Source: Catellatospora tritici
GTDB taxonomy: Bacteria; Actinomycetota; Actinomycetes; Mycobacteriales; Micromonosporaceae
DNA length: 64,000 nt
Assembly: GCF_019083965.1 (NCBI RefSeq)
Contig: NZ_JAHRCY010000003.1
Location: 198,706-262,705, forward strand
Direction: 5' to 3'
Translations under genes and position numbers: made by a program
Part shown: positions 1-64,000 of the stretch, in pieces
How positions within the stretch are numbered: the stretch's first letter is position 1
Layout: each line of letters opens with the position of its first letter
The notes under the pieces: model-generated
The model's database searches: none
Seen by the model: only the letters and a program-made list of their open reading frames with translations
What the model was told of the DNA's origin: nothing

Positions 1-972
1 GCCAACGGGTCACTCACCGGCGCCTGGACCAAGGGCACCTACCAGCCGTTCAACCAGTTCTACTCGGTCGCGGTGTCGCGTCAGGACATCACCCGGGTGC
101 TCGGCGGTGCCCAGGACAACGGTTCGCTGCGCTCGTGGGGATCCACCGCGTGGAACTCCATCAACGGCGGTGACGGCACCACCAACCTGATCGACCCGAC
201 CAACCAGAACAAGGTCTACACCTGCTCGCAGTACGGCGCGTGCAGCAAGTCGACCACCGGCGGCGGCAGCCTGTCGAGCTTCGGCAGCACCACCTCCGAC
301 CGCCGGGGCTGGCTCACCCCGGTCGTGTTCGACCCGAGCAACCCCGCGATCATGTACTACGGCGGCAACCGCCTCAACCGCTCCACCAACAGCGCGGTCT
401 CCTTCACGGTGATCAGTCCGGACCTCAGCCGGGGCGTGGGCGGCACCGACGGCTACCCGTTCGGCACCATCACCACCGTCGCCGTGGCCAAGACCAGCGC
501 CGCCACCATCTACGTCGGCACCGACGACGGCCGCATGTGGATCACCCGCAACACCGGCGGCAGCTGGACCGAGATCACGACCGGGTTGCCCAACCGCTGG
601 ATCACCCGCGTCGCCGTCGACCCCGGCAACGCCGACCTGGCGTACGTCACCGTCTCCGGCTACCGCAACGGCGAGGCGACCGCGCACGTGTTCCGTACCG
701 CCAACGGCGGCTCCACCTGGACCGACATCTCCGGCAACCTCCCCGACGCCCCCGTCAACGTCGTCGTCCTCGACCCGCTGACCCCGTCCAAGCTCTACGT
801 CGGCACCGACGTCGGCGTCTTCACCACCACCAACGGCGGCACCACCTGGACACCCGTGGGCACCGGGCTGCCGTCGACCCCCATCATCGACGTCGACGCC
901 GTCGCCTCCGGCGGCGCAACCGTCCTCACCGCCGCCACCTTCGGCCTCGGCATGTACCGCACCACCGCCTGA
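1..972 (+). CDS. BNR-repeat (sialidase/Vps10-like beta-propeller) protein, 3' part only
   Basis: The reading frame is open at the left edge, so the N-terminus and any signal peptide lie outside the window; about 323 residues are visible. At least three Asp-box/BNR-type motifs of the TxNGGxTW kind occur (TRNTGGSW, TANGGSTW, TTNGGTTW), spaced as in blades of a beta-propeller, with repeated xxVAVDPxxxxxxYVxT strands. This architecture is known from secreted glycoside hydrolases and Vps10/xyloglucanase-like proteins. No catalytic residue can be named from the fragment. A family A hairpin follows the stop codon by 8 nt and may end transcription. The substrate is unknown. Confidence 0.8.
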   Translation, partial: ANGSLTGAWTKGTYQPFNQFYSVAVSRQDITRVLGGAQDNGSLRSWGSTAWNSINGGDGTTNLIDPTNQNKVYTCSQYGACSKSTTGGGSLSSFGSTTSDRRGWLTPVVFDPSNPAIMYYGGNRLNRSTNSAVSFTVISPDLSRGVGGTDGYPFGTITTVAVAKTSAATIYVGTDDGRMWITRNTGGSWTEITTGLPNRWITRVAVDPGNADLAYVTVSGYRNGEATAHVFRTANGGSTWTDISGNLPDAPVNVVVLDPLTPSKLYVGTDVGVFTTTNGGTTWTPVGTGLPSTPIIDVDAVASGGATVLTAATFGLGMYRTTA

Positions 973-980
973 CCGCAGGT

Positions 981-1033
981 AAGGAAGGGCACCTTCTTAT
1001 CGCTTTGCGAGGTAGAAGGTGCCCTTCTCATCG
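981..1033 (+). repeat. Family A interspersed 53-bp hairpin repeat, copy A1
   Basis: Perfect 14-bp arms (984-997 and 1014-1027) flank a 16-nt loop. The whole 53 bp, loop included, aligns without gaps to copies at 38304, 43651 and 51042 (the last inverted). It lies directly after a stop codon, so it could act as a terminator here, but the conserved loop and the three other copies mark it as a dispersed repeat. Confidence 0.85.
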
Positions 1034-1208
1034 CTCTGTCGCCGCTGGGACCGCAATGACCCCAGGTCCACCGTTCGGCTGAAGCAAGGGTGTCTGAAGG
1101 TGCTGTCGTCCGGATCGGGCCGGGCGCGCGTCTACCAAGGCGCAACGCAAACGTACGGCGCCCGGCGGGCGATCTCCCTTCCCCACCCTCGTCTCGATCG
1201 GATCAAAC

Positions 1209-1730
1209 ATGGACAACCACGGGGATGACTACGCCACGTTTGTTCGGTCTCGAAGTCATGCCCTGCTCCGCTCGGCCTACCTGCTCACCGGCGATCAGCA
1301 CCTGGCCGAGGACCTGGTGCAGGAGGCCCTCGCCCGGACTCACCGGGCCTGGTCCCGGCTGCACCAGAGCGGCAACGCCGAGGCATACGCCCGCCGGGTC
1401 ATGTACCACACGCAGGTCTCGGTGTGGCGGCGGCGCAAAGTCGCCGAGGACCTGCCCGGTGACCTCCCTGAGCAGGCGGACCGCTCCACCGACGACGAAT
1501 CGATCACCCGGCGGATGGCCCTGGCGCGGGCGCTGAGCTCGCTCAGCGCCAGGCAGCGGGCGGTCGTGGTGCTGCGCTTCTTCGAAGACCACACGGAGGT
1601 CGAGGCAGCCGACCTGCTCGGGGTGTCCGTCAGCACCATCAAGACCCAGACCGCGCGCGCTCTGGACCATTTGCGCAAACGCGTGCCCGAGCTCCAGGAG
1701 TTCCGGACCGCAGAGGGGACCGGACGATGA
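1209..1730 (+). CDS. ECF RNA polymerase sigma factor, SigE family
   Basis: A 173-aa protein with sigma region 2 (residues about 13-75: LLRSAYLLTGDQHLAEDLVQEAL, then AWSRL) and region 4 (about 105-160: LSARQRAVVVLRFFEDHTEVEAADLLGVS, then STIKTQTARALDHLR). Length and motifs fit the actinobacterial SigE/SigL-like ECF group. ATG 1209 lacks a clear Shine-Dalgarno sequence. The stop overlaps the next gene by ATGA, so the two are translationally coupled. By analogy the sigma factor is controlled by the membrane protein encoded next. The 180-bp upstream gap shows nothing beyond the end of repeat A1. Confidence 0.9.
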   Translation: MDNHGDDYATFVRSRSHALLRSAYLLTGDQHLAEDLVQEALARTHRAWSRLHQSGNAEAYARRVMYHTQVSVWRRRKVAEDLPGDLPEQADRSTDDESITRRMALARALSSLSARQRAVVVLRFFEDHTEVEAADLLGVSVSTIKTQTARALDHLRKRVPELQEFRTAEGTGR

Positions 1731-2827
1731 ACGACGACGACCTGCTGCGGGACGGCCTCGCACGGATCGGCGACCAGGTGAAGCCGGTGGATTTCCTCGA
1801 CCGCTCCCTGTCGCGCTCCAGGCGCATCGGCCGCAACCAAGGGATCATGGCCGGTGCTGGCGCCGTCGCCGTGATGGCGGTGGTCGGCGGGCTCGTCTGG
1901 CAACTGGGCGGCCTGGCGCACCGGCCCGCACCGGCCACGACCCTCTCGGCGACCCCGTCCGCCGTCGCCGCCCCGACCTCGGTGCCACCATCGTCGCCGC
2001 CGACGGCGTCACCGTTGCCGGGGTTGCCGGGTCGGTTGTTCTACACGGATGCGGACCGGGTGGTCTGGTGGGCGGCGCCGGACGTGGGTGCGGTGCCGGG
2101 TGTGCCGACCGATACGGCGAACGTGTCGCCCGATGGCGGAAGTGTCGCGTTCGTCGACGAGAACGGCGATCTGGTGGTGGCCGACCTGCTCGGAGGCCAT
2201 CGGTCGACGGTCTTGCGGGGTGTGGTCGGGGTCGGGTACGAGCCCGTGTGGTCGCCGGACTCGCGACGGCTGCTGGTGGCCAGAGGCTTGCCTGAGACGC
2301 TGACCTACGGGGTGGTGACGGTCGCGTCGGGGGTCTTCGTGCCGTTGGCGCATCAGCCGCAAGGGTTGCACGCGCTGTGGTCGGCCGATGGCAAGCACCT
2401 GGGCTATGTCACGGGCCGGTGCCGGCTGGTGACGGCGGACGCGGACGGCGGCAACGCACGTGTGGTGCCGGTCTTCGGGGACCTGGACCGGGCGGTGAAC
2501 AAGCAGCGGCGGCGCAGCTGTGACCCGTTCAGCATCTCGGCGGACGGTCGGCTGATCGCGGTCCACCAGCGTACGGGCGATGAGCCCGACGGTGACATCG
2601 CCCGCGACCAGGTCGCCAACGCGGTCGTCGACACCCGTACCGGCGCCGACGTGCGGTTGCCGGTCGCGGAGCCGGTCACGGCGGTGCTGTTCCTGGCCGA
2701 CGGCGGCATGCTGGTCCGTACCGAGGGCCGGTTGACGTTGCTCAACCCCGACCGCACCGTCAAGACCCGGTTCACCGAACCGGAGCAGGTGAAGAACCTC
2801 AACCTCCTGGGCTACACCGCCGACTGA
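1727..2827 (+). CDS. Membrane-anchored TolB/WD40-like beta-propeller protein, putative anti-sigma partner
   Basis: 366 aa. A short cytoplasmic N-terminus (about 40 residues) is followed by one membrane helix (about 41-62, IMAGAGAVAVMAVVGGLVW), a Pro/Ser/Thr-rich linker and a propeller-like domain with repeats such as VWSPDSRRLLVARG, LWSADGKHLGYVTG and SISADGRLIAVHQ (PD40/TolB type). ATGA overlap with the sigma gene shows co-translation. Such proteins sit beside SigE-family sigma genes and are usually annotated as anti-sigma or TolB-like. No zinc-type anti-sigma (ZAS) HxxxCxxC motif is present, so direct sigma binding is inference. Confidence 0.75.
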   Translation: MNDDDLLRDGLARIGDQVKPVDFLDRSLSRSRRIGRNQGIMAGAGAVAVMAVVGGLVWQLGGLAHRPAPATTLSATPSAVAAPTSVPPSSPPTASPLPGLPGRLFYTDADRVVWWAAPDVGAVPGVPTDTANVSPDGGSVAFVDENGDLVVADLLGGHRSTVLRGVVGVGYEPVWSPDSRRLLVARGLPETLTYGVVTVASGVFVPLAHQPQGLHALWSADGKHLGYVTGRCRLVTADADGGNARVVPVFGDLDRAVNKQRRRSCDPFSISADGRLIAVHQRTGDEPDGDIARDQVANAVVDTRTGADVRLPVAEPVTAVLFLADGGMLVRTEGRLTLLNPDRTVKTRFTEPEQVKNLNLLGYTAD

Positions 2828-2840
2828 CGGCGCTGTCCAC

Positions 2841-2872
2841 GGCTCTGCCCGCGCCCGCGCGCGGGCAGAGCC
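2841..2872. terminator. Bidirectional GC-rich hairpin between convergent genes
   Basis: A 14-bp perfect stem (2841-2854/2859-2872) with a 4-nt loop lies between the stop of the propeller gene and the stop of the convergent NTF2-like gene. It has no U-tract, as is common in actinomycetes. Confidence 0.8.
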
Positions 2873-2878
2873 CGTGCC

Positions 2879-3328
2879 TCAGGCCGGGGTGAGGACGGCG
2901 GCGGGCAGGGGAGTGACGCTGGGCAGCAGGCGCTTGCCGTTGATGCGGGCGACCAGCGAGGAAGTGTCCTCGTACAGGTGGATGGAGCGGATCCGGCCGT
3001 CCGACACGGTCAGCCACATCGCCACCGGGGTGCTCAGGGTGCGGTCGCCGGGCAGCACCGCGTGCGTGAACCGGCCCACCACCACGGCCGACTCCCCGTC
3101 GACGAGGATCCGCTCGGACTCGAAGCCACTGCGGCCGAGGTGGTGCCCCGGCAGGCGCAGGCGCAGGAAGTCGGCGGCGAGGCTGCGGCTGGCGTGCCAC
3201 GGCCCGGCCGTCGCGGCGGGCGAGTCGCACTCGTCGTGCTCGGCGAACAGGTCCCGGAGGCCGAGCTGGTCGCCCAGCGTCATCCGGTCCACGTACGCCT
3301 CGGCGACCTCTCGGGTGCTGGCGATCAT
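2879..3328 (-). CDS. SnoaL/NTF2-like small protein
   Basis: 149 aa. The N-terminal helix (REVAEAYVDRMTLGDQLGLRDLFAE), the central beta-strands and the C-terminal IRSIHLYEDTSSLVARING fit the cone-shaped NTF2/SnoaL fold, used by ketosteroid-isomerase-like enzymes and many uncharacterised proteins. No catalytic Asp/His pair can be assigned safely. It is monocistronic, convergent with the propeller gene, and separated by 65 bp from the next minus-strand gene. Function unknown. Confidence 0.7.
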   Translation of the reverse strand: MIASTREVAEAYVDRMTLGDQLGLRDLFAEHDECDSPAATAGPWHASRSLAADFLRLRLPGHHLGRSGFESERILVDGESAVVVGRFTHAVLPGDRTLSTPVAMWLTVSDGRIRSIHLYEDTSSLVARINGKRLLPSVTPLPAAVLTPA

Positions 3329-3393
3329 GGTCTGAAGATTACCGAAGGTGACCGAGGTGGCGAAGTAGTTGAACCGTCATATACATCACAAGG

Positions 3394-4644
3394 TCAACTG
3401 GAATGCCCGCGGCTCTCGTCTTCGGCCCGTTCCAGCAGGGCCTGCCGCTCCGGCTCGGTCCGGGCGGTGGCGGCGGCCTGGCGGAACAGCGCCGCTGCCC
3501 GATCATGGTCGCCATCACGCGCAGTGAGGTGTGCCTCGACCGCGATCGTATGCGGATAGTCGTCGAGAGCGCCGCCCGCGCGTGCCCGCGCCAGCAGCGC
3601 CAGACCGGCGGCCGGACCGTGCGCGTACCCGTGCGCGACCGCGCGGTTCAGTTCCACCACCGGGCTGGGCGCGAGGCGCATCAGCGCGTCGTAGCAGTCC
3701 GCGATCATGGCCCAGTCGGTGTCGTCGGGAGTCGCCGCGACCGCGTGGCAGGCGGCGATCCGGGCCTGCAGCGCGTACAGCCCGTGGTCGGGCACCCCCG
3801 CCAGCAGCGCCACTGCGTCTGCGATCGCGGCCGCGTCCCAGCGGGACCGGTCCTGCCGGTCGAGGGTCACCAGCCGCCCCTGCCCGTCGCGGCGGGCGGC
3901 CCGGCGCGAGTCCTGCAGCAGGCACAGCGCGAGCAGCGCCCGCACCTCCGGCTGCTCGGGCATGAGGTGGGCCAGCAGCCGGGCGAGCCGGATCGCCTCG
4001 GCGGCGAACGCGGGCTCCCCGTCGGGGTTGTAACCGTGCGTGAACAGCAGGTACAGCACCGCCAGCACGCCCGGCAGGCGCTCGGTCAGGGCGGATCCCC
4101 GCGGCACCCGGTACGGGATGCCCGCCTGGGCGATCTTCGTCTTCGCCCTGGTCAGCCGCCGGGTCATGGTCGACTCGCGGACCAGGAACGCCCGTGCGAT
4201 GTCGCCGGTCGGCACGCCGCAGATGGTGCGCAGGGTCAGCGCCACCCGGGCCTCCAGCGGCAGGGCCGGATGGCAGCAGGTGAAGATCAGCCGCAGCCGG
4301 TCGTCGACGACCTCCCCGTTGGCGGCCGCCTCGCCCGCGCCGAACTCCTCGGTACGCGCCAGCACGGCCAGGTCGTGCAGCTTGCGGCGCTCGACCGCGG
4401 CCCGGCGCAGCACGTCCAGGGCCCGGTTGCGGGCCACCGTCATCAGCCAGCCGCCCGGATTGTCCGGCACGCCGTCGCCCCACCGCCGCACCGCCTGCGC
4501 CAACGCGTCCTGGGCGCAGTCCTCCGCCAGCGTCCAGTCGCCGGTGAGCCGGATCAGGGTCGCCACGATGCACGGGTACGACTCCGCGGCCGCGGCCGCG
4601 ACGGCCGAAGCCGCCGCGGCCCCCCGATACGCGGATGCGCTCAC
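3394..4644 (-). CDS. SigJ/ECF42-type sigma factor with C-terminal TPR-like domain
   Basis: 416 aa from GTG 4644. Region 2 (TLIRLTGDWTLAEDCAQDAL, then GGWLMTVARNRALDVLRR) and region 4 (LRTICGVPTGDIARAFLVRESTMTRRLTRAK) are followed by about 220 residues typical of ECF42 factors (LYLLFTHGYNPDGEPAFAAEAIRLAR, later PSPVVELNRAVAHGYAHGPAAGL). GTG 4644 is chosen because it overlaps the YCII gene stop by GTGA. An upstream extension of the frame is possible but would run across the YCII gene. ECF42 genes are characteristically paired with DGPF/YCII genes, as here. The N-terminus carries an unusual alanine run. Confidence 0.9.
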   Translation of the reverse strand: MSASAYRGAAAASAVAAAAAESYPCIVATLIRLTGDWTLAEDCAQDALAQAVRRWGDGVPDNPGGWLMTVARNRALDVLRRAAVERRKLHDLAVLARTEEFGAGEAAANGEVVDDRLRLIFTCCHPALPLEARVALTLRTICGVPTGDIARAFLVRESTMTRRLTRAKTKIAQAGIPYRVPRGSALTERLPGVLAVLYLLFTHGYNPDGEPAFAAEAIRLARLLAHLMPEQPEVRALLALCLLQDSRRAARRDGQGRLVTLDRQDRSRWDAAAIADAVALLAGVPDHGLYALQARIAACHAVAATPDDTDWAMIADCYDALMRLAPSPVVELNRAVAHGYAHGPAAGLALLARARAGGALDDYPHTIAVEAHLTARDGDHDRAAALFRQAAATARTEPERQALLERAEDESRGHSS

Positions 4645-4976
4645 TGCTCGAAGACGGCGAACGGCCGCAGTTCGATCCGGCCGCCTCGGGCCATCGGGTG
4701 GGTCCGGGCCACCTCGATCGCCTCGTCCAGGTCGGCGCACTCGATCAGGTCGAAGCCGACGATGATCTCCTTGGTCTCGGCGAACGGGCCGTCGGAGACC
4801 AGCAGCTGCCCGTTGCGCACCCGCACGGTCGTGGCCGCCGACGGCGGCGTCAGCTCGTGCCCGTCCAGGCGGCGTCCGGCGGCGTCGTTCTCGGCCACCC
4901 ACGCGTGTATGTCGGGCTCCGGGGCCCGGTCGGTGTCGGGCTCGGTGTCCGTGCAGACGAACATCATGTACTTCAT
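4641..4976 (-). CDS. YCII-related (DGPF domain) protein
   Basis: 111 aa starting MKYMMFVCTDTE, with the diagnostic core VSDGPFAETKEIIVGFDLIE (residues about 75-95). YCII/DGPF proteins have a ferredoxin-like dimeric alpha-beta barrel fold and are encoded beside ECF42 sigma genes, where a role in signalling or modulation is suspected but not established. It is the first gene of a two-gene operon. The promoter should lie in the 4977-5060 AT-richer stretch just upstream. Confidence 0.9.
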   Translation of the reverse strand: MKYMMFVCTDTEPDTDRAPEPDIHAWVAENDAAGRRLDGHELTPPSAATTVRVRNGQLLVSDGPFAETKEIIVGFDLIECADLDEAIEVARTHPMARGGRIELRPFAVFEQ

Positions 4977-5102
4977 CCTGCTGCGCTCCTTGTTTCAGGC
5001 TTGCTTACGCCACTCTGACGAACACTCACCGCCGTACCGGACAACCCCGCCCCGGAAATTTTCGACTTTCTTTCCCGCGCCGCGATCTTCGCCCCAGCAC
5101 TC

Positions 5103-5160
5103 GTGCGGTTTCCGGGAAAGCGCAGGTAAGAGGCCCAAGATTCCCGCACTTTCCCCGCAA
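5103..5160. repeat. Family B palindromic repeat, degenerate copy B5
   Basis: This stretch resembles the family B copies at 11898, 30134, 40291 and 50904: a GTGC-G-TTTC-GGGAAA-like left arm, the central CCAAGATTC, then CCGCACTTTCCCCG. The arms no longer pair perfectly, so it looks like a decayed copy. It lies in the 300-bp gap (4977-5280) between the divergent YCII and amidase genes; the rest of the gap shows only AT-richer DNA suited to promoters. Confidence 0.55.
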
Positions 5161-5280
5161 CCGCCGCCGCAGTGGCGCGGTGAAGGATTTTTTCGTGTGG
5201 TGAAGGTTAGGGGAAAGTATTGACCGGGCCGGGGATTGGGAGAAGGGTGGCTCGCATCGGACATCGACAAGGAGTCATGC

Positions 5281-7251
5281 GTGTCACCCCGATTCCCCCT
5301 GCGCCGGTTGGCGCTGCTCACGACCGCCGGGCTCGCCCTCGGCACCGCCGCGGTCCCCGCCCCGGCCGGTGCCGAACCCGCCCCGGACACCCGCCAGGCG
5401 ACCTACCAGGCCGCCGCCGACGAATTCGGCGTACCCGTCGACATCCTGTTGGGTGTCTCCTATCTGGAGTCGCGCTGGGACGCGCACACCGGTGAACCCA
5501 GCACCTCCGGCGGCTTCGGCCCGATGCACCTGACCGACGCCGACTACGTCGCCGCCCTGCCCGTGCCGGAAGAGGTCGCCGTCGCGGCGCCCGAGGACGC
5601 CCGGGGCGACGACAGCCGCCCCAAGCAGGTCGGACATCCGGCGGAAGCACCGGCACCCAGCGACGAGTCGCTGCGTACCCTGGCCGCCGCGGCGGAGCTG
5701 ACCGGCCTGGACGCGGCGGTGCTGCGTACCGACGCGCAGGCCAACATCCGTGGCGGAGCCGCGCTGCTGGCGTCGTACCAGCAGCAGTTGCAGGCCCCGG
5801 TCGGCGCGGGCAGCGACCCCGCCGCCTGGTACGGCGCGGTGGCCCGCTACTCCGGCGCCGACGACGAGGCCACCGCGGCCGCCTTCGCCGACGAGGTCTA
5901 CACCACCCTCGCCGAGGGCGCGGCCCGCACCACCGACGACGGCAACGCGCTCAGCCTGCCCGCCCGGTCGATCACCGCCGACAAGGGCTGGCTGTCCCAC
6001 CTGCGCCTGCGTCGGCTCGAGCGGCCCGACGGCATCGAGTGCCCGATCGACGTCTCCTGCGAGTGGCTGCCCGCGCCGTACCAGGCGTTCGGCGACGGCG
6101 ACTACGGCAACCACGACCTGGGAAACCGGCCGCAGAGCCAGCGCATCGAGTACATCGTCATCCACGACACCGAGGCCAGCTGGGCCACCACCCTGAAGCT
6201 GGTCAACGACCCGACCTACCTGGCCTGGCACTACTCGCTGCGCTCGGTCGACGGCCACATCGCCCAGCACGTCAAGGCCAAGGACGTCGGCTGGCACGCG
6301 GGCAACTGGTTCGTCAACGCCAAGTCCATCGGCCTGGAGCACGAGGGCTTCGCGGCCCAGGGCAGCTGGTACACCGAGGCGCTGTACCGCACCTCGTCGA
6401 AACTGGTGCGCCACCTGGCGCTGCGGCTGGGCATCCCGCTGGACCGCCAGCACATCATCGGCCACGACAACGTCCCGGGCACGGTCACCTCGACGGTGGC
6501 CGGGATGCACTGGGACCCGGGCCCGTACTGGGACTGGTCGCACTACTTCGAGCTGCTCAAGGCGCCGTTCCGGGGTCTGCCGGACGTGCTGGCCCCGCAC
6601 GCGGGCCTGGTCACGCTCGACCCGGACTACGCCACCAACAAGCCCGCCTTCACCGGCTGCACCGGCGCCGCGAGCAACCCGTGCCCGCTGCGCCCCAGCT
6701 CCGCGGTGATCCTGCGGACCGCCCCGGACCTGACCGCGCCGCTGGTGCGCGACCCGGGCCGCTGCGGCACCAAGGCGAGCACGATGGTGGTCAGCGACCA
6801 CTGCGCCCGCGCCTCGGCCGGGCAGACATACGCGGTCGCCGAGCGCTCCGGCGACTGGACCGCGATCTGGTACCTGGGCCAGAAGGCCTGGTTCCGCAAT
6901 GCCGACGCCGGTCCGCGCTGGAACATCGGCTTCGTGGTCGAGGCCAAGCCGGGCGTGGCCGTGGTGCCGGTGTACGGCCGGGCCTACCCGGAGGCGGCCG
7001 CCTACCCGGCCGGGGTGCCGGTCCAGGCGGTCAGCCCGTTCGCCCAGTACACCTTCGCGGCCGGGCAGCGCTACGCGGCCGGACCGGTGCTGAGCCCGGA
7101 GTACTACCGCGCCACCACGTTCGACTGGTCCTCGCCCGGTGACGGCACCGTGATCCGGGGCGCCGACAAGTACGTGCAGATCCAGTTCGGACAGCGCATC
7201 GCCTACGTCCGTCTCGCCGACGTGGTGATCCGCCCCTCGGTGGTGTCCTGA
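5281..7251 (+). CDS. Secreted N-acetylmuramoyl-L-alanine amidase (PGRP/amidase_2) with lysozyme-like N-domain
   Basis: 656 aa from GTG 5281, seven bases after AAGGAG; a longer in-frame start at 5236 lacks a ribosome site. A signal peptide (RFPLRRLALLTTAGLALG, cleavage near PAGA-EP) precedes a helical segment with VDILLGVSYLESRWDAH and FGPMHLTD, resembling a lytic transglycosylase/lysozyme-like fold. The central amidase_2 domain (about 290-430) has EYIVIHDTEAS (first zinc His), WHYSLRSVDGHIAQHV, GWHAGNW and HIIGHDNVPG (second His), then WDPGPYWDW. The C-terminal 220 residues probably form SH3b-like cell-wall binding repeats. It cleaves the stem peptide from muramic acid outside the cell. Neighbouring class A PBP also acts on peptidoglycan. 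Confidence 0.9.
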   Translation: MSPRFPLRRLALLTTAGLALGTAAVPAPAGAEPAPDTRQATYQAAADEFGVPVDILLGVSYLESRWDAHTGEPSTSGGFGPMHLTDADYVAALPVPEEVAVAAPEDARGDDSRPKQVGHPAEAPAPSDESLRTLAAAAELTGLDAAVLRTDAQANIRGGAALLASYQQQLQAPVGAGSDPAAWYGAVARYSGADDEATAAAFADEVYTTLAEGAARTTDDGNALSLPARSITADKGWLSHLRLRRLERPDGIECPIDVSCEWLPAPYQAFGDGDYGNHDLGNRPQSQRIEYIVIHDTEASWATTLKLVNDPTYLAWHYSLRSVDGHIAQHVKAKDVGWHAGNWFVNAKSIGLEHEGFAAQGSWYTEALYRTSSKLVRHLALRLGIPLDRQHIIGHDNVPGTVTSTVAGMHWDPGPYWDWSHYFELLKAPFRGLPDVLAPHAGLVTLDPDYATNKPAFTGCTGAASNPCPLRPSSAVILRTAPDLTAPLVRDPGRCGTKASTMVVSDHCARASAGQTYAVAERSGDWTAIWYLGQKAWFRNADAGPRWNIGFVVEAKPGVAVVPVYGRAYPEAAAYPAGVPVQAVSPFAQYTFAAGQRYAAGPVLSPEYYRATTFDWSSPGDGTVIRGADKYVQIQFGQRIAYVRLADVVIRPSVVS

Positions 7252-7255
7252 CGAG

Positions 7256-7294
7256 TGGGCGGGCGGGGTGTCGTATCGACGCCCCGCCCGCCCA
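7256..7294 (+). terminator. Strong GC-rich hairpin after the amidase gene
   Basis: An 18-bp stem (7256-7273/7277-7294) including one G-U pair, with a 3-nt loop, starts 5 nt after the amidase stop. No U-tract follows. The remaining gap to the PBP gene (7295-7509) carries no gene and presumably the PBP promoter. Confidence 0.85.
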
Positions 7295-7509
7295 ATGGGT
7301 CCCGTTCTGTCACGTATGTCGATCACATACCCGCCCTGACGTGCGGCGACATGATCATTCCAGATACATCTTGGACAAATAGCGCGCACCTGAGATCCTT
7401 GTCACAGCGGACTTTCGCTGCTCAGTACGCGCGTCGTGCGACCCGTCACGGGGGTTGTCGCGGCAAGCCACGCTGGGATCCGTCCACCACACACGAGGCG
7501 GTGACCCCT

Positions 7510-9867
7510 ATGCGTAAGCGCCCCCGGGACGTCCTGGTCAATCTCGCCTACCTACTGATCTGCGGCCTGCTCGCCGGAGTGGTGGTGGCTGCCGCGGTGT
7601 TCCCGGCGGCGGCCCTGTCCGGCTACGCCGCCGAGATCGGCGGCCACGCCCTGGGCCAGCTGCCCGACGACCTGATCGTCAAGCGCTCGCCCCAGATCAG
7701 CTACCTCTACGCCGCCGACGGCGAGACCCTGCTGGCCAGCATGTACGACGAGAACCGGCGCGACGTGCCGCTGTCGCAGATCCCGACGGTCGTCCGGCAG
7801 GCGATCCTGGCCGCCGAGGACCAGGCCTTCTACAAGCACGACGGCGTCGACATCAAGGGCATCGCGCGCGCGTTCATCGCCAACAAGCGGGCCGGTGACG
7901 TCCAGCAGGGCGCCTCCACGCTGACCATGCAGTTCGTGCGGCTGTCCATCTCGTACTCGGCGGACACGCCGGAGGAGGTCGTGGCCGCCACCGAGGACAC
8001 CCCCCAGCGCAAGCTCCGCGAGATGCGGTACGCGCTGGCCATCGAGCAGCGGCTCACCAAGGACGAGATCCTCGAGGGCTACCTGAACACCGCCTACTTC
8101 GGCAACCGGGCGTACGGCATCTTCGCCGCGGCGCACGTCTACTTCGGCAAGGAGCCCAGGGACCTCGGCACGGCCGAGGCGGCGTTCGTCGCGGCGCTGG
8201 TCAAGTTCCCCGGCGACTTCGACGCGATCACGGGCAAGGGCCAGGCGCTGGCCGTGGACCGGCGCAACTACGTGCTGGACGAGATGGCGCAGACCGGGTC
8301 GCTCACCGACGCGCAGGCCGCGGCGGCCAAGGCCGAGCCGCTGAAGGTGGTCGGCGAGTTCACCCCGAACGGCTGCGTACAGGCCACCAACATCAAGTGG
8401 GGCTTCTTCTGCGACTTCCTGGAGCGGTGGTGGAACCAGCAGGAGGTCTTCGGCGCCACGCCCTTCGACCGGGAACGGCAGCTGCGCTCGGGCGGCTACC
8501 GCATCATCACCTCGCTGGATCCGGCCACGCAGAGCGCCATGGACCGCAGCATCGACCGGGCGCTGACGAAGAATCCGGACCTGGACAAGAACCGCTGGGC
8601 GTGGCGGTCCGACGCGGTCATGCTGGCCGGGGTGGAGCCGGGCACCGGCAAGGTGCGCGGGCTGGCGGTCAACCGCAACTTCCGGCTGGACAGCAAGGTC
8701 AAGCCGCAGAACGGTCCGGCGTCGAATCCGGCGCTGGCCCGGCGCGGCATCCGTGGCTCGTACCCGAACACCACCAACCCGCTGATCACCGGCAGCCCTG
8801 ATCTGGGCGGCTACCAGGCCGGATCGGTCATGAAGATCTTCACGCTGACCTCGGCGCTGGAGAACGGCTTCCCGCTGTCGTACACGATCAACACGACGGT
8901 GCCGTACGTCTCCCGGACCCACATCACCGGCAGCCCGAGCTGCGGCGGGCGCTGGTGCCCGACCAACTCCGGCGGCAAGTCCTGGGGGGCGATGAACATG
9001 TGGACCGGCTTCGGCAACTCGGTCAACACGTTCTTCGTGCCGCTGTTCGAGCGGGTCGGCGGCACGAAGGTCATCGACACGGCCAAGCGGATGGGCCTGA
9101 CCTTCCACGACAACCCGGGCGTGGAGATCGACGACTACTACTGGTCGAACCACGCCGAGCTGTGGGGCCCGTTCACCCTCGGCGCCTCCGACCACACCCC
9201 GCTGCAGATCGCCAACGCCTTCGCCACCCTGGCCGCCGACGGCCTCTACTGCGAGCCGATCCCGGTCGACGCGGTCTACAACAGCAAGGGCGAGAAGCTG
9301 GGCGTCGGCGACCCCCGGTGCAGCCAGAACCTCCCGGTCGACGTGGCGCGGGCGGCCATCGACGCGGCCCGGTGCCCGATCGGCGACCAGTCGCTGTACG
9401 GCCGCTGCAACGGCACCACCGCCCGCGACTCCAAGGAGATCATCGGCCACTGGATCGCGGGCAAGACCGGCACCACCGACAACTCCAAGTCGGTGACGCT
9501 GACCATCACCACCAAGCAGTTGGCCATCTCGGGCTTCCTCACCGACCCGGACTGGGCCCAGATCAGCACGCACAAGATGTCGCACCGGGTGGTCAACCCG
9601 GCGGTGCAGTACGCGATGAAGTGGGCCATGCAGGGCAAGAAGAACATCCAGTTCAGCAAGCCCGGCAACCAGAAGGTGGTGTTCGGCAACTCCCCGCCCG
9701 CCCCCACCACCCAGTCCAAGCCCAAACCCAGCGCCAAGCCGAAACCGAGCGCCAAGCCCAAGCCGAGCACCCAGCCCAGCCCGGTGACGCCGCCGCCACC
9801 CGGCGACGGCACCGCCCCGGTGCTCCCCGACGCCCTGCCCGCGCTGCTGCGTCGACTGCTGCCGTGA
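7510..9867 (+). CDS. Class A penicillin-binding protein (GT51 transglycosylase plus transpeptidase)
   Basis: 785 aa from ATG 7510 with GAGGCGG eight bases upstream. One N-terminal membrane helix (about 12-38) is followed by a GT51 glycosyltransferase domain with AAEDQAFYKHDGVDIKGIAR, QGASTLTMQFVR and NTAYFGNRAYGI. The transpeptidase domain has the SxxK motif in GSVMKIFTL, the SxN motif as SVN in FGNSVNTFF, and KTGTTDN. The tail is a PKPSAK-type Lys/Pro repeat that ends before a bidirectional terminator. It polymerises and cross-links peptidoglycan at the outer face of the membrane. The PASTA domain of some actinobacterial paralogues is absent. Two extra Cys pairs lie before and inside the transpeptidase domain. 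Confidence 0.95.
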   Translation: MRKRPRDVLVNLAYLLICGLLAGVVVAAAVFPAAALSGYAAEIGGHALGQLPDDLIVKRSPQISYLYAADGETLLASMYDENRRDVPLSQIPTVVRQAILAAEDQAFYKHDGVDIKGIARAFIANKRAGDVQQGASTLTMQFVRLSISYSADTPEEVVAATEDTPQRKLREMRYALAIEQRLTKDEILEGYLNTAYFGNRAYGIFAAAHVYFGKEPRDLGTAEAAFVAALVKFPGDFDAITGKGQALAVDRRNYVLDEMAQTGSLTDAQAAAAKAEPLKVVGEFTPNGCVQATNIKWGFFCDFLERWWNQQEVFGATPFDRERQLRSGGYRIITSLDPATQSAMDRSIDRALTKNPDLDKNRWAWRSDAVMLAGVEPGTGKVRGLAVNRNFRLDSKVKPQNGPASNPALARRGIRGSYPNTTNPLITGSPDLGGYQAGSVMKIFTLTSALENGFPLSYTINTTVPYVSRTHITGSPSCGGRWCPTNSGGKSWGAMNMWTGFGNSVNTFFVPLFERVGGTKVIDTAKRMGLTFHDNPGVEIDDYYWSNHAELWGPFTLGASDHTPLQIANAFATLAADGLYCEPIPVDAVYNSKGEKLGVGDPRCSQNLPVDVARAAIDAARCPIGDQSLYGRCNGTTARDSKEIIGHWIAGKTGTTDNSKSVTLTITTKQLAISGFLTDPDWAQISTHKMSHRVVNPAVQYAMKWAMQGKKNIQFSKPGNQKVVFGNSPPAPTTQSKPKPSAKPKPSAKPKPSTQPSPVTPPPPGDGTAPVLPDALPALLRRLLP

Positions 9868-9872
9868 CGTGA

Positions 9873-9910
9873 GCAGGCCGCCCCACCTCAGCCCAGGTGG
9901 GGCGGCCTGC
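9873..9910. terminator. Bidirectional hairpin between PBP and GH64 genes
   Basis: A perfect 16-bp stem (9873-9888/9895-9910) with a 6-nt loop fills the 54-bp gap between the two convergent stop codons. It can serve both strands. Confidence 0.9.
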
Positions 9911-9921
9911 GGTCGCGCAGG

Positions 9922-11574
9922 TCAGGGCTGCGCGACCAGGCGGAACGACTGAGCCGCGGTGCCGTTGCAGGTGTACTGCTGCAGCTGCACGCTGTCGGCC
10001 GTGGACGCGGCGGGCACATCCAGGCACTTGCCGCTGTGCCGGGCCACGAAGTGGTAGTAGCCGCCGCCCTCGTCGACCGGCAGCCACTGCTGGTTGTTGC
10101 CGCCGCCGTAGGCCCACAGGTTGATCAGGGCACCGTCGGCGGTGGACACGCCCGACACGTCCAGCACCTGCGCGGCGTTGTTGCGGTTGTTGATCCGCAC
10201 GTAGCCGTTGCTGGTCGGCTGGAACTGGTACTGCTGGGCGTAGCTGTTGTTGCAGGTGTACTGCTGGATCACGGTGCCGTTGGCGGTGCCGGAGGACCGG
10301 GCGTCGACGCACTTGTTGCTGTTCTTGTTGATGACGGTGTTCCAGGTGTTGGCGGGGATGCCGCCGCCGCCACCGCCGCCGCCCGCGCCGAACGGGCTGA
10401 GGATGATGCTCGCCGAGCGCGGGTCACCGTCGTTGACCAGCGACTCGAACGCGCCCACGTCGTCGAACGCGAACGCGTACGCCTTACCGTCCACCATGTT
10501 CGCGTGGATGATCTTCGCGTACTGGTTGGTGGGGTTGTTCTGGTAGAACTGGGCCGCGTTGGTGCTCGGCTGGGTGTCGATGGTGCCCAGCGTGCCGCGG
10601 TTCAGCGCCGCGCACAGCGTGCGTGAGATCGGCCCGACGACCTGGTCGTTGGGGGCGGCCAGGTTGCCGTCACAGCCCCACACGTTGGCGCTGCTGGGCT
10701 TGTTGAACGAGGCCACCTGCGCGCCGGAGCTGTTGGTGAAGTTCATGACGTTGCCGCTGGTGCGCCCGAAGTACTTGGTGTTGGGCTGGTCGGCGAACGG
10801 CACCACGGTCAGCGTCTTGGACGCGTACGCGTTCCACGCCGAGGTGATGTAGGAGTCCAGGTACGTGGCGCTGAACAGCCCCGCCCCGGCGGCCTTGCCG
10901 GGTGCCAGCACCCGCAGCACCGTGCCGTCGGACCTGGTGTAGGCCGTGTTGCCCCACCCCGACTGCGCCTTGATCGAGTTGATGGTCTTGTTGCGGCCGT
11001 CGCTGACCACGTCGCCGGTGCGCTTGGTGACCCCGGTCGCGCCGGTGACGGTCACCGCGTGCGGGATGGCGAACATGTCCACCTGCGAGCTGTTGAGCCA
11101 CAGCCCGGCGTCGTTGTAGGTGAACTCGCTCCAGTCGAACAGGATGTTGTAGTTCGGGTCGCCGGAGGCCCACGGCGCGGGCTGGACCAGGCCGTCCGGG
11201 GTCAGGAAGAACTTCAGCTTCTCGCCGAACGAGAAGTAGACCCGGCCGGAGAAGCCGCGCGGGAACCGGATGGTCGTGCTGCCGCCGTTGCCCGGCCCGG
11301 CGATGGACACGTCGGGAGCGGGGGAGGGCGGAATCTGGCCGCCACTCCAGGCGGTGAAGGTGCCGGCGGAGTTGACGTAGCCGAGGCGGCCGGTGGACAG
11401 GTCGATGCCGATGACGTACAGGAACGTCGCGTCGGCGCGGCCGGTGCTGTTGGTCACGGTGACCGGGAGCAGGGTCGGCCCGATCGCGTGGGCGGGCGTC
11501 GCCGTGGCGGCGGCCGCGGGCACGGCCAGCGCCGCGGCGGCCAGGGCGCCGAGGATTCTTCGTCGGGTACGCAT
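9922..11574 (-). CDS. Secreted GH64 endo-beta-1,3-glucanase with ricin-type carbohydrate-binding domain
   Basis: 550 aa from ATG 11574. The signal peptide (RRRILGALAAAALAVPAAAATATPAHA) ends at the AHA cleavage site. The GH64 thaumatin-like domain (about 32-400) includes FLYVIGIDLSTGRLGYV, RVYFSFGEKLKFFLTPDG, FDWSEFTYND and the conserved SALNRGTL-like LCAALNRGTL. A run of nine glycines forms the linker. The C-terminal domain (about 412-550) is a beta-trefoil with three QxW-like repeats (QQYQFQP, QQWLPV, AQSFRLV) and KCVDA/KCLDV motifs, expected to bind glucan. The enzyme should attack fungal or algal beta-1,3-glucan. Two LacI-type operators upstream suggest sugar-inducible expression. Confidence 0.92.
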   Translation of the reverse strand: MRTRRRILGALAAAALAVPAAAATATPAHAIGPTLLPVTVTNSTGRADATFLYVIGIDLSTGRLGYVNSAGTFTAWSGGQIPPSPAPDVSIAGPGNGGSTTIRFPRGFSGRVYFSFGEKLKFFLTPDGLVQPAPWASGDPNYNILFDWSEFTYNDAGLWLNSSQVDMFAIPHAVTVTGATGVTKRTGDVVSDGRNKTINSIKAQSGWGNTAYTRSDGTVLRVLAPGKAAGAGLFSATYLDSYITSAWNAYASKTLTVVPFADQPNTKYFGRTSGNVMNFTNSSGAQVASFNKPSSANVWGCDGNLAAPNDQVVGPISRTLCAALNRGTLGTIDTQPSTNAAQFYQNNPTNQYAKIIHANMVDGKAYAFAFDDVGAFESLVNDGDPRSASIILSPFGAGGGGGGGGIPANTWNTVINKNSNKCVDARSSGTANGTVIQQYTCNNSYAQQYQFQPTSNGYVRINNRNNAAQVLDVSGVSTADGALINLWAYGGGNNQQWLPVDEGGGYYHFVARHSGKCLDVPAASTADSVQLQQYTCNGTAAQSFRLVAQP

Positions 11575-11690
11575 GTCGTTGAGCCCTCACATTCCGAGAA
11601 AGGGACGGCGGTACGGGGCGGTGCCCGAGCCGGAGCGGGACGCGGGCATACGAGGGGCGAGTGGCAGCGCCTGCTCGCATGGGCCGATGC

Positions 11691-11702
11691 GAGAGCGCTC
11701 TC
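11691..11702. promoter_or_regulatory. LacI/CebR-type operator, proximal site for the GH64 gene
   Basis: A perfect 12-bp palindrome GAGAGCGCTCTC lies 117 bp upstream of the glucanase start. The inverted GAGCGCTC core is the signature of LacI-family sugar repressors (CebR, BxlR types) in actinomycetes. A second, stronger copy lies 96 bp further upstream. Confidence 0.8.
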
Positions 11703-11785
11703 TCACTGCGGACAGTAAGCCGCCCACGTTCACGCGACACTTCGGCCCGAAGCTGCGGCGCAACGCTGGCGACATCTTGCGTTCA

Positions 11786-11799
11786 TGAGAGCGCTCTCA
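11786..11799. promoter_or_regulatory. LacI/CebR-type operator, distal site for the GH64 gene
   Basis: A perfect 14-bp palindrome TGAGAGCGCTCTCA, differing from the classical CebR box TGGGAGCGCTCCCA by one base in each half. Its centre is 96 bp (about nine helical turns) from the proximal site, so a looped repression complex is possible. No LacI-family gene lies in the window. Confidence 0.8.
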
Positions 11800-11897
11800 C
11801 GATACGCTCCGCGCAAAGAGGGCGTCAATAGACCACAGGCGATGGCGGGCAACGATGGCGGGCCGGGCGGGCGGGCGCGGGCGGGGTGGGGGTTGGC

Positions 11898-11959
11898 TGC
11901 AGTTTCGGGGAAAGTGCTGGAATCTCGGGCCGAATTCGTGCATTTTCCCCGAAACTGCA
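11898..11959. repeat. Family B palindromic repeat, copy B1
   Basis: Perfect 16-bp arms (11898-11913/11944-11959) carry the core TTTCGGGGAAA and its complement around a 30-nt spacer. The same arms recur at 30134, 40291 and 50904. It occupies the middle of the 390-bp gap between the divergent glucanase and phzE-like genes; the rest of the gap holds the two operators and, near 12139, a TAGACT hexamer that could be the phzE -10 box. Confidence 0.85.
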
Positions 11960-12192
11960 CGCATCTCCTCGCCGGAGAGGGGGCGCCTAGGGACGGGGCG
12001 GTTGTCCAATTAGTGGGACGCCGGGATTCGTGGTGGTGGGAGGACATCGCCCTGGTGTAGGCGCGACTCTCATTGTTGGCCGTGGATTGGTGTTTCGGAG
12101 GGTGAGACGATGGATCTGGATGGCGCGGTGAGGTGCCCTAGACTGAGACTTCGAGCACCAAATCGACTTCTTCTGCGCTAGGTGGGCCGGTC

Positions 12193-13992
12193 ATGACGTT
12201 CGACTTCGCGAATCCCTACTGCCTCGTGCACAACCAGGGGACCGTGACGTACACGACCGGCTCGATCGTGCGGAACCCGCTGCTCGCCGACGTCCCGAAG
12301 TCGACCGGCCTGCCGGTCATCAGCATGGTGCCGTACGCCCAGCTGCGCGAGCGCGGCTTCGTCTGCCACGACGGCGGTGAGCCGATCATCTCGCTGGTGC
12401 CCGCCGAGAGCCGCGAGGTCGAGCTGTCGTCGTTCGCCGACGTGGCGGTGCCGATCCACATCGCGGGCGAGCCGCGATACTCGCCCGGCGACGAGGAGTT
12501 CGAGCAGATCGTCCGCCGCGTCGTCGAGCAGGAGATCTGCCGGGGCGAGGGCTCCAACTTCCTCATCTCCCGCCGCTGCGACATGGACATCGCCGACTTC
12601 GGCCCCGAGGTCGCCCACGCGATCTTCGCCCGGCTGGCCCGCAACGAGTTCGGTGCGTACCTCACCTTCTGCTTCTTCGATGGCGAGCGCTACTTCATCG
12701 GGTCCTCGCCCGAGCGGCACCTGACCTACCGGCGCGGCACCGTGACCATGAACCCGATCTCCGGCACGCTGCCGCGCTCGGCCCTGACCTCCCGCGCCGA
12801 CCTGGTGCAGTTCCTCTCCGACCCCAAGGAGATCAACGAGCTGTTCCAGGTCGTCGACGAGGAACTGAAGATGATGTCGCGCATCTGCCGCGAGGGCGGC
12901 GTCGTGCACGGGCCGTACCTCAAGGAGATGAGCTCGCTCGTCCACACCGAGTACGTGCTGGAGGGGACGTCGTCGATGGCCCCGATCGACGCCTTCCGCG
13001 AGTCGATGTTCGCCGCGACCATGATCGGCGGCCCGCTGGAGAACGCGGCCCGGGTCATCCACCGCCACGAGACCGAGTCCCGTCGCTACTACTCCTCGGC
13101 GCTGCTCATCACCGGTCTCGACGACGAGGGCGAGGAGTGGCTCGACAGCGCGATCACCATCCGGACCATGGAGGTCACGCCCGCCGGGCACGCCATGATC
13201 CGCTCAGGTGCCAGCATCGTGCGCGACTCGGTGCCGTGGAAGGAGGCCCGCGAGGTCCGGGCCAAGGCCGAGGGCATGATCACGGCGATCACGTCGACGG
13301 AGTCGCCCGGCCGCTTCCTGCAGCAGTACGTCGACCCGTTCGTCACCGACCTGCTCCAGCTGCGCAACAAGTACCTGTCCCGGTTCTGGACCGACCGGCA
13401 GGCCGACGACCGCTACGCCTCGCCGCAGCTCATCGGCCGGACTGTGCTGATCATCGACAACGAGGACCAGTTCACCGAGATGCTCAAGCACGCGCTGGAG
13501 CACCTGGGCATGAAGGTCACCATGTCCGGCTACCGCGACCCGGAGATCGCCCTCGACGGGTACGACCTGGTCCTGGTCGGGCCGGGGCCCGGCGACCCGA
13601 ACGACCTCGACATGCCGAAGATCGCCCGCCTGAACGAGCTGACCCGCGAACTGCTCGACCGGAACCTGCCGTTCCTGGCGGTCTGCCTCGGCCACCAGAT
13701 CCTGTCGCGCAACCTTGGCCTGAGCGTCATGGTCAACGACCCGCCGATGCAGGGCGTGCAGCAGACGGTCGACCTGTTCGGACGCAGCGAGCCGGTCGGC
13801 TTCTACAACACCTTCTTCCCGCGCGTCCCGGACGCCGCGCCGACCGGGGTGGAGATCGCGTCCGAGGCTGACGGCCGGGTGATCGCGCTGCGCTCGGAGA
13901 AGTTCTACAGCTTCCAGTTCCACGTCGAGTCGGTCCTCACCACCAACTGCATCTCGATCCTGCGCGAGGCGCTGCTGTGGCTGGTGCGCTGA
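12193..13992 (+). CDS. phzE: PhzE-like 2-amino-2-deoxyisochorismate (ADIC) synthase, fused MST and glutamine amidotransferase
   Basis: 599 aa from ATG 12193 with AGGTGG upstream. Residues about 1-390 form the chorismate-utilising domain (YLTFCFFDGERYFIGSSPERHL, NPISGTLPR, later VTPAGHAMIRSGASIVRDSVPWKEAREVRAKAEGM). The C-terminal half is a class I glutamine amidotransferase with the nucleophile loop AVCLGHQILS, a triad His/Glu in FQFHVES and VLVGPGPGDPND. PhzE converts chorismate plus glutamine to ADIC for phenazines; homologues serve dibenzodiazepinones, anthranilate-derived or enediyne products. No PhzB, D, F or G gene is in the window, so the product cannot be named. A TrpEG-type anthranilate synthase is less likely because the SPERHL and ISGTLPR context matches PhzE better. 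Confidence 0.85.
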   Translation: MTFDFANPYCLVHNQGTVTYTTGSIVRNPLLADVPKSTGLPVISMVPYAQLRERGFVCHDGGEPIISLVPAESREVELSSFADVAVPIHIAGEPRYSPGDEEFEQIVRRVVEQEICRGEGSNFLISRRCDMDIADFGPEVAHAIFARLARNEFGAYLTFCFFDGERYFIGSSPERHLTYRRGTVTMNPISGTLPRSALTSRADLVQFLSDPKEINELFQVVDEELKMMSRICREGGVVHGPYLKEMSSLVHTEYVLEGTSSMAPIDAFRESMFAATMIGGPLENAARVIHRHETESRRYYSSALLITGLDDEGEEWLDSAITIRTMEVTPAGHAMIRSGASIVRDSVPWKEAREVRAKAEGMITAITSTESPGRFLQQYVDPFVTDLLQLRNKYLSRFWTDRQADDRYASPQLIGRTVLIIDNEDQFTEMLKHALEHLGMKVTMSGYRDPEIALDGYDLVLVGPGPGDPNDLDMPKIARLNELTRELLDRNLPFLAVCLGHQILSRNLGLSVMVNDPPMQGVQQTVDLFGRSEPVGFYNTFFPRVPDAAPTGVEIASEADGRVIALRSEKFYSFQFHVESVLTTNCISILREALLWLVR

Positions 13993-14032
13993 AGGGCGTA
14001 CCGCCGGCAGTCGCGTGAATGCGCGCTCCCGG

Positions 14033-15031
14033 TCACTCCGGGACGCCGGACAGGGCGGCGCACACCTGCGGGCGGTGCGCGGTCCACCAGCGCAGCGTCC
14101 GCTCGTTGGCGACGAACTGGTGATCACAGGACGTGTCCCCGTGGTCGTAGCGCCGGTCCAGTGGCCAGAAGTTGGTGAACCACTGCCACCACGCCAGCTG
14201 GACGAGGTTGGCGAGAACCTCGCCATCGACCGGCCGGATCGCGCGGTAGCCCCGCACGACGGCGGCGATCCGATCCAGATCGAGCGTGCCGTCCTCGCCC
14301 GCGAAATGCAGCAGGCAGGCGCGGATCAGCTCGGCGCCCGGCGGCTGCCTGCGGACGCGGTCCCAGTCCAGCACGGCGACGACGGCACCGGCCCGCCAGA
14401 CGAGGTTGAACTGGTGGAAGTCACCGTGGGTCCAGTCTTGCTCCGGCCGCTCTCCGACCGGCCGGACCGCGGTCGCCAGCAGTGCCCGCCGCCAGCGCAG
14501 GTGGTCGGCGGCCACCCGATCGACCGGGTCCGGAACCGGTCGGGCCGCGATCGCGGCGAGGTAGCGCTCGATGCGCCCGGCGGCCGCCACGCGGCTGGAC
14601 GGGTCCGCCGGTGCCGAGGCGGGGACATCCGGCCGGACCGCGGCCAGGGCCGTCTGCACCCGCCCGAGCAGCCTGCCCAGCCGGTCGCACGCGGCGACAT
14701 CCAGCCGCGCCCCGGCCAGGTGCTCACCGTCGACCCAGGGCGTCACCGTGAACCCCACCCCGGCCACCTGTGCCACCGTCTCGCCTGCGGCGTCCGCGAC
14801 CGGGAGCACCACCGGGATGCCATGCTCGGCCAGCCGCCCCAGCAACGCATGCTGCGTCCGGGCGTGCGCGGGCGACACGTCGCGCAGCTCCTTGACGGCG
14901 TACTCCCGGCTGTCGTCGGTGGCGATCCGCCAGTTGCGGTTCATCAGCCCGTGCGCCAGCCGGATCGAGGAGCGCGGAGCCGGCAGGCCGAACGCTCGAC
15001 AGACTTCGGCCGGCGGCGGATCACTTGTCAC
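14033..15031 (-). CDS. Aminoglycoside phosphotransferase (APH)/choline-kinase-like protein
   Basis: 332 aa from GTG 15031. Protein-kinase-like fold: N-lobe YAVKELRD lysine, then the catalytic loop DWTHGDFHQFNLVW (HGDxxxxN) and the metal-binding VLDWDRVRRQPPGAEL. These residues indicate ATP-dependent phosphorylation of a small molecule such as an aminoglycoside, homoserine or sugar; the substrate cannot be read from sequence. It converges on the phzE-like gene with 40 bp between. The gap to the next gene (15032-15319) shows nothing but possible promoters. Confidence 0.85.
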   Translation of the reverse strand: MTSDPPPAEVCRAFGLPAPRSSIRLAHGLMNRNWRIATDDSREYAVKELRDVSPAHARTQHALLGRLAEHGIPVVLPVADAAGETVAQVAGVGFTVTPWVDGEHLAGARLDVAACDRLGRLLGRVQTALAAVRPDVPASAPADPSSRVAAAGRIERYLAAIAARPVPDPVDRVAADHLRWRRALLATAVRPVGERPEQDWTHGDFHQFNLVWRAGAVVAVLDWDRVRRQPPGAELIRACLLHFAGEDGTLDLDRIAAVVRGYRAIRPVDGEVLANLVQLAWWQWFTNFWPLDRRYDHGDTSCDHQFVANERTLRWWTAHRPQVCAALSGVPE

Positions 15032-15319
15032 GGCGGCACCCTAACCGGATCGGAAGTCGAACGTCGGCCCATCGGCCGAGCCGGGCGGCAGCGGCTGGCA
15101 GACGCTTGATCGGCGGCATCCGCGAGCGTCCGCGACGGTGCCCGGTGGACGAGGCTTCCGTTCGTACGAATCGATCTGCGCCATCGCGTTTTCGCGCCGT
15201 CGCGTACGCCGACCGTCCGGCTTTGACCGGCCGATCGACGGGCTCGCCCACATCGATCATCTTCTTATGATCGTGTGCTATGTGGACCGATCCGGTCCCA
15301 CCTGATCACTGGAGGATCT

Positions 15320-15787
15320 GTGCGTAAGTGGTATGCGGCGGCAATGGCGGCGCTCGGCCTGGCGGTGCTGCTCGTGGTGCCCGGCACCGCGGGTGCGGAG
15401 GCGGACGAGGCGCGTGGGTGCGAGCGGCACTTCGACCAGGCGGTGGCGGACTTCGACGCCGTCTTCCTGGCCAAGGATCTGCCCGCGGTCATGGCTTACT
15501 ACCACGACGACGCGGTGCAGATCGGCGCGACCGGTGCCTACCGCCCGAACAAGGCGGCGATCGAGGCCAACTTCACCAACCTGTTCAAGTACGACTTCAC
15601 CGCGACGTTCCCCGCGGTCAAGAAGACGATCGACGCATGCCGCGGGGCGACCCTGGTGGTCGACTTCACGATCGCCATTCCGTCGGTGAACTTCAAGCAG
15701 CACTTCTACAACGCGTTGACCTTCGTGCGCGACCGCGGCCAGTGGAAGATCATCCTGGATGTCAGCTCGCCGCTGCCGGTGGTCTGA
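15320..15787 (+). CDS. Secreted SnoaL/NTF2-like protein
   Basis: 155 aa from GTG 15320, preceded by GGAGG (15311-15315). The signal peptide is WYAAAMAALGLAVLLVVPGTAGA, then the mature domain has FDQAVADFDAVFLAKDLPAVMAYYHDDAVQIG and a C-terminal FVRDRGQWKIILDVSS, a classical SnoaL/DUF4440-like pattern. Cys pair at mature positions about 9 and 70 could form a disulfide. It is likely an extracytoplasmic small-molecule binding protein. Function unknown. Confidence 0.75.
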   Translation: MRKWYAAAMAALGLAVLLVVPGTAGAEADEARGCERHFDQAVADFDAVFLAKDLPAVMAYYHDDAVQIGATGAYRPNKAAIEANFTNLFKYDFTATFPAVKKTIDACRGATLVVDFTIAIPSVNFKQHFYNALTFVRDRGQWKIILDVSSPLPVV

Positions 15788-15798
15788 CCACGGTGACT

Positions 15799-15846
15799 CG
15801 TCCCGCCATCGCCACCGGTCATGCGCCGGCGGACGGTGGCGGGACG
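15799..15846. terminator. Bidirectional hairpin between SnoaL-like and SGNH genes
   Basis: The arms 15799-15811 and 15834-15846 pair over 13 bp with one G-U, leaving a 22-nt loop. It sits between convergent stop codons. Confidence 0.65.
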
Positions 15847-15907
15847 GCGCTGTGACCGAGGGGCCGCCGCCGCTGCTGAGAGGGCGTCGGAGCAGACCGA
15901 AGCTCGC

Positions 15908-16678
15908 CTATGCGGTCGGTTCGAGTGGCAGCGGGACCGGCCGCTTCGCGCTGATGCCGTCGCCGGAGGACTGACCCCGCGCGTGCCGGACGATCCACGG
16001 CCACAGGTGTCCGCGCAGCCAGGCACCCTCGGCGGCGGCCCGCTGCCACACCGTCCGCGCGGGCTCGTCGGGCAGCGGATGACCCCAGGACTCGTCAAAG
16101 CCCGGCAGTCCCAGCGCCCACGCCAGCCCTCGCCCGATCCGCTCGTGTCCGGCGCTGTTGGCGTGCAGCCGGTCGAGGCTCCACAGCCGTGGATCTCCGG
16201 CGACCGGATACGCCCCCAGGTCCAGCAGGACCGCCCCGGTGCTCGCGCTGACCTCGCGCAGCGCCGCGTTGTACGCGGCGAACCGGCCCCGCAGCGGCCG
16301 CGCCAGCGGCAGCACCCGCATCGGGTCGGGCATGGTGAAGGTGAGCACCGTCGCCCCGGCGCCGATCAGGGCCGACTGCATCTGCCCGATCCGCCCGACC
16401 ACGTCATCGACGTCGAAGCTGCGCCGCAGCATGTCGTTGACCCCGGACACCACCGTGCACAGGTCCGGCCGCAGCTCCAGCGCGACCGGCAGCTGCTCCT
16501 GCTGGATCTGCGCGGTCTCGCGCCCCCGGATGGCCAGGTTGGCGTACTCCAGCCCCGGGTGGGCGGCCGCGACGTGGGCGGCGAACCGGTCCGCCCAGCC
16601 CCGGAACCCGCCCCGACCGTCCGGGTCGTCGAGCCCTTCGCTGGTGCTGTCACCGATCGCCACGTACCGCCGCCACAT
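15908..16678 (-). CDS. SGNH/GDSL hydrolase
   Basis: 256 aa starting MWRRYVAIGDSTSEG (block I Ser in GDS). Block II Gly lies in LAIRGRETAQ, block III is VVSGVNDML (GxND), and block V is SLDRLHANSAGHERIG (DxxH). All four catalytic blocks are intact, so a cytoplasmic esterase or lipase acting on acyl or acetyl esters is expected; no signal peptide is visible. It follows the terpene synthase on the same strand after 54 bp and may share its transcript, so deacylation or acylation of a terpenoid is possible but unproven. Confidence 0.88.
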   Translation of the reverse strand: MWRRYVAIGDSTSEGLDDPDGRGGFRGWADRFAAHVAAAHPGLEYANLAIRGRETAQIQQEQLPVALELRPDLCTVVSGVNDMLRRSFDVDDVVGRIGQMQSALIGAGATVLTFTMPDPMRVLPLARPLRGRFAAYNAALREVSASTGAVLLDLGAYPVAGDPRLWSLDRLHANSAGHERIGRGLAWALGLPGFDESWGHPLPDEPARTVWQRAAAEGAWLRGHLWPWIVRHARGQSSGDGISAKRPVPLPLEPTA

Positions 16679-16732
16679 GATCGGTGAGGGTACCGTCGCC
16701 GGACCGGGCGGCCGCCGGGGGCTACCGGCCGG

Positions 16733-17743
16733 TCACAAGTCGAGCAGGGCGCGGAGGTGGTCCGGGACGCCGCGGTTGAAATCGGCGCGGCGTTCGGAGT
16801 AGCGGGCGTTGCCCGCCGACCAGGCGAGCTGTCCGCTGGTCCAGACGCCCGGGGCGGCGGCGACGGCGCGCACCGCGGCGTCCCATACCGGGAAGACGCG
16901 GACGGCTGCTTCGACGGCCGAGACCGCGTCGCGGTAGTCGGCCAGCCGCCGCCGGTATCGCGCGACCAGCAGCTCGGTCGCCTCGCCGAGCGAACACGAC
17001 TCCTGCGCGGCCAGGATCGGGACCAGGTTCAGGGTGCTGCCCTGGCCCAGTTCCACCTCGGCGGAGAGCAGATCGTTGGAGATGGCGATCAGTTCGATGC
17101 CGGAGTCGAGGGCGCTGCGCAGCAGAGGGTCGTCGACGACCGGTTCGGGCAGCTCGATGTCGAGCGCCGCCTCGGTCAGCACGATCGCGATGTGGGCGCC
17201 GAGGTAGCGCGGCCGCTGGTCCAGGTATTCGGCGACGGTCGGGGTACGCCCGGCGCGGGCCTGGACCGCCTCCCAGCGGCAGCCGTCGACGTACTCGTGC
17301 CAGGCCCGGCGGAAGCGGGCCTGCCACTCGGGGGAGGTGCGCGCGGCCAGCGCCTGCCAGGCGTGCCCGACGGCGGTGCCGAGCACGCTGTCCTCGGTGG
17401 TGCCGGGTGGGGTCAGCAGCCCGGTCAGCCGGGCGCAGAGCGCGTCGAGTTCCGGGGTCGACAGCTGCGGCGCGAGGGCTTCGAGCTGGTCGTCGGCGAC
17501 CGACCACAGGGCCATCCATTGGGCGAGCAGCGGCAACATCTCCGGCCGCGCGTCGGGGTACATGCAGCCGACCATGGCGCCGAAGTCGGTCTCGGCGAGG
17601 TAGTCGTCGCCCAGTTCGGGGTCGACGATGGCATGGCGGTAGAGGAAGTCACGCGCGGCCCGGTCGGCCTGGTCGGCGGCGGGGTGCAGCCGGAGCGGCA
17701 CCGGTGGTTCCAGGTCGGCGGCACGCAGCGAGAACGAGGTCAC
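16733..17743 (-). CDS. Class I terpene synthase (sesquiterpene-cyclase type)
   Basis: 336 aa from GTG 17743; a start at GTG 17800 would add 19 residues and neither has a strong ribosome site. The aspartate-rich motif is WSVADDQLEAL (DDxxE, residues about 81-86) and the NSE triad is ISNDLLSAEVELGQG (NDxxSxxxE). A late WSAGNARYSER supplies the usual Arg-Tyr pair. Length equals that of pentalenene- or isozizaene-type bacterial cyclases, so a farnesyl-diphosphate substrate is likely. Product unknown. Upstream lies a same-strand AAA-LuxR regulator and downstream an SGNH hydrolase, suggesting a small terpenoid locus. Confidence 0.88.
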   Translation of the reverse strand: MTSFSLRAADLEPPVPLRLHPAADQADRAARDFLYRHAIVDPELGDDYLAETDFGAMVGCMYPDARPEMLPLLAQWMALWSVADDQLEALAPQLSTPELDALCARLTGLLTPPGTTEDSVLGTAVGHAWQALAARTSPEWQARFRRAWHEYVDGCRWEAVQARAGRTPTVAEYLDQRPRYLGAHIAIVLTEAALDIELPEPVVDDPLLRSALDSGIELIAISNDLLSAEVELGQGSTLNLVPILAAQESCSLGEATELLVARYRRRLADYRDAVSAVEAAVRVFPVWDAAVRAVAAAPGVWTSGQLAWSAGNARYSERRADFNRGVPDHLRALLDL

Positions 17744-17809
17744 GTGTCCAGGATGGACGGTCCCGGCCGATGTCGCCAGGCTGTCCCGCCAACGTGGCAC
17801 GCTGAGCGC

Positions 17810-20515
17810 TCAGTCTGTCACCCGCAGTAGTGCCGACCTGTTGGGGACGCCGTAGCGGCGGTACAGTCGGGTCAGGTTCGCCTCGACTGCCTTGACCGAC
17901 AGGTGCATCGCCCCGGCGATGGCCCGGTTGGTGGCGCCGGAGCGCAGCAGGTCGAGCAGCCGCCGGTCGGCGTCGCTGAGATCGGTCTCGCCCGCGTCCA
18001 GCCGGGCCAGCTCCTGCCGCGCGAACAGCGCGTACGGGGCACACCCCGCCTGCTCGTACCCGTCCAGGGCCTCGGTCAGCGCCGCCCGAGCCGCACCGCG
18101 CCGCCGCGCCCGCCGCTCCAACCCGGCCAGGGTCAGCGCGCACCGCAGCCGCTCCAGCGGGTACGGGTGTGGCGCCGCCATCAGCGCCCGCAGCCGGTCG
18201 GCGGCCTGCCGGGCGTCCCCGGCCGCCCCGTCCACCAGTGCGTCCACCCGGTCGAGTCCGAGCAGGACCACGGTGCGGTTCTGCCGCAGTGCCGCCGCCC
18301 GCGCCTGGGCCAGCACCTCCCGGGCCCGCCCCGGTTCGCCGCCGGTCGCCAGCGCCTCGGCCAGGTCCGCGTCGACCAGGATCATCGTCGGATCGTGGTA
18401 GCCCAGCTCGGCCAGCAGTTGGCGGCCCCGGTCGAGGTTGCGCGCGGCGGCCGCGGCGTCACGGCGTAGCAGGTCGCAGCGGCCCAGGAAGATCAGCGCG
18501 TACGCCTCCCACTCGCGGTCGGCCAGCGTGCCGCCGAGCACCACCGCCTCGGCCAGGTGCGCCGCAGCCCGCTCCACCGTCCCGCTGTTGAGCTCGGCCG
18601 CCCCGGCCATCACCAGCGCCCCGGTCGGCGGCAGGTCCACCTCGCGCCACAGCAGCGCGCACAGCCGTCCCGCCTCCCCGGCGTCGGCGCACAACCCGGC
18701 CCGGTTGTACACCGACGACGCCGTGTACAGGGTGCGGGCCAGGTCGCGGGTGCGCCCGGCGCGTTCGGCGTCGACGACGAAGCGGCGGGCCGCGTCGACC
18801 GCCGCGCCCATCTCGCCCCGGCGCATCTGGACGATCGCGTACCCCATCCGCACCCACACCGACGCCTTGTGCAGCGGCAACGCCTGCGCCAGCGTCAACG
18901 CCTCGGCCAGCGCGGGCAGCTCGCCACCGGTGTCGGCCTGCATCTCGGTCTGCAGCCGGTGCGCCATCACCTCCAGCAGCAGGTCGGGGTCGCCGGACTT
19001 GCGGGCCAGCCGCTCCGCCTCGTCGACCTCCGACACCGCCACGGCGACGCCCAGATCGCGGGCCAGCACGTCGGCGCGCATGGCGTGCAGCAGCCCCAGC
19101 AGCCGGGGGTCGCCCTCGGCGTCGGGTTCGGCCGCGTCGAGCATCGCCCGGATCGCCTCCGGGGTGTCGGTGAGCAGCTCGGCCAGCAGCAGCCGGGCGC
19201 CGACCCGGGCCGTACGGTCGGGGCGGCGCAGCACCGCCGCGCAGGTCGCGCGGGCCTGCTCGGTCAGCCCGGCGGCGGCCGCGTGCTCGGCCGAGGCCAG
19301 CAGCCGCCGGGCCGACCGGCCCGGGTCGGGACTGCGCGCGGCGGCCAGGCGGCACAGCGCGGCGGCGGTGGCCGGGGCGCCCCGGTCGCGAGTGATCCGG
19401 GCCGCGGCGACGAGCTGCTCGGCCAGCGCCTCGTCCGGGCGGGCGGCGGCCAGCGCCCGGTGCCGGGCCGACTCGACCGGGTCGTCGACCAGCGCGGCGA
19501 GCCGGGCGTGGGCGGTACGACGGGCGCGTGGTGTGGCGTCGCCGTACACGAGTTCGGCCAGCAGGGGGTGGCTGAACCGCAGCACCCCGTCCCGCTCGAC
19601 CAGCAGGATGCCCGCCGCCAGCGCGGCGGCCAGCCCGGGATCGTTGTCGGGCAGCATCTCCCGGCCCGGCTTGGCCCCGGTCGCCACCAGTAGTAGCGCC
19701 GGTCCGGCGGCGGCGGGCAGCGCGGCCAGCCGGTCGGCGAGCAGGTCGCGTAGCCGCTGCGGCACCGGCAGCGGGTCGTCGGGGCTGTCCCCGGCGCGGG
19801 CGTGCAGCGCCGCCCGCGCCAGCTCCAGGGCGAACAGCGGGTTGCCGCCGCTGGCCGCGCAGACCCGGTCGGCGGCGACCGCGGGTAGCGCCTGGGCCAT
19901 CCGGTCGGCCAGCAGGCGGCGCAGCGCCGTGGCGGGCAGGGCACTGACCTCCAGCTCCAGCAGCGGAGTCGGGCACAGCCGGGCGCTGTTCGCGGTGGCG
20001 CCCTCGTCGACGAGTTCGGCGGCCAGCACCCGCACCCGGGTGCCCGCCAGGCGCCGGGCGGTGAAGGCCAGCACCTCGGCGCTGGCCTCGTCCAGGAACT
20101 GGGCGTCGTCGAGCACCAGCAGCACCGGCTGCGCGGCGGCGAGCAGGCGCAGGCCCTCGACCACGGCGACCCGGATGGCGAGCTGGTCGGTGGCGCGCCC
20201 GGTCGGGGGAGCGGCCCGCAGCAGCGCGCTGTCCAGCGCCTCGCGCAGGTGCTGGGGCAGGCCGGACAGCCGCGGCAGGACCGGTCCGAACAGGTCGATC
20301 AGCGCCAGGTACGGCAGCTCGCGCTCGGCCGCGGTCGGGCAGGCGCGCAGCACCAGCTCACCGGCGTGCACCGCCTGTGCCGCCAGCGCCGCCAGCAACG
20401 TCGACTTACCGATCCCCCCGGGCCCGCGCAGCAGAACGCCACCACCGGTGCGCAGATGCGCCCAGCATTGCTCCTGCTCGTCGGCGCGGCCCAGCATCGC
20501 GCCTGAGTCCATCAC
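17810..20515 (-). CDS. Large ATP-binding LuxR-family (LAL/MalT-like) transcriptional regulator
   Basis: 901 aa from GTG 20515 (or ATG 20512). Walker A is LLRGPGGIGKSTLLAAL (residues about 27-43), Walker B is VLLVLDDAQFLDEAS, followed by a long alpha-helical TPR-like middle and a C-terminal LuxR helix-turn-helix (LLRSGATNRAIAGAMHLSVK, then VEANLTRLYRRYGVPNRS). LAL regulators are ATP-dependent activators that often control adjacent secondary-metabolism genes. It ends 66 bp before the terpene synthase on the same strand, so a pathway-specific activator role is plausible. Confidence 0.9.
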   Translation of the reverse strand: MMDSGAMLGRADEQEQCWAHLRTGGGVLLRGPGGIGKSTLLAALAAQAVHAGELVLRACPTAAERELPYLALIDLFGPVLPRLSGLPQHLREALDSALLRAAPPTGRATDQLAIRVAVVEGLRLLAAAQPVLLVLDDAQFLDEASAEVLAFTARRLAGTRVRVLAAELVDEGATANSARLCPTPLLELEVSALPATALRRLLADRMAQALPAVAADRVCAASGGNPLFALELARAALHARAGDSPDDPLPVPQRLRDLLADRLAALPAAAGPALLLVATGAKPGREMLPDNDPGLAAALAAGILLVERDGVLRFSHPLLAELVYGDATPRARRTAHARLAALVDDPVESARHRALAAARPDEALAEQLVAAARITRDRGAPATAAALCRLAAARSPDPGRSARRLLASAEHAAAAGLTEQARATCAAVLRRPDRTARVGARLLLAELLTDTPEAIRAMLDAAEPDAEGDPRLLGLLHAMRADVLARDLGVAVAVSEVDEAERLARKSGDPDLLLEVMAHRLQTEMQADTGGELPALAEALTLAQALPLHKASVWVRMGYAIVQMRRGEMGAAVDAARRFVVDAERAGRTRDLARTLYTASSVYNRAGLCADAGEAGRLCALLWREVDLPPTGALVMAGAAELNSGTVERAAAHLAEAVVLGGTLADREWEAYALIFLGRCDLLRRDAAAAARNLDRGRQLLAELGYHDPTMILVDADLAEALATGGEPGRAREVLAQARAAALRQNRTVVLLGLDRVDALVDGAAGDARQAADRLRALMAAPHPYPLERLRCALTLAGLERRARRRGAARAALTEALDGYEQAGCAPYALFARQELARLDAGETDLSDADRRLLDLLRSGATNRAIAGAMHLSVKAVEANLTRLYRRYGVPNRSALLRVTD

Positions 20516-20568
20516 CGCACAGTGTTGCGCCTGCGAACGATTCGCGCGAGACCCGTGGACACGACGGT

Positions 20569-20598
20569 GCTCCCCGCACTGAGCCAGGTGCGGGGAGC
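20569..20598 (-). terminator. Hairpin downstream of the thermolysin-like gene
   Basis: An 11-bp perfect stem (20569-20579/20588-20598) with an 8-nt loop lies 25 bp beyond the protease stop, upstream of the LuxR gene start. Confidence 0.7.
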
Positions 20599-20623
20599 GG
20601 TCCGGTTCGGACGGTGGTCAGGC

Positions 20624-22819
20624 TCAGGTCAGCGACACGTCGTCGAGGTTGAACGCGGTGGCCAGGTTCGAGTCCTCGGTGCCGTAGAACCGCAGCGTGA
20701 CGGTCTGTCCCCGGTAGGCGGACAGGTCCAGGGTGCGCAGCTGGTAGCCGCCACCGGCGTTGAGGTTCGAGTAGGTCAGCTTGGTCACGCCGTTGACCTG
20801 CACCCGCATGTAGTCGTAGGCCAGGGCCTCCCACTCCTGCGTGGTGATGTTCAGGTAGAACGACAGCGTCGCGGTGCCGGTCGTCGGCACGGTCACGTTC
20901 TGGGAGACGTACTCGGTGGCGGTGAAGCCGTTGCCGAGGATCCAGGCGTACCGCGAGCCGCCGTGGGCGTTGGCGGCGTTGGTGGTGACGATCTGCGACC
21001 CGGTCCAGCCGGTCTGGCCCGCCTCGAAGTCACCGTTGACGATCACGTTCGTGCCCGGGTTGCCGGTCGGTGACGGGCTCGGCGAGGTCGGCGGGGTGCT
21101 CGGCGAGGCCGACGGGGAGGGCGAGGACGGCGCCGACGGGGACGCGGTCGGGCTGGTGGTGGGCGACGGCAGGGCGGTGCCGACGCTGCACGCGGCCCAC
21201 GCGACCGAGACCTGCCAGTACTCGACGCTGTTGGCGCCGTAGAGGTCCTTGGCGGCGTTCAGCGACGCGGTGCGGGCCGCCGCGTAGTTGGTGTTGGACG
21301 TCATGTACGTGGTCAGCGCCCGGTACCAGATCCGCGCCGCCTTGTCCCGGCCGATGCCCGCCACGGTGGAGCTGTTGCAGGTGACGCCGTTGTGCGCGCG
21401 CCCGCCGATGGTCTTGCTGCCGCTGCCCTCCGACAGCAGGTAGAAGAAGTGGTTGCCGATGCCGGAGGAGTAGTGCACGTCGAGGTTGCCGACGCCGGAG
21501 TACCAGCAGCCCTTGCTGTTGCCGTCCAGGGTCGGGTCGTCCATGCGGCGCAGCGCCCCGGCGTTGCCGGAGTTCCAGTTGATCTTCTCGCCGATGTAGT
21601 AGTCGCCCGGGTCGCTGCTGTTGGCGGTGTAGAACTCGACCACGGTGCCGAAGATGTCCGAGGTGGACTCGTTGAGGCCGCCGGACTCGCCGCTGTAGAC
21701 CAGCCCGGCGGTGTTGGAGGTGACGCCGTGGGTCAGCTCGTGCCCGGCCACGTCCAGCGAGGCCAGCGGGGTGGTCTGGTTGCTGGAGTTGCCGTCGCCG
21801 AACACCATGCAGAAGCAGCTGTCCTGCCAGTACGCGTTGAGCAGGTTGCTGCCCACGTGCGCGTACGCGGTCGCGCCGACGCCGTCGCCCCGGATGCCCG
21901 AGCGGCCGAACGTGGTCTTGTAGTAGTCCCAGGTCTTGGCCAGGCCGTAGTTGACGTCCACGCCCACGGTCGCCCGGTCGGTCTTGGCCCCGTTGCCCCA
22001 CACGTTGTCGCTGTCGGCGTAGAGCGTCGCGCCCGAGGAGGGGTTGTTCTCCGAGGCACCGTGCGCGTCATAGATCTTCGTGTTGCCGCGCACCGGGTCG
22101 GTCATCGTGTACTGGCTGCCCGACTGCGTGGTGTCGATGCCGACCTGCCCGACGAGCAGGCTGTTGCCGGTGCCCTGCACCTCGTGGATCAGGTCGTACC
22201 CGCTGAGCACGGCGCCGGAGGCGGCGTCGGTGATGACCGCCTCGCGGGCCAGGTTGCCCGTGGCGTCGGTGCCGTCGACGGTGGTGCGGTAGGCCAGCAC
22301 CGGCGCGCCCAGACTGGCGAACACGATCAGGTCCGGCGTGGCCGCCTTCGGCTTGCGGGCGTGCCGGGCGTGCCCGGGAGCCGCCGCGGCGGCCTGCTGA
22401 CGGGTCAGCTTCGGGGTCGTGGTGGGCAGCGAGATCGCGCCGCGCACCGCCGCCGCCCAGTCGGAGCCGGTCAGGCCGCCGCTGGGGGCCAGGTGCACCA
22501 CCAGGTCGCCGCCGACCACCGGCAGCCCCGCGTACGTGCGGTCGAAGCGCAGGTGGCGGCTGCCGTCGGAGTCGACGACCACGTCCTTGGCCACCAACCG
22601 CTCGGCGGGGCCGAGGCCCAGCTGCTTGGCGACGGACGTCGCCTCGGCGCCCGCCTGGCGCAGCTGCTGCGCCAGGGTCGCCGGGTCCAGCCGGACCTGG
22701 CTGATCCCTGCCGACACGCTCGTGGCGGTGTCGGCGTGTGCCTGGGCCAGGCCGATGCCGACGGCGCCAAGCGCCGTCGCCATCGTGGCGGCCGCGGCCA
22801 CGATTGCTCTGCGTGACAT
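20624..22819 (-). CDS. Secreted M4-family (thermolysin-like) metalloprotease with C-terminal jelly-roll domain
   Basis: 731 aa from ATG 22819 with GAGGAAGGA upstream. The signal peptide (RRAIVAAAATMATALGAVGIG, cleavage near AHA) precedes an FTP/PepSY propeptide (RHLRFDRTYAGLPVVGGDL). The catalytic domain has DVAGHELTHGVTS (zinc His pair and Glu, near residue 357) and the third ligand in GGLNESTSDIFG, plus the substrate-binding DVHYSSGIGNHFFYLLS. A Ser/Pro/Thr linker of about 40 residues joins a P-proprotein-like or CBM-like beta domain (NVIVNGDFEAGQTGWTG to the end). It is an extracellular endopeptidase activated by removal of its propeptide. Confidence 0.95.
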   Translation of the reverse strand: MSRRAIVAAAATMATALGAVGIGLAQAHADTATSVSAGISQVRLDPATLAQQLRQAGAEATSVAKQLGLGPAERLVAKDVVVDSDGSRHLRFDRTYAGLPVVGGDLVVHLAPSGGLTGSDWAAAVRGAISLPTTTPKLTRQQAAAAAPGHARHARKPKAATPDLIVFASLGAPVLAYRTTVDGTDATGNLAREAVITDAASGAVLSGYDLIHEVQGTGNSLLVGQVGIDTTQSGSQYTMTDPVRGNTKIYDAHGASENNPSSGATLYADSDNVWGNGAKTDRATVGVDVNYGLAKTWDYYKTTFGRSGIRGDGVGATAYAHVGSNLLNAYWQDSCFCMVFGDGNSSNQTTPLASLDVAGHELTHGVTSNTAGLVYSGESGGLNESTSDIFGTVVEFYTANSSDPGDYYIGEKINWNSGNAGALRRMDDPTLDGNSKGCWYSGVGNLDVHYSSGIGNHFFYLLSEGSGSKTIGGRAHNGVTCNSSTVAGIGRDKAARIWYRALTTYMTSNTNYAAARTASLNAAKDLYGANSVEYWQVSVAWAACSVGTALPSPTTSPTASPSAPSSPSPSASPSTPPTSPSPSPTGNPGTNVIVNGDFEAGQTGWTGSQIVTTNAANAHGGSRYAWILGNGFTATEYVSQNVTVPTTGTATLSFYLNITTQEWEALAYDYMRVQVNGVTKLTYSNLNAGGGYQLRTLDLSAYRGQTVTLRFYGTEDSNLATAFNLDDVSLT

Positions 22820-23036
22820 CGTGTGTCCTTCCTCTGGGCCCGCGAGTCGGGGTTGGTGACCGGGCGGTGAACGTCCGGCGACGGGCCCGAAGCGAAAGCT
22901 AGAGCCGCTGGCCGGGGCACCAGAAGGTCCGCAAGGGACGCGCAAGGGTAGGGCGAGGGGTGCCCCGGGGAACCCGGCCCGCGCGACGGCGTCGCGGCAG
23001 GGGCATCGACGGATGTCGTACGGGTGCGCGAGGCTG

Positions 23037-23720
23037 ATGCGCATGTTCGACTACTACGAGGTTCAGGACGAGCACCTGGACCCTGAGCGGCTCGCCGCGA
23101 CGGCGGCTCGGGCCGAGGCCGGGGACGCCGCGGCGGCGTACCGGATCGGCCGCCACTTCCTGGGGCAGAACGACTGGGACCTGCGGGACCGGGCCGAGCC
23201 GTGGTTCGTGCGCGCCGCCCAGCTCGGCGGCCCCGAGGCGGCGTGGTGGATCGTGCAGGCCTACGCGGGTGCCCTCGACGGCCGGGCCCGGCAGTGGCTG
23301 CGACGGGCGGTCGGGACGGAGAGCGACCCGGGCGGCATCGAGGTCGATTACGGCACGCTGCCGATCGAACTCGACCACGGCCACGCCGTCGACCAGGACT
23401 GGCGCATCCGGGTGCGGTCCGACGACCGGCCGCGTACGGTCGCGGCGCTGCACGCCGCCCGGCCCCGGCTGATGCAGGTGGGAGAGGACGGGCGCGAGTA
23501 CGGCGACGCCGAGTGGCCGCCGCGGCATCCCGGTGGCGGCGACCTGTACACGCCCAACACCTGCCAGGTCGACGACCGGGGCGAGGTGCCCGAGATTTGG
23601 CTGGACTGCAAGAGCGTCATCTACCCGCTCATGGCCCGGACCGTGATCCGGATCGTGGCGCAGGAGCTGCGCGCTGCCGGGCTGTCTCGGGCGCTGCTGT
23701 TCACCGAGAAGATAGCGTGA
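23037..23720 (+). CDS. Sel1-like-repeat protein of unknown function
   Basis: 227 aa from ATG 23037 (ATG 23043 is an alternative). The N-terminal RAEAGDAAAAYRIGRHFLG, then RAEPWFVRAAQLGGPEAAWWIVQAY, forms one or two Sel1/TPR-like helical hairpins; the rest (VDYGTLPIELDHGHAVDQDWRIRV) matches nothing I recognise. The last 20 bases overlap the 3' end of the convergent GT87 gene. A partly decayed copy of its 3' end lies upstream of ilvE at 25166-25225. Confidence 0.65.
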   Translation: MRMFDYYEVQDEHLDPERLAATAARAEAGDAAAAYRIGRHFLGQNDWDLRDRAEPWFVRAAQLGGPEAAWWIVQAYAGALDGRARQWLRRAVGTESDPGGIEVDYGTLPIELDHGHAVDQDWRIRVRSDDRPRTVAALHAARPRLMQVGEDGREYGDAEWPPRHPGGGDLYTPNTCQVDDRGEVPEIWLDCKSVIYPLMARTVIRIVAQELRAAGLSRALLFTEKIA

Positions 23721-23729
23721 CCTGCGAAC
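23670..23729 (+). repeat. Left copy of a diverged direct duplication flanking the GT87 gene
   Basis: This 60-bp stretch covers the last 16 codons of the Sel1-like gene, its stop and 9 bp beyond. It aligns without gaps to 25166-25225: 42 of 60 bases match, and 29 of the last 33 (from CTG at 23697 to CTGCGAAC). A further looser match, CCAGAGGG against CCGGAGGG and then CCATG, follows both copies. Confidence 0.75.
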
Positions 23730-25005
23730 CAGGTGACACACCAGAGGGCCGGGTCAGGCCATGCCGAAGTCGCCCCTGCGGCATAGGTCGTCCACCTCGG
23801 CCGTATTCTCCGGATGAATTCTCGTCTGCTCTGCGTCTGAGTGGTCCGACCTGGGCAAACGGCAGTCCGACGGCGATGGCGACGGCAAGGAGTCCCCGCA
23901 GATTGTGGCCTATCGGGCTCATCAGCGGCGCTGCGTTCGACAGCCACGAGCCGATCGGCAGTGTCATGACGGCCGGCGTCGCTACTCGCCAGGCATGTGT
24001 GACCCGAGCTTCGGAGAAGCTCGCGGCCAGCGCGAGCAGGATCCAGACCTGGTGATGGTTCCAGGAAACGGGTGATACGCAGATCCCGGCCGTGCCGGCG
24101 ATCGCCGCACCGACGATCGGACTTCCGGTACGTGCGGCTCGCGCCGCTCGCCGAAGGGCGATGACCACGATCAACGCCGAGATCAGGACCTGGAGCGCAA
24201 TCCTGGAGTCATCAGGCAATTCGAGCCGAAGCAGTATCCCGTTGACGGATTGGTTGCCTCCGTCGGCGAGGTCACCGATCCGACTCGTCCGGACGACGGC
24301 GTCGAACCAGAAGCGCGCTGAGTCACGTGGAAGCAGCAGCCAGGCAAGGCCGGTGCAGGCCGCGAAGGTGCCGGTGGCGGTGACAGCGTCTCTGCGCCGC
24401 CCGGCAAACCAGTAGTACGGGATGAAGACGAGCGGGGTGAGCTTGATCGCGGCGGCCACGCCCGTTGCCACACCCCGGTACCGAGGTCCGACCAGGGACA
24501 GTGCGTCAAGGCCTACCAGAACCACCAAGAACCAGCTGATCTGCCCGAATCGGATGTTGCTCGCGACCGGGGCGGATACCAGCAGCAGCAGAGCGATCGT
24601 GGGCGTCATGAACCGCGCCGAAGACGTACGAAGGTCAGGCCGATTCCTGGCCACGACCCACGCCGCCGATACGATCGTGGCGATCAGCGCCACCGTCCAG
24701 ATCATGCCTGCGACATACTCGGGGACCAGGTTCAGGGGCGCCAGGACGAGGCCGGCGAACGGCGGGTATGTGAACGGATCCCCGTTTTCCGCGGTGAAGC
24801 CGTAGAGGCTGCCATCGCTGAACAGGGCCCGGATCGAACCGTAGTAGACGTGCAGGTCCGGGAGGTGATCCCACGGAGGGCGCCGGAACGCCGCGACTAC
24901 CTCGACAGCCGCGGCGACCAGGACGGCGAACCACAGGAATGGCACAAGACGCCTTCGGGACGCCGGCCATCCTGCGGCGGATTCGCCCTCGCTGTCGGTG
25001 ATCAT
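23701..25005 (-). CDS. GT87-family polyprenol-phosphate-dependent mannosyltransferase-like membrane protein
   Basis: 434 aa from ATG 25005 with AGGAGA six bases upstream. About ten membrane helices are visible. The early loop DLHVYYGSIRALFSDGSLYG, then FTYPPFAGLVLAPLNLVP, has the Asp and YPP motifs of GT87 (PimE-like) enzymes that use a polyprenyl-phosphate sugar at the outer membrane face. Later motifs are AAIKLTPLVFIPYYWFAGRRR, GNQSVNGILLRL and SPVSWNHHQVWIL. GC content (about 63%) is clearly below its neighbours, and diverged copies of the same 60 bp flank it, both signs of insertion. Acceptor unknown. Confidence 0.85.
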   Translation of the reverse strand: MITDSEGESAAGWPASRRRLVPFLWFAVLVAAAVEVVAAFRRPPWDHLPDLHVYYGSIRALFSDGSLYGFTAENGDPFTYPPFAGLVLAPLNLVPEYVAGMIWTVALIATIVSAAWVVARNRPDLRTSSARFMTPTIALLLLVSAPVASNIRFGQISWFLVVLVGLDALSLVGPRYRGVATGVAAAIKLTPLVFIPYYWFAGRRRDAVTATGTFAACTGLAWLLLPRDSARFWFDAVVRTSRIGDLADGGNQSVNGILLRLELPDDSRIALQVLISALIVVIALRRAARAARTGSPIVGAAIAGTAGICVSPVSWNHHQVWILLALAASFSEARVTHAWRVATPAVMTLPIGSWLSNAAPLMSPIGHNLRGLLAVAIAVGLPFAQVGPLRRRADENSSGEYGRGGRPMPQGRLRHGLTRPSGVSPGSQVTLSSR

Positions 25006-25165
25006 GCCGTCTCCTATACGAACAGTGGTGAGCCCCCATGTCGAGGCTCACCACCCGAGTGCGCTGCGAGTGTGCCAGCGGTGGATCATCATTCCCGTAG
25101 GCCGGCCCATCCTGCCAGGCCCCTACGTCGGCAGGCTGACCAGGGCGCGAACCCACACGAGGTGG

Positions 25166-25225
25166 CTGGCGGCGAGCTGTTCTCGTCGCCGGCTGGTCAC
25201 CGAGGAGATACCGTCACCTGCGAAC
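25166..25225 (+). repeat. Right copy of the diverged direct duplication flanking the GT87 gene
   Basis: Read in codons, it still aligns with the Sel1-like C-terminus (AASCSRRRLVTEEIP against AAGLSRALLFTEKIA), but the stop codon TGA is replaced by TCA. It lies 28 bp before the ilvE start. It looks like a relic of the Sel1-like gene end that originally preceded ilvE. Confidence 0.7.
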
Positions 25226-25252
25226 GAGACGGCACGCCGGAGGGAAACAGCC

Positions 25253-26152
25253 ATGCTGCAGCGCTACGACCAGCGCAACGCCGATGTGAAGTACTGGGTG
25301 AACGGGGTGCTGCGGCACCGTGACGAACCCGGGATCTCCCCGTTCGACTCGGTGGTGCAGGGCGGCGACGGGGTGTGGGAGGGGCTGCGGCTGTACCAGG
25401 GGAGGATCTTCGCCCTGGACGCGCACCTGGCCCGGCTGCGGCGCTCGGCGGCCGCGCTCGGGTTCGCCGCCGTGCCGTCGGACAAGGAGATCACCGACGC
25501 GCTGACCGAGACCCTGCGCGCCAACGACATGACCGACGGTGTGCACATCCGGCTCACCCTCACCCGGGGCGTCAAGGTCACCAGCGGCATGGACCCGCGC
25601 CTCAACCAGTCCGGCTGCACCCTGATCGTGCTGGCCGAGCACAAGGCGCCCGTGTACGACACCGCCGGCCTGACCCTGGCCACCGCCAGCGTCCGCCGCC
25701 CCGGCCCGGACGTGCTCGACCCGAAGATCCACCACAACAACCTGATCAACTCGATCCTGGCCAAGATGGAGGCGACCGTCGCCGGCGCCGACGACGCGCT
25801 GATGCTCGACGGACGCGGCTTCGTCGCCGAGACCAACGCCACCCACCTGTTCGCCGTGACCGGCGGCGCGCTGGCCACCCCGCGCACCGTCGCCTGCCCC
25901 GAGGGCATCACCCGGCTGACCGTGCTGGCCCTGGCCGCCCAGGCGGGCATCGCGGCGGTCGAACGCGACATCTCCCTGGCCGAGATGTACGCCGCCGACG
26001 AGGTGTTCTGCACCGGCACGATGGGCGAGATCGCCGGGGTCACCGTGATCGACGGCCGCACCATCGGCGAGGGCGGCATCGGCCCGGTCACCCGCCGCGT
26101 CGCCGAGATCTACCTCGCCCACGCACGGGTCTCGGGCACGCCGGTGCTGTGA
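25253..26152 (+). CDS. ilvE: Class IV aminotransferase (branched-chain or D-amino-acid aminotransferase type)
   Basis: 299 aa from ATG 25253 with GGAGGGA upstream. PLP enzyme of fold type IV: VVQGGDGVWEGLRLYQGRIFALDAHLARL at the start, the catalytic lysine in DPKIHHNNLINSILAKMEA, and the phosphate-binding MLDGRGFVAETNATHLFAV and FCTGTMGEIAGVTVIDGR near the end. It transfers an amino group from a branched-chain or related amino acid to 2-oxoglutarate, in the cytoplasm. Which amino acid is used cannot be decided from sequence. A sulfotransferase-like gene lies one gene away; the two activities occur together in other genomes. Confidence 0.88.
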   Translation: MLQRYDQRNADVKYWVNGVLRHRDEPGISPFDSVVQGGDGVWEGLRLYQGRIFALDAHLARLRRSAAALGFAAVPSDKEITDALTETLRANDMTDGVHIRLTLTRGVKVTSGMDPRLNQSGCTLIVLAEHKAPVYDTAGLTLATASVRRPGPDVLDPKIHHNNLINSILAKMEATVAGADDALMLDGRGFVAETNATHLFAVTGGALATPRTVACPEGITRLTVLALAAQAGIAAVERDISLAEMYAADEVFCTGTMGEIAGVTVIDGRTIGEGGIGPVTRRVAEIYLAHARVSGTPVL

Positions 26153-26255
26153 CCACAATGTCCCTGAATTGGCCTTAAAAGTCCTTTTTGCCACTTAGGA
26201 TGGGAGGCTGGCGGATACCGCAGGTGATGTCCGCCCGACGGAAGGGATGAGGAGC

Positions 26256-26726
26256 ATGCAGGTCTTTCCCACGCTCCAGGAGGGGTCCAGCCAACCGACC
26301 CTGCGCCGTACGCATATCCAGACGCTTCAGCGGGCACTGCTGCGCGCGGGATTCAATCCCGGACCCGTCTCACCGGGTGGAGTCGGTGACCCGGACGGGT
26401 TCTTCGCCGGATCTCCGACCTCCACGGCCCTCAAGGCCTTCCAGAACGCGAACGGAATCCCGGCCAACGGCACCGTCGGCCCCGAAACGTGGGAAGCGCT
26501 GCCGGACGAGAACATGGACGGGATGCCCACGCTGGCGCTGGGCTCGGAGAGCGGGGCCGTGGCGATGCTCCAGCGGGTCCTGCGAGACTCCGGCTTCGAT
26601 CCCGGGCCCATCAACGGTGTCTTCGGGCAGCAGACGGACGCGGCGGTCAGGGGCTTCCAGGGGTTGATGGGCATCGTCGTGGACGGGGTGGCCGGCGACC
26701 AGACCTGGACCGTGCTCAACCCCTAG
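26256..26726 (+). CDS. Double peptidoglycan-binding-domain (PG_binding_1) protein
   Basis: 156 aa from ATG 26256, nine bases after GAAGGG; ATG 26247 is in frame but too close to a ribosome site. Two PG_binding_1 units are seen: FFAGSPTSTALKAFQNANGI, then ANGTVGPETWEAL, and GVFGQQTDAAVRGFQGLMGI, then VDGVAGDQTWTVL. There is no signal peptide and no catalytic domain, so it may bind another protein or be exported by another route. It is convergent with the sulfotransferase, 20 bp away. Confidence 0.8.
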   Translation: MQVFPTLQEGSSQPTLRRTHIQTLQRALLRAGFNPGPVSPGGVGDPDGFFAGSPTSTALKAFQNANGIPANGTVGPETWEALPDENMDGMPTLALGSESGAVAMLQRVLRDSGFDPGPINGVFGQQTDAAVRGFQGLMGIVVDGVAGDQTWTVLNP

Positions 26727-26746
26727 CGGTTCGCTCGCCCGTGTCG

Positions 26747-27460
26747 TCAGGCGGCGGTGACGCGGTGGGCGTGCAGCTCGTCGTAGTACGGCTGCGCCGC
26801 CTCGACCAGGTGGCGTAGCCGGTCCGGCACCTGCGCCGGGGACGGGTCGTAGGCGGCGAAGCCGGTCGAGGCCTCCACCGAGGCGTACCAGTGCGGCGCC
26901 CAGACCCCGTCGGTGACGCGCGGGCCCGGCGCCCAGCGCAGCATCGCCGGGGTGTAGCCGATGCCCAGCGCCGCGCACAGCCGCGACAGCACCCCGGCCG
27001 GGTCGCGCAGCAGGTCGGCCGAGTCCACCACCGGCCCGCCGTACGCGCGGAAGATCTCGGCCTGCTGCACGAAACCCAGGTCGGCCAGGGTCGGCTCGCC
27101 GCGCACCTTCGCGTACGAGGCCACCACGTGCGCCGGGTCGCGGATCAGGTACGCGTTGGCCAGCTCGCCCAGCCAGTCCCGTCCCACCTCGGGCAGCAGG
27201 TGGTGGGTCATGTGCTTCTGGTAGTGGACCGCGACCCCGTCCGGCAGCGGGCCGGTGAGCTCGGCCGCCACGTCCTGCCACCGCCGGGACTGGGAGGCGA
27301 TCACCGCGTCCCGGCCGGGGTGATCCAGGCCGGTGGCGAGCAGGTAGTGGGCGTACAGCGGCTCGTCGACCACAAGGGTGTCCGGGCGGGCGCCGAAGCT
27401 GCGCATCAACGCCGTCGACACGTTGCGCGGCCCCGACCACATCGCCACCCGAGTCACCAT
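26747..27460 (-). CDS. Sulfotransferase-like P-loop protein
   Basis: 237 aa from ATG 27460, nine bases after GGAGG. The 5'-phosphosulfate-binding loop is MWSGPRNVSTALMRSFG and the 3'-phosphate motif is YLIRDPAHVVASYAK. These are the PAPS-binding elements of the sulfotransferase superfamily; the catalytic His may be in YQKHMTHHL. The acceptor is unknown. In other organisms this family is linked or fused to class IV aminotransferases, and the ilvE-type gene is nearby here. Confidence 0.8.
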   Translation of the reverse strand: MVTRVAMWSGPRNVSTALMRSFGARPDTLVVDEPLYAHYLLATGLDHPGRDAVIASQSRRWQDVAAELTGPLPDGVAVHYQKHMTHHLLPEVGRDWLGELANAYLIRDPAHVVASYAKVRGEPTLADLGFVQQAEIFRAYGGPVVDSADLLRDPAGVLSRLCAALGIGYTPAMLRWAPGPRVTDGVWAPHWYASVEASTGFAAYDPSPAQVPDRLRHLVEAAQPYYDELHAHRVTAA

Positions 27461-27569
27461 CTGCGTCACCCTCCTCTGCGCCGCAGCGTACCCCCAAGAT
27501 CCCTGGTCGGACACCGGCTTCGCCCCGCTGATCATCGTCGTTGTCTGAGGGCCTAGAGTTCGATCAAGC

Positions 27570-27595
27570 GCGCCGTCCTCTTCGGAGGACGGCGC
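27570..27595. other. UUCG-tetraloop hairpin between divergent genes
   Basis: An 11-bp perfect stem (27570-27580/27585-27595) is closed by TTCG, an exceptionally stable tetraloop when read as RNA on the plus strand. It would form in the 5' leader of the lipoprotein mRNA, 37 bases before its start codon, or in DNA between the divergent genes. A regulatory or processing role is possible. Confidence 0.6.
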
Positions 27596-27631
27596 TCGCG
27601 CGTGAAACACCCCACGGGACGGAGAACATCC

Positions 27632-28138
27632 ATGCGGTACCCCCTCGCCCTCGCCCTCGCAGCCGGGCTGCTCGCCCTGGCCGCCTGCGACTCCAGCGGC
27701 ACACCGACCGCGGCGCCGTCGGCCGCCGCGTCGGTGGCGGCATCACCTTCCGGCGCCGCCCCGGCCATGACGATCGAGACGGCGTGCGAGGTCGTCGACG
27801 CGGCATACCACGAGCTGGGGCCTGCGGCGCAGGCGCAGATCGTCAAGGGCGTCACCGCCGAGAAGGACGGCGACACCGCCACCGCGACGAAGGCGTTGGA
27901 GGCCCTGCGCCCGCTGTTCTCCGCCACCGCGCAGGCGTTCCACGACGCGTCCACCAAGGTCGCCGACCCGCAGATGCGGGAGGCGCTGGACACCCTGGGC
28001 ACCGTGGCGGCCCGCGAGACGCTGTTCGTGACCTTCGTGGAGTTCGAGTCGGTGGCGGTGGCGGCCGCACCCGCCGAAGCCGTCGTCAAGCGCAAGTGCG
28101 CCGAGGCCGGTCGACCACTCAAAAACCTTGACCAGTAA
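27632..28138 (+). CDS. Small lipoprotein of unknown function
   Basis: 168 aa from ATG 27632, seven bases after GGAG. The signal peptide MRYPLALALAAGLLALAAC ends in a lipobox (ALAAC), so the mature protein should be anchored to the outer membrane face by the Cys. A Ser/Ala/Pro-rich spacer leads to a helical domain of about 120 residues with ATKALEALRPLFSATAQAFHDAS; it has no recognised family. It precedes the channel-like gene by 100 bp on the same strand. Confidence 0.75.
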   Translation: MRYPLALALAAGLLALAACDSSGTPTAAPSAAASVAASPSGAAPAMTIETACEVVDAAYHELGPAAQAQIVKGVTAEKDGDTATATKALEALRPLFSATAQAFHDASTKVADPQMREALDTLGTVAARETLFVTFVEFESVAVAAAPAEAVVKRKCAEAGRPLKNLDQ

Positions 28139-28238
28139 CGACTGACCCGGCCGAGCCGCCGATCGGGACGTGGCTAGAGTGTCCCCTCTGAACAGACCGC
28201 AGCGCCTCCCCCTCCCTGCGTTCGAAGGACACTCCGCC

Positions 28239-30104
28239 ATGTCCCGGAAGGTCAGCACCCGCGCCAAGCTGCGGTACTGGTTCGACAACACCATGTCGCG
28301 CGGCACCACCGGTCTCATCGGCTGGCTGGCGATCGCGTCGGCGGGGCTGATCATCGTCCTCACCACGGCGATCGAGCTGGTCCAGCCCGATGGCGACCGC
28401 GACAACCCGCTGCTGCTGCTGTGGCAGACATTCATCACCACGTTCAGCCTGGCCGCCCCACCCAACGGCCGGTGGCAGGAGCTGGCGCTGTGGTTCGTGC
28501 TGGCGCTGGGCGGCATCTTCATCGTCAGCGCCCTGGTCGGTCTGCTCACCAGCGGCGTCAACCGGCGGCTGGAGCAGCTGCGCAAGGGCCGCTCGCAGGT
28601 GGTCGAACGCGACCACACGGTGGTGCTGGGCTGGTCGGACCAGATCTACACGGTCATCAGCGAGCTGGTCGAGGCCAACGCCAGCCGCCGCCGCGCGTCC
28701 GTGGTGGTGCTGGCCGACCAGGACAAGGTCACCATGGAGGACCGGGTCTGGCACCGCCTCGGCGACACCGGCCGCACCCGGCTGGTGTTCCGTACCGGCA
28801 GCCCGTTGGACCTCAAGGACCTGGAGATGGTCAACCTCAACGAGGCCCGCTCCATCATCGTGCTGGCCCCCGACGGCGGCACCGCCGAGGACGCCGACGC
28901 GTACGTGCTCAAGACCCTGCTCGCCATCAACAAGGGCCCGGCGTTCCGGGGCCGCCCGCACCACGTGGTCGCGGCGGTGCGCGACAGCCGCAACCGGGCG
29001 GTGGCCAAGCTCGCCGGCGGCGACGCGATCGTGCTCGACGGCGACGACATCGGCGCCCGGCTCATCGTGCAGACCGCCCGGCAGTCCAAGCTGTCGGTGG
29101 TCTACCACGACCTGTTCGACTTCGGCGGCGACGAGATCTACATGACCGTCGAGCCGACGCTGGTCGGCAAGCAGTTCGGGCAGGCGCTGCTGTCCTACCG
29201 GGAGTGCTGTCCGCTGGGGCTGCGACTGGCCGACGGCAAGACCGTGCTCAACCCGCCGCCCGGCACCGTGATCAGCCCCGGGGACCAGCTGGTGCTGCTG
29301 GCCCGGGACGACTCGATGATCAAGCTGGCGCCGCGCCCGCTCACCGCGGACCCGTCGGCGATCCTGCACGCCGTACGCGGCCCCGCCGCTCCGGAGAGCA
29401 CCCTGATCCTGGGCTGGAACCGCCGCGCGGGCCGGATCATCGAGCAGCTCGACATCTACGTCGCGGGGGGCTCGACCGTCGACGTCGTCACCGACCGCGC
29501 CGACGCCGCGGCCGCGGTGGCCAGGCTCGCCCCGAAGCTGCGGCGGCTGCTGATCCGCTCCAAGGCCGGGGACACCCGGGACCGGGGTGTGTTGGAGACG
29601 CTGGACGTCCTGGCGTACCACAACGTGATCGTGCTGGCCGACGACGACCTCGACGCGCTCACCGCCGACTCGCGCGTCCTGGTCACCCTGCTGCACCTGC
29701 GTGACCTGCTCGCCGGACGCGGCCCCGGCATCGTCAGCGAGATGCGCGACGACCGCGACCGGGCGCTGGCCCAGCTCACCAAGGCCGACGACTTCGTGGT
29801 CAGCGAGCAGTTGGTCAGCCTGCTGATGACGCAGATCTCGGAGAACCGCGACCTGGAGTCGGTGTTCGAGGACCTGTTCGACGCCGACGGCGCCGAGATC
29901 TACATCCGGCCCGCCAGCTACTACCTGCGCCCGAACGTCTCGGTGACGTTCTCGACCGTGGTGGAGGCGGCGTACCGGCGCGGCGAGGTGGCCATCGGCT
30001 ACCGCGTCACCGAACCGGGCGACGGCCACGGCGTGGTCCTCAACCCGGACAAGGAGCAGGTCATGCCCGCCATCGACCGCGTCATCGTCCTGTCCAGCAG
30101 CTGA
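28239..30104 (+). CDS. CASTOR/POLLUX-type putative ion channel with two RCK/TrkA-N-like units
   Basis: 621 aa from ATG 28239. Two membrane helices (about 24-48 and 83-107) flank a pore-like segment (TFITTFSLAAPPNGRW). The first Rossmann-like unit starts HTVVLGWSDQIYTVISELVEAN and the second TLILGWNRRAGRIIEQLDIYVAGG; each resembles the RCK/NAD-binding domains of plant nuclear CASTOR/POLLUX channels and their bacterial relatives. TMxxxx-Gly-type selectivity residues cannot be assigned firmly. Expected to be a tetrameric cation channel in the plasma membrane gated by cytosolic ligands. Confidence 0.88.
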   Translation: MSRKVSTRAKLRYWFDNTMSRGTTGLIGWLAIASAGLIIVLTTAIELVQPDGDRDNPLLLLWQTFITTFSLAAPPNGRWQELALWFVLALGGIFIVSALVGLLTSGVNRRLEQLRKGRSQVVERDHTVVLGWSDQIYTVISELVEANASRRRASVVVLADQDKVTMEDRVWHRLGDTGRTRLVFRTGSPLDLKDLEMVNLNEARSIIVLAPDGGTAEDADAYVLKTLLAINKGPAFRGRPHHVVAAVRDSRNRAVAKLAGGDAIVLDGDDIGARLIVQTARQSKLSVVYHDLFDFGGDEIYMTVEPTLVGKQFGQALLSYRECCPLGLRLADGKTVLNPPPGTVISPGDQLVLLARDDSMIKLAPRPLTADPSAILHAVRGPAAPESTLILGWNRRAGRIIEQLDIYVAGGSTVDVVTDRADAAAAVARLAPKLRRLLIRSKAGDTRDRGVLETLDVLAYHNVIVLADDDLDALTADSRVLVTLLHLRDLLAGRGPGIVSEMRDDRDRALAQLTKADDFVVSEQLVSLLMTQISENRDLESVFEDLFDADGAEIYIRPASYYLRPNVSVTFSTVVEAAYRRGEVAIGYRVTEPGDGHGVVLNPDKEQVMPAIDRVIVLSSS

Positions 30105-30133
30105 CGCCGTCCGCCCGCGCTCAGCGGGGTGGC

Positions 30134-30196
30134 GTGCAGTTTCGGGGAAAGTGCTGGAAACGGGTCATGATTCGTGCAGTTTCCCCGAAACTGCAC
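30134..30196. repeat. Family B palindromic repeat, copy B2
   Basis: The cleanest copy: 17-bp perfect arms (30134-30150/30180-30196) around a 29-nt spacer containing ATGATTC. It lies 30 bp after the channel gene. The remaining gap to 30348 holds nothing else recognisable apart from AT-richer DNA near 30240-30310, probably the promoter of the next gene. Confidence 0.88.
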
Positions 30197-30348
30197 TCTC
30201 ACTCGGAGTCCGGTGAGCGAACCGGACTGGCCGTTCGTCCATTTAGGACTCCACTCGTTGGGGTGAACGAGTGGACGAAGGAGCGTTCTGCCTGCTCGGA
30301 TACCACCATAGGCTGGCTCGGTCCGCTTGGCGCCCCGGAGGTCCGTGA

Positions 30349-31395
30349 GTGAAACTGCCTCGTCGTCTCGGGCTGGCCGTCGCCGTGACCGGGTTCCTCG
30401 GCGTCAGTGGCAACCTCGCCACGAACATGGTCAGCAATCTGCTGCCCGAGAACCGCCACCCGTGGGACTTCCTCGCCGTGGCGGTGATGCTGCTGGCGGC
30501 CTTCGGCGGGGCGCTGCTCGAACAGCGCTCCGAGCCCGCGCCCGCCGTGTCTCAGCCCGTGCCGCACAACGCCGCGGGCGCCCCGCCGCGCCGCCGCTTC
30601 GTGCCGTCCGACCAGCGGCCGCCGACCCGGGCGCCGCTGTTCTTCGCCCTGGCCGCGCTGCTGGTGGCAGCGGTGTGGGGCGCCGTGATCGTGCTCGACG
30701 AGCCTGGCGCAGGCGCCGACAAGTCGGGCGGCCTGCACGTGTCGACGGCCTGGTGCATGTACAGCGGGGAGAACTGCGACTACGCCCGTGATCACCTGTA
30801 CGTGGCCGGGACGGCCGCGGCGCTGCGGACGACGCTGGCCGCCGGGGGCGGTGGCACGGTCAAGGACTTCCAGGACGGTCACGAGGTTCCCGCCGGGCAG
30901 TCCCAGCTGAACGTCACGGTGCAGACCGACAGCGCCGAGGCGATCATCCTGGAGGAGATCCGGGTGCGGGTGCTCGACCGCAGGGAGCTCAAGCCCGCCG
31001 ACGGCTTCGTGGTCACGATGCCATGCCTGCAGTGTGGCGGCGGGGTGATCCCGCGCCCGTTCCAGGTCACGCTCGACGACGCCGAGCCGGTGTTGCGCCC
31101 GCTGGAGAACGCGCGCGGCTTTCCGTACGAGGTGTCGCTGACCGATGTCGAGGTGTTCAACCTCGACCTGCGGGACAACGCCTGCGACTGCACGTTCGAC
31201 CTGGTGCTGGAGTGGGTGTCCCAGGGCAGGCATGGGAGCACCGTCCTCGACAACGGCGGCGCGCACTTCCGGATGGTCGGACCGGCCGGGCTGGACCACT
31301 ACCGCCTGGGCCTGTCCGGCCAGGCGTTGGCCGTGCCCGCGGCCCCGGCCGCGCCGCTGACCTGCCTGGTGAAGGGTGAGAAGCAGTGCGCTTGA
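30349..31395 (+). CDS. Membrane protein of unknown function with extracytoplasmic Cys-rich domain
   Basis: 348 aa from GTG 30349. Three hydrophobic segments (about 8-26, 40-57, 97-118) enclose a Pro/Arg-rich loop; the C-terminal 225 residues should lie outside the cell. Ten Cys there, several in pairs (PCLQC, ACDC, TCLVKGEKQC), suggest disulfides. Short beta-rich phrases such as EIRVRVLDRRELKPADGFVV suggest an Ig-like fold. No family recognised. The next gene overlaps by 10 bp, so the two proteins probably act together. Confidence 0.7.
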   Translation: MKLPRRLGLAVAVTGFLGVSGNLATNMVSNLLPENRHPWDFLAVAVMLLAAFGGALLEQRSEPAPAVSQPVPHNAAGAPPRRRFVPSDQRPPTRAPLFFALAALLVAAVWGAVIVLDEPGAGADKSGGLHVSTAWCMYSGENCDYARDHLYVAGTAAALRTTLAAGGGGTVKDFQDGHEVPAGQSQLNVTVQTDSAEAIILEEIRVRVLDRRELKPADGFVVTMPCLQCGGGVIPRPFQVTLDDAEPVLRPLENARGFPYEVSLTDVEVFNLDLRDNACDCTFDLVLEWVSQGRHGSTVLDNGGAHFRMVGPAGLDHYRLGLSGQALAVPAAPAAPLTCLVKGEKQCA

Positions 31396-32519
31396 GCACG
31401 ATCGGGACCGGCCGCCTGGTCGCCGCCTGCGTGGCGGTCGGGCTGCTGATCGTGGGTGGGGCCGTGGTCGTGCGGATGCTGCGCGACGAACCGGGCGGGT
31501 CCGGCACCACGTCCGCCGCCATCCCGCCGGGCGCCAGCGTGGCCGAGCCGGTACGGGTGGTGGTCGACGGTCCGGTGCAGATCAACGTGTCGACCGGTGC
31601 CCGGGTGTGCCCGTCCCTGCGGTACGTCAAGCAGACCGAGGCGCAGGTACGCGAACGGGCGAAGCACGCGCGCCCCGGCGACGTGCAGACCTTCTTCGGC
31701 GAGCTCTACCCCCAGGAAGTCAACGCGCCGATGCAGGTGGCGGTCTACGGCGAGGGTGACCTGCCGGTGCGCATCACCGGATTGGCGGTCGACGTGGTGC
31801 GGGCGGAGCCCGACCAGGCCCAGCACGGGATCTATCTGATCTTCGACCCGGTCTGCGACTACCTCGTGCCCGGCGAGCCGATGCCGGGCGACGCTCCCGA
31901 CACGCTGGTCCCGAACGTGTACGCCCGGTTCGGCGGCGACCGGGTGGCGCTTGGCAACTACCAGACGTTCGTGGCGGCACCCACCGAGCACGTGTCCGAG
32001 CTCGTGCTGCGGCCGCAGGGCTGTGGCGGCCAGGTGACGGACTTCATCGTGACCGTCGACTGGGCCGCCGGGGACCGCACCGGCCGTTCGGTGTTCGGCC
32101 CGTTCCGCTCGCTGCCCCAGCAGGACCTGCCGGAGTTCAAGCTGGGCCAGCGTGAGTTCAAGGCGCCGCCCACGCTTACCCGGCTGACCGGTGGGCGCGA
32201 GGTGCGGCCGTGCCGCAGCGGGCCCGTGCCCGATCCGCAGCAGCCGCAGGCCGCGCCGTACTGCGGTTCGGTGCCGGTGGACGGGCCGGGCGGCAGCGTG
32301 TATGTGCGGATCGCCAAAGGCATCGTCGACTGCGGCAAGGCCCGCGAGCTGATCGACACTTACCTCAACCATCCACCGACGCAACCGCAGGGCAGCGGCC
32401 ATTTCGTCGCGCTCGACGACTGGGAGTGCACCTCGCAGGGATGGGTGTACAAAGCGGTGTCGGCCGTCGGCGGGGACTGCTCGACCAAGGAGTCGTCGGT
32501 GGAGTTCAGCGCGCTGTGA
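31386..32519 (+). CDS. Single-pass membrane protein of unknown function, coupled to the preceding gene
   Basis: 377 aa from GTG 31386, overlapping its neighbour. One N-terminal helix (LVAACVAVGLLIVGGAVVV) anchors a beta-rich outer domain with phrases like MQVAVYGEGDLPVRITGLAVDVV and RPQGCGGQVTDFIVTVDWAAG, similar in character to the upstream protein (both contain ITGL/VRV-type strands followed by GCGG or CLQCGGG and a FIVTVDW/FDLVLEW strand). They may be distant paralogues. The C-terminus adds four Cys and a short alpha-beta segment. No function can be assigned. Confidence 0.7.
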   Translation: MRLSTIGTGRLVAACVAVGLLIVGGAVVVRMLRDEPGGSGTTSAAIPPGASVAEPVRVVVDGPVQINVSTGARVCPSLRYVKQTEAQVRERAKHARPGDVQTFFGELYPQEVNAPMQVAVYGEGDLPVRITGLAVDVVRAEPDQAQHGIYLIFDPVCDYLVPGEPMPGDAPDTLVPNVYARFGGDRVALGNYQTFVAAPTEHVSELVLRPQGCGGQVTDFIVTVDWAAGDRTGRSVFGPFRSLPQQDLPEFKLGQREFKAPPTLTRLTGGREVRPCRSGPVPDPQQPQAAPYCGSVPVDGPGGSVYVRIAKGIVDCGKARELIDTYLNHPPTQPQGSGHFVALDDWECTSQGWVYKAVSAVGGDCSTKESSVEFSAL

Positions 32520-32718
32520 CCGCCTGACGCCACGCTCCGTGTCAAGGTCCGAGCGCTGCGCAGGGGTGTCGGTGGGCAGGGTGAACCGCTTTCCCCGGTC
32601 ACCGCCCGCCAGCTACGATCGTCGCTGTTCTCGACGGTGCGTCCCGCGGGCTGGGTGGCACCGGGACGGATCCGGCCACGGGACCCGCGGCGCGCAGACT
32701 CAGGGTGGGGAGAGCGTC

Positions 32719-33432
32719 ATGACGGACAACCGATTGAAGGGCCGGGTCAAGGGGCTGTTCGGCAGCGGTCAGGCCGAGCTGGAGGCGCTGCCGGAGCAGG
32801 TGGAGTCGGTGCTGGCCGATCCCGAGGCCGAGCGGCAGGCGCTGCAGGTGCTGGTCCTGGCGCGGCGTACCGCCGACGAGCACATCGCGACGGCGCAGCA
32901 GGAGGCCAGTCGCATCCGGCAGGAGGCGCGGGCCAAGGCCGATGACACCGCCCGGGAGGCGCGAGCCCTGGTCGAGGGCGCCCGCGAGGACGCCGCGAAG
33001 ATCATGTCCGCGGCGCAGGCGAAGGCAGTCGAGACCGCGCGTGAGGCGCAGGCTCACGCCGAGAGCGCGCGGCGCGAGAGCGACCTGGTGCTGTCGGAAG
33101 CCCGTCAGCGCGCCATGAAGATCGGCGAGGACGCCCGCGCCAAGGCCGACGAGTTGGAGCGCGACGCCCTGCAGCAGTACGAGGACGTGGTGGGCAGCCT
33201 GGAGGCCAAGCGGGACGCGCTCACCGAGCGGATCGACGCGCTGCAGCAGTTCGACCGGGAGTATCGGGCCCGGCTGCGTCGGTTCATGAACAGCCAGCTC
33301 GACGCGCTGGCCCAGGACGACCCGGGCAACGAGGCGGACACGCGCGGCGAGGCCGACCCCCGCGAGGCCGAGCCCCGGCCACCGGTCGGTCGCCAGCGCA
33401 AGCCCGCCGCCGAGGGCAACGTGGCCGTCTGA
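32719..33432 (+). CDS. Coiled-coil protein, DivIVA/ATP-synthase-b-like
   Basis: 237 aa from ATG 32719, with GGGGAG upstream. After about 45 residues a continuous coiled coil runs to about residue 195, rich in EARAKADDTAREARALVEGAREDAAKI-type heptads, with a charged low-complexity tail. The pattern resembles actinobacterial DivIVA-like or cell-division coiled-coil proteins, but the N-terminal membrane-binding motif of DivIVA is not seen. It may be a structural partner of the larger coiled-coil protein encoded at 35259. Confidence 0.65.
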   Translation: MTDNRLKGRVKGLFGSGQAELEALPEQVESVLADPEAERQALQVLVLARRTADEHIATAQQEASRIRQEARAKADDTAREARALVEGAREDAAKIMSAAQAKAVETAREAQAHAESARRESDLVLSEARQRAMKIGEDARAKADELERDALQQYEDVVGSLEAKRDALTERIDALQQFDREYRARLRRFMNSQLDALAQDDPGNEADTRGEADPREAEPRPPVGRQRKPAAEGNVAV

Positions 33433-33444
33433 CCCACCCGCCCT

Positions 33445-33469
33445 GCTATCTTGTCAATGGAAAGATAGC
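33445..33469. promoter_or_regulatory. Palindromic operator of the TetR gene
   Basis: Perfect 8-bp inverted arms GCTATCTT and AAGATAGC with a 9-bp spacer end 8 bp before the GTG start of the TetR gene. Size and position fit an autoregulatory TetR operator, and it would block the start region directly. Confidence 0.75.
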
Positions 33470-33477
33470 GTGAAGGG

Positions 33478-34032
33478 GTGAGGGCGATCGCGTACCACCA
33501 CGGAGACCTGCGCCGGACCATCCTGACCACGGCCGTCGACGCCATCTCCGAGTCCGGAGTTGACGGCTGGAGCCTGCGCGAGCTGGCCCGTCGCGCCGGG
33601 GTCTCGCACGCCGCCCCCGCACACCACTTCGGCGACCGCACCGGCCTGCTCACCGCCGTCGCCGCCGAGGGTTACGAGCTGCTGGCCGACACCCTGCAGG
33701 CGGCCGAACCCGGCTTCCTGGAGGCCGGACTGGCCTACATACGCTTCGCCACCGAGCATCCAGCCCACTTCACCGTGATGTTCCAACCCGCCCTCTACCG
33801 CGCCGACGACGACGTCGTCGTTCAGGCGCGAGACCGGGCAGGGCGCCTGCTGCGCCAGGGCGCGCAGGAGGTCGCCGGTGAGCGGTCCGATGCCGACAGC
33901 ACCGCGCTGGCGGGCTGGTCCATCGCGCACGGCTTCGCCAGCCTGTGGCTGGCCCAGGCCCTGCCCGCACACACCCGCGCCGACGCGGTCGCCGCCGCCC
34001 GACCGGTGCTGCGACGACTGATCGAACGCTGA
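33478..34032 (+). CDS. TetR-family transcriptional regulator
   Basis: 184 aa from GTG 33478. The N-terminal DNA-binding domain reads YHHGDLRRTILTTAVDAISE, then WSLRELARRAGVSHAAPAHHFGDRTGLL, a TetR helix-turn-helix whose AxHHHF-like recognition helix groups with WHG-domain regulators (the C-terminal part with HPAHFTVMFQPALY fits TetR_C_33/WHG). A palindromic operator precedes it. It is 9 bp from the kinase-like gene downstream, which is presumably co-regulated. Confidence 0.88.
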   Translation: MRAIAYHHGDLRRTILTTAVDAISESGVDGWSLRELARRAGVSHAAPAHHFGDRTGLLTAVAAEGYELLADTLQAAEPGFLEAGLAYIRFATEHPAHFTVMFQPALYRADDDVVVQARDRAGRLLRQGAQEVAGERSDADSTALAGWSIAHGFASLWLAQALPAHTRADAVAAARPVLRRLIER

Positions 34033-34041
34033 GGGGTACGA

Positions 34042-34722
34042 GTGGACCGGCGAGCCGAGTTGCTGACCGAACTGGCCGCGGGCATCGTCGCCGTCGAACG
34101 GCCGCACCCGCTCCGGGTGGCCGTCGACGGCTGCTCCGCGGCGGGCAAGACCACGCTCACCGACGAACTGGCCGTGGCGGTGCGCGCGATCACGGACCGC
34201 GAGGTGGTCCGGGTCGGCCTCGACTGGTTCAAGAAAGCCCTGCCCCTGCGTACGGCATACCCGGTGGAATCGCCGGAGAGCTACTACCTCGACACCTGGG
34301 ACTACGCCGCGATCCGCGATCTGCTGCTCGTCCCGCTCGGCCCCGGCGGCGACCGGCGCTACCGCGAAGCGGTCATGCACCCGTCCGGGGCGCAGGCCGT
34401 CGACGGAGCCGCGCGCACCGCGCCCGCCGACGCTGTGCTGCTCGCCGACGGCGGCTTCCTGCAGCGACCCGAACTCGACCCGTACTGGGACCTGCGGATC
34501 TTCCTCGACATCGGCCTCGACGACGTGCTGCGCCGAGGGACCGCCCGGGACCAGGCCTGGATGGATTCGGCCGAGGCGGCCGCGCACCGCTACCGCACCA
34601 GATACATCCCGGGCGAGCGGCGTTACCTGGACGAGGTGCGTCCGGCCGAGCGGGCCCAGATCGTGATCGACAACCGCGACTTCGCGGCCCCGCGCCTGCT
34701 GCGCGCCGACTGGCCCGGCTGA
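34042..34722 (+). CDS. Uridine-kinase-like P-loop NTPase
   Basis: 226 aa from GTG 34042. Walker A is VDGCSAAGKTTLTDELA (residues about 28-44); VGLDWFKK and YYLDTWDYAAI supply the substrate-side Asp motif seen in uridine/phosphoribulokinase-like enzymes, and DAVLLADGGFLQRPELDPYWD matches the Walker B region. The C-terminal YIPGERRYLDEVRPAERAQIVIDNRD is typical of small uridine-kinase-like proteins in actinomycetes. The phosphorylated molecule is unknown. Co-transcribed with the TetR gene. Confidence 0.85.
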   Translation: MDRRAELLTELAAGIVAVERPHPLRVAVDGCSAAGKTTLTDELAVAVRAITDREVVRVGLDWFKKALPLRTAYPVESPESYYLDTWDYAAIRDLLLVPLGPGGDRRYREAVMHPSGAQAVDGAARTAPADAVLLADGGFLQRPELDPYWDLRIFLDIGLDDVLRRGTARDQAWMDSAEAAAHRYRTRYIPGERRYLDEVRPAERAQIVIDNRDFAAPRLLRADWPG

Positions 34723-34767
34723 GTCGGCAGCGCCGCCCCGGCCCACGTCGGCATGTCTCGCCGCGTG

Positions 34768-34935
34768 TGCGTTTGCTCTGCACCCACGGCCTTGCTCTGC
34801 ACCCACGGGCGCACTCGCCGCGATGCGTTTGCTCTGCACCCACGGCCTTGCTCTGCACCCACGGGCGCACTCGCCGCGATGCGTTTGCTCTGCACCCACA
34901 GCCTTGCTCTGCACCCACGGGCGCAACGGCGGGAA
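34768..34935. repeat. Three tandem 56-bp repeats carrying six TTGCTCTGCACC sites
   Basis: Units start at 34768, 34824 and 34880. The first two are identical and the third diverges at its end. Each unit holds two copies of the 12-mer TTGCTCTGCACC, 19 bp apart; starts are 34773, 34792, 34829, 34848, 34885 and 34904. Two inverted copies follow at 34989 and 35008. The array fills most of the 536-bp gap between the kinase-like and coiled-coil genes. Confidence 0.85.
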
Positions 34936-34988
34936 CATGGTCGTGATGTGGGCTGACCGGCTTGGGTTCGTGGTCTGTCGCGTGGGCG

Positions 34989-35019
34989 GGTGCAGAGCAA
35001 GCGGACAGGTGCAGAGCAA
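34989..35019. promoter_or_regulatory. Two inverted copies of the 12-bp site (GGTGCAGAGCAA)
   Basis: Exact reverse complements of the 12-mer in the tandem array start at 34989 and 35008, again 19 bp apart. Together with the forward sites they could form large stems or serve as an oriented protein-binding array about 240-490 bp upstream of the coiled-coil gene. The rest of the gap (35020-35258) shows no further structure. Confidence 0.6.
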
Positions 35020-35258
35020 AGGTGCGCCGACGCTACGTACCACCTCAGGTCGGGCGGCTGCGGGACGACGCGCGCCAGCCGGGCGAAGGCGCCGGACGCA
35101 GTGCGCAATGTCCGATTACTCCTGTTAGGGCATCGGCCAGGTGTACCGGATTCGTTGCGAACACGCAGGCGGCTGGTACTTTCCCTCGGCCGGGACGCAT
35201 AATGCCCTCCGGTGCGGCATCCGCGCCGGCGTCGTGGTCGTATGGAGAGGTTGACGCA

Positions 35259-36680
35259 ATGTCCCAGGGTGAGGAACTGTACGCAACACGTGACCACGTG
35301 TCCGCGCGTCCGGCCTTTGACGTCGCGATGCGCGGCTATGAGAAGCGCCAGGTCGACCAGTACGTCGCCCGCGCCGACAGCGAGATCTCGACTCTGTCGG
35401 CCGAGCGCGACCGGGCTTTCGCCCGCATCCAGGACCTGACCTCGCAGTACAAGCAGCTGTCGCTGGAGATGGCCGAGCTGCGCCAGAAGCCCGCGCAGGT
35501 CGAGCGCGCCTCGTTCCGCGACCTCGGCCCGATGGTCGAGCAGATCCTGGACCTGGCCGAGAAGCAGGCCGAGGCGATCACCACCACGACCGCCCAGCAG
35601 ATGGCCGCGCACAAGTCCGACGCCGAGAAGCTGCTGGCCGAGGCCCGCGAGCACGCCGAGAAGCTGCGCGCCGAGAGCGAGGCCGCCAACGAGCGGGCCG
35701 AGCAGGAGGCCAAGCGCATCAACGACGTCAGCGCCCAGCAGATGGAGCACGCCCGCGCCGAGGCCGACGCCCTCGTCGAGGCGGCCCGGCTGCGGGTGCA
35801 GCAGGAGGTCGAGGCCGCTCACGCGCAGGTCCAGCAGGAGGTCTCGCAGTGGAAGGCCAACGCCGAGCGTGAGATCGCCGAGCTGCGCGCCGGTGCCGAG
35901 CGGGACCTGGCCGCCCAGCGCACCGCCACCAATCAGAAGAACGCCGCGCTGCACGCCGAGGCCCAGCAGTACACCACCGATCTGCGCCGCCGCGCCGACG
36001 AGCAGACCGCCGCGCACCAGCAGCAGCTGACCGTGGTGCAGCAGGAGATCCGAGCCCGCCGCCAGGCGCTGGCCCAGCTGCAGGCCGAGCTGGACATCGC
36101 CCAGCAGCGCCTGGCTCAGTCGCGTCAGGAGGGCTCGGCTGCCGAGCGCGAGGTCGCGCAGCTGCAGCAGCGGCACAGCCAGGTCAGCCAGGAGTTGGGC
36201 GCCGAGATGAACCGCCTGGAGGAGGCGCGCCGCCAGGCCGACTCGGCCGAGCGGCACGCGCTCGCGGTGCGGGCCCGGGTGCAGCGCGAGGCGGAGCGCG
36301 TGGCCAACCTGGCCGCCGCCGCCGTCATGGCCGCCGCCACCGGCTCGGCCGAGACCGGCGAGTACCCGCGCGTGGTGCCCCGGGACCTGCAGGACCCGGG
36401 GCCGGTGCACGCCATGCAGGAGGTGCAGGAGGCGGTCGAGCAGCTGGCCGAGGAGGTCGCGGAGTTCACCGACTTCCCCGAGGACGAGGACGCCGACCAG
36501 CAGCCGCTGAGCCGCCACGCCCGCCGCGAGGACGAGGAGGCGCAGGTGCCGATGCAGCGCCAGCCGCACGACGAGCTGCCGCAGCGCCAGCCCTTCAACG
36601 AGCTGCCGCAGCGGCAGGCGTACGACGAGCTGCCGCAGCGCCAGTCGCGCGATGAGATGGTCGCCGCCGACGCGGAGTGA
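35259..36680 (+). CDS. Scy/FilP-like polarity-type coiled-coil protein
   Basis: 473 aa from ATG 35259, with GGAGAGG about nine bases upstream. The N-terminus FDVAMRGYEKRQVDQYVARADSEIS is the DivIVA-like GYxxxxVDxY motif. A coiled coil then runs from about residue 35 to 350, ending in RVANLAAAAVMAA. The acidic tail finishes with four near-repeats of DELPQRQ. Such proteins (Scy, FilP, cellulose-binding-protein-like) organise polar growth or filaments in mycelial actinomycetes. A smaller coiled-coil gene lies 1.8 kb upstream. Confidence 0.82.
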   Translation: MSQGEELYATRDHVSARPAFDVAMRGYEKRQVDQYVARADSEISTLSAERDRAFARIQDLTSQYKQLSLEMAELRQKPAQVERASFRDLGPMVEQILDLAEKQAEAITTTTAQQMAAHKSDAEKLLAEAREHAEKLRAESEAANERAEQEAKRINDVSAQQMEHARAEADALVEAARLRVQQEVEAAHAQVQQEVSQWKANAEREIAELRAGAERDLAAQRTATNQKNAALHAEAQQYTTDLRRRADEQTAAHQQQLTVVQQEIRARRQALAQLQAELDIAQQRLAQSRQEGSAAEREVAQLQQRHSQVSQELGAEMNRLEEARRQADSAERHALAVRARVQREAERVANLAAAAVMAAATGSAETGEYPRVVPRDLQDPGPVHAMQEVQEAVEQLAEEVAEFTDFPEDEDADQQPLSRHARREDEEAQVPMQRQPHDELPQRQPFNELPQRQAYDELPQRQSRDEMVAADAE

Positions 36681-36703
36681 CCCCGGTCGTCCGAGCAGAC
36701 GAA

Positions 36704-36742
36704 CGGAGCCCGGTACAGGACTCAGTCCCGTGCCGGGCTCCG
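36704..36742. terminator. Bidirectional hairpin between coiled-coil and Rossmann-fold genes
   Basis: A 13-bp stem (36704-36716/36730-36742, one G-U) is topped by a second 4-bp stem across one mismatch. It sits between convergent stop codons. Confidence 0.8.
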
Positions 36743-36758
36743 GCGTTTCGGCGGCGGG

Positions 36759-38219
36759 TCAGCCGCGGGCGCCGCCCAGGCCGAGCAGGGCGGCCAGGCC
36801 GAGGGCGCTGCGCGGGGCGTACGGCATCCGCCACAGCCCACCGTGTGCCGCCCCGTCGGCCTCCTCCTGCCACACGTGCTCGCGCACCGGCGGCGGGTTG
36901 CGCAGGTCGTGCACCAGCAGCGCCGCCATCAGCGTGTTGCTCGTCGCCGGGTCGAAGATCTCCACCCCGAACGCCGGCGCCCCCGCGTACGCCGCCGCCA
37001 GCACCCGGTTCTTCACCACCGACCGGGTCCGGGTCGGCGGCGCCACCTTGAAGCTGACCGTGGCGCCCTGCTGCCGGGCCACCGCCGCGCGCCATCGCTG
37101 CAGCCGCTTGGCCAGCGCGTAGTTCGGCCCCTGCTGGGCGACCAGGCTGTCGCAGACGCCCGGGTCGGCACCGGGGGCGTAGTTGCGCCGCAGCAGCCGT
37201 CCCGCCGACAGCATCCGCAGCGGCCCGCGCAGCGTACGCAGCAGCGAGGACTCGTGGTAGTTCTGCTCGGCCCGGGCCACCGCCTCGGCCGGGACGGCGA
37301 ACACGTCGGTCGGCGTGGCCAGGAACGACAGGGCCGTGTCGGGCCGGTGGGCGCGCAGGTGCTCGGTCAGGGCGTCGACGGCGGTGCAGACGCGGACGTT
37401 GACGGCACCGTCGGCGTAGACGTAGTTGCCGACGACCAGGCGGCCCTCGATCCCGCGCAGCCAGGCGGCGACGGCGGGCAGCTGGTGCAGCAGGTCCGCG
37501 CCCGCGACGGCGGCCAGGTCGCCGCTGCCGTCGTGCCCGGCGGGCACCGGCAGGTGCACCCGCCCGCCGGAGCGCCGTACGACCTCCAGCAGGTCGCGCC
37601 ACAACCCCGGCCGGGGCAGGTCGACGGCGACCACGTCGGCGCCCCAGCGCAGCAGCGACCGCGTCGGGCCCATCTCCGCGCCCGCGCCCAGCACCGCCAC
37701 GCGCAGGTCGGACAGGTCCAGCCAGTCCGGGTTGGCCTGTACGGCGCGCACCGCCTCGGCGCAGCTCGGCTCGATCACGCCCGCCTCGGTCCACCCGTCC
37801 AGGCGTCGCAGCAGCGCGTCCCCGCGCAACCGCTCGCCCCGGTACGGCAGCGACAGCTCCCGGTCGACCGGCCCGTCGCCCGCCACCACGGCCGTGTCCA
37901 GTTCGACCCCGGGCTTGGCGTCGAACGCCTCCCGCAGCCCGACCTCGGTGCCGTCCGGGTCGGCCACCCGCATCCGGTCGTGCAGCGAGGCCAGGCCCGC
38001 CGCGGCGACGGCCCGCGCGGTGTCGCCGGAGCCCAGCCCGGCCTCGACCAGCCGCCGGAAGTGCACCAGGTAGTCCGCGCGCCAGTTGGTCTCGTGGTCG
38101 GCGGCGCGGGCACCGACCGGGTCGGCCGCCCGCAGCGCGTCGGCGACGACCGCGCGTCCGAGCGCGGAGGTGCTGCGGTTCGTGCCGTCGCTGACCGGGA
38201 ACACCACACCCGTCGTCAT
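36759..38219 (-). CDS. Rossmann-fold protein of unknown function
   Basis: 486 aa from ATG 38219, with GGAGG eight bases upstream. A central glycine-rich nucleotide-binding motif DLRVAVLGAGAEMGPTRSLLRWGADVVAVDL (near residue 185-215) suggests NAD(P) or SAM binding. Other conserved-looking blocks are HETNWRADYLVHFRRLVEAGLG at the start, GRLVVGNYVYADGAVNVRV and QQGPNYALAKRLQRWR. I know this only as a conserved hypothetical family in actinomycetes. A short C-terminal Leu/Gly segment may touch the membrane. Confidence 0.6.
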   Translation of the reverse strand: MTTGVVFPVSDGTNRSTSALGRAVVADALRAADPVGARAADHETNWRADYLVHFRRLVEAGLGSGDTARAVAAAGLASLHDRMRVADPDGTEVGLREAFDAKPGVELDTAVVAGDGPVDRELSLPYRGERLRGDALLRRLDGWTEAGVIEPSCAEAVRAVQANPDWLDLSDLRVAVLGAGAEMGPTRSLLRWGADVVAVDLPRPGLWRDLLEVVRRSGGRVHLPVPAGHDGSGDLAAVAGADLLHQLPAVAAWLRGIEGRLVVGNYVYADGAVNVRVCTAVDALTEHLRAHRPDTALSFLATPTDVFAVPAEAVARAEQNYHESSLLRTLRGPLRMLSAGRLLRRNYAPGADPGVCDSLVAQQGPNYALAKRLQRWRAAVARQQGATVSFKVAPPTRTRSVVKNRVLAAAYAGAPAFGVEIFDPATSNTLMAALLVHDLRNPPPVREHVWQEEADGAAHGGLWRMPYAPRSALGLAALLGLGGARG

Positions 38220-38303
38220 GTCCTGTGCCTCCTCTGGCGGCACCCGCGCCGCGCGCGAGCGGACCCTACCCGCCCACCCCCACCACAGCAACGCCCCGCA
38301 CCG

Positions 38304-38356
38304 AAGGAAGGGCACCTTCTTATCGCTTTCCGAGGTAAAAGGTGCCCTTCTTAACG
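38304..38356 (+). repeat. Family A interspersed 53-bp hairpin repeat, copy A2
   Basis: 12-bp perfect arms (38307-38318/38339-38350). It lies between the MFS gene and the Rossmann-fold gene, both on the minus strand, so it could end MFS transcription or sit in the next gene's promoter region. Nearly identical to A1 across all 53 bp. Confidence 0.88.
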
Positions 38357-38382
38357 GGGCGCCCCGTGTGCTGTGTGGCGGC

Positions 38383-39660
38383 TCAGGCGGGCCGTACCTC
38401 GATCGGCCGGGTGCGTTCGGCCCAGCGCACGGCCGCCGGGGCAGCCAGCCCCACCAGTACGAACAGCGCGCCCATCAGTAGCCAGCCGGGCGCGCCCCAG
38501 CTCACGCACAGCAGCCCGAGCAGGGTCGGCGCCATCGCGTGGGCCAGGCCGGTGCCCAGCCCGGACACGCCCGTGTACTGCCCCTGCGCGTACGCGGGCA
38601 CCAGCCGGAACCGCAGCTCCAGCGATCCGGCCGCGTGCCACAGCTCGCCGACGGTGTGCACCGCCACGCCCACCAGCACCAGCGTCGCGGCCAGCCAACC
38701 CGGCAGCCCCGCGGTCACCGAGATCACGGCCATCCCGGCCAGGAACGCCCAGCCGCAGCGGCGCAGCGCCCGCGCGGCGGCGCGACCACTGTCCACCCCA
38801 CGGCTGGCCCGCACCTGGAACGCCACCACCATCGCGGTGTTGAGCAGCGCGGTGACGCCCACGAGGCCGCGCGGCGCGTCGGTGTGTCCGGCGATCCACA
38901 GTGGCAGCGCGAACACCAGCACGCTGCCCTGGATGCCCAGCACGCTGTCCAGCGCGGTCACCGCCACGAAGGCGGGGTCGCGCAGCGCCAGCCAACGTCC
39001 GGCGGCCGACGGCACCGGCACCGGGGGCAGCGGCGGCAGCGTACGCACGATCGCGGCACACGCCACGAAGCTGACCGCGTTGCCCAGCACCAGCGTCAGG
39101 TACGCCGGGCGGCTGTCCAACTGCACCGCCAGTCCCGCCCCGACGGCACCGAGGCTGGTCGCGAGGTTGGCCACCGCGCGCAGGTACGACCGGAACCGGG
39201 GCAGCTCGTCGCCGCCGAAGCCGCGCACCAGCGGGCCGCGGGCCGCCGCCCCGGCCGCGCGGGACAGCTCCACCAGGCACAGCACGGCCGTGAACTGCCA
39301 GAACGTGTGCACCAGCACCAGTGCGCCCATCGCGGCGGCCTGGACGAGCTGGGTGGCCAGGTACACCTGGCGCGGTCCGCGCCGGTCGGCCAGGTGGCCC
39401 ACCGGCACCCCGGCGAGCAGGCCGACCAGCCCGGCGGTGCCCATGCCGAGGCCGACCTCGGCCACGGACAGGCCGACCGACTGGGTGAAGTACAGCGCGG
39501 CGGCGACAAGGTAGACGCCGCTGCCGAGCATGGTGACGAAGGTGGCCAGCGCCAGCGTGCGCTGCGGCCCGATCGGGGGCAGCAGCCCGCGGGCGCCCCA
39601 TCGGCCCTGATCGTGATCGGACGTGGTGCCGGGCAAGGCGGTATCGGTCGACTCAGGCAA
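38383..39660 (-). CDS. Major facilitator superfamily transporter
   Basis: 425 aa if started at TTG 39660, since no ATG or GTG with a ribosome site is nearer; the first 30 residues are soluble. Twelve hydrophobic segments are present and the MFS signature between helices 2 and 3 reads GVPVGHLADRRGPRQVYLATQL. A second-half equivalent is weaker. Likely an exporter of drug or small molecule type; the substrate cannot be predicted. Monocistronic, preceded by the divergent-free gap with the phosphoesterase gene. Confidence 0.85.
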   Translation of the reverse strand: MPESTDTALPGTTSDHDQGRWGARGLLPPIGPQRTLALATFVTMLGSGVYLVAAALYFTQSVGLSVAEVGLGMGTAGLVGLLAGVPVGHLADRRGPRQVYLATQLVQAAAMGALVLVHTFWQFTAVLCLVELSRAAGAAARGPLVRGFGGDELPRFRSYLRAVANLATSLGAVGAGLAVQLDSRPAYLTLVLGNAVSFVACAAIVRTLPPLPPVPVPSAAGRWLALRDPAFVAVTALDSVLGIQGSVLVFALPLWIAGHTDAPRGLVGVTALLNTAMVVAFQVRASRGVDSGRAAARALRRCGWAFLAGMAVISVTAGLPGWLAATLVLVGVAVHTVGELWHAAGSLELRFRLVPAYAQGQYTGVSGLGTGLAHAMAPTLLGLLCVSWGAPGWLLMGALFVLVGLAAPAAVRWAERTRPIEVRPA

Positions 39661-39759
39661 GACCCCGTAATCCCTTCCGTAAGTCAGGCACGAACCTAAC
39701 CGGACCGGGCCGCGGCCGGAGTCGATCTTCTGTCCGATACCGGAAAGGGCTTGGGGCTG

Positions 39760-40269
39760 CTAGTTTTCTTGTGTGGCCGGGAGCCGGTGCAGGGTCACCT
39801 CGGTGAGTCGACCCGAGACGACCGAGGCGGTCAGGTAGCTGGCGAACGGCTGGCGGCGCCGGTCGGTGGGGGAGCCGGGGTTGAGCAGCCGCAGTCCGCT
39901 GTCGGCGGTGCTGTCCCACGGAATGTGCGAGTGGCCGAAGACGAGCACGTCGGTGTCGGGGAACCGCTCGGCGCAGCGGCGTTCCCGGCCGGTGGCCGGG
40001 CCGGTCTCGTGCACCACGGCCAGGCGCAGTCCGTCGAGGTCGGCGTAGGCGATCTCGGGCATGCGGGCGCGCAGCTGCGGGCCGTCATTGTTGCCGTACA
40101 CCGCGATCAGGCGGCGCGACCGGGCCGACAGCGCCTCGTACGCGGCCAGGTCGACCCAGTCACCCGCATGGATTACCACGTCGGCGCGGTCCACCGCGTC
40201 CCACAACGGCACGGGCAGGTCCCGCGCCCGCTTCGGCAGGTGCGTGTCAGCCATGATCGCGAGCAGCAC
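39760..40269 (-). CDS. YfcE/MJ0936-family metallophosphoesterase
   Basis: 169 aa from GTG 40269. The calcineurin-like motifs are all present: IMADTHLPK (D-x-H), VVIHAGDWVD (GDxxD), VYGNNDGPQL (GNND), VVHETGP (H) and VFGHSHIPW (GHxH). These bind two metal ions. Family members hydrolyse phosphodiesters or phosphoproteins; the natural substrate is unknown. It sits alone between the MFS gene and the end of the carotenoid operon. Confidence 0.9.
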   Translation of the reverse strand: MLLAIMADTHLPKRARDLPVPLWDAVDRADVVIHAGDWVDLAAYEALSARSRRLIAVYGNNDGPQLRARMPEIAYADLDGLRLAVVHETGPATGRERRCAERFPDTDVLVFGHSHIPWDSTADSGLRLLNPGSPTDRRRQPFASYLTASVVSGRLTEVTLHRLPATQEN

Positions 40270-40290
40270 CCCCCGACGCTACGATCCTTC

Positions 40291-40353
40291 GCACAGTTTC
40301 GGGGAAACTGCAGGAAACACCGCCAAGATTCGTGCACTTTCCCCAAAACTGCA
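40291..40353. repeat. Family B palindromic repeat, copy B3
   Basis: The left arm CAGTTTCGGGGAAA at 40294 and its partner TTTCCCCAAAACTG differ at one base, around the conserved CCAAGATTCGTGCA. It lies between the phosphoesterase start and the P450 stop. Confidence 0.8.
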
Positions 40354-40355
40354 TG

Positions 40356-40409
40356 CGCACTACGCGCAGTACGCGCACTACGCGCAGTACGCGCACTACG
40401 CGCGCTACA
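40356..40409. repeat. Six tandem 9-bp repeats at the 3' end of the P450 gene
   Basis: The unit GCGCACTAC alternates with GCGCAGTAC, then GCGCGCTAC; six copies run from 40356 and the last overlaps the P450 stop codon. It directly abuts repeat B3. Slippage during replication is the simplest origin. Confidence 0.8.
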
Positions 40410-41556
40410 CGACGCGGTCGAGGATCAGGGGGCCGACGGGGCGTAGGGCGATCGCGGCCGACGGGGTCGGGTCGCCCGCCACCTGCGCCAGCTGCCCGTC
40501 GCACCACGGCGCCAGCGCCGCGAGCAGCATCGCGCGGGCCAGGTGCGCGCCCAGGCAGGTGCGGCGGCCCGCGCTGAACGGCAGGAACCCCCAGGCCGGA
40601 CGGCCGTGGTCGGCGAAGCGCCACGGGCGGAACTCGTCCGGGCGCGGCCACAGCGCCGGGTCGCGGTGGGTGAGCAGCGGGGAGTACAGCACCAGCGTGC
40701 GCGCCGGGATCGGCACCCCGGCGACCTCGGTGTCGGTCGAGGTGATCCGGCTGCCGAGCCACCCCGCCGGGTACAGCCGCAGGATCTCGTCCAGCACCAG
40801 CGGCAGCGCGTCCCTGGTACGCCACTCGGGCGCGGCCGCCAGGTGCCACAGCGCCCAGGCGAGGGTGTGCGCGGTGGTGTCGTACCCGGCGGCCAGCGCC
40901 ACCCTGGTCTCGGCCACGGCGTCGTCCATGCCGGACAGCGCGGCGGCGAGGCTGCCCTCGGGCGGATCGGCCAGCACTCGCGCGATGGCCGCGTCCAGGC
41001 GCCGGAACAGCAGCGGCCGGGGCAGCATCGGGCCCGGCACCGGGCCCTCCAGTGGGTGCAGGAACGCCGCGAGCAGCCGGTCGTCGAGCACGCCGCCGAA
41101 GAAGGCCGCGTTCAGCATCCGCCGCACCGTGTCCCCGGCCCAGCTCAGCGCCTCGAACCGGCCGTCGGGCAGCCGTGCCGCCGCCACCTGCGCCAGCCGG
41201 TCGCGCAGATGCGCCAGGCCGCGCGAGTGGAAGTGCGGGTTCAGCTCGCGCCGCCTCGGGTCGTGCGCGGGCACGTCGGTGTAGACCACCCCCGCCGACA
41301 GGTACGGCGTGAGCCCGCTCAGGCTGCCCCGGCTGCGGAACGTGTCCAGGTCGCCGAGGACGGCCCGGTTCCACTCCGGCCGGTAGCCGACCACGGCGGG
41401 CCGCCACAGCCGCAGCCGGAACACCGGCCCGGTCCGGGCGCCCTCGACCAGCAGCCGCACCGGGTCGCGGGTCCACCGCCACAGGTGGCCGAACACCGGC
41501 GTGGTCGCCGGTGCGGGCAGCCGGACCGCCGTGGACCTGGCCGGCAACGTGGTCAC
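40405..41556 (-). CDS. Cytochrome P450, likely carotenoid (beta-ring) hydroxylase
   Basis: 383 aa from GTG 41556, overlapping the glycosyltransferase stop by GTGA. The I-helix is ALAAGYDTTAHTLAWAL (A/GGxDTT), the K-helix is LDEILRLYPAGWLGSR (ExxR) and the haem loop is FLPFSAGRRTCLGAHLA with the axial Cys. The RLYPAGW phrase resembles CYP175A1 of Thermus, a beta-carotene 3-hydroxylase. Last gene of the crtB operon, so its substrate should be the cyclised carotenoid made by CrtYc/CrtYd. Needs ferredoxin and reductase, not encoded here. Regiochemistry is inference. Confidence 0.88.
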   Translation of the reverse strand: MTTLPARSTAVRLPAPATTPVFGHLWRWTRDPVRLLVEGARTGPVFRLRLWRPAVVGYRPEWNRAVLGDLDTFRSRGSLSGLTPYLSAGVVYTDVPAHDPRRRELNPHFHSRGLAHLRDRLAQVAAARLPDGRFEALSWAGDTVRRMLNAAFFGGVLDDRLLAAFLHPLEGPVPGPMLPRPLLFRRLDAAIARVLADPPEGSLAAALSGMDDAVAETRVALAAGYDTTAHTLAWALWHLAAAPEWRTRDALPLVLDEILRLYPAGWLGSRITSTDTEVAGVPIPARTLVLYSPLLTHRDPALWPRPDEFRPWRFADHGRPAWGFLPFSAGRRTCLGAHLARAMLLAALAPWCDGQLAQVAGDPTPSAAIALRPVGPLILDRVV

Positions 41557-42623
41557 GGGTACCGGCGTCCCTTCCAGACGGCGGTGCGCCGCAGCGCCAG
41601 CGCGTACACCGGCAGGGCGGCCGGGGCGGTGAACGGCACCAGTGCCGCCTCGGCGTACGCGCCGCGCCCGGTCTTGGCGTTGGCCAGCAGCCGCTCGGCC
41701 AGGCCGAGCACCGCCGCGAGCCGCCACGCCGCCCCGCGCCGCCACAGCAACCACGGCACCGTGTACGCGGTGACGTTGACCGCGGCACTGGCCGCCAACA
41801 GCAGGTCACTGCCGCCGTGCGCGGCCCGCATGCTCTTGCCCATGCCGCGCACCGTGGCCCGGTAGCCGTCGTACATCCGGGTGCTGATCAGGTCGCCGCC
41901 CAGGGCGAGGCCCAGTTTGAGGCCCTTGCGGCGGCTGAGGCGGGCCAGTTCCAGGTCCTCGACGATCTGGTCGGCGACCGCCGCGTGCCCGCCGACGTGC
42001 TCGTACGCCGCGCGGCGGAACGCCAACAGCTGCCCGTTGGCCACCGCCGCGGCTCGGATCGGCAGGTCCAGCAGCTGGTGCGGCAGGAACGCGAGCAGGT
42101 TCTCGTCGATCAGCGGCACCAGCATCCGCTCGCCGAGGGTGCCGGTCTGCTGGCGCGGGAAGACGCTGAACACGTCGGCCCGCTGGCGGCGCAGCTGGGC
42201 CCAGACCGCGTCGAGGGCGCCCGGCCGCAGCGTGACATCGGCGTCGGCGTACACCAGCAGGTCGCCGGTGGCGGCCTGGGCGAGCTGGTGGCAGGCCCAG
42301 TTCTTGCCGATCCACCCGTCGGGCCGGGGCGCCCCGGTGCTCAGCCGCAGCCGGGGGTCGGCGAAGCCGCGCACGATCGCCGCGGTGTCGTCGGTGGAGC
42401 CGTCGTCGAGGATCAGGATCTCCTCGGCGGGCTGGGCGAGCAGACCCGGGATCGTGTACGGCAGCCGCCGCGCCTCATCCCGCGCGGGCACCAGCAGCGA
42501 CGTCCGGGGCCGTCCCGGCGCCGACTGCCCGCGCGTCAGCGTCGGGAACGAGCGCGCGTTGGCGACCAGCCCCGCCGTCTTGGCCAGGTGGAACGCCGCG
42601 ACCAGGGTGCCTACGACCGCCAC
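41553..42623 (-). CDS. GT2-family glycosyltransferase, CruC-like, carotenoid glycosylation
   Basis: 356 aa from GTG 42623, overlapping the acyltransferase stop by 13 bp. An N-terminal membrane helix precedes the GT2 fold: TSLLVPARDEARRLPYTIP, EEILILDDGSTDDT (first Asp), DLLVYADADVTLRPG (DxD) and ADQIVEDLELARLSRRKG (catalytic Asp region). The last third has two or three membrane helices. CruC-type enzymes glucosylate carotenoid hydroxyls in green sulfur bacteria and actinomycetes; the position next to an acyltransferase mirrors CruC-CruD. Sugar donor (UDP-glucose?) is inference. Confidence 0.85.
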   Translation of the reverse strand: MAVVGTLVAAFHLAKTAGLVANARSFPTLTRGQSAPGRPRTSLLVPARDEARRLPYTIPGLLAQPAEEILILDDGSTDDTAAIVRGFADPRLRLSTGAPRPDGWIGKNWACHQLAQAATGDLLVYADADVTLRPGALDAVWAQLRRQRADVFSVFPRQQTGTLGERMLVPLIDENLLAFLPHQLLDLPIRAAAVANGQLLAFRRAAYEHVGGHAAVADQIVEDLELARLSRRKGLKLGLALGGDLISTRMYDGYRATVRGMGKSMRAAHGGSDLLLAASAAVNVTAYTVPWLLWRRGAAWRLAAVLGLAERLLANAKTGRGAYAEAALVPFTAPAALPVYALALRRTAVWKGRRYP

Positions 42624-43282
42624 GGCAGCGCCCCGGTCAGCCGGTCGATCCGCTCGTCCCGGGCCACCCGCCCGGCCACCACCCGCCGGAACCCGGCCAG
42701 CGGGGTACGCGGATCCGCCACGGCCAGTTGCCCGTCGAGGTTGGCGAGGTCCTGGGCGAGCGTCTCGGTCAGCCGTTCCGTGGTGTGGGCGATCCTGCCC
42801 TTGGCCGGGACCTCGGTGCACGAGACGTACGCCTCCGGGCGGTCGTGGCCGCGCAGCACGACCCGTACCGCGACCGACAGCAGGGGCAGCCCGGCGCGGT
42901 CGGCGTACCAGGCGGCGCCGGGCGACAGCGGGCCGGGCGGGGCCGCCGGGCGCAGTTCGCCCTCGGGGAAGATGACCAGGGTGCGGCCCCGGGCCAGCAG
43001 GCGCAGGCCGGTGCCGAGTTCGGCGGTGCCGAAGACGCCCGCGTGGCGGAAGAACCGGTAGCGGTCCAGGTTCTCCTGGAGCATCAGCAGGCAGGCGGGG
43101 CGCCCGGCCCGGTGCAGCACCGCCGAGGCCACGAACGGGTCCCACCAACTGTGGTGGTTGGCCGCCCAGACGAACGGGCCGACGGGCAGGCCGCCGCGCA
43201 GGTACACCCCGCGCAGCTCGTGGCGCACCATCCGGTCGAAGCCGATCCGCAGCAGGCCGCCGAGCAGACTCGGCTCAGTCAT
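42611..43282 (-). CDS. PlsC-like acyltransferase, CruD-like, carotenoid glycoside esterification
   Basis: 223 aa from ATG 43282, overlapping the crtYd stop by 8 bp. The PlsC motifs are WAANHHSWWDPFVAS (HxxxxD), YRFFRHAGVFG and LVIFPEGELRPA (PEG). This family transfers fatty acyl groups from CoA or ACP. Its placement between the cyclase and glycosyltransferase genes predicts esterification of a carotenoid sugar, as CruD does in chlorobactene glucoside laurate synthesis. A phospholipid role cannot be excluded from sequence alone. Confidence 0.85.
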   Translation of the reverse strand: MTEPSLLGGLLRIGFDRMVRHELRGVYLRGGLPVGPFVWAANHHSWWDPFVASAVLHRAGRPACLLMLQENLDRYRFFRHAGVFGTAELGTGLRLLARGRTLVIFPEGELRPAAPPGPLSPGAAWYADRAGLPLLSVAVRVVLRGHDRPEAYVSCTEVPAKGRIAHTTERLTETLAQDLANLDGQLAVADPRTPLAGFRRVVAGRVARDERIDRLTGALPWRS

Positions 43283-43604
43283 CGGCGCCCCGTTCGGCGC
43301 GGGCCGGGCGTAGCCACAGCCACAGCGACAGCGACAGCGTGACCAGCGCGAACCCGAACCCGTAGTCCTCCACGGGGATGTGCCACGGGGCCCGCAGCCC
43401 GGAGACGGCAGCGTCGCCATAGTGCACGACGGTCGCGTCCCGCCTGGTCAGCCAGCCGTCCACGGGCACCTGGAACGCGAACGCGATGGCCAGGGTGATC
43501 CAGTAGCGGGGGCTGCGCAGCAGTCCGGTACGCAGCACCCCCAGCTCCAGCGCCACCACCGCCAGCGGCGCGACGATCGCGGCGACGGTGTACTCACCGC
43601 CCAC
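43275..43604 (-). CDS. crtYd: Lycopene beta-cyclase subunit CrtYd
   Basis: 109 aa from GTG 43604, with GGTGGGGG six bases upstream; a TTG 32 codons earlier is rejected because those codons lie in repeat A3. Three membrane helices (EYTVAAIVAPLAVVALELGVL, PRYWITLAIAFAFQVPVDG, FGFALVTLSLSLWLWL) and the conserved VPVDGWLTR and IPVEDYGFGF are typical of the heterodimeric cyclase of actinobacteria. With CrtYc it closes both ends of lycopene into beta-rings in the membrane. It overlaps crtYc by 11 bp. Confidence 0.9.
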   Translation of the reverse strand: MGGEYTVAAIVAPLAVVALELGVLRTGLLRSPRYWITLAIAFAFQVPVDGWLTRRDATVVHYGDAAVSGLRAPWHIPVEDYGFGFALVTLSLSLWLWLRPARAERGADD

Positions 43605-44013
43605 GGCCGCCCCCACCGGAGTCGGACCGCGCCACCGTCTCGCCGCTGGCAAGGAAGGGCACCTTCTTGTCGGATTCCGTAGTGGAAGGGCCCCTTCCAA
43701 ACCTGAGCAGGTGGCGGGAGTGCTCGAGGACCTCGAAGGTCAGCAGCGCGCAGAGGGGTACGACGACGAAGAACAGCCACTCCTCGACAGGCAGCCCGAG
43801 CAGCCGGACGCCGGTGGTGTAGCGCGGGTCGAACCACCAGTGCCCGCGTGCGACCGCGGCCAGGTCCCACAGCACGAACAGGGCGACGACCGGGGCGAGC
43901 GCGGCCAGCAGGCGGCGCGGGCGGCGGTAGACGCGGGCGCCGAGCAGCAGTTCCAGCGGCAGGGTCACCGCCAGGCAGGCGGCGAGGATCAGCAGGTAGC
44001 GCAGCCGATCCAT
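43594..44013 (-). CDS. crtYc: Lycopene beta-cyclase subunit CrtYc with repeat-encoded tail
   Basis: 139 aa from ATG 44013, sharing TGATG with the crtB stop. Three membrane helices include LRYLLILAACLAVTLPLEL, RLLAALAPVVALFVLWDLA and LPVEEWLFFVVVPLCALLT with the conserved PVEEWLFF and HWWFDPRYTTG. The heterodimeric-cyclase subunit normally ends about 105 residues in. Here the frame continues through repeat A3 (43651-43703), which encodes about residues 104-121 (with the phrase SDKKVPFL), and then a Gly/Arg-rich end. The core appears intact. Confidence 0.9.
   Translation of the reverse strand: MDRLRYLLILAACLAVTLPLELLLGARVYRRPRRLLAALAPVVALFVLWDLAAVARGHWWFDPRYTTGVRLLGLPVEEWLFFVVVPLCALLTFEVLEHSRHLLRFGRGPSTTESDKKVPFLASGETVARSDSGGGGRGR
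43651..43703 (+). repeat. Family A interspersed 53-bp hairpin repeat, copy A3, inside crtYc
   Basis: Aligns gap-free to A1, A2 and A4 over 53 bp, with two internal stem mismatches. It lies wholly within the crtYc frame, about 50 bp before the crtYd start. On the mRNA of the minus strand it would form a hairpin just upstream of the crtYd ribosome site. Confidence 0.88.
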
Positions 44014-44951
44014 CACGGCACCGGTTGCGGGGACAGCACCGGCGGCGCGGTGACCGGGGTGCCGGGACGGGTGAGCAGGCAGCGGGCGGCCACCGCCAGC
44101 CGCCGCCGGTTCGGCACCACCGCGCGGCGGGCGAACACGTCGTGGTCGGCCGCCTCCACCTCGTCGAGGATGCCCGCGTACAGGTGGTAGGCGGTGCGGA
44201 TGCATGCCTGCGAGGTCGGGGCGAGCATGGTCACCCCGGGCGCGGCCAGGGCGTAGTGCTCGCGGGCGCGGGCGATCTCGAACCGGACCAGCTCGCGTAC
44301 GGCCGTGGTCGAGGTACGACGCTGGGCGCACAGCCGCAGGTCGGCGGTGCTGACCCCGAATCGACGCAGGTCCTCCTGGGGCAGGTAGACCCGGCCACGG
44401 TCGAGGTCCTCGGCGACGTCGCGGATGAAGTTGGTGAGCTGGAAGGCCAGCCCGAGCTGCCGGGCGGGTTCGCGGGCCTGGGCCGGGTCGGCCGGGTCGA
44501 GGATCGGCAGCATCATCGTGCCGATCACCGCCGCCGAGCCCTCCATGTACTCCAGCAGCGCGTCGTAGTCGGCGTACTGCGCGATCTCCAGGTCCATGGC
44601 CATGGAGTGCAGGAACGAGGCGAAGTCGGCGCGGTCGAGGTCGAACGCGGCGATGGTGTGCAGCACCGCGGGCAGCAGCGGGTCATCGACGCGGGCGCCG
44701 TGCAGCCCGGCCACGAACCGGTCCGACCAGTCGCGCAGCAGCCGGGCCCGTTCGGCGGGCGGCAGCTCCTCGGTGCGGTCGACGATCTCGTCGGCGTGGC
44801 GGGTGAAGCCGTAGAGGGCGTGGACATGAGGCCGCTTGGCGGCCGGCAGTAGGCGAGTGGCCAGGTAGTAGGTGCGGCCGTGCTGTCGATGCAGCTCCCG
44901 GCAGCGGGCGTACGCCGCCGTCAGCTCCGCCTCCATGACTTGCGGCTCCAC
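44013..44951 (-). CDS. crtB: Phytoene synthase CrtB
   Basis: 312 aa from GTG 44951, with GGGGAGGG just upstream. Squalene/phytoene synthase fold with both aspartate motifs: YGFTRHADEIVDRTE (DxxxD, residues about 50-58) and FIRDVAEDLDRGRVYLP (DxxxD). It condenses two geranylgeranyl diphosphates head to head into phytoene. First gene of the six-gene overlapping operon and divergent from crtE, which supplies its substrate. Confidence 0.95.
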   Translation of the reverse strand: MEPQVMEAELTAAYARCRELHRQHGRTYYLATRLLPAAKRPHVHALYGFTRHADEIVDRTEELPPAERARLLRDWSDRFVAGLHGARVDDPLLPAVLHTIAAFDLDRADFASFLHSMAMDLEIAQYADYDALLEYMEGSAAVIGTMMLPILDPADPAQAREPARQLGLAFQLTNFIRDVAEDLDRGRVYLPQEDLRRFGVSTADLRLCAQRRTSTTAVRELVRFEIARAREHYALAAPGVTMLAPTSQACIRTAYHLYAGILDEVEAADHDVFARRAVVPNRRRLAVAARCLLTRPGTPVTAPPVLSPQPVP

Positions 44952-45012
44952 AAGCCCTCCCCAAATCGACTCAGTAATCGACGCAACTTCGACTCTACGC
45001 TAGTCTTGCCCC
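44952..45012. promoter_or_regulatory. Divergent crtB/crtE promoter region with phased direct repeats
   Basis: This 61-bp gap must hold both promoters. Three near-identical heptamers TCGAC(T/G)C start at 44966, 44978 and 44989, about one helical turn apart, suggesting a bound regulator on one face of the DNA. TACGCT/TAGTCT at 44996-45006 could be the crtE -10 box; GTG 45013 follows without a ribosome site, so the crtE mRNA is probably leaderless or nearly so. Confidence 0.6.
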
Positions 45013-46164
45013 GTGGCAAACGACACCTCTTCCGCTCCTGCCTCCATGCTCGCCGCTCCAACTGTCGCCACCTGCGAAAACGGCCATCGTGCCGTAGTGG
45101 CCGGTCCGGCGGAGCTGCCCGCCGTCGTCGAGCGCGTGCTGGCCGACTTCGTCCGCGAGGAGAGCGCCGCGCTGATGGCGGTGGATTCGGCCCTGCAACC
45201 GCTGGTCGCCGCCGCTCGGGCCGCGGTGCTCGGCGGGGGCAAGCGGGTACGGCCGCTGTTCGCGTACTGGGGTTGGCGCAGCGCCGCCGGGCCGCACGCG
45301 CCGCTGCACCGGGTGCTGCCCGCGCTGGCGGCCCTCGAACTGCTGCACGCGTTCGCGCTGGTCCACGACGATGTGATGGACCGCTCCGCGACCCGACGCG
45401 GCCGCCCCACCGCGCACCGGCAGCTGGCCGCCGCGCACGCCACCCAGCGGCTGCGCGGCGACGCCGACCGGTTCGGCGACGCGGGCGCGATCCTCGTCGG
45501 TGACCTGTGCCTGGTGTGGGCCGACCGGCTGATGGCCCGCGCCGACGTGCCCGCCGCGGTGCTGGCCACCGCCCGCGCCGCCTACGACCGGATGCGGGTC
45601 GAGGCGGTGGCCGGCCAGTTCCTGGACGTGCTCGGCGACCATGCCCGCACCTGGTCGCCCGAGCGGGCCCTGCGCACCGCCCGGCTCAAGACCGCCGGGT
45701 ACACCGCCACCTGGCCGCTGCACTTCGGTGCCGCGCTGGCCGGATCGGGCGGGGCCGCGTTCGCGCACGGGCCGCTGGGCCGCGCCTTCACCAACTACGG
45801 CCTGGCCGTCGGCGAGGCGTTCCAGCTGCGCGACGACCTGCTCGGCCTGTATGGCGAACCCGCCGTCACCGGCAAGCCCGTCGGCGACGACCTCGGCAAA
45901 CCCACCATGCTGCTGCTGCTCGCCCGGCAGGCGGGCACCGCCGCCCAGCGCGCCGAACTCGACGCGATCCTGGCCGCGCCGCGCCCCGACGTGGCCCGCC
46001 TGGCCGCCGCGGTCCGGGTCACGGGCGCCGCCGAGCAGCTCAGTGACATGATCGGCGAGCGGGTGGCCGACGCCCGCGCCGCGCTGGCGGCGGCGCCGAT
46101 GCCCGAGGTCGTCCGCGACGGGCTGGGCGAGCTGGCCGCCACAGTCGCCTGGCGCGCGGCATGA
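45013..46164 (+). CDS. crtE: Polyprenyl (geranylgeranyl) diphosphate synthase
   Basis: 383 aa from GTG 45013. The first aspartate-rich motif is ALVHDDVMDRSATRRGRPT (DDxxD), the second AFQLRDDLLGLYGEP (DDxxG), with GGGKRVRPLF near residue 75 binding diphosphate. It elongates DMAPP or FPP with IPP to GGPP, the precursor used by CrtB. It overlaps crtI by ATGA. Leading residues 1-30 are poorly conserved in the family, consistent with a start anywhere near this GTG. Confidence 0.9.
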   Translation: MANDTSSAPASMLAAPTVATCENGHRAVVAGPAELPAVVERVLADFVREESAALMAVDSALQPLVAAARAAVLGGGKRVRPLFAYWGWRSAAGPHAPLHRVLPALAALELLHAFALVHDDVMDRSATRRGRPTAHRQLAAAHATQRLRGDADRFGDAGAILVGDLCLVWADRLMARADVPAAVLATARAAYDRMRVEAVAGQFLDVLGDHARTWSPERALRTARLKTAGYTATWPLHFGAALAGSGGAAFAHGPLGRAFTNYGLAVGEAFQLRDDLLGLYGEPAVTGKPVGDDLGKPTMLLLLARQAGTAAQRAELDAILAAPRPDVARLAAAVRVTGAAEQLSDMIGERVADARAALAAAPMPEVVRDGLGELAATVAWRAA

Positions 46165-47657
46165 GCACGAGGAAAGAGGCGGGGATGCGTACCGTGACCG
46201 GGCCGACGGAGCGGGTGGTGGTGGTCGGCGCCGGGCTGGGCGGCCTGGCCTGCGCACTGCACCTGGCGGGCACCGGACGGCAGGTGACCGTGCTCGAACG
46301 CGAGACCGAGCCGGGCGGCCGGGCCGGGCGCCTGCTGCGCGACGGGTACGAGTTCGACACCGGCCCGACCGTGCTGACCATGCCCGAACTGATCGCCGAG
46401 GCGTTCGCCGCGGTCGGCGAGGAGCTGGCCGACTGGCTCACCCTCACCCCGCTCGACCCGGCGTACCGGGCCTGGTTCCCGGACGGGTCGAAGCTCGACG
46501 TCATCGCCGATCCGGCCCGGATGGCCGAGGAGATCGCCGCGGTGTGCGGGCGGGCCGAGGCCGACGGGTACCTGCGCTTCGTCGCGTACGCCCGCCGCCT
46601 GTGGGAGCTGGAGCGAAACGACTTCATCGACCGCAACTTCGACAGCCCCCGCGACCTGCTCACCGCCAACCTGCTGCGGCTGGTCGCGGCCGGTGCCTTC
46701 GGCCGCCTGCAGTCGCGCATCGGCCACTTCCTGAAGGACCCCCGCACCCGCCGGGTCTTCTCCTTCCAGGCCATGTACGCGGGCCTGTCCCCGCACAAGG
46801 CCCTGGCCGTCTACACGGTGATCTCCTACCTGGACTCCGTCGCCGGGGTGTACTTCCCGCACGGCGGCATGCACGCCGTCCCGCGCGCGCTGGCCGCGGC
46901 GGGGGAGAAGCACGGCGTGGTCATGCGCTACGGCACCGAGGTGGCCCGAGTCGAGTCGCGCGGCGGCCGTGCCACCGCCGTGGTGACCACGTCCGGGGAG
47001 CGGATCCCGGCTGACGCGGTGGTGCTCAACCCTGACACCACCGCCGCGCACGCGCTGGTCACCGGTGCCGTGCCACGTCGACGGCTGCGTTACTCGCCCT
47101 CGTGCGTGGTGCTGCACGTCGGCTCCGACCGCGAGTACACCAAGGCCGGACACCACAACATCCACTTCGGGCGGGCGTGGCGGTCGACGTTCGACGAGGT
47201 GATCACGCGCGGGCGGCTGATGAGCGACCCGTCGCTGCTGGTCACCAACCCCAGCCGCACCGACCCGACCGTCGCCCCGCCCGGCGGGCACACGTACTAC
47301 GTGCTCGCGCCCGTGCCGAACCTGGTCACCGGGGACCAGGACTGGCGCGGCGGGCTGGCCGAGGCATACGCCGACGAGCTGGTCGAGGTGCTGGAGCGGC
47401 GCGGGTACGTCGGCTTCGGCGACGGCATCCGCACCCGCCACGTGGTGACCCCCGCCGACTGGGCCGACGCCGGGATGGCGGCGGGCACCCCGTTCGCGGC
47501 CGCGCACACGCTCACCCAGTCGGGCCCGTTCCGGCCCCGCAACCTGCACCCGACCCTGTCCAACGTGGTCTTCACCGGTTCGGGCACCACGCCGGGCGTC
47601 GGCGTGCCGATGGTGCTGATCTCGGGCAAGCTCGCCGCCGCCCGCATCACCGGCTGA
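46161..47657 (+). CDS. crtI: Phytoene desaturase CrtI
   Basis: 498 aa from ATG 46161 (ATG 46185 is an alternative with GAGGCGGGG upstream). FAD-binding Rossmann motif VVVVGAGLGGLACALHLAGTG, then LERETEPGGRAGRLLRDGYEFDTGPTVLTMP, and the C-terminal carotenoid-oxidoreductase signature with FTGSGTTPGVGVPMVLISGK. It desaturates phytoene stepwise to lycopene. Co-translated with crtE; followed by a bidirectional terminator. Confidence 0.95.
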   Translation: MSTRKEAGMRTVTGPTERVVVVGAGLGGLACALHLAGTGRQVTVLERETEPGGRAGRLLRDGYEFDTGPTVLTMPELIAEAFAAVGEELADWLTLTPLDPAYRAWFPDGSKLDVIADPARMAEEIAAVCGRAEADGYLRFVAYARRLWELERNDFIDRNFDSPRDLLTANLLRLVAAGAFGRLQSRIGHFLKDPRTRRVFSFQAMYAGLSPHKALAVYTVISYLDSVAGVYFPHGGMHAVPRALAAAGEKHGVVMRYGTEVARVESRGGRATAVVTTSGERIPADAVVLNPDTTAAHALVTGAVPRRRLRYSPSCVVLHVGSDREYTKAGHHNIHFGRAWRSTFDEVITRGRLMSDPSLLVTNPSRTDPTVAPPGGHTYYVLAPVPNLVTGDQDWRGGLAEAYADELVEVLERRGYVGFGDGIRTRHVVTPADWADAGMAAGTPFAAAHTLTQSGPFRPRNLHPTLSNVVFTGSGTTPGVGVPMVLISGKLAAARITG

Positions 47658-47664
47658 CCGGCCC

Positions 47665-47704
47665 GGTGCCGTCGCGCCGAGCAAGGGACCGGCGCGACGG
47701 CACC
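47665..47704. terminator. Bidirectional hairpin between crtI and the DUF2871 gene
   Basis: A 14-bp perfect stem (47665-47678/47691-47704) with a 12-nt loop fills the gap between convergent stops. Confidence 0.85.
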
Positions 47705-47708
47705 CGGC

Positions 47709-48119
47709 TCACGGCGCCGGTTCGGTGATCCGCTTGCCGAGGTTGACGAAGAACAGGATCAGCCCGACCGTCAGCGCGAGGTGCCCGAGCCCGGAGATCC
47801 AGGCCAGGGCCTCGCCGGTCGGCTTGCCGTAGACCGTGAGCGTGCCCTTGACCGCCATCATGGCGGTGGTCAGCGCCAGGCCCGCGTTGTACGTCCAGAA
47901 GAAGCCGTCGAACAGCTTCCCCGCGCTCAGGGTGAAGGCCTTCTCCAGGGCCAGCACGATGAGGAAGAACAGCATGCCCAGCGCGAGCAGGTGCGGGTGC
48001 AGCACGCTCAGCTGTGTCGGTCCGGTGTAGTCGGCCAGCTTGGTGACCTCGCGGTACGCCAGACCGCTGACCAGGCCGAGGATCATGTACGTGTGCGCGG
48101 CGTAGTAGCTCTTTCTCAT
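47709..48119 (-). CDS. DUF2871 membrane protein
   Basis: 136 aa from ATG 48119. Four membrane helices: YYAAHTYMILGLVSGLAYRE, LHPHLLALGMLFFLIVLALE, WTYNAGLALTTAMMAVKG and LGHLALTVGLILFFVNLG. The HPHLLALGMLFF segment, with its two His residues, matches DUF2871 proteins and could bind haem or metal. Function unknown. It converges on crtI. A long palindrome lies 47 bp upstream of its start. Confidence 0.8.
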   Translation of the reverse strand: MRKSYYAAHTYMILGLVSGLAYREVTKLADYTGPTQLSVLHPHLLALGMLFFLIVLALEKAFTLSAGKLFDGFFWTYNAGLALTTAMMAVKGTLTVYGKPTGEALAWISGLGHLALTVGLILFFVNLGKRITEPAP

Positions 48120-48165
48120 GCGCGCACCGGCTTTCCTCCACGCAATGTGGACTCCGTTGGTTCGA

Positions 48166-48198
48166 TCGCGAGACAAGACGAATCGTCTTGTCTCGCGA
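48166..48198. promoter_or_regulatory. 33-bp perfect palindrome, probable operator
   Basis: Arms of 16 bp (48166-48181 and 48183-48198) are exact reverse complements around a single A. The inner core AAGACGA-A-TCGTCTT is echoed by partial copies near 48226 (AAGACGAGACG) and 48293 (GTCTTTCGTC). It sits just upstream of the DUF2871 gene in a 485-bp gap. It could bind a TetR- or MarR-size dimer or form a cruciform; no U-tract follows. Confidence 0.75.
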
Positions 48199-48347
48199 GC
48201 ATGAACCCGAAGGTGAGTTGCTGTCAAGACGAGACGTTGCGTTTCGTCAGGCGGCCGCCCGGCCCTCGGGACACTGTCTTCCGACAGGGCGGACTCCTGT
48301 CTTTCGTCAGCTGTCGAAGTGCTCGACCTGCGGAATCGTTGGCAGTG

Positions 48348-48373
48348 CCCGGGTGACAGCGTGGTCACCCGGG
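48348..48373. other. 10-bp stem hairpin in the DUF2871-MarR gap
   Basis: Perfect arms CCCGGGTGAC and GTCACCCGGG enclose a 6-nt loop. It is a possible terminator or attenuator; no gene is seen in the surrounding gap, whose other contents are the 33-bp palindrome and the MarR operator. Confidence 0.5.
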
Positions 48374-48568
48374 ACACCGGGCGCAGCGACCGCTCGGTCG
48401 CTTCCAGGAGGTCCGTGGACGCCGCGATGGCGGTGGTCCGGCACTGGGCGCCCGTCCGGCAGCGCCGCCGGGCGGGGCGGCACGCACCCCTGATGAGGGT
48501 CGGGGTGGGGAAGCGCGGGCGCAGGGGAGGCACCGAGCCCCTGCACCCGCGTCATTTCGGCCATATGC

Positions 48569-48580
48569 TAGCCATGGCTA
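48569..48580. promoter_or_regulatory. MarR operator-like palindrome
   Basis: A perfect 12-bp palindrome TAGCCATGGCTA is followed at 48584 by a half copy TAGCCATG. The block is the most AT-rich stretch nearby and includes TATAGT (48579-48584), a good -10 box, 20 bp from the MarR start codon, which has no ribosome site. Autoregulation of a leaderless transcript is likely. Confidence 0.7.
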
Positions 48581-48604
48581 TAGTAGCCATGTACATTAAA
48601 TGAC

Positions 48605-49075
48605 ATGAGCGAAGCGGGCACGCGGGTCGCGACACCGGGGTTCCTGGTCTGGCGACTGTCCATGAAGTTCCGGGTCGCGGTCGACCGCGCGGTGGCGCCC
48701 CTCGGCCTCACCCACGCGCAGTACTCCGTGCTCGCGTCGCTGTACGGCATGCAGCACGCGGGCGAGAGCCCCAGTCAGCGGCGCCTGGCCGACCACACCG
48801 GCCTCGAGCCGCTCTACATCTCCAAACTGGCCCGCGGCCTCGAAGTCGCCGGGTTGGTCGACCGCGCCCCCGACCCCGACGACACCCGGGCGGTGCGGCT
48901 CACTTTGACCGACCGCGGCCGCGAAACCACCGCACAGGCCGTCGTCATCGTCCGTGACCTCCAGGAACGCCTGCTCGCCCCGTTGGGCGGCCTCGGCGGC
49001 GAGCGCGCCGCGGCGTTCGTACGCGACCTGACCGCCCTGCTCGCCACCCCGCTCGACCCCAGGGAGAAGCCATGA
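48605..49075 (+). CDS. MarR-family transcriptional regulator
   Basis: 156 aa from ATG 48605. The winged helix reads PLGLTHAQYSVLASLYGMQ, then QRRLADHTGLEPLYISKLARGLEVAGLV, then RAPDPDDTRAVRLTLTDRGRE, the MarR recognition helix and beta-wing. It is coupled by ATGA to a second HTH-like gene. Its ligand is unknown. The nearest non-self target is the neighbouring gap with the palindromes. Confidence 0.9.
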   Translation: MSEAGTRVATPGFLVWRLSMKFRVAVDRAVAPLGLTHAQYSVLASLYGMQHAGESPSQRRLADHTGLEPLYISKLARGLEVAGLVDRAPDPDDTRAVRLTLTDRGRETTAQAVVIVRDLQERLLAPLGGLGGERAAAFVRDLTALLATPLDPREKP

Positions 49076-49494
49076 CCACCCTCAACGGACAGATCCTCGG
49101 CCAGGCCGAACGCGCCACCCGTGCCGTGCTCGACCGGCTGCTCGACCAGGCCGGGACCGACTTCCACCGCTGGGTCGCGCTCAACGTGACCGCGAACGCC
49201 GCCGAGCCCGTGCCGGTCGCCGCACTGGCCGCGCGGATGGCCGCCGGACTGAAGATCGCCGAACCGGAGGCGGCCGCCGCGATCGACCGGCTGGTCGGGG
49301 CGGGGCTGCTCGCGGCCGCCGCCGGTGGTCTGACGCCCACCGCCACGGGAGCGCAGCTGTACCAGCGGATCAGCGCGGGCATCGGCGAGATCACCACCCG
49401 GCTGTACGGTGACATCCCCGCCGCCGACCTGGCCGTCGCCGGACGGGTGCTGCAGCTGGTCACCGCCCGTGCCGACGCGGAGCTCGTCGCCTGA
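49072..49494 (+). CDS. Winged-helix-like protein coupled to MarR gene
   Basis: 140 aa from ATG 49072 in an ATGA overlap. Helix-rich; FHRWVALNVTANAAEPVPVAALA, then AIDRLVGAGLLAAAAGGLTPTATGAQLYQRI, resembles a MarR or PadR-like winged helix whose recognition helix is short. It may be a co-regulator or a target of the MarR protein. No positive family match can be claimed. Confidence 0.65.
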   Translation: MTTLNGQILGQAERATRAVLDRLLDQAGTDFHRWVALNVTANAAEPVPVAALAARMAAGLKIAEPEAAAAIDRLVGAGLLAAAAGGLTPTATGAQLYQRISAGIGEITTRLYGDIPAADLAVAGRVLQLVTARADAELVA

Positions 49495-49613
49495 CACCGG
49501 TCACCCGCGCGAGGGGTTACCGCCCCCCGCGCGCGTGACACCGGGGCATCAGGGCATTGTGCGTACACCGACGTAACGGGCATTTTGGACTCCATTGGCT
49601 GAGGGGGTCTGAG

Positions 49614-50861
49614 ATGCGGGCACGGCAGTCACTGGCAGCAAGCGCGGCGATCCTGGTCGCGTTCGCCTGGGCGCAGGCCGGGGCGTCACCGGTTGGGCGA
49701 GCGGCGGCGCTGCCCGGAATGGCGACACCACCGCTGGTCGCGTACGCGGGACGGGCGTTCGGCGGCGACTGGCAGTCGTACGGCACGGGCATCTTCGACA
49801 ACGCCCGGGGCGAACTCGGCACCGTGGACAACGACGAGATCAGCTCTCTGCGGGTCGCGCCCGGCTACCGCGTCGTGGCCTGCGTCGAAGGCGGCTCCGA
49901 GGGCCGGGTCGACGAGGGAGACCTCGGCGAGTGCCGCGTCTTCGGGCCAGGTGGCCACGACTCCGTGGGCAACGACCTCGACGACCGGATCTCGCTGCTG
50001 GCGGTGTACGGCGGCCCCACCCGGCACGCGGTCGCCACCGCGTACCAGGGACCAGGGTTCACCGGCGCCGACCTGCCGCTGGGCCCCGGCGGGTTCGAGG
50101 CCGCCACCGGCGCGCTCGACCGGCTCGGCGCGACGATCTCCTCGCTCGCCATCGACGAGGGCTACCGGGCCCTGGCCTGCGACCGCGACAGCGTCTCCGC
50201 CGGAACCGACGCCGACCTCGGGCTGTGCCGCCTGTTCGGCCCCGGTCGTCACAGCGGCGTCGGCGACGACCTGCTGCGCAAGATCTCGCTGGTCGCGGTC
50301 GGCGGTCCCGCGCTGATCGCGACCAGCGACGCCGGTATGGGCGGCCTCACCCAGACTTTCGCCCCCGGCATCCACCAGGCCCTCACGAGCGAGCTGTCCC
50401 AGGTCGGCAACGACACCATCACCTCGCTGCGGGTCGCCGACGGCTACCACGCCATCGCCTGCGAAGACGACCGCACCGACCTCATCGGACAGGGCGACCT
50501 CGGGCTTTGCCGCCGGTACGGCCCCGGCGACCGCGACCTGTCCGGCGGCCGCCTCAACGACGAGGTGTCCCTGCTCGCGGTCTATCCGGGCGGGGCGAGC
50601 GGCGACACCGCCCTCGCCTACGCCGACCGGGACCTCAACGGCGTCTCCGCCGCCTTCGGGCCCGGCTGGTACCCGGCCGCCGACCTCGGCAAGGTCGGCA
50701 ACGACACCGTCAGCTCGCTCAAGGTCCGCTCGGGTCGCGTCGTCGCCTGCGAACACGACCGCGAGAAGCTCGGCACCTGCCGCCTGTTCATCTCCGGCGA
50801 CCACCCCTTCGTGGGTACCACCCTCAACGACCGCACCTCCCTCCTCGCCGTCTCACCCTGA
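49614..50861 (+). CDS. Secreted protein with four beta/gamma-crystallin-like repeats
   Basis: 415 aa from ATG 49614, with GAGGGGG upstream; the signal peptide is RQSLAASAAILVAFAWAQAGA. Four repeats of about 90 residues follow. Each has a strand with a calcium-type N/D-N/D-x-I-S/T-S box (NDEISS, GATISS, NDTITS, NDTVSS), a Cys pair (VACV to GECRVF, LACD to GLCRLF, IACE to GLCRRY, VACE to GTCRLF) and a closing xDxxSLLAVY-like strand. The box is that of beta/gamma-crystallin double-clamp calcium sites; repeat 2 has lost it. Likely a calcium-binding, disulfide-stabilised extracellular protein. Role unknown. Confidence 0.75.
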   Translation: MRARQSLAASAAILVAFAWAQAGASPVGRAAALPGMATPPLVAYAGRAFGGDWQSYGTGIFDNARGELGTVDNDEISSLRVAPGYRVVACVEGGSEGRVDEGDLGECRVFGPGGHDSVGNDLDDRISLLAVYGGPTRHAVATAYQGPGFTGADLPLGPGGFEAATGALDRLGATISSLAIDEGYRALACDRDSVSAGTDADLGLCRLFGPGRHSGVGDDLLRKISLVAVGGPALIATSDAGMGGLTQTFAPGIHQALTSELSQVGNDTITSLRVADGYHAIACEDDRTDLIGQGDLGLCRRYGPGDRDLSGGRLNDEVSLLAVYPGGASGDTALAYADRDLNGVSAAFGPGWYPAADLGKVGNDTVSSLKVRSGRVVACEHDREKLGTCRLFISGDHPFVGTTLNDRTSLLAVSP

Positions 50862-50903
50862 CCGCGTCCCGCGTCCCGCGTCCCGCGCATCCGCGTCGAG
50901 TTC

Positions 50904-50975
50904 GTGCAGTTTCGGGGAAACTGCACGAAAGCGGTCCAAGATTCCTGCAGTTTTCCCGAAACTGCAGGAATCTTG
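50904..50975. repeat. Family B palindromic repeat, copy B4
   Basis: The left arm GTGCAGTTTCGGGGAAA (50904-50920) is followed by a second, nested palindrome: CCAAGATTCCTGCAG at 50937 pairs with CTGCAGGAATCTTGG at 50961. It follows the crystallin-like gene by 42 bp. Repeat A4 begins 66 bp later, so the two families sit side by side. Confidence 0.85.
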
Positions 50976-51041
50976 GCGCGCCCCAGACGGTCCCGGACCC
51001 CCCGACACCGCCCGGCCGGTACCGCTACGCGCTGCTGCGCG

Positions 51042-51094
51042 CGTTGAGAAGGGGCCCTTCTACATCGGAAAGCGATAAGAAGGGGCCCCTCCTT
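51042..51094 (-). repeat. Family A interspersed 53-bp hairpin repeat, copy A4 (inverted)
   Basis: The reverse complement aligns without gaps to A1-A3 over 53 bp. The stem has a GGGGCCCC variant in place of GGGCACC. It lies 75 bp upstream of the second ECF sigma gene. Confidence 0.85.
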
Positions 51095-51169
51095 ACCTCG
51101 GGGTAAAGGTGGGTGGGGTGGTTGGGCGTTGTCCGTGCGACAGTTCTTCCCCTGGGACAGGTGGAGTCG

Positions 51170-51670
51170 ATGGACGATTTCGGAGAGTTCTACGCCGCCC
51201 GCAAGGACGCGGTCTACCGGGCGGTGTTGGTGGCGAGCCGGGGTGCGCCCGGCGCCGAGGACGCGGTCGCCGAGGCGTTCACCCGGGCTTTCGCGCACTG
51301 GGAGACCGTGCGCGCGCATCCGAACCCGGTGGCGTGGGTGCTGCGTACCGCGCTCAACGAGCAGCGGTCCTGGTGGCGGCGGCTGCGCCGGGAGGTGCTG
51401 GGGGAGCCGCCCGAGGTGAGCGTCGAGACCGGTCCGTACGCGGGCCTGGACGCCCGCCTGCGGGCCATGGTGCTGACCCTGCCCCGCCGTCAACGGGAGG
51501 TGCTGGCGCTGCGGGTGCTGGCCGACCTGTCGGCCGAGGAGACCGGCGGGGTGCTGCGGATAACCGCGGCGACCGTGCACGTGCACCTGCACCGCGCGCT
51601 GACGGCGCTGCGTACCCGGTTGGACGCCGCGCTGCCGGACGGTACGCGGCTGGTCGAGGAGGCGATGTGA
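51170..51670 (+). CDS. ECF RNA polymerase sigma factor
   Basis: 166 aa from ATG 51170, with GGAG close upstream. Region 2: FYAARKDAVYRAVLVASRGA, then EDAVAEAFTRAFAHWETVRAHPNPVAWVLRTA. Region 4: LTLPRRQREVLALRVLADLS, then EETGGVLRITAATVHVHLHRALTALR. Stop and next start share TGATG, so it is co-translated with a single-pass membrane protein, probably its anti-sigma partner. Confidence 0.88.
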   Translation: MDDFGEFYAARKDAVYRAVLVASRGAPGAEDAVAEAFTRAFAHWETVRAHPNPVAWVLRTALNEQRSWWRRLRREVLGEPPEVSVETGPYAGLDARLRAMVLTLPRRQREVLALRVLADLSAEETGGVLRITAATVHVHLHRALTALRTRLDAALPDGTRLVEEAM

Positions 51671-52443
51671 TGGCGGTGGAACTGGACGACGAGCGCCTGG
51701 CCGAGCTGGTCCGCCAGGCACACCGCGACACCCATCTCGCGGTGCCGCTGTCGCGGATCACCCGGGGTCGGCCGGTGCCGCGCCTTCGGCCGCTGTCCGC
51801 GGTGCTCGCCGCGGCTGCCCTGGCCGTGCTGGTGCTCCTGGGCACCTGGTGGCTGACCGGCGACGGGGGGCAGCAGCCGCAGCCCGCGTTGCCGTCGGCC
51901 GCGCCGGTGCCGAGTCCGGCGCCGGCGACGGGCAAGCCGCCCCGGCCGTCATCGGACGCGGTGGAGCCGGCGGCCCGGTGCGCCGACTACGCTGCGCCGG
52001 ACATCGGGCCGGACGGGGTCGGCGCGCTGCCGCCGCTGCGGTTCCAGTTGGAGTTGGTGTCCGGCGAGCTGTCGCTGCTGCTGTACGCCAGTGACGGCTG
52101 GGGCGCCGCCTGCTGGCTCACCCCGGACGACGGTCGGGTGGACGCGAACGCCTCCACGTTGACCACGCAGATGAATCCGAGCTACCCGCCGGGGCGGCTG
52201 TCCAACAGCTCCTCGGCGCACGGGACGAATCCGCGCGCGGCGTACACGTTCGGGCGGGTGCCGCCGGGCACGACCCGGGTGGAGGTGCACTTCCCGGGCG
52301 GTGGCAAGGTCGACGCGCAGCTGCGCGACGGCTGGTACGTCTACGCCGCCGCCGGGGACGACTCCGATCCGATCGCCGAGATCACCGAGATCGTGGCGTA
52401 CACGCCGAGCGGGGCACAGACCCTGCCGATCGAGCACGGCTGA
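51670..52443 (+). CDS. Single-pass membrane protein, putative anti-sigma factor
   Basis: 257 aa from ATG 51670 (GTG 51667 is one codon longer). The cytoplasmic N-terminus (about 42 residues) is followed by a membrane helix LSAVLAAAALAVLVLLGTWWL, a Pro-rich spacer and an outer beta-rich domain with two Cys (AARCADYAA and AACWLTPDD). Its coupling to the sigma gene argues for an anti-sigma role; the ZAS motif is absent. Confidence 0.7.
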   Translation: MAVELDDERLAELVRQAHRDTHLAVPLSRITRGRPVPRLRPLSAVLAAAALAVLVLLGTWWLTGDGGQQPQPALPSAAPVPSPAPATGKPPRPSSDAVEPAARCADYAAPDIGPDGVGALPPLRFQLELVSGELSLLLYASDGWGAACWLTPDDGRVDANASTLTTQMNPSYPPGRLSNSSSAHGTNPRAAYTFGRVPPGTTRVEVHFPGGGKVDAQLRDGWYVYAAAGDDSDPIAEITEIVAYTPSGAQTLPIEHG

Positions 52444-52445
52444 GT

Positions 52446-52482
52446 CGCCGGGGCGCCGCCCCGACGCGGCGGCGCCCCGGCG
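52446..52482 (+). terminator. GC-rich hairpin after the anti-sigma gene
   Basis: A 15-bp perfect stem (52446-52460/52468-52482) starts 3 nt after the stop codon. Confidence 0.85.
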
Positions 52483-52506
52483 CGGTCGGCTCGTTACGAT
52501 GCGCCG

Positions 52507-53061
52507 ATGCAGCCTGACCTGTCCCGGCCCTGTTCGTGCCGCCTGTGCGTGCCCTCGGCGGAGGAGTTGCCCCCGCATCGGCAGACGGTCGTCGACCATG
52601 TCGCCGAGTTCGGCTGGCACGCGGCCGGGGTGCTCGCCGACGACCAGTCGCCCGGCTGGGCGTACACGGTGGGGTTGTGGCACAGCCTGGGGCGGCCGGA
52701 GGTGGCGGTGTTCGGGCTGCCGGTCGAGAAGGCGATGGACATCGTCAACGTGGCCGGGCGGCTGGTCCGCGACGGGGGTGCGCTGGACGACGGGCAGCAC
52801 AGCGACGACATCCTGCGCGGCGTACCGGTCGCCGTGCGTACGGCCCATGTGAGCTGGTACGGCGACCTGTTCGGCCAGGCCGTCGGCTTCTACCAGGGCA
52901 AGGTCCCGCCGATGCGGCAACTGGTCTGGCCCGACCGCGCCGGCCGCTGGCCCTGGGACGCCGAAGTGGAGGCGTCCTGCCGCGAGAGCCAGCCGATGCT
53001 GTGGCTGCCCTGGGACGACCACCCCCGCAACGCCTGGACCGCCCTGCGCGAGGAGGGCTGA
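52507..53061 (+). CDS. DUF4262 protein
   Basis: 184 aa from ATG 52507. CSCRLCVPSAEE at the start carries Cys residues that could hold a metal; the conserved DUF4262 phrases are GWAYTVGLWHSLGRPEVAVFGLP, then WPDRAGRWPWD and QPMLW near the end. Function unknown. TTACGAT lies 8-14 bases upstream of the ATG with no ribosome site, suggesting a leaderless mRNA. TGATG overlap with the next gene. Confidence 0.8.
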   Translation: MQPDLSRPCSCRLCVPSAEELPPHRQTVVDHVAEFGWHAAGVLADDQSPGWAYTVGLWHSLGRPEVAVFGLPVEKAMDIVNVAGRLVRDGGALDDGQHSDDILRGVPVAVRTAHVSWYGDLFGQAVGFYQGKVPPMRQLVWPDRAGRWPWDAEVEASCRESQPMLWLPWDDHPRNAWTALREEG

Positions 53062-53672
53062 TGGAATCGGCGTGGCCGGAGGTGCTGGCGGCGGTGGCGG
53101 CTGCGCCGTACCCGGTGGAGGTGTTGGGCGCTGAACCGGAGCGGGCGCTGCGCTGCCTGGCGGGGTTGGAGATCTCGGCGCGGTCCTGGCTCGGGGCGGT
53201 GACTTTGCACAGTGGCGGCCTGCTGGTCGACCACGGCTGGCTGCGGGTGCTCGGCGGCGGCACCGACACCCTGCCCGACGTGCTGGCCGAGGCCGATCCC
53301 TCCCACGGTGGCCTGGTCATCGCGTACGACGTCCTCGGCGGCACCTTCCTCTGGGCACCGGCCGAACCCGGCGCCCGCCCGACCGTCCACTACTTCGCCC
53401 CGGACGCGCTGCGGTGGGAGGACCTCGAGGTCGGGTACGCAGAATGGCTGAACGCCATGCTGTCCGGCGCGCTGACCGGCTTCTACGAGAACCTGCGCTG
53501 GCCCGGCTGGACCGACGAGGTCGCCGCTACCCGTCCGGACCAGGGAATCAACATGTTCCCGCCGCTGTGGACGAAGGAGGGCAAGGACCTGTCGGCGGCC
53601 TCGCGCCGGGCCATTCCGCTGCCCGAACTGATCAGCTATCACCAGCACTGCGCCGAGCAGCTCGGCGGATAA
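53061..53672 (+). CDS. DUF2625 protein
   Basis: 203 aa from ATG 53061 in a TGATG overlap. Conserved features include LGAVTLHSGGLLVDHGWLRVLGGG, LVIAYDVLGGTFLWAP and WTDEVAATRPDQGINMFPPLWT. These match the DUF2625 family; no enzyme activity is known. It is co-translated with the DUF4262 gene, so the two may act on one another. Confidence 0.75.
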   Translation: MESAWPEVLAAVAAAPYPVEVLGAEPERALRCLAGLEISARSWLGAVTLHSGGLLVDHGWLRVLGGGTDTLPDVLAEADPSHGGLVIAYDVLGGTFLWAPAEPGARPTVHYFAPDALRWEDLEVGYAEWLNAMLSGALTGFYENLRWPGWTDEVAATRPDQGINMFPPLWTKEGKDLSAASRRAIPLPELISYHQHCAEQLGG

Positions 53673-53712
53673 TCGGCTGCGTCGATGGTGTGGTCCGGCT
53701 ACCTTGATCGGC

Positions 53713-53910
53713 ATGACGACGATGCTGGTACAGGTGGATCTGAGGTCGAGCGGGCGCTATCTGACGTGCTGGGTCGAGCCGAAGGTGCGCGTGGGCGACC
53801 AGGTCACGCTGAAGACCTCGGACGAGCCCGCCCGCCGCTGGGACGTGCTGCGCGTGGGCGAGCCCCGCGTCACCACGGACATCAAGCGCGGCTGGAACAA
53901 CAACATCTGA
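53713..53910 (+). CDS. Conserved small protein of unknown function
   Basis: 65 aa from ATG 53713 (TTG 53704 would add three residues). All-beta look: MLVQVDLRSSGRYLTCWVEP, then VGDQVTLKTSDEPARRWDVLRVGE, like a small SH3- or OB-type barrel. It ends in RGWNNNI. TACCTT is 10 bp upstream of the start and no ribosome site is seen, so the message may be leaderless. A strong terminator follows. Confidence 0.65.
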   Translation: MTTMLVQVDLRSSGRYLTCWVEPKVRVGDQVTLKTSDEPARRWDVLRVGEPRVTTDIKRGWNNNI

Positions 53911-53929
53911 ACTGTTGAATGCGCTGGTG

Positions 53930-53963
53930 AACCGCCTCGTCCCGCCGGGACGGGGCGGTTTTC
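53930..53963 (+). terminator. Rho-independent terminator
   Basis: A 14-bp stem with one G-U pair (53930-53943/53947-53960), a 3-nt loop and then TTTT. It is the only hairpin in the window with a short U-tract, just after the small-protein gene. Confidence 0.9.
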
Positions 53964-54009
53964 GCATGTTGCGTGAATGGAGCGGCGTCGGATTGGGCAT
54001 GCTGGACCC

Positions 54010-55740
54010 ATGAGCGAGGCGGGAGCAGGGCTGGCGGCGTCGCTGGTGCGCCTGCGCGACGAGCTGGCCGGGGTCGGCTACCCGCTGCCGCTGCCCGACG
54101 CCGCCACCGACTCGGCCCTGGCCAGGGCCACGGTGGGTCAGCTCGACGACTACCTGATCCCGCGCCTGGCGCGGCTGGACGCCCCGTTGCTGGCGGTGGC
54201 GGGCGGTTCCACCGGCGCGGGCAAGTCGACGCTGGTCAACAGTCTGGTGCAGGCGCCGGTGAGCGTGGCCGGGGCGCGGCGCCCGACGACCCGGGCGCCG
54301 GTGCTGGTGTGCCATCCCGGTGACGCGTCGTGGTTCGGGCAGGCGCAGCTGCTGCCCCGGCTGGGGCGTACGCACACGTCGGGCGGCTCCGGCACCGACC
54401 TGGTGATCGTCACGTCGTCCGTGCTGACCCCGGGCTTGGCGCTGCTGGACGCCCCGGACATCGACTCGGTCGAGGAGGCCAACCGGGCGCTGGCCGAGCA
54501 GCTGCTGGCCGCCGCGGACCTGTGGCTGTTCGTGACGACCGCGGTCCGCTACGCCGACGCGGTGCCGTGGGAGCTGCTGACCACCGCCCGTGACCGGGGC
54601 ACCGCCGTCGCGGTGGTGCTCAACCGGGTGCCGCCCGGCGCCGACGGCGAGGTCGTGCCGCACCTGCGGGAGATGCTGGCCGAGCACGGCCTGGGCGAGA
54701 TCGGCCTGTACGTGGTGGCCGAGCGCCGCCTGGACGAGCAGGGCCTGCTGCCGCCGGAGGCGGTGGCGCCGCTGCGCGACTGGCTGGACCAGCTGGCCCG
54801 CTCGGCGGCCGAACGGGCCCGGGTGATCCGGCAGACCGTCGACGGGGCGGTGGCCGCGCTGGGGCCGTCCACCGACCGGCTGGCCGCGAGCGCGGACGGG
54901 CAGGCCGCGGCCGTGGGTGAGCTGCGCGAGGCCGCCGACCGGGCGTACCGCGACGCCGAGCTGACCGTCGACCACGGTCTGCGCGACGGGCTGCTGTTCC
55001 GGGGCGAGGTGCTGACCCGCTGGCAGGAGCTGGTCGGCACGGGCGAGTTCATGCGGGGGCTACAGGCGAAGGTGGGCCGCTGGCGCGACCGGATAGTCGC
55101 GGCGGTCTCCGGCAAGCCGCTGCCCGACGAGCAGCTGAAGACCGCGCTGGAGTCGGGTCTGGTGACGTTCCTGCACAGTACGGCCGCCGACGCCGCCGAG
55201 CAGGCGGTCGCCGCGTGGCGCACCCGGCCCGCGGGCCTGGCGGTGCTGGCCGGTCCCGGCGGTCCGGAGCTGGCCGCGCCCTCACCCGACCTGCCCGCGC
55301 GGGCCGACCGGCTGGTGCGCGACTGGCAGCGTGGCGTGCTGGAACTGGTCCGCACCGAGTCGGGCAACCGCCTGTTCGCCGCCAAGGCCAGCGCGTACGC
55401 GGTGAACGCGCTCGGGCTGTGCCTGATGGTCGCGACGTTCGCGGCGACCGCGTTCATCCCGACCGGCGCCGAGATCGCGGTCGCGGGCGGCACCACCATC
55501 GCCGCACAGAAGGTGCTGGAGGCGGTCTTCGGCGACCAGGCGGTGCGACGGCTGGCCGAGCAGGCTCGAAAGGACCTGCTGGCCCGGGTGCGCACCCTGT
55601 ACGGCGAGGAGGCGCGGCGGTTCCACGCGGTGCTCGCCGCGATCGGCGTCGACCCGGACGCGGGGCAGCGGCTGCGCGCCGCGGCCTCGGCGGTGCGCGC
55701 GGCCCGGCAGGCCGACCCGATCCCGGGCGCGGCGGCATGA
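54010..55740 (+). CDS. Dynamin-family GTPase with C-terminal membrane hairpin
   Basis: 576 aa from ATG 54010. P-loop AVAGGSTGAGKSTLVNSLV (G1), RPTTRAPV (G2 Thr), LLDAPDIDSVEE (G3) and VVLNRVPP (G4). The C-terminal half is helical with a membrane pair near GLCLMVATFAATAFIP, then EIAVAGGTTIAAQKVLEAVFG. It is coupled by ATGA to a second GTPase gene. Paired bacterial dynamin-like genes (DynA/DynB of Streptomyces) stabilise FtsZ rings in sporulation septation; that role here is inference. Confidence 0.82.
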   Translation: MSEAGAGLAASLVRLRDELAGVGYPLPLPDAATDSALARATVGQLDDYLIPRLARLDAPLLAVAGGSTGAGKSTLVNSLVQAPVSVAGARRPTTRAPVLVCHPGDASWFGQAQLLPRLGRTHTSGGSGTDLVIVTSSVLTPGLALLDAPDIDSVEEANRALAEQLLAAADLWLFVTTAVRYADAVPWELLTTARDRGTAVAVVLNRVPPGADGEVVPHLREMLAEHGLGEIGLYVVAERRLDEQGLLPPEAVAPLRDWLDQLARSAAERARVIRQTVDGAVAALGPSTDRLAASADGQAAAVGELREAADRAYRDAELTVDHGLRDGLLFRGEVLTRWQELVGTGEFMRGLQAKVGRWRDRIVAAVSGKPLPDEQLKTALESGLVTFLHSTAADAAEQAVAAWRTRPAGLAVLAGPGGPELAAPSPDLPARADRLVRDWQRGVLELVRTESGNRLFAAKASAYAVNALGLCLMVATFAATAFIPTGAEIAVAGGTTIAAQKVLEAVFGDQAVRRLAEQARKDLLARVRTLYGEEARRFHAVLAAIGVDPDAGQRLRAAASAVRAARQADPIPGAAA

Positions 55741-57359
55741 CCGACTCCGCCGTGTACGACCGCATCGAGGCGCTGCGCCGGTTCAGCACCGCCGCGCAGC
55801 CGTACCTGCCGGAGCCCGAGCTGGCCGCCGCGCGGGTCCTGGCCGTCAAGGCCGACGAGCGGCTGGCACTGTCGCGGGCGCACACCGTGGTGGCGCTGGC
55901 CGGGGCGACCGGCACCGGCAAGTCCAGCATCTTCAACGCGCTGGCCGGGCTGACGCTGTCGCAGGCGGGACTGCGCCGACCCACCACCGGCCAGGCGCAC
56001 GCCTGCGTCTGGGGCGACCAGCCCGCCGACGACCTGCTCGACTGGCTCGGGGTGGGCAAGCGTTTCTCCCGGCCGGGCGGCGCCGACCCGGACCTGTCCG
56101 GCCTGGTGCTGCTGGATCTGCCCGACTTCGACTCGGTGCACGACGCGCACCGGGCCGAGGTGGACCGGCTGCTGAAGGTGGTCGACCTGATCGTGTGGGT
56201 GCTGCACCCGCAGAAGTACGCCGACAAGATCGTCCACCACGGCTACCTGGCCCGGTTCCACCGCCACCGCGAGATCACCGTGGTCGACCTCAACCAGGTC
56301 GATCTGCTGTCCCCGGACGACCTGCAGCTGTGCCTGCTCGACCTGCGGCGGCTGCTCGCCGATGACGGCCTGACCGACGTGCCCGTGCTCACCAGTTCCA
56401 CCGTCGGCCCGCCGGGGCTGTCGGCGCTGGCCGACACGGTCGGCACGAAGGTCGCGGCCCGGCAGGCGGCGTTGCGGCGGCTGGCCGCCGATGTGGACGA
56501 CGCCGTCGCAGACCTGCGCCCACTGGTCGCGCCGGACCTGCCCAAGGACGCGCTGGGCAAGCAGACGCTACGGCCGCTGACCGACGCGCTGGCGCGCGCG
56601 GCGGGGGTGCCGCTGGTGGCGCAGGCGACCGAGCGGGCGTACGTGCACCGGGCCCGCAAACGAACCGGCTGGCCGCCGCTGCGCTGGGTCCGCCGGCTGC
56701 GCCCCGACCCGCTGATCCGGCTGCACCTGGGCGGCCTGACCGAGGACACCCCACCCGGCATGGCCGGTTCGGTGGGCGCCACCTCGATCAGCCCGGCCGC
56801 GCCCGCCGAGAAGGCCGCGGTGGCGCTGACTCTGCGCGACACCGCCGCCCGCGCCGGGGCGACCCTGCCCGCACCCTGGCGGGAGAGCCTGCTCGCGGCC
56901 GTACGCTCCGGGGCCGACGGGCTGCCCGACGCGCTGGACCGGGCGGTGGCGAGCACCGACCTGGGCGTGGCCCGACCCCGGGCCTGGTGGCGGGTGATCA
57001 ACCTGCTGCAATGGATCTTCACGCTGGTGGCGCTGGTCGGACTGCTGTGGCTGGGCCTGCGCTGGGCCATGTTCGCCCTGGCACTGCCGCAACTGCCGCT
57101 GCCGCAGGTGGCGGTGCAGGGCTGGCAGGTGCCGACGCCCACCGCGCTGCTGGCGGGCGGTCTGCTCGCCGGGCTGCTGCTGTCGCTGTTGGTGCGTCCG
57201 GTGGTGCGGCTGGCCGCCGTGCGCAGGCGCAAGCGGGCCGCCGCGCGGCTGCGCGCCAATGTGGAGCGGGTGGCCCGCGAGCAGGTGCTGGCCCCGGCGC
57301 AGCGGGTGCTCGACGCGTATGCCCAGGCCAGGCAGGCGCTGACGCAGGCGGGAGGCTGA
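55737..57359 (+). CDS. Second dynamin/YfjP-like GTPase with two membrane helices
   Basis: 540 aa from ATG 55737 in an ATGA overlap. G1 is ALAGATGTGKSSIFNAL, G2 RPTTGQAHA, G3 LLDLPDFDSVHDA and G4 VVDLNQVDLL. After a long helical part, two helices (LLQWIFTLVALVGLLWLG and ALLAGGLLAGLLLSLLV) anchor it. The G3 position has Pro-Asp in place of the usual Gly. The two GTPases probably form a hetero-oligomer at the membrane. Confidence 0.85.
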   Translation: MTDSAVYDRIEALRRFSTAAQPYLPEPELAAARVLAVKADERLALSRAHTVVALAGATGTGKSSIFNALAGLTLSQAGLRRPTTGQAHACVWGDQPADDLLDWLGVGKRFSRPGGADPDLSGLVLLDLPDFDSVHDAHRAEVDRLLKVVDLIVWVLHPQKYADKIVHHGYLARFHRHREITVVDLNQVDLLSPDDLQLCLLDLRRLLADDGLTDVPVLTSSTVGPPGLSALADTVGTKVAARQAALRRLAADVDDAVADLRPLVAPDLPKDALGKQTLRPLTDALARAAGVPLVAQATERAYVHRARKRTGWPPLRWVRRLRPDPLIRLHLGGLTEDTPPGMAGSVGATSISPAAPAEKAAVALTLRDTAARAGATLPAPWRESLLAAVRSGADGLPDALDRAVASTDLGVARPRAWWRVINLLQWIFTLVALVGLLWLGLRWAMFALALPQLPLPQVAVQGWQVPTPTALLAGGLLAGLLLSLLVRPVVRLAAVRRRKRAAARLRANVERVAREQVLAPAQRVLDAYAQARQALTQAGG

Positions 57360-57412
57360 CGTGCCGCAGCCCCGTGCGCGACGGGTCCGGTCGATGCGGT
57401 GAGATGGTCGGC

Positions 57413-58153
57413 GTGTGCACGGTGATCCTCAGCTGGGAGCCCGCCGCCCGTACGCCGTTGCTGGTGCTGGCCGTACGGGACGAGGTGCTCGACCGGCCGT
57501 GGCTGCCTCCGGCGCGGCACTGGCCGCGGCTGCGGCTGGTCGGCGGCCTGGACCGGCTCTCCGGCGGCACCTGGCTGGCCGCCGACCCGGACACCGGCCG
57601 GGTGGCCTGCGTGCTCAACGGCTCGGGCCGCGAGCCCGACCCGGCGCTGCGGCACTCGCGCGGTGACCTGCCGCTGGCCGCGGCGACCGGCGCGCCGCCA
57701 CCGGCCGACCTCAGCCGGTACTCGCCGTTCCACCTGGTCACCTTCCCGCCGGGGGAGGCGGCCCGGTTGGCGAGCTGGGACGGGCTGCGGTTGGTCGAGT
57801 CGACGCTGCCCACCGGGGTGACCGTGGTGTCCAATACGGGCGCCGACCTCGCCGACCCGCGTACGGCGGCGCTGACCGCCCAGCTCACCGCCGCGCCGCG
57901 CCCCGATCCGCGCCCCGGCGACGCGCCCGCCGACGCCTGGGCGAGCTGGCTGCGACCGCTGGCCGCACAGCGGGTCGCGCCACCCGCCGACCAGCACGCC
58001 ATCTTCCGGCGCGGCACCGTCGAGGGACGGGTGGCGTACGGCTCGAACTCGCTGACCCTGCTCGCGGTCGCCCCTGGTCAGCTGCGCTACGACTTCACCG
58101 CGCTCGGCGATCCACCGTGGCCGCCGCTGGGGTTGACCACGGTGCTCGGCTGA
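57413..58153 (+). CDS. NRDE-family (TANGO2-like) protein
   Basis: 246 aa. GTG 57413 is preferred over ATG 57404 because the family starts Met-Cys-Thr (here translated MCTVILSWEP), where Cys2 is the likely N-terminal nucleophile. NRDE proteins contain Asn-Arg-Asp-Glu near residue 15-20, seen here as VRDEVLDRPW. Later FHLVTFPP and IFRRGTVEGRVAYGSNSLTLLAV also fit. Human TANGO2 is implicated in haem or lipid metabolism; the bacterial role is not established. Confidence 0.85.
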   Translation: MCTVILSWEPAARTPLLVLAVRDEVLDRPWLPPARHWPRLRLVGGLDRLSGGTWLAADPDTGRVACVLNGSGREPDPALRHSRGDLPLAAATGAPPPADLSRYSPFHLVTFPPGEAARLASWDGLRLVESTLPTGVTVVSNTGADLADPRTAALTAQLTAAPRPDPRPGDAPADAWASWLRPLAAQRVAPPADQHAIFRRGTVEGRVAYGSNSLTLLAVAPGQLRYDFTALGDPPWPPLGLTTVLG

Positions 58154-58355
58154 GCCGAACGGCTGCTCGCGGGCCCGGCGTCAACCCCTACGCGGTGTGA
58201 TGCGTCCGCATTAATTTCTATGCATCGACCCCTGGACATCGCCGCCGCTTTCCCCCTAAATGGATCGAGACTCGCGGCAGGCCGGCCGCGAGCTCGTGGC
58301 GGTGGGGGTGACCGGTGGGGTCCTGTCCGTGTGCCGCCAGGTCGAAGGGGTGGGG

Positions 58356-58712
58356 ATGATGCTTTCGGTGGTGGAGTCGGGCAGTCAGGGCGCCCTCCCG
58401 GCCGTCGGGCCGCAGTCGCCGGACGCCGGCGGACAGACGTGGTGTTGGACCTCGGTGGCCGACAGTGACGGCGAACCGCTGCGCGACGCGCTGGCCCGCC
58501 GCGACATCGGCAAGGTGTTCAGTTTCCTGCGCGGACGCGGGATGAGCGTCAACGCGCTCAGCCGGGCCACCGGCATGCAGGAGCACTCGGTGCGTGCCGT
58601 GTGCGGCGGCAAACGTACCGTCCAGCACTACGACGTGCTTGTCCGCATCGCCGAAGGATTGTGTATTCCACGGGACATGATGGGGCTCGGTCAACGTCAG
58701 CACCAGCACTGA
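58356..58712 (+). CDS. Small XRE/HTH-like protein
   Basis: 118 aa from ATG 58356 (ATG 58359 and an earlier ATG 58260 are possible). The HTH core is DIGKVFSFLRGRGMSVNALSR, then TGMQEHSVRAVCGGKRTVQHYDVLVRIAEGL. In related Micromonosporaceae-type proteins this core begins a longer regulator with TPR repeats; here it stops soon after, so it is truncated or a stand-alone DNA-binding protein. AT-rich DNA near 58209-58225 is the probable promoter. Confidence 0.7.
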   Translation: MMLSVVESGSQGALPAVGPQSPDAGGQTWCWTSVADSDGEPLRDALARRDIGKVFSFLRGRGMSVNALSRATGMQEHSVRAVCGGKRTVQHYDVLVRIAEGLCIPRDMMGLGQRQHQH

Positions 58713-58868
58713 GACGCCGCTCGAATTACCGGCTGTGACGATATCGCCGCCTTCTGCGGCTTGGCGTGACACGCGCTTTGCCGTAGCTTTCTCTGCACAG
58801 CAGACTGGGGCCGATGCGACAGAAACGGGGACGTGCGCAGTGGCTTTACAGGTAAGGAGGCCACACTG

Positions 58869-59924
58869 ATGACGTCGTACACCGTCACCATCACACCCGA
58901 CGATCCGTCCCTCGCCACGACTACGCTGCGTGTGGAGGTGACCGACAGCTCGGCGGTCGTCACCGAGCTGCTGCTGCGCGCCGGCGCCGACGGGGCACTG
59001 ACCCCGGGTGGGCTGCCGGTGCTCGACCTCAATCAGCTGGTGCGGGCCGTCACCGCCGCGACCGGCGCTCCGCTGCCGAGTGGCACGCGACAGCCCGCCG
59101 CATCCGGCGTGGTCGCGTCCGACCGCGACGATGCGGCCCGGCCGGTCGTCGTCGTCGAAGCCGCCGCCCCGGTGGCCGCCCCGGCAGTCGGGGATGCGCG
59201 CGGCGCGGCCCCCGCCCGTAGGGCCACGGCCACGGCGCCCGCGAGGAAGGCGCCCGCCAAGCAGGCCCCGGCGCAGCGGCCGACGCCGCCCAGGGGCACG
59301 ACGCCCACGGCGCCCAGGGGCACGACGCCCACGGCGCCCACGGCGCCCAAGGGCGCAGTGGCCGGGAACACGGCGGGCAAGGCCGTCGCGCCGACGAAGG
59401 TCACGGCACCGGCGCCCAGGTCGACTGCCGCGTCGACCGCCGAACCGAAGGTCGCGGCGGTCCACGACGGTGGCGTCCTGATGCCGGTGTTCTCGGCTCC
59501 GACCGAACCTGTCCCGCAGGTCAGCGCCGCCGCCAAGGCGGCCGCGGTGACCTCCGCGCCCGCCAAGTCGGCCCCGGCTACGTCCCCGGCCGCGCCCGCG
59601 CACAAGTCCGCGCCCGCGCACAAGTCCGCGCCCGCGAAGGCGGCCGCAGTCAAGCCCGTGGCCGCGAAGGCGGCCGCGGCGAAGGCCGCGCCCGCGAAGG
59701 CGGCCGGACGCAAGACGACCGCGGCCAAGGCGGCCGCGGGCAAGGCGGCCAAGCGCGGCGCGGTGAAGACCTCCGCGCGGGTGTACCGCCGGGTGCCCGA
59801 CGACTTCGAGTCGGTGATGCGGCAGACCGGCGACAACGGGCCGGCCATCGCCGACCACTACAACGTCCCCAAGCACACCGCGTACGGCTGGCTGCGGACG
59901 GTGCGAAACCGGCCCGGCGCCTGA
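58869..59924 (+). CDS. H1-like Lys/Ala/Pro-rich protein with C-terminal helix-turn-helix
   Basis: 351 aa from ATG 58869, nine bases after AAGGAGG. The N-terminal 75 residues form a small beta domain (SYTVTITPDDPSLATTTLRV). Residues about 100-300 are low-complexity, with APAKKA/AAKAAPAKAA repeats like eukaryotic histone H1 and the tails of actinobacterial HupS, plus two RGTTPTAP and two HKSAPA direct repeats. The last 45 residues are a homeodomain-like HTH (NGPAIADHYNVPKHTAYGWLR). It should bind DNA strongly; a nucleoid-associated role is likely. Alternative: a regulator with a disordered linker. Confidence 0.8.
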   Translation: MTSYTVTITPDDPSLATTTLRVEVTDSSAVVTELLLRAGADGALTPGGLPVLDLNQLVRAVTAATGAPLPSGTRQPAASGVVASDRDDAARPVVVVEAAAPVAAPAVGDARGAAPARRATATAPARKAPAKQAPAQRPTPPRGTTPTAPRGTTPTAPTAPKGAVAGNTAGKAVAPTKVTAPAPRSTAASTAEPKVAAVHDGGVLMPVFSAPTEPVPQVSAAAKAAAVTSAPAKSAPATSPAAPAHKSAPAHKSAPAKAAAVKPVAAKAAAAKAAPAKAAGRKTTAAKAAAGKAAKRGAVKTSARVYRRVPDDFESVMRQTGDNGPAIADHYNVPKHTAYGWLRTVRNRPGA

Positions 59925-59939
59925 CGATCGCGTTCCACC

Positions 59940-59979
59940 AGGCCCGCTCCGCCCGCCACCGCGGGTCCGGGGCGGGCCT
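59940..59979 (+). terminator. GC-rich hairpin after the H1-like gene
   Basis: The stem 59940-59951/59968-59979 pairs over 8 bp, a G-U and three more bp, with a 16-nt loop and two trailing T. The rest of the gap to 60374 holds a G-rich hairpin near 60128-60153 and nothing else recognised. Confidence 0.6.
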
Positions 59980-60127
59980 TCGCGTGCGCCAGGTGAAATC
60001 CACCCGGCCGTTCGGTGGCGCGACCCTGCCGGTCACCGGCTCACCGAGACGATCATATCGCTGGTCCGGACGGGTGGCGCGGCCATCGAGCATGTTTCCG
60101 TATGGTGTCCTGAAGCGACTGTCCGGT

Positions 60128-60153
60128 ATGGGGGGTCCAAGTTAGACCCCCAT
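60128..60153 (+). other. G-rich hairpin upstream of the APC transporter gene
   Basis: GGGGGTC at 60131-60137 pairs with GACCCCC at 60145-60151, extended by AT/AT across one bulged G. It is 220 bp before the APC start. A leader or attenuator role is possible but unproven. Confidence 0.4.
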
Positions 60154-60374
60154 GACAGTCTGGTGCTCCAGCGATTACAGTCGGCTCGCTTCATCGAAAA
60201 GCCTGCGGGGCGGTCAGGCATTCACCAGGTACGAGCAGCGTCGCTCGGTGGTGGGTGAACCTGGCTCGGGTGTGGGGTCGACAGAACGTTGGGGAGGCGG
60301 ACCGCTATGCGCGGAATCGGCAAGGTCAGAGGCGGCACCACGTCGCACCGGGCACGGCAGGCCCGGGAGGTGCG

Positions 60375-61826
60375 ATGACGGGGCGCGCACTGGCACGTCG
60401 GACGCTGGGCGCCGGCTCGCTGTGGGTCTTCGCGGTCGGGGCGTCCTCGCCGCTGACCGTGCTCGTCGGCGGTGTCGTCGCGATGTACGCCCTCACCGGC
60501 GTGATCGCGGTGCCGCTGTCGTTCGTGGTGATCGGGATCGTGGTCGGGCTGCTGGCCGTCGGCTACGTCGCGATGGCCCGGCACGTGCCGCACGCGGCAC
60601 CGTTCTACGCGCTGCTCGCGCGCGGTCTGAACCCGTCGGTGGGGGTCGCCGGCGCGGTCATCGCGTTGCTGGGCTACAACGCCATCCAGATCAGCCTGTA
60701 CGGCCTGTGCGCGGTCACCCTGTCCGGCCTGCTCGGCGGCCCCTGGTGGGTTTGGGCCGCGTTCGTCTGGGCCATCGTCGCGGTGCTGGGCCAGCTGCGC
60801 GGCGTCACCAACGCCAAGCTGCTCGGCACCCTGCTGGCGGTCGAGCTCGCCATCATCGTCCTGTTCGACCTGGCCGCGCTCGCGAACCCGGCCGAGGGCC
60901 TGGACATGTCGCCGTGGTCCCCCTCGCAGCTGGCCGTGCCCGGCATCGGTGGCGTGCTCGCGTTCGCCATGGCCGCCTTCGTGGGCGGCGAGACCGGACC
61001 CGCCTTCGGCGAGGAGGCCCGCGCCGACGGCGCGGTGGGCCGGGCAATGGCCGCCACCGTCGTCTTCCTCGGCCTGTTCTACGCCGTGTCGGCCTGGGCG
61101 TTCGCCGTGGCGGTCGGCCCGGACCACGTCGCCGAAGCCGCCCAGGACCCCGACCAGGGCCCGCTGGGCGTGCTGGGCACCGTGTACGGCTCCGGCATCA
61201 TCACCGTCGCGACCGTGCTGCTGGTCACCAGCGTCATCGCCGCGATGTCGGCGTTCCACGCCACGGTGGCCCGCTACGTCTTCGCGCTGGCCCGCGAGGG
61301 GGTGCTGCCGCCGGTGCTGGCCAAGCTCAGCGGCGGCGTACGCGGTGGCGCGCCGCTGGCCGGCTCGGCCGTGCAGTCGCTCGTGGCGGCGGTCGTGGTG
61401 ACCGCGTTCGTCCTGGTCGGCGCGGACCCGATGGCCATCATGTTCACCTGGCTGTCCACCATCGGCGGTATGTCGGTGCTGGTGCTGCTGGTGCTGTCGG
61501 CGCTGTCGGCGCGGGCCTACTTCGCCCGTGGCGGCGGCTCCCGCGAGTCCGTGCTGGTGCGCACCATCGCCCCGACCGTCGGCGCCGTGACCGGCTTCCT
61601 CGTGATCGTGTTCATGCTGTCCAACCTGGGCGCACTGCTGGGCGTGGCGCCGGAGTCCCGCTGGCCGTGGCTCATCCCGTTGCTCATCGCCGGCGCCGGG
61701 CTGATCGGCCTGGCCTGGGGTGGCGGCATGCGCCGCAGCCGTCCGGGCGTCTACCAGCAGATCGGGCGGGGCACGCCGAACCCGCTCACCGTCGGCGACC
61801 ACCGCCTCGAACCCCTGGAGCTGTGA
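60375..61826 (+). CDS. APC-superfamily amino acid/amine transporter
   Basis: 483 aa from ATG 60375, with GGGAGG just upstream. Twelve membrane helices. Helix 1 carries LWVFAVGASSPLTVLVGGVV and helix 6 PGIGGVLAFAMAAFVGGETGPAFGEE, matching the unwound helix 1 and 6 motifs (GxSSP-like and FVGFE-like) of amino acid permeases. One base separates it from the next gene and a histidine-decarboxylase-like gene follows, so an amino acid/amine antiport role is suggested. Confidence 0.88.
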   Translation: MTGRALARRTLGAGSLWVFAVGASSPLTVLVGGVVAMYALTGVIAVPLSFVVIGIVVGLLAVGYVAMARHVPHAAPFYALLARGLNPSVGVAGAVIALLGYNAIQISLYGLCAVTLSGLLGGPWWVWAAFVWAIVAVLGQLRGVTNAKLLGTLLAVELAIIVLFDLAALANPAEGLDMSPWSPSQLAVPGIGGVLAFAMAAFVGGETGPAFGEEARADGAVGRAMAATVVFLGLFYAVSAWAFAVAVGPDHVAEAAQDPDQGPLGVLGTVYGSGIITVATVLLVTSVIAAMSAFHATVARYVFALAREGVLPPVLAKLSGGVRGGAPLAGSAVQSLVAAVVVTAFVLVGADPMAIMFTWLSTIGGMSVLVLLVLSALSARAYFARGGGSRESVLVRTIAPTVGAVTGFLVIVFMLSNLGALLGVAPESRWPWLIPLLIAGAGLIGLAWGGGMRRSRPGVYQQIGRGTPNPLTVGDHRLEPLEL

Positions 61827-61827
61827 C

Positions 61828-62628
61828 ATGGGACCGACCGCATACGGGCAGTCGCAGCCCGGTATCAACCGACCGCAGGGCATGGACGAGCAGCCCGACC
61901 CGATCGGCGAGGCGTCCATGCTGGACCTGGCTCAGATGGCCGACCTGCGCCACCAGGCCGCGCAGCGGCTGCGCAAGATGAACGTGCTGCACGCCCGGCA
62001 CGCGTGGGAGAAGCGCCGCTCCGACCCACTGTCGCCGTACGCGCTGGCGTTCCTGTACAAGCAGACCGATCCGTTCCGGCGCGACCGGCAGCTGCTCACC
62101 GCGTCGACGAAGATCTGGCTGGCCGGGCCGGAGGTCAGCAACCTGCCCCGGCTGCTGTTCGAGCTCAACCAGACCATCGCCGCGCAGCGTCCGCCATACG
62201 ATGTCCGCTTCGCACTGGCCAACCGGCGCGACGACACGATGACGGACAAGGCTGTCTACGCCGGACTCGGTGTCAGCAGCCTGGACACCCACACCGGCAC
62301 CTGGGAGCAGGTCCGCTCGCAGGTCAGCCGGGACTCCGACGTGCCGGGCAGCATCCGCGTGGTGATGACCGACGGCAGCGTGATGGTGGGGGAGCGGCGC
62401 GGCCTGGCCGAGTTCAACACCTTCCAGGTGCACTCCACGCACAGCCTCGAGGTCGCCCCGGGGCACCATCTGATGCAGTGGAGCCCGGTCGGCCTGGACA
62501 ATCTGATCGCCGACGACTACCACGGCCAGATCGTGCGCTGGATGAACGAGCTGTCCACCACCCTGGCCTGGGCCGACAACCAGCGCATCGCGGCCGCGCA
62601 GGCCCGGGGCCGCAGGAGGGCCGGGTGA
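61828..62628 (+). CDS. Unknown protein between APC transporter and decarboxylase
   Basis: 266 aa from ATG 61828, with GGAG inside the end of the transporter gene. The N-terminal 90 residues are helical; the remainder has alternating strands such as YDVRFALANRRDDTMTDKAVYAGL and SIRVVMTDGSVMVGERRGLAEFNTFQVHSTHS. It has no membrane helix and no family I recognise. Its strict linkage (1 bp from the transporter, GTGA overlap with the decarboxylase) predicts a function in the same amine pathway. Confidence 0.7.
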   Translation: MGPTAYGQSQPGINRPQGMDEQPDPIGEASMLDLAQMADLRHQAAQRLRKMNVLHARHAWEKRRSDPLSPYALAFLYKQTDPFRRDRQLLTASTKIWLAGPEVSNLPRLLFELNQTIAAQRPPYDVRFALANRRDDTMTDKAVYAGLGVSSLDTHTGTWEQVRSQVSRDSDVPGSIRVVMTDGSVMVGERRGLAEFNTFQVHSTHSLEVAPGHHLMQWSPVGLDNLIADDYHGQIVRWMNELSTTLAWADNQRIAAAQARGRRRAG

Positions 62629-63842
62629 CGGCCGTCCCGGTCACACCGCTGCGACCGGCGGCGCCGCCGCTGTCGGTCGCGGCCACCCTGCGGGACCTGA
62701 CCGCCCGCCTCGCCCACTCACGGCACTACGACATCGGCTTCCCCGGCGCCGTCGACCTGGTCTTCCCCGAACTGGCCGAGCTGATGACCGGCCACCTGCT
62801 CAACAACGTCGGCGACGCCTGGGGCGACCCCGGGCACGGCGTGAACCACACCAAGGACCTCGAACGCGAGGTCGTCACGACCATCGGCGGCCTGTTGCGG
62901 GCCCCGCGCGACTGCTGGGGGTACGTCACCGGCGGCGCCAGCGAGGGCACCGAGCACGCCCTGGACGAGGCGTGGCAGCGCTATCCCGACATCGTCGTCT
63001 ACACCTCGGCGGCGGCGCACTACTCGGTCGCCAAGGCCGCCCGCAAGCTCAAGCTGCAGCTGGTCATCGTGCGCACCGACGTGACCGGCCGGATGGACGT
63101 CGCCGACCTGGCCGGGGAACTGGCCCGGCGCCGCGAACGCCCCGCGATGATCGTGGCGACCGCGGGCACCACCATGACCGAGGCGATCGACGACGTCGCC
63201 GCGATCCGCGAGGTCTGCGACGATCTGGCCATCATCCGGCGGCGCATCCACGTCGACGCGGCGCTGTCGGGCGTCCCGCTGGCGCTGCTGCCCGAGGGGC
63301 AGCGCCCGGCGTTCGACTTCGCCGCCGGGGCGACGTCGATGGTCGTGTCGGGGCACAAGTTCCTGTCCACGCTGATGCCGTGCGGCGTGCTGGTGTACGC
63401 GCAGTCGCCGTACCGCAACGCCGACACGCGGGTGTCGTACACCGGCAGTGCCGACACGACGATCACCGGTTCCCGGTCTGGGCACACGCCGCTGATCCTG
63501 TGGACGGTGCTCAACCGGGTCGGCTTCGACGGGCTGCGCGAGCGGGCCGAGGCGTCGCGGCGGCTGGCCGACTACACCCACAAGCACCTGTGCGAGCTGG
63601 GCTGGGACGCGCACCGCAACCCGCACGCGTTCACGGTCACGCTGCCCAGTCCGCCGTCGGGGCGGCTGGGTCGGTGGGTGCTGGCCGACGACGGGCGCCT
63701 GTCGCACGTCATCTGCATGCCCGGCGTGACCGTCGGGCAGATCGACGAGTTCCTCAACACCCTCGGCCACGGGCCGGGTCGACGGCGGCTGCTGCGGTCC
63801 CGCGCGGCGGACGCCACGGCCGTGCTCAGTTCGGCGGTGTGA
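62625..63842 (+). CDS. PLP-dependent histidine-decarboxylase-like enzyme
   Basis: 405 aa from GTG 62625 in a GTGA overlap, with AGGAGGG upstream. Group II decarboxylase fold: GYVTGGASEGTEHAL near residue 105, IHVDAALSGVPLAL (Asp contacts PLP nitrogen), and the PLP lysine in MVVSGHKFLSTLMPCGVLV. The GHKxxxxxMPCG motif is that of PLP histidine decarboxylases (about 380 aa), so histamine production from histidine is the best guess; other amino acids are possible. The coupled APC transporter would exchange substrate and product. Confidence 0.85.
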   Translation: MTAVPVTPLRPAAPPLSVAATLRDLTARLAHSRHYDIGFPGAVDLVFPELAELMTGHLLNNVGDAWGDPGHGVNHTKDLEREVVTTIGGLLRAPRDCWGYVTGGASEGTEHALDEAWQRYPDIVVYTSAAAHYSVAKAARKLKLQLVIVRTDVTGRMDVADLAGELARRRERPAMIVATAGTTMTEAIDDVAAIREVCDDLAIIRRRIHVDAALSGVPLALLPEGQRPAFDFAAGATSMVVSGHKFLSTLMPCGVLVYAQSPYRNADTRVSYTGSADTTITGSRSGHTPLILWTVLNRVGFDGLRERAEASRRLADYTHKHLCELGWDAHRNPHAFTVTLPSPPSGRLGRWVLADDGRLSHVICMPGVTVGQIDEFLNTLGHGPGRRRLLRSRAADATAVLSSAV

Positions 63843-63936
63843 GGCACCGGAGGCCTCCGGCAGGGTGCGGCGTCGATACCCCGTGTCCGCCGCCGCGGTG
63901 GCCGTCCGGCCCGTAGTGCCGCCGTATGCCGAGGCG

Positions 63937-63966
63937 GAGGCGGGGCGAGCCTCCTCGCCCCGCCTC
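63937..63966 (+). terminator. GC-rich hairpin after the decarboxylase operon
   Basis: A 13-bp perfect stem (63937-63949/63954-63966) with a 4-nt loop; a smaller palindrome CCGGAGGCCTCCGG lies nearer the stop at 63848. The rest of 63843-64000 shows no gene. Confidence 0.8.
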
Positions 63967-64000
63967 ACGGCCGGTCCATGGTGGACGCCCGTGCCGCGGT

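Follow-up and report, generated by a model that had tools for sequence, protein, structure and literature searches.

Carotenoid glycoside esters are known from Thermus and Meiothermus. In Thermus they are the thermozeaxanthins, and the available text on them describes CYP175A1 as the enzyme that hydroxylates beta-carotene (PMC5015936). The genes on pTT27 of Thermus thermophilus HB27 run crtB-phr-CYP175A1-fused lycopene cyclase-PlsC-GT2, crtI-fni is also present, and the 16-kb stretch is without annotated CruF or CrtD. The glycoside esters of Meiothermus are documented in the accessible part of PMC4929516. There and in the corresponding part of PMC4384146, the pigment of Meiothermus ruber is a beta,psi-caroten-2-one glucoside with a C2-oxidised beta-ring, the ring being a 3,4-didehydro-2-one. 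Another P450 that acts on a carotenoid beta-ring is CYP287A1 of Deinococcus radiodurans, given as the 2-beta-hydroxylase of deinoxanthin in the text available from PMC6950390. Its likeness to the P450 considered below was judged by described function. To our knowledge, deinoxanthin carries no glycoside. The crtYc/Yd cluster of Brevibacterium linens includes a P450 step that gives 3-hydroxy-isorenieratenes, but its aromatic rings are made by CrtU and no glycoside or acyl group is known to be added. In the Micromonosporaceae, CruF-GT-CrtD loci also occur, which are probably sioxanthin loci, judging from their gene content and the available text of PMC5765111.

The window, a stretch of 64,000 nucleotides from Catellatospora tritici, carries eight carotenoid genes. 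All were found at the place and strand given in the preliminary description, and its gene set, order, overlaps and divergent crtE-crtI pair were confirmed by coordinates and domain matches. The minus-strand row starts with the phytoene synthase gene crtB (44013–44951; SQS_PSY PF00494, 1.2e-73), followed by crtYc (43594–44013; TIGR03462, 77 bits) and crtYd (43275–43604; 67 bits, cut-off 39.4 for both), the two halves of a heterodimeric lycopene beta-cyclase, whose products hold two lycopene cyclase domains (PF18916/TIGR03462). Then come the genes for a PlsC-type acyltransferase (42611–43282; PF01553, 6.4e-10), a GT2 glycosyltransferase (41553–42623; 356 aa, GTG start; PF00535, 2e-18) and a P450 (40405–41556; 383 aa; PF00067, 2.1e-40). 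Neighbours in this six-gene row overlap by 1–13 bases, lengths that depend on the start codons picked in this analysis. Divergent from the row on the plus strand are crtE, for geranylgeranyl diphosphate synthase (45013–46164; polyprenyl synthetase PF00348, 8.1e-45), and crtI, for phytoene desaturase (46161–47657; TIGR02734 family, 523 bits, cut-off 238), which overlap by 4 bases. The P450, cyclase, PlsC and GT2 functions are therefore side by side on one strand.

From these genes, CrtE, CrtB and CrtI would supply lycopene, and CrtYc/CrtYd would close its beta-rings. The P450 is predicted to hydroxylate the beta-ring at one or both ends, GT2 to place a sugar on the resulting hydroxyl, and the PlsC-type enzyme to esterify that sugar with a fatty acid. 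The product of the locus is thus probably a fatty ester of a glycosylated, hydroxylated beta-carotene. This proposal builds on what was observed of gene content, gene order, conservation and kinship and on the absence of CruF; every catalytic step, like the product, is predicted from these.

The resemblance to Thermus is close. The P450, a CarR-type lycopene cyclase, the PlsC-type acyltransferase and GT2 adjoin in both, and some of the actinobacterial members have a photolyase gene that separates crtB from the cassette: it is immediately upstream of crtYc in 6 of 21, and in five of these six it directly follows crtB as in Thermus, the sixth being cut by a contig end. GT2 is 46–48% identical to the carotenoid-cluster GT2s of T. 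thermophilus (46%), Meiothermus taiwanensis and Deinococcus deserti, and the acyltransferase is 42% identical to its Thermus counterpart. Alignments showed that the catalytic motifs of all three enzymes are intact, including DAD and ED in GT2 and NHHSWWD and FPEG in the acyltransferase. Since Thermus, a maker of thermozeaxanthins, has the same cassette, the proposed scheme of hydroxylation, glycosylation and acylation stands. The differences are that the cyclase is fused in Thermus and split into two genes in Catellatospora, that the P450 comes first in the former and last in the latter, that the host here belongs to the Actinomycetota, and that the Thermus P450 is of a different family.

The P450 has the putative catalytic residues Cys334 (heme ligand), D226-T227 (acid-alcohol pair) and E257xxR260, all invariant or almost so in an alignment of 19 P450s, and its AF2 model (pTM 0.85) has a P450 fold. 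The ExxR stretch reads EILRLYPAGW, as had been noted before. RLYPAGW was rejected as proof of CYP175 kinship: CYP175A1 has RLYPPAW and the Meiothermus P450s RLYPPGF or similar, the RLYP stretch being common to both. By convention, a P450 is placed in a family at about 40% identity or more to one of its members, and identity to CYP175A1 of T. thermophilus HB27 is 27%. The nearest kin outside the actinobacteria are the Meiothermus-type P450s, at 46–51% (four Meiothermus loci and locus L076; 49–51% for Meiothermus alone). In a tree of 49 P450s, the actinobacterial and Meiothermus-type sequences, at 31 rows, form one clade (100/100), whereas the Thermus-type P450s, at five rows, fall apart from them on long stems, which calls for caution about long-branch effects. 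Forcing the window-type P450s together with CYP175 costs 15.9 lnL and is not rejected (AU p = 0.0823). Two CYP175A1 sequences from the PDB align with the P450 almost throughout (residues 27–341), whereas the other 49 of the 51 PDB matches begin only at residue 210. The P450 had been described as having a CYP175-like K-helix, with a phylogeny proposed as the check; identities and tree instead assign it, as far as sequence can, to a Meiothermus-type family distinct from CYP175. We know of no characterised member of this family.

The Meiothermus cluster is accordingly the second point of comparison. In M. taiwanensis the P450 falls in the clade of the Catellatospora enzyme, and PlsC and GT2 are in the same gene row. 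Meiothermus clusters hold CrtO-like, cyclase, CruF, PlsC, GT2, CrtD and P450 genes; they differ from the present locus in the CrtO-like, CrtL-type cyclase, CruF-like and CrtD-like genes (in M. taiwanensis, labels from the best NCBIfam matches, all below cut-off) and in a product with one ring only. The CruF- and CrtD-like genes imply that the sugar sits on the acyclic end, at the 1'-OH, which means that a P450 of this family need not generally provide the hydroxyl for the sugar. Meiothermus-type P450s adjoin other carotenoid genes in most loci examined, but in two Deinococcota stretches (L170, L174; the P450 of L174 is cut at the contig end) there is no GT2 alongside. Both this and the use of the same P450 family beside CruF in Meiothermus argue against the proposed scheme. 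So does the outcome of a crude pattern search of the DNA following the P450 gene, in which no ferredoxin gene was found in 21 loci.

A profile search of the host genome gave no match to CruF (PF04240), which bears out the absence reported earlier for the locus. Without this 1,2-hydratase, GT2 has no evident source of a hydroxyl other than the P450, which would take the part of CYP175A1 in Thermus. CrtZ and CrtU are missing from the locus, as had been stated. Elsewhere in the genome there are two proteins of the FA_hydroxylase family, 288 and 309 aa long, neither assigned to CrtZ, and several FAD oxidoreductases, none assigned to CrtU. PF01593 occurs at nine distinct places including the window crtI; eight were scanned and none was named CrtU, a naming that relied on NCBIfam, which may have no CrtU model. 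UbiA proteins are encoded at eight places, none in the locus. Six were scanned for CrtEb, the lycopene elongase of C50 carotenoids, the second member of two equal-scoring pairs being omitted; five were assigned or nearest to heme o, MqnP, MenA-like (below cut-off) and SCO3242 types, and the sixth received no family assignment. Outside the locus the genome also encodes another CrtYc/Yd-like pair, a further CrtI next to an idi-like gene, and proteins of CrtO-like and CrtD/isomerase-like type. These homologues could alter the product of the locus, and they count against the proposed scheme.

A zeaxanthin or cryptoxanthin glucoside ester made in an actinomycete by a Yc/Yd cyclase plus P450 had been regarded as unusual; the gene combination is not peculiar to one strain. 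Of 150 genomes sampled from the family, 22 have the P450, and a GT2 more than 60% identical (61–100%) occurs in precisely these 22. The order crtYc-crtYd-PlsC-GT2-P450 is kept in 21 of 21 loci, a linkage far beyond chance; in a Geodermatophilaceae MAG the cyclase pair is on the strand opposite to the rest of the cassette. No PF04240 protein is encoded in 20 of the 22 genomes. The two that have one, a further point against the proposed scheme, hold proteins only 25–33% identical to CruF, with no convincing carotenoid gene within the surrounding 13-kb stretches. Another type of GT, of the same wide family and 37–45% identical to the window GT2, is present in 86 of the 150 genomes; eight such GTs form a clade separate from the window type (100/100). 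At E 1e-40 it is found in none of the P450-bearing genomes, and the host has a single GT match, which falls in the window-type clade.

These counts bear on the idea that the locus is an ordinary sioxanthin- or isorenieratene-type cluster into which a P450 was inserted by chance. A related GT is indeed widespread in the family, and in all eight of its loci examined, CruF and CrtD/I-like genes lie alongside where the Catellatospora cassette has P450 and PlsC. However, the two GTs are distinct, their genomes do not overlap at the cut-off of E 1e-40, the P450 adjoins GT2 in every one of 21 loci and the host has neither CruF nor its associated GT, which makes a chance insertion highly improbable. 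It is also unlikely, though less so, that the sugar sits on an acyclic end or an acid while the P450 carries out ketolation, further desaturation or an acid-forming oxidation. The 3,4-didehydro-2-one ring described for Meiothermus in the available sources exceeds a simple hydroxyl, and the additional CrtI, CrtO-like and CrtD/isomerase-like proteins would fit such chemistry, but the genome is without CruF for a 1-hydroxyl, and the cassette includes no CrtD-like gene either in the actinobacterial loci or in Thermus.

If the P450 does provide the hydroxyl, its position has to be considered. Because the P450 is not CYP175-like, a hydroxyl at C3 has at least one likely rival; the glycoside ester scheme of the preliminary description is retained, whereas zeaxanthin or cryptoxanthin is not established. 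A C3 (3-beta) hydroxylase like CYP175A1, leading to a glucoside ester of the thermozeaxanthin or thermocryptoxanthin type, is possible but doubtful. The Thermus cassette, with neither CruF nor CrtD annotated in the 16 kb examined, the near end-to-end match to CYP175A1 in the PDB and the unrejected common clade (AU p = 0.08) speak for it; the low identity, the separate long-stemmed clades and the Meiothermus-type kinship, M. ruber having its oxygen at C2 in the available descriptions, speak against it. That kinship, in identity and in the tree, together with the C2-oxidised ring of M. ruber and the C2-hydroxylase CYP287A1, makes C2 at least as likely. A C2 (2-beta) hydroxylase, functionally like CYP287A1 and yielding a 2-hydroxy-beta-carotene glycoside ester, is thus a tentative candidate, but the likeness to CYP287A1 rests on described function rather than sequence kinship, and the M. 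ruber genome paper, in its available part, assigns the 2-one group to CrtO, the role of the Meiothermus P450 being putative (PMC4384146). All in all, C2 and C3 are about equally likely, with C2 slightly ahead.

The cluster is best read as a Meiothermus-type P450 set within Thermus-type logic, without CruF and CrtD. More speculatively, an Actinomycetota lineage may have swapped the CruF-based glycosylated carotenoid of its family for a cassette of Deinococcota kinship, with C2 of both rings hydroxylated to give a 2-hydroxy-beta-carotene glycoside ester; as part of the same tentative reading, a P450 of Meiothermus type, no longer tied to CruF and CrtD, would provide the hydroxyl needed for glycosylation and acylation. 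Such esters would be a class of carotenoid not known to us so far. From this locus, soil actinomycetes that can be cultured are expected to make a carotenoid glycoside ester, and a compact pigment gene set is common to a soil actinomycete and hot-spring bacteria. It also points to the Meiothermus-type P450s as putative carotenoid ring hydroxylases, and as candidates for introducing the C2 oxygen of the M. ruber pigment. Within the family, the P450-type and CruF-GT-type genomes offer a natural experiment in which two kinds of glycosylated carotenoid would replace each other.

All eight carotenoid genes named in the preliminary description were recovered by coordinates and domain searches, and their placement was correct. 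On the minus strand, from the P450 (40405-41556) up to crtB (44013-44951), each gene overlaps its neighbour by 1 to 13 bases, figures that depend on the chosen start codons (that of GT2 was set at 42623). The crtE-crtI pair runs in the opposite direction across a gap of 61 bases, and downstream of crtI lie a DUF2871 gene (47709-48122) and a MarR-type regulator (48605-49075). A tandem repeat with an 18-base unit (GCGCACTACGCGCAGTAC, 2.7 copies, 100% match) occupies 40355-40408, at and just past the P450 stop codon.

A protein search found the P450 in 22 of 150 Micromonosporaceae genomes including the host, in seven of 44 genera. The surroundings of the gene, up to 20 kb, were compared in the 21 relatives (a 6.7-kb contig only for one, L040). 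The order crtYc-crtYd-PlsC-GT2-P450 on a single strand was found in all 21, accompanied by crtB in 20, crtI in 19 and crtE in 16. This order can break outside the family: in a Geodermatophilaceae MAG, PlsC-GT2-P450 are still together and crtYd-crtYc-crtB-crtI lie on the opposite strand. A CarH-like regulator (26-30% identity, E 1e-5) occurs in 12 of the relatives' stretches; none was found in the 64-kb window, where the best match has an E of 0.14. One contig from a genome searched as Deinococcota (L168, G644:C201:1-9105) carries a P450 and a GT2 that group with or beside the actinobacterial ones, with no CrtD between them; it may represent a transfer route or a misbinned contig.

The P450 had been described as CYP175-like, after the beta-carotene hydroxylase of Thermus. 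A PDB search did match CYP175A1 nearly end to end (E about 1e-11), and CYP184A1, CYP170A1 and CYP3A enzymes outscored it via the C-terminal part. Judged by the P450, Catellatospora sp. KI3 comes closest among named relatives (91%), and six more Catellatospora loci stand at 77-80%, which places the host in Catellatospora. The named genome scan comprised 23 loci (18 actinobacterial, four from Meiothermus and one without a phylum in its title), in which the Meiothermus P450s are 49-51% and the last locus 46% identical to the window P450, versus 27% for CYP175A1. Among 111 genomes of the phylum of Meiothermus, such a P450 occurs in 23 at E 2.3e-148 or better, with a split copy in one more, and Thermus-type P450s score near 1e-30. 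In a tree of 49 P450s, 18 actinobacterial and 13 Meiothermus-type rows form one clade (100/100). Five Thermus-type rows form a separate clade, nearest to second Meiothermus P450s and one host P450, albeit weakly (90/86); the program flagged long branches in this tree. Forced joining of the cassette and Thermus P450s was neither favoured nor rejected (AU p = 0.0823). With a profile of the cassette P450, three of seven other host P450s tried outscored CYP175A1 of both T. thermophilus HB27 and strain JL-18. The identities and tree suggest that the window P450 belongs with Meiothermus and not with CYP175. Since the latter kinship was not borne out, the zeaxanthin product that had been proposed is not established.

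The Thermus-like overall scheme fared better, and is supported beyond what sequence reading alone gave because of the cassette order, the identities, the photolyase position and the GT2 tree. In HB27 the order is crtB-phr-CYP175A1-lycopene cyclase-PlsC-GT2. Against its Thermus counterpart the window GT2 shows 46% identity and the acyltransferase 42%, and the catalytic motifs line up. A photolyase gene lies immediately upstream of crtYc in six of 21 actinobacterial loci: in five it directly follows crtB as in Thermus, and in the remaining one the contig ends there. A seventh carries it about 2 kb past crtI. In a GT2 tree of 35 rows, the actinobacterial cassette GT2s group with those of Thermus, Deinococcus and Meiothermus, and eight CruF-type GTs of the family stand apart (100/100).

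With the window GT2 as a query, 108 of the 150 family genomes matched at E 1e-40: identity was 61-100% in all 22 genomes with the P450 and 37-45% in the 86 others. CruF-like and CrtI/CrtD-like genes flank the GT in all eight loci read from those 86, a gene make-up that would be expected of sioxanthin-type loci. The CruF domain PF04240 occurs in 91 genomes, namely these 86, three more and two of the P450 genomes. In these two P450 genomes, both Catellatospora (L183-L185), the PF04240 proteins share 25-33% identity with Meiothermus-type CruF and are considered a paralogue; the 13-kb stretches read held no convincing carotenoid gene nearby (the sole match covers 33 residues, E 0.005). Because the CruF-type GT is present in none of the 22 P450 genomes versus 86 of the 128 others (Fisher p = 6e-10, relatedness ignored), the P450 cassette and this GT are mutually exclusive in the 150-genome sample at E 1e-40.

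M. taiwanensis has a row of crtB, CrtO-like, CrtL-type cyclase, CruF, PlsC, GT2, CrtD and P450 genes, named from best NCBIfam matches below cut-off. No GT2 was found near the P450 in L170 and L174 (the latter a contig end), and the L075 contig starts at the P450. In L076 (4580-5980) and L169 (13300-14757), a CarR-type lycopene cyclase and a CruF-like domain, called by eye and tblastn, are apparently fused in one reading frame adjoining PlsC-GT2-CrtD-P450. CruF and CrtD would serve the sugar-bearing acyclic end in Meiothermus, with the ring left to the P450 and the CrtO-like protein. M. ruber makes a beta,psi-caroten-2-one glucoside as its pigment (PMC4929516, PMC4384146). Its 2-one group has been credited to CrtO (PMC4384146), in a text that does not contain the word 'P450'. 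The P450 of the Meiothermus carotenoid clusters (8989-10092 in the M. taiwanensis locus L074, and other loci) is a candidate for this C2 oxygen. Because of the Meiothermus pigment and the comparison with Deinococcus, where CYP287A1 is a 2-beta-hydroxylase, C2 is a serious candidate position for the actinobacterial enzyme.

Elsewhere in the host genome (G000; 9.59 Mb, 47 contigs), a second intact CrtYc/Yd-like pair (L163:9798-10372, G000:C46:298798-299372) adjoins a polyprenyl synthase, a small DNA-binding protein and a likely mannosyltransferase, these three named by eye. A second CrtI, 59% identical to that of the window (L167:4798-6803, contig C45), overlaps an idi-like gene (isopentenyl diphosphate isomerase by eye). 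Contig C9 encodes a CrtO-like protein and C43 a CrtD/isomerase-like one, each scoring far below the NCBIfam equivalog cut-offs. All of these could modify the product. No NCBIfam model fits the two FA_hydroxylase proteins of the genome at 1e-15, and CrtZ is much shorter than either. A flavin amine oxidase ORF (L117:1231-2478, and identical in L118; contigs C34 and C43) is apparently circularly permuted, the family's C-terminal part (profile 371-442) preceding the N-terminal part (1-352) in a single open frame; the identical 3.9-kb copies are perhaps an assembly duplicate.

From these genes we infer a pathway in which CrtE, CrtB and CrtI would yield lycopene, and CrtYc/Yd would cyclise it to beta-carotene. 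The P450, the only evident source of a hydroxyl judging from the gene content, would introduce it at C2 or C3 of one beta-ring or of both; GT2 would add a sugar to this hydroxyl, and the PlsC-type enzyme would acylate the sugar. The cassette is thus most likely a Meiothermus-type P450 placed in a Thermus-type logic, without CruF and CrtD.
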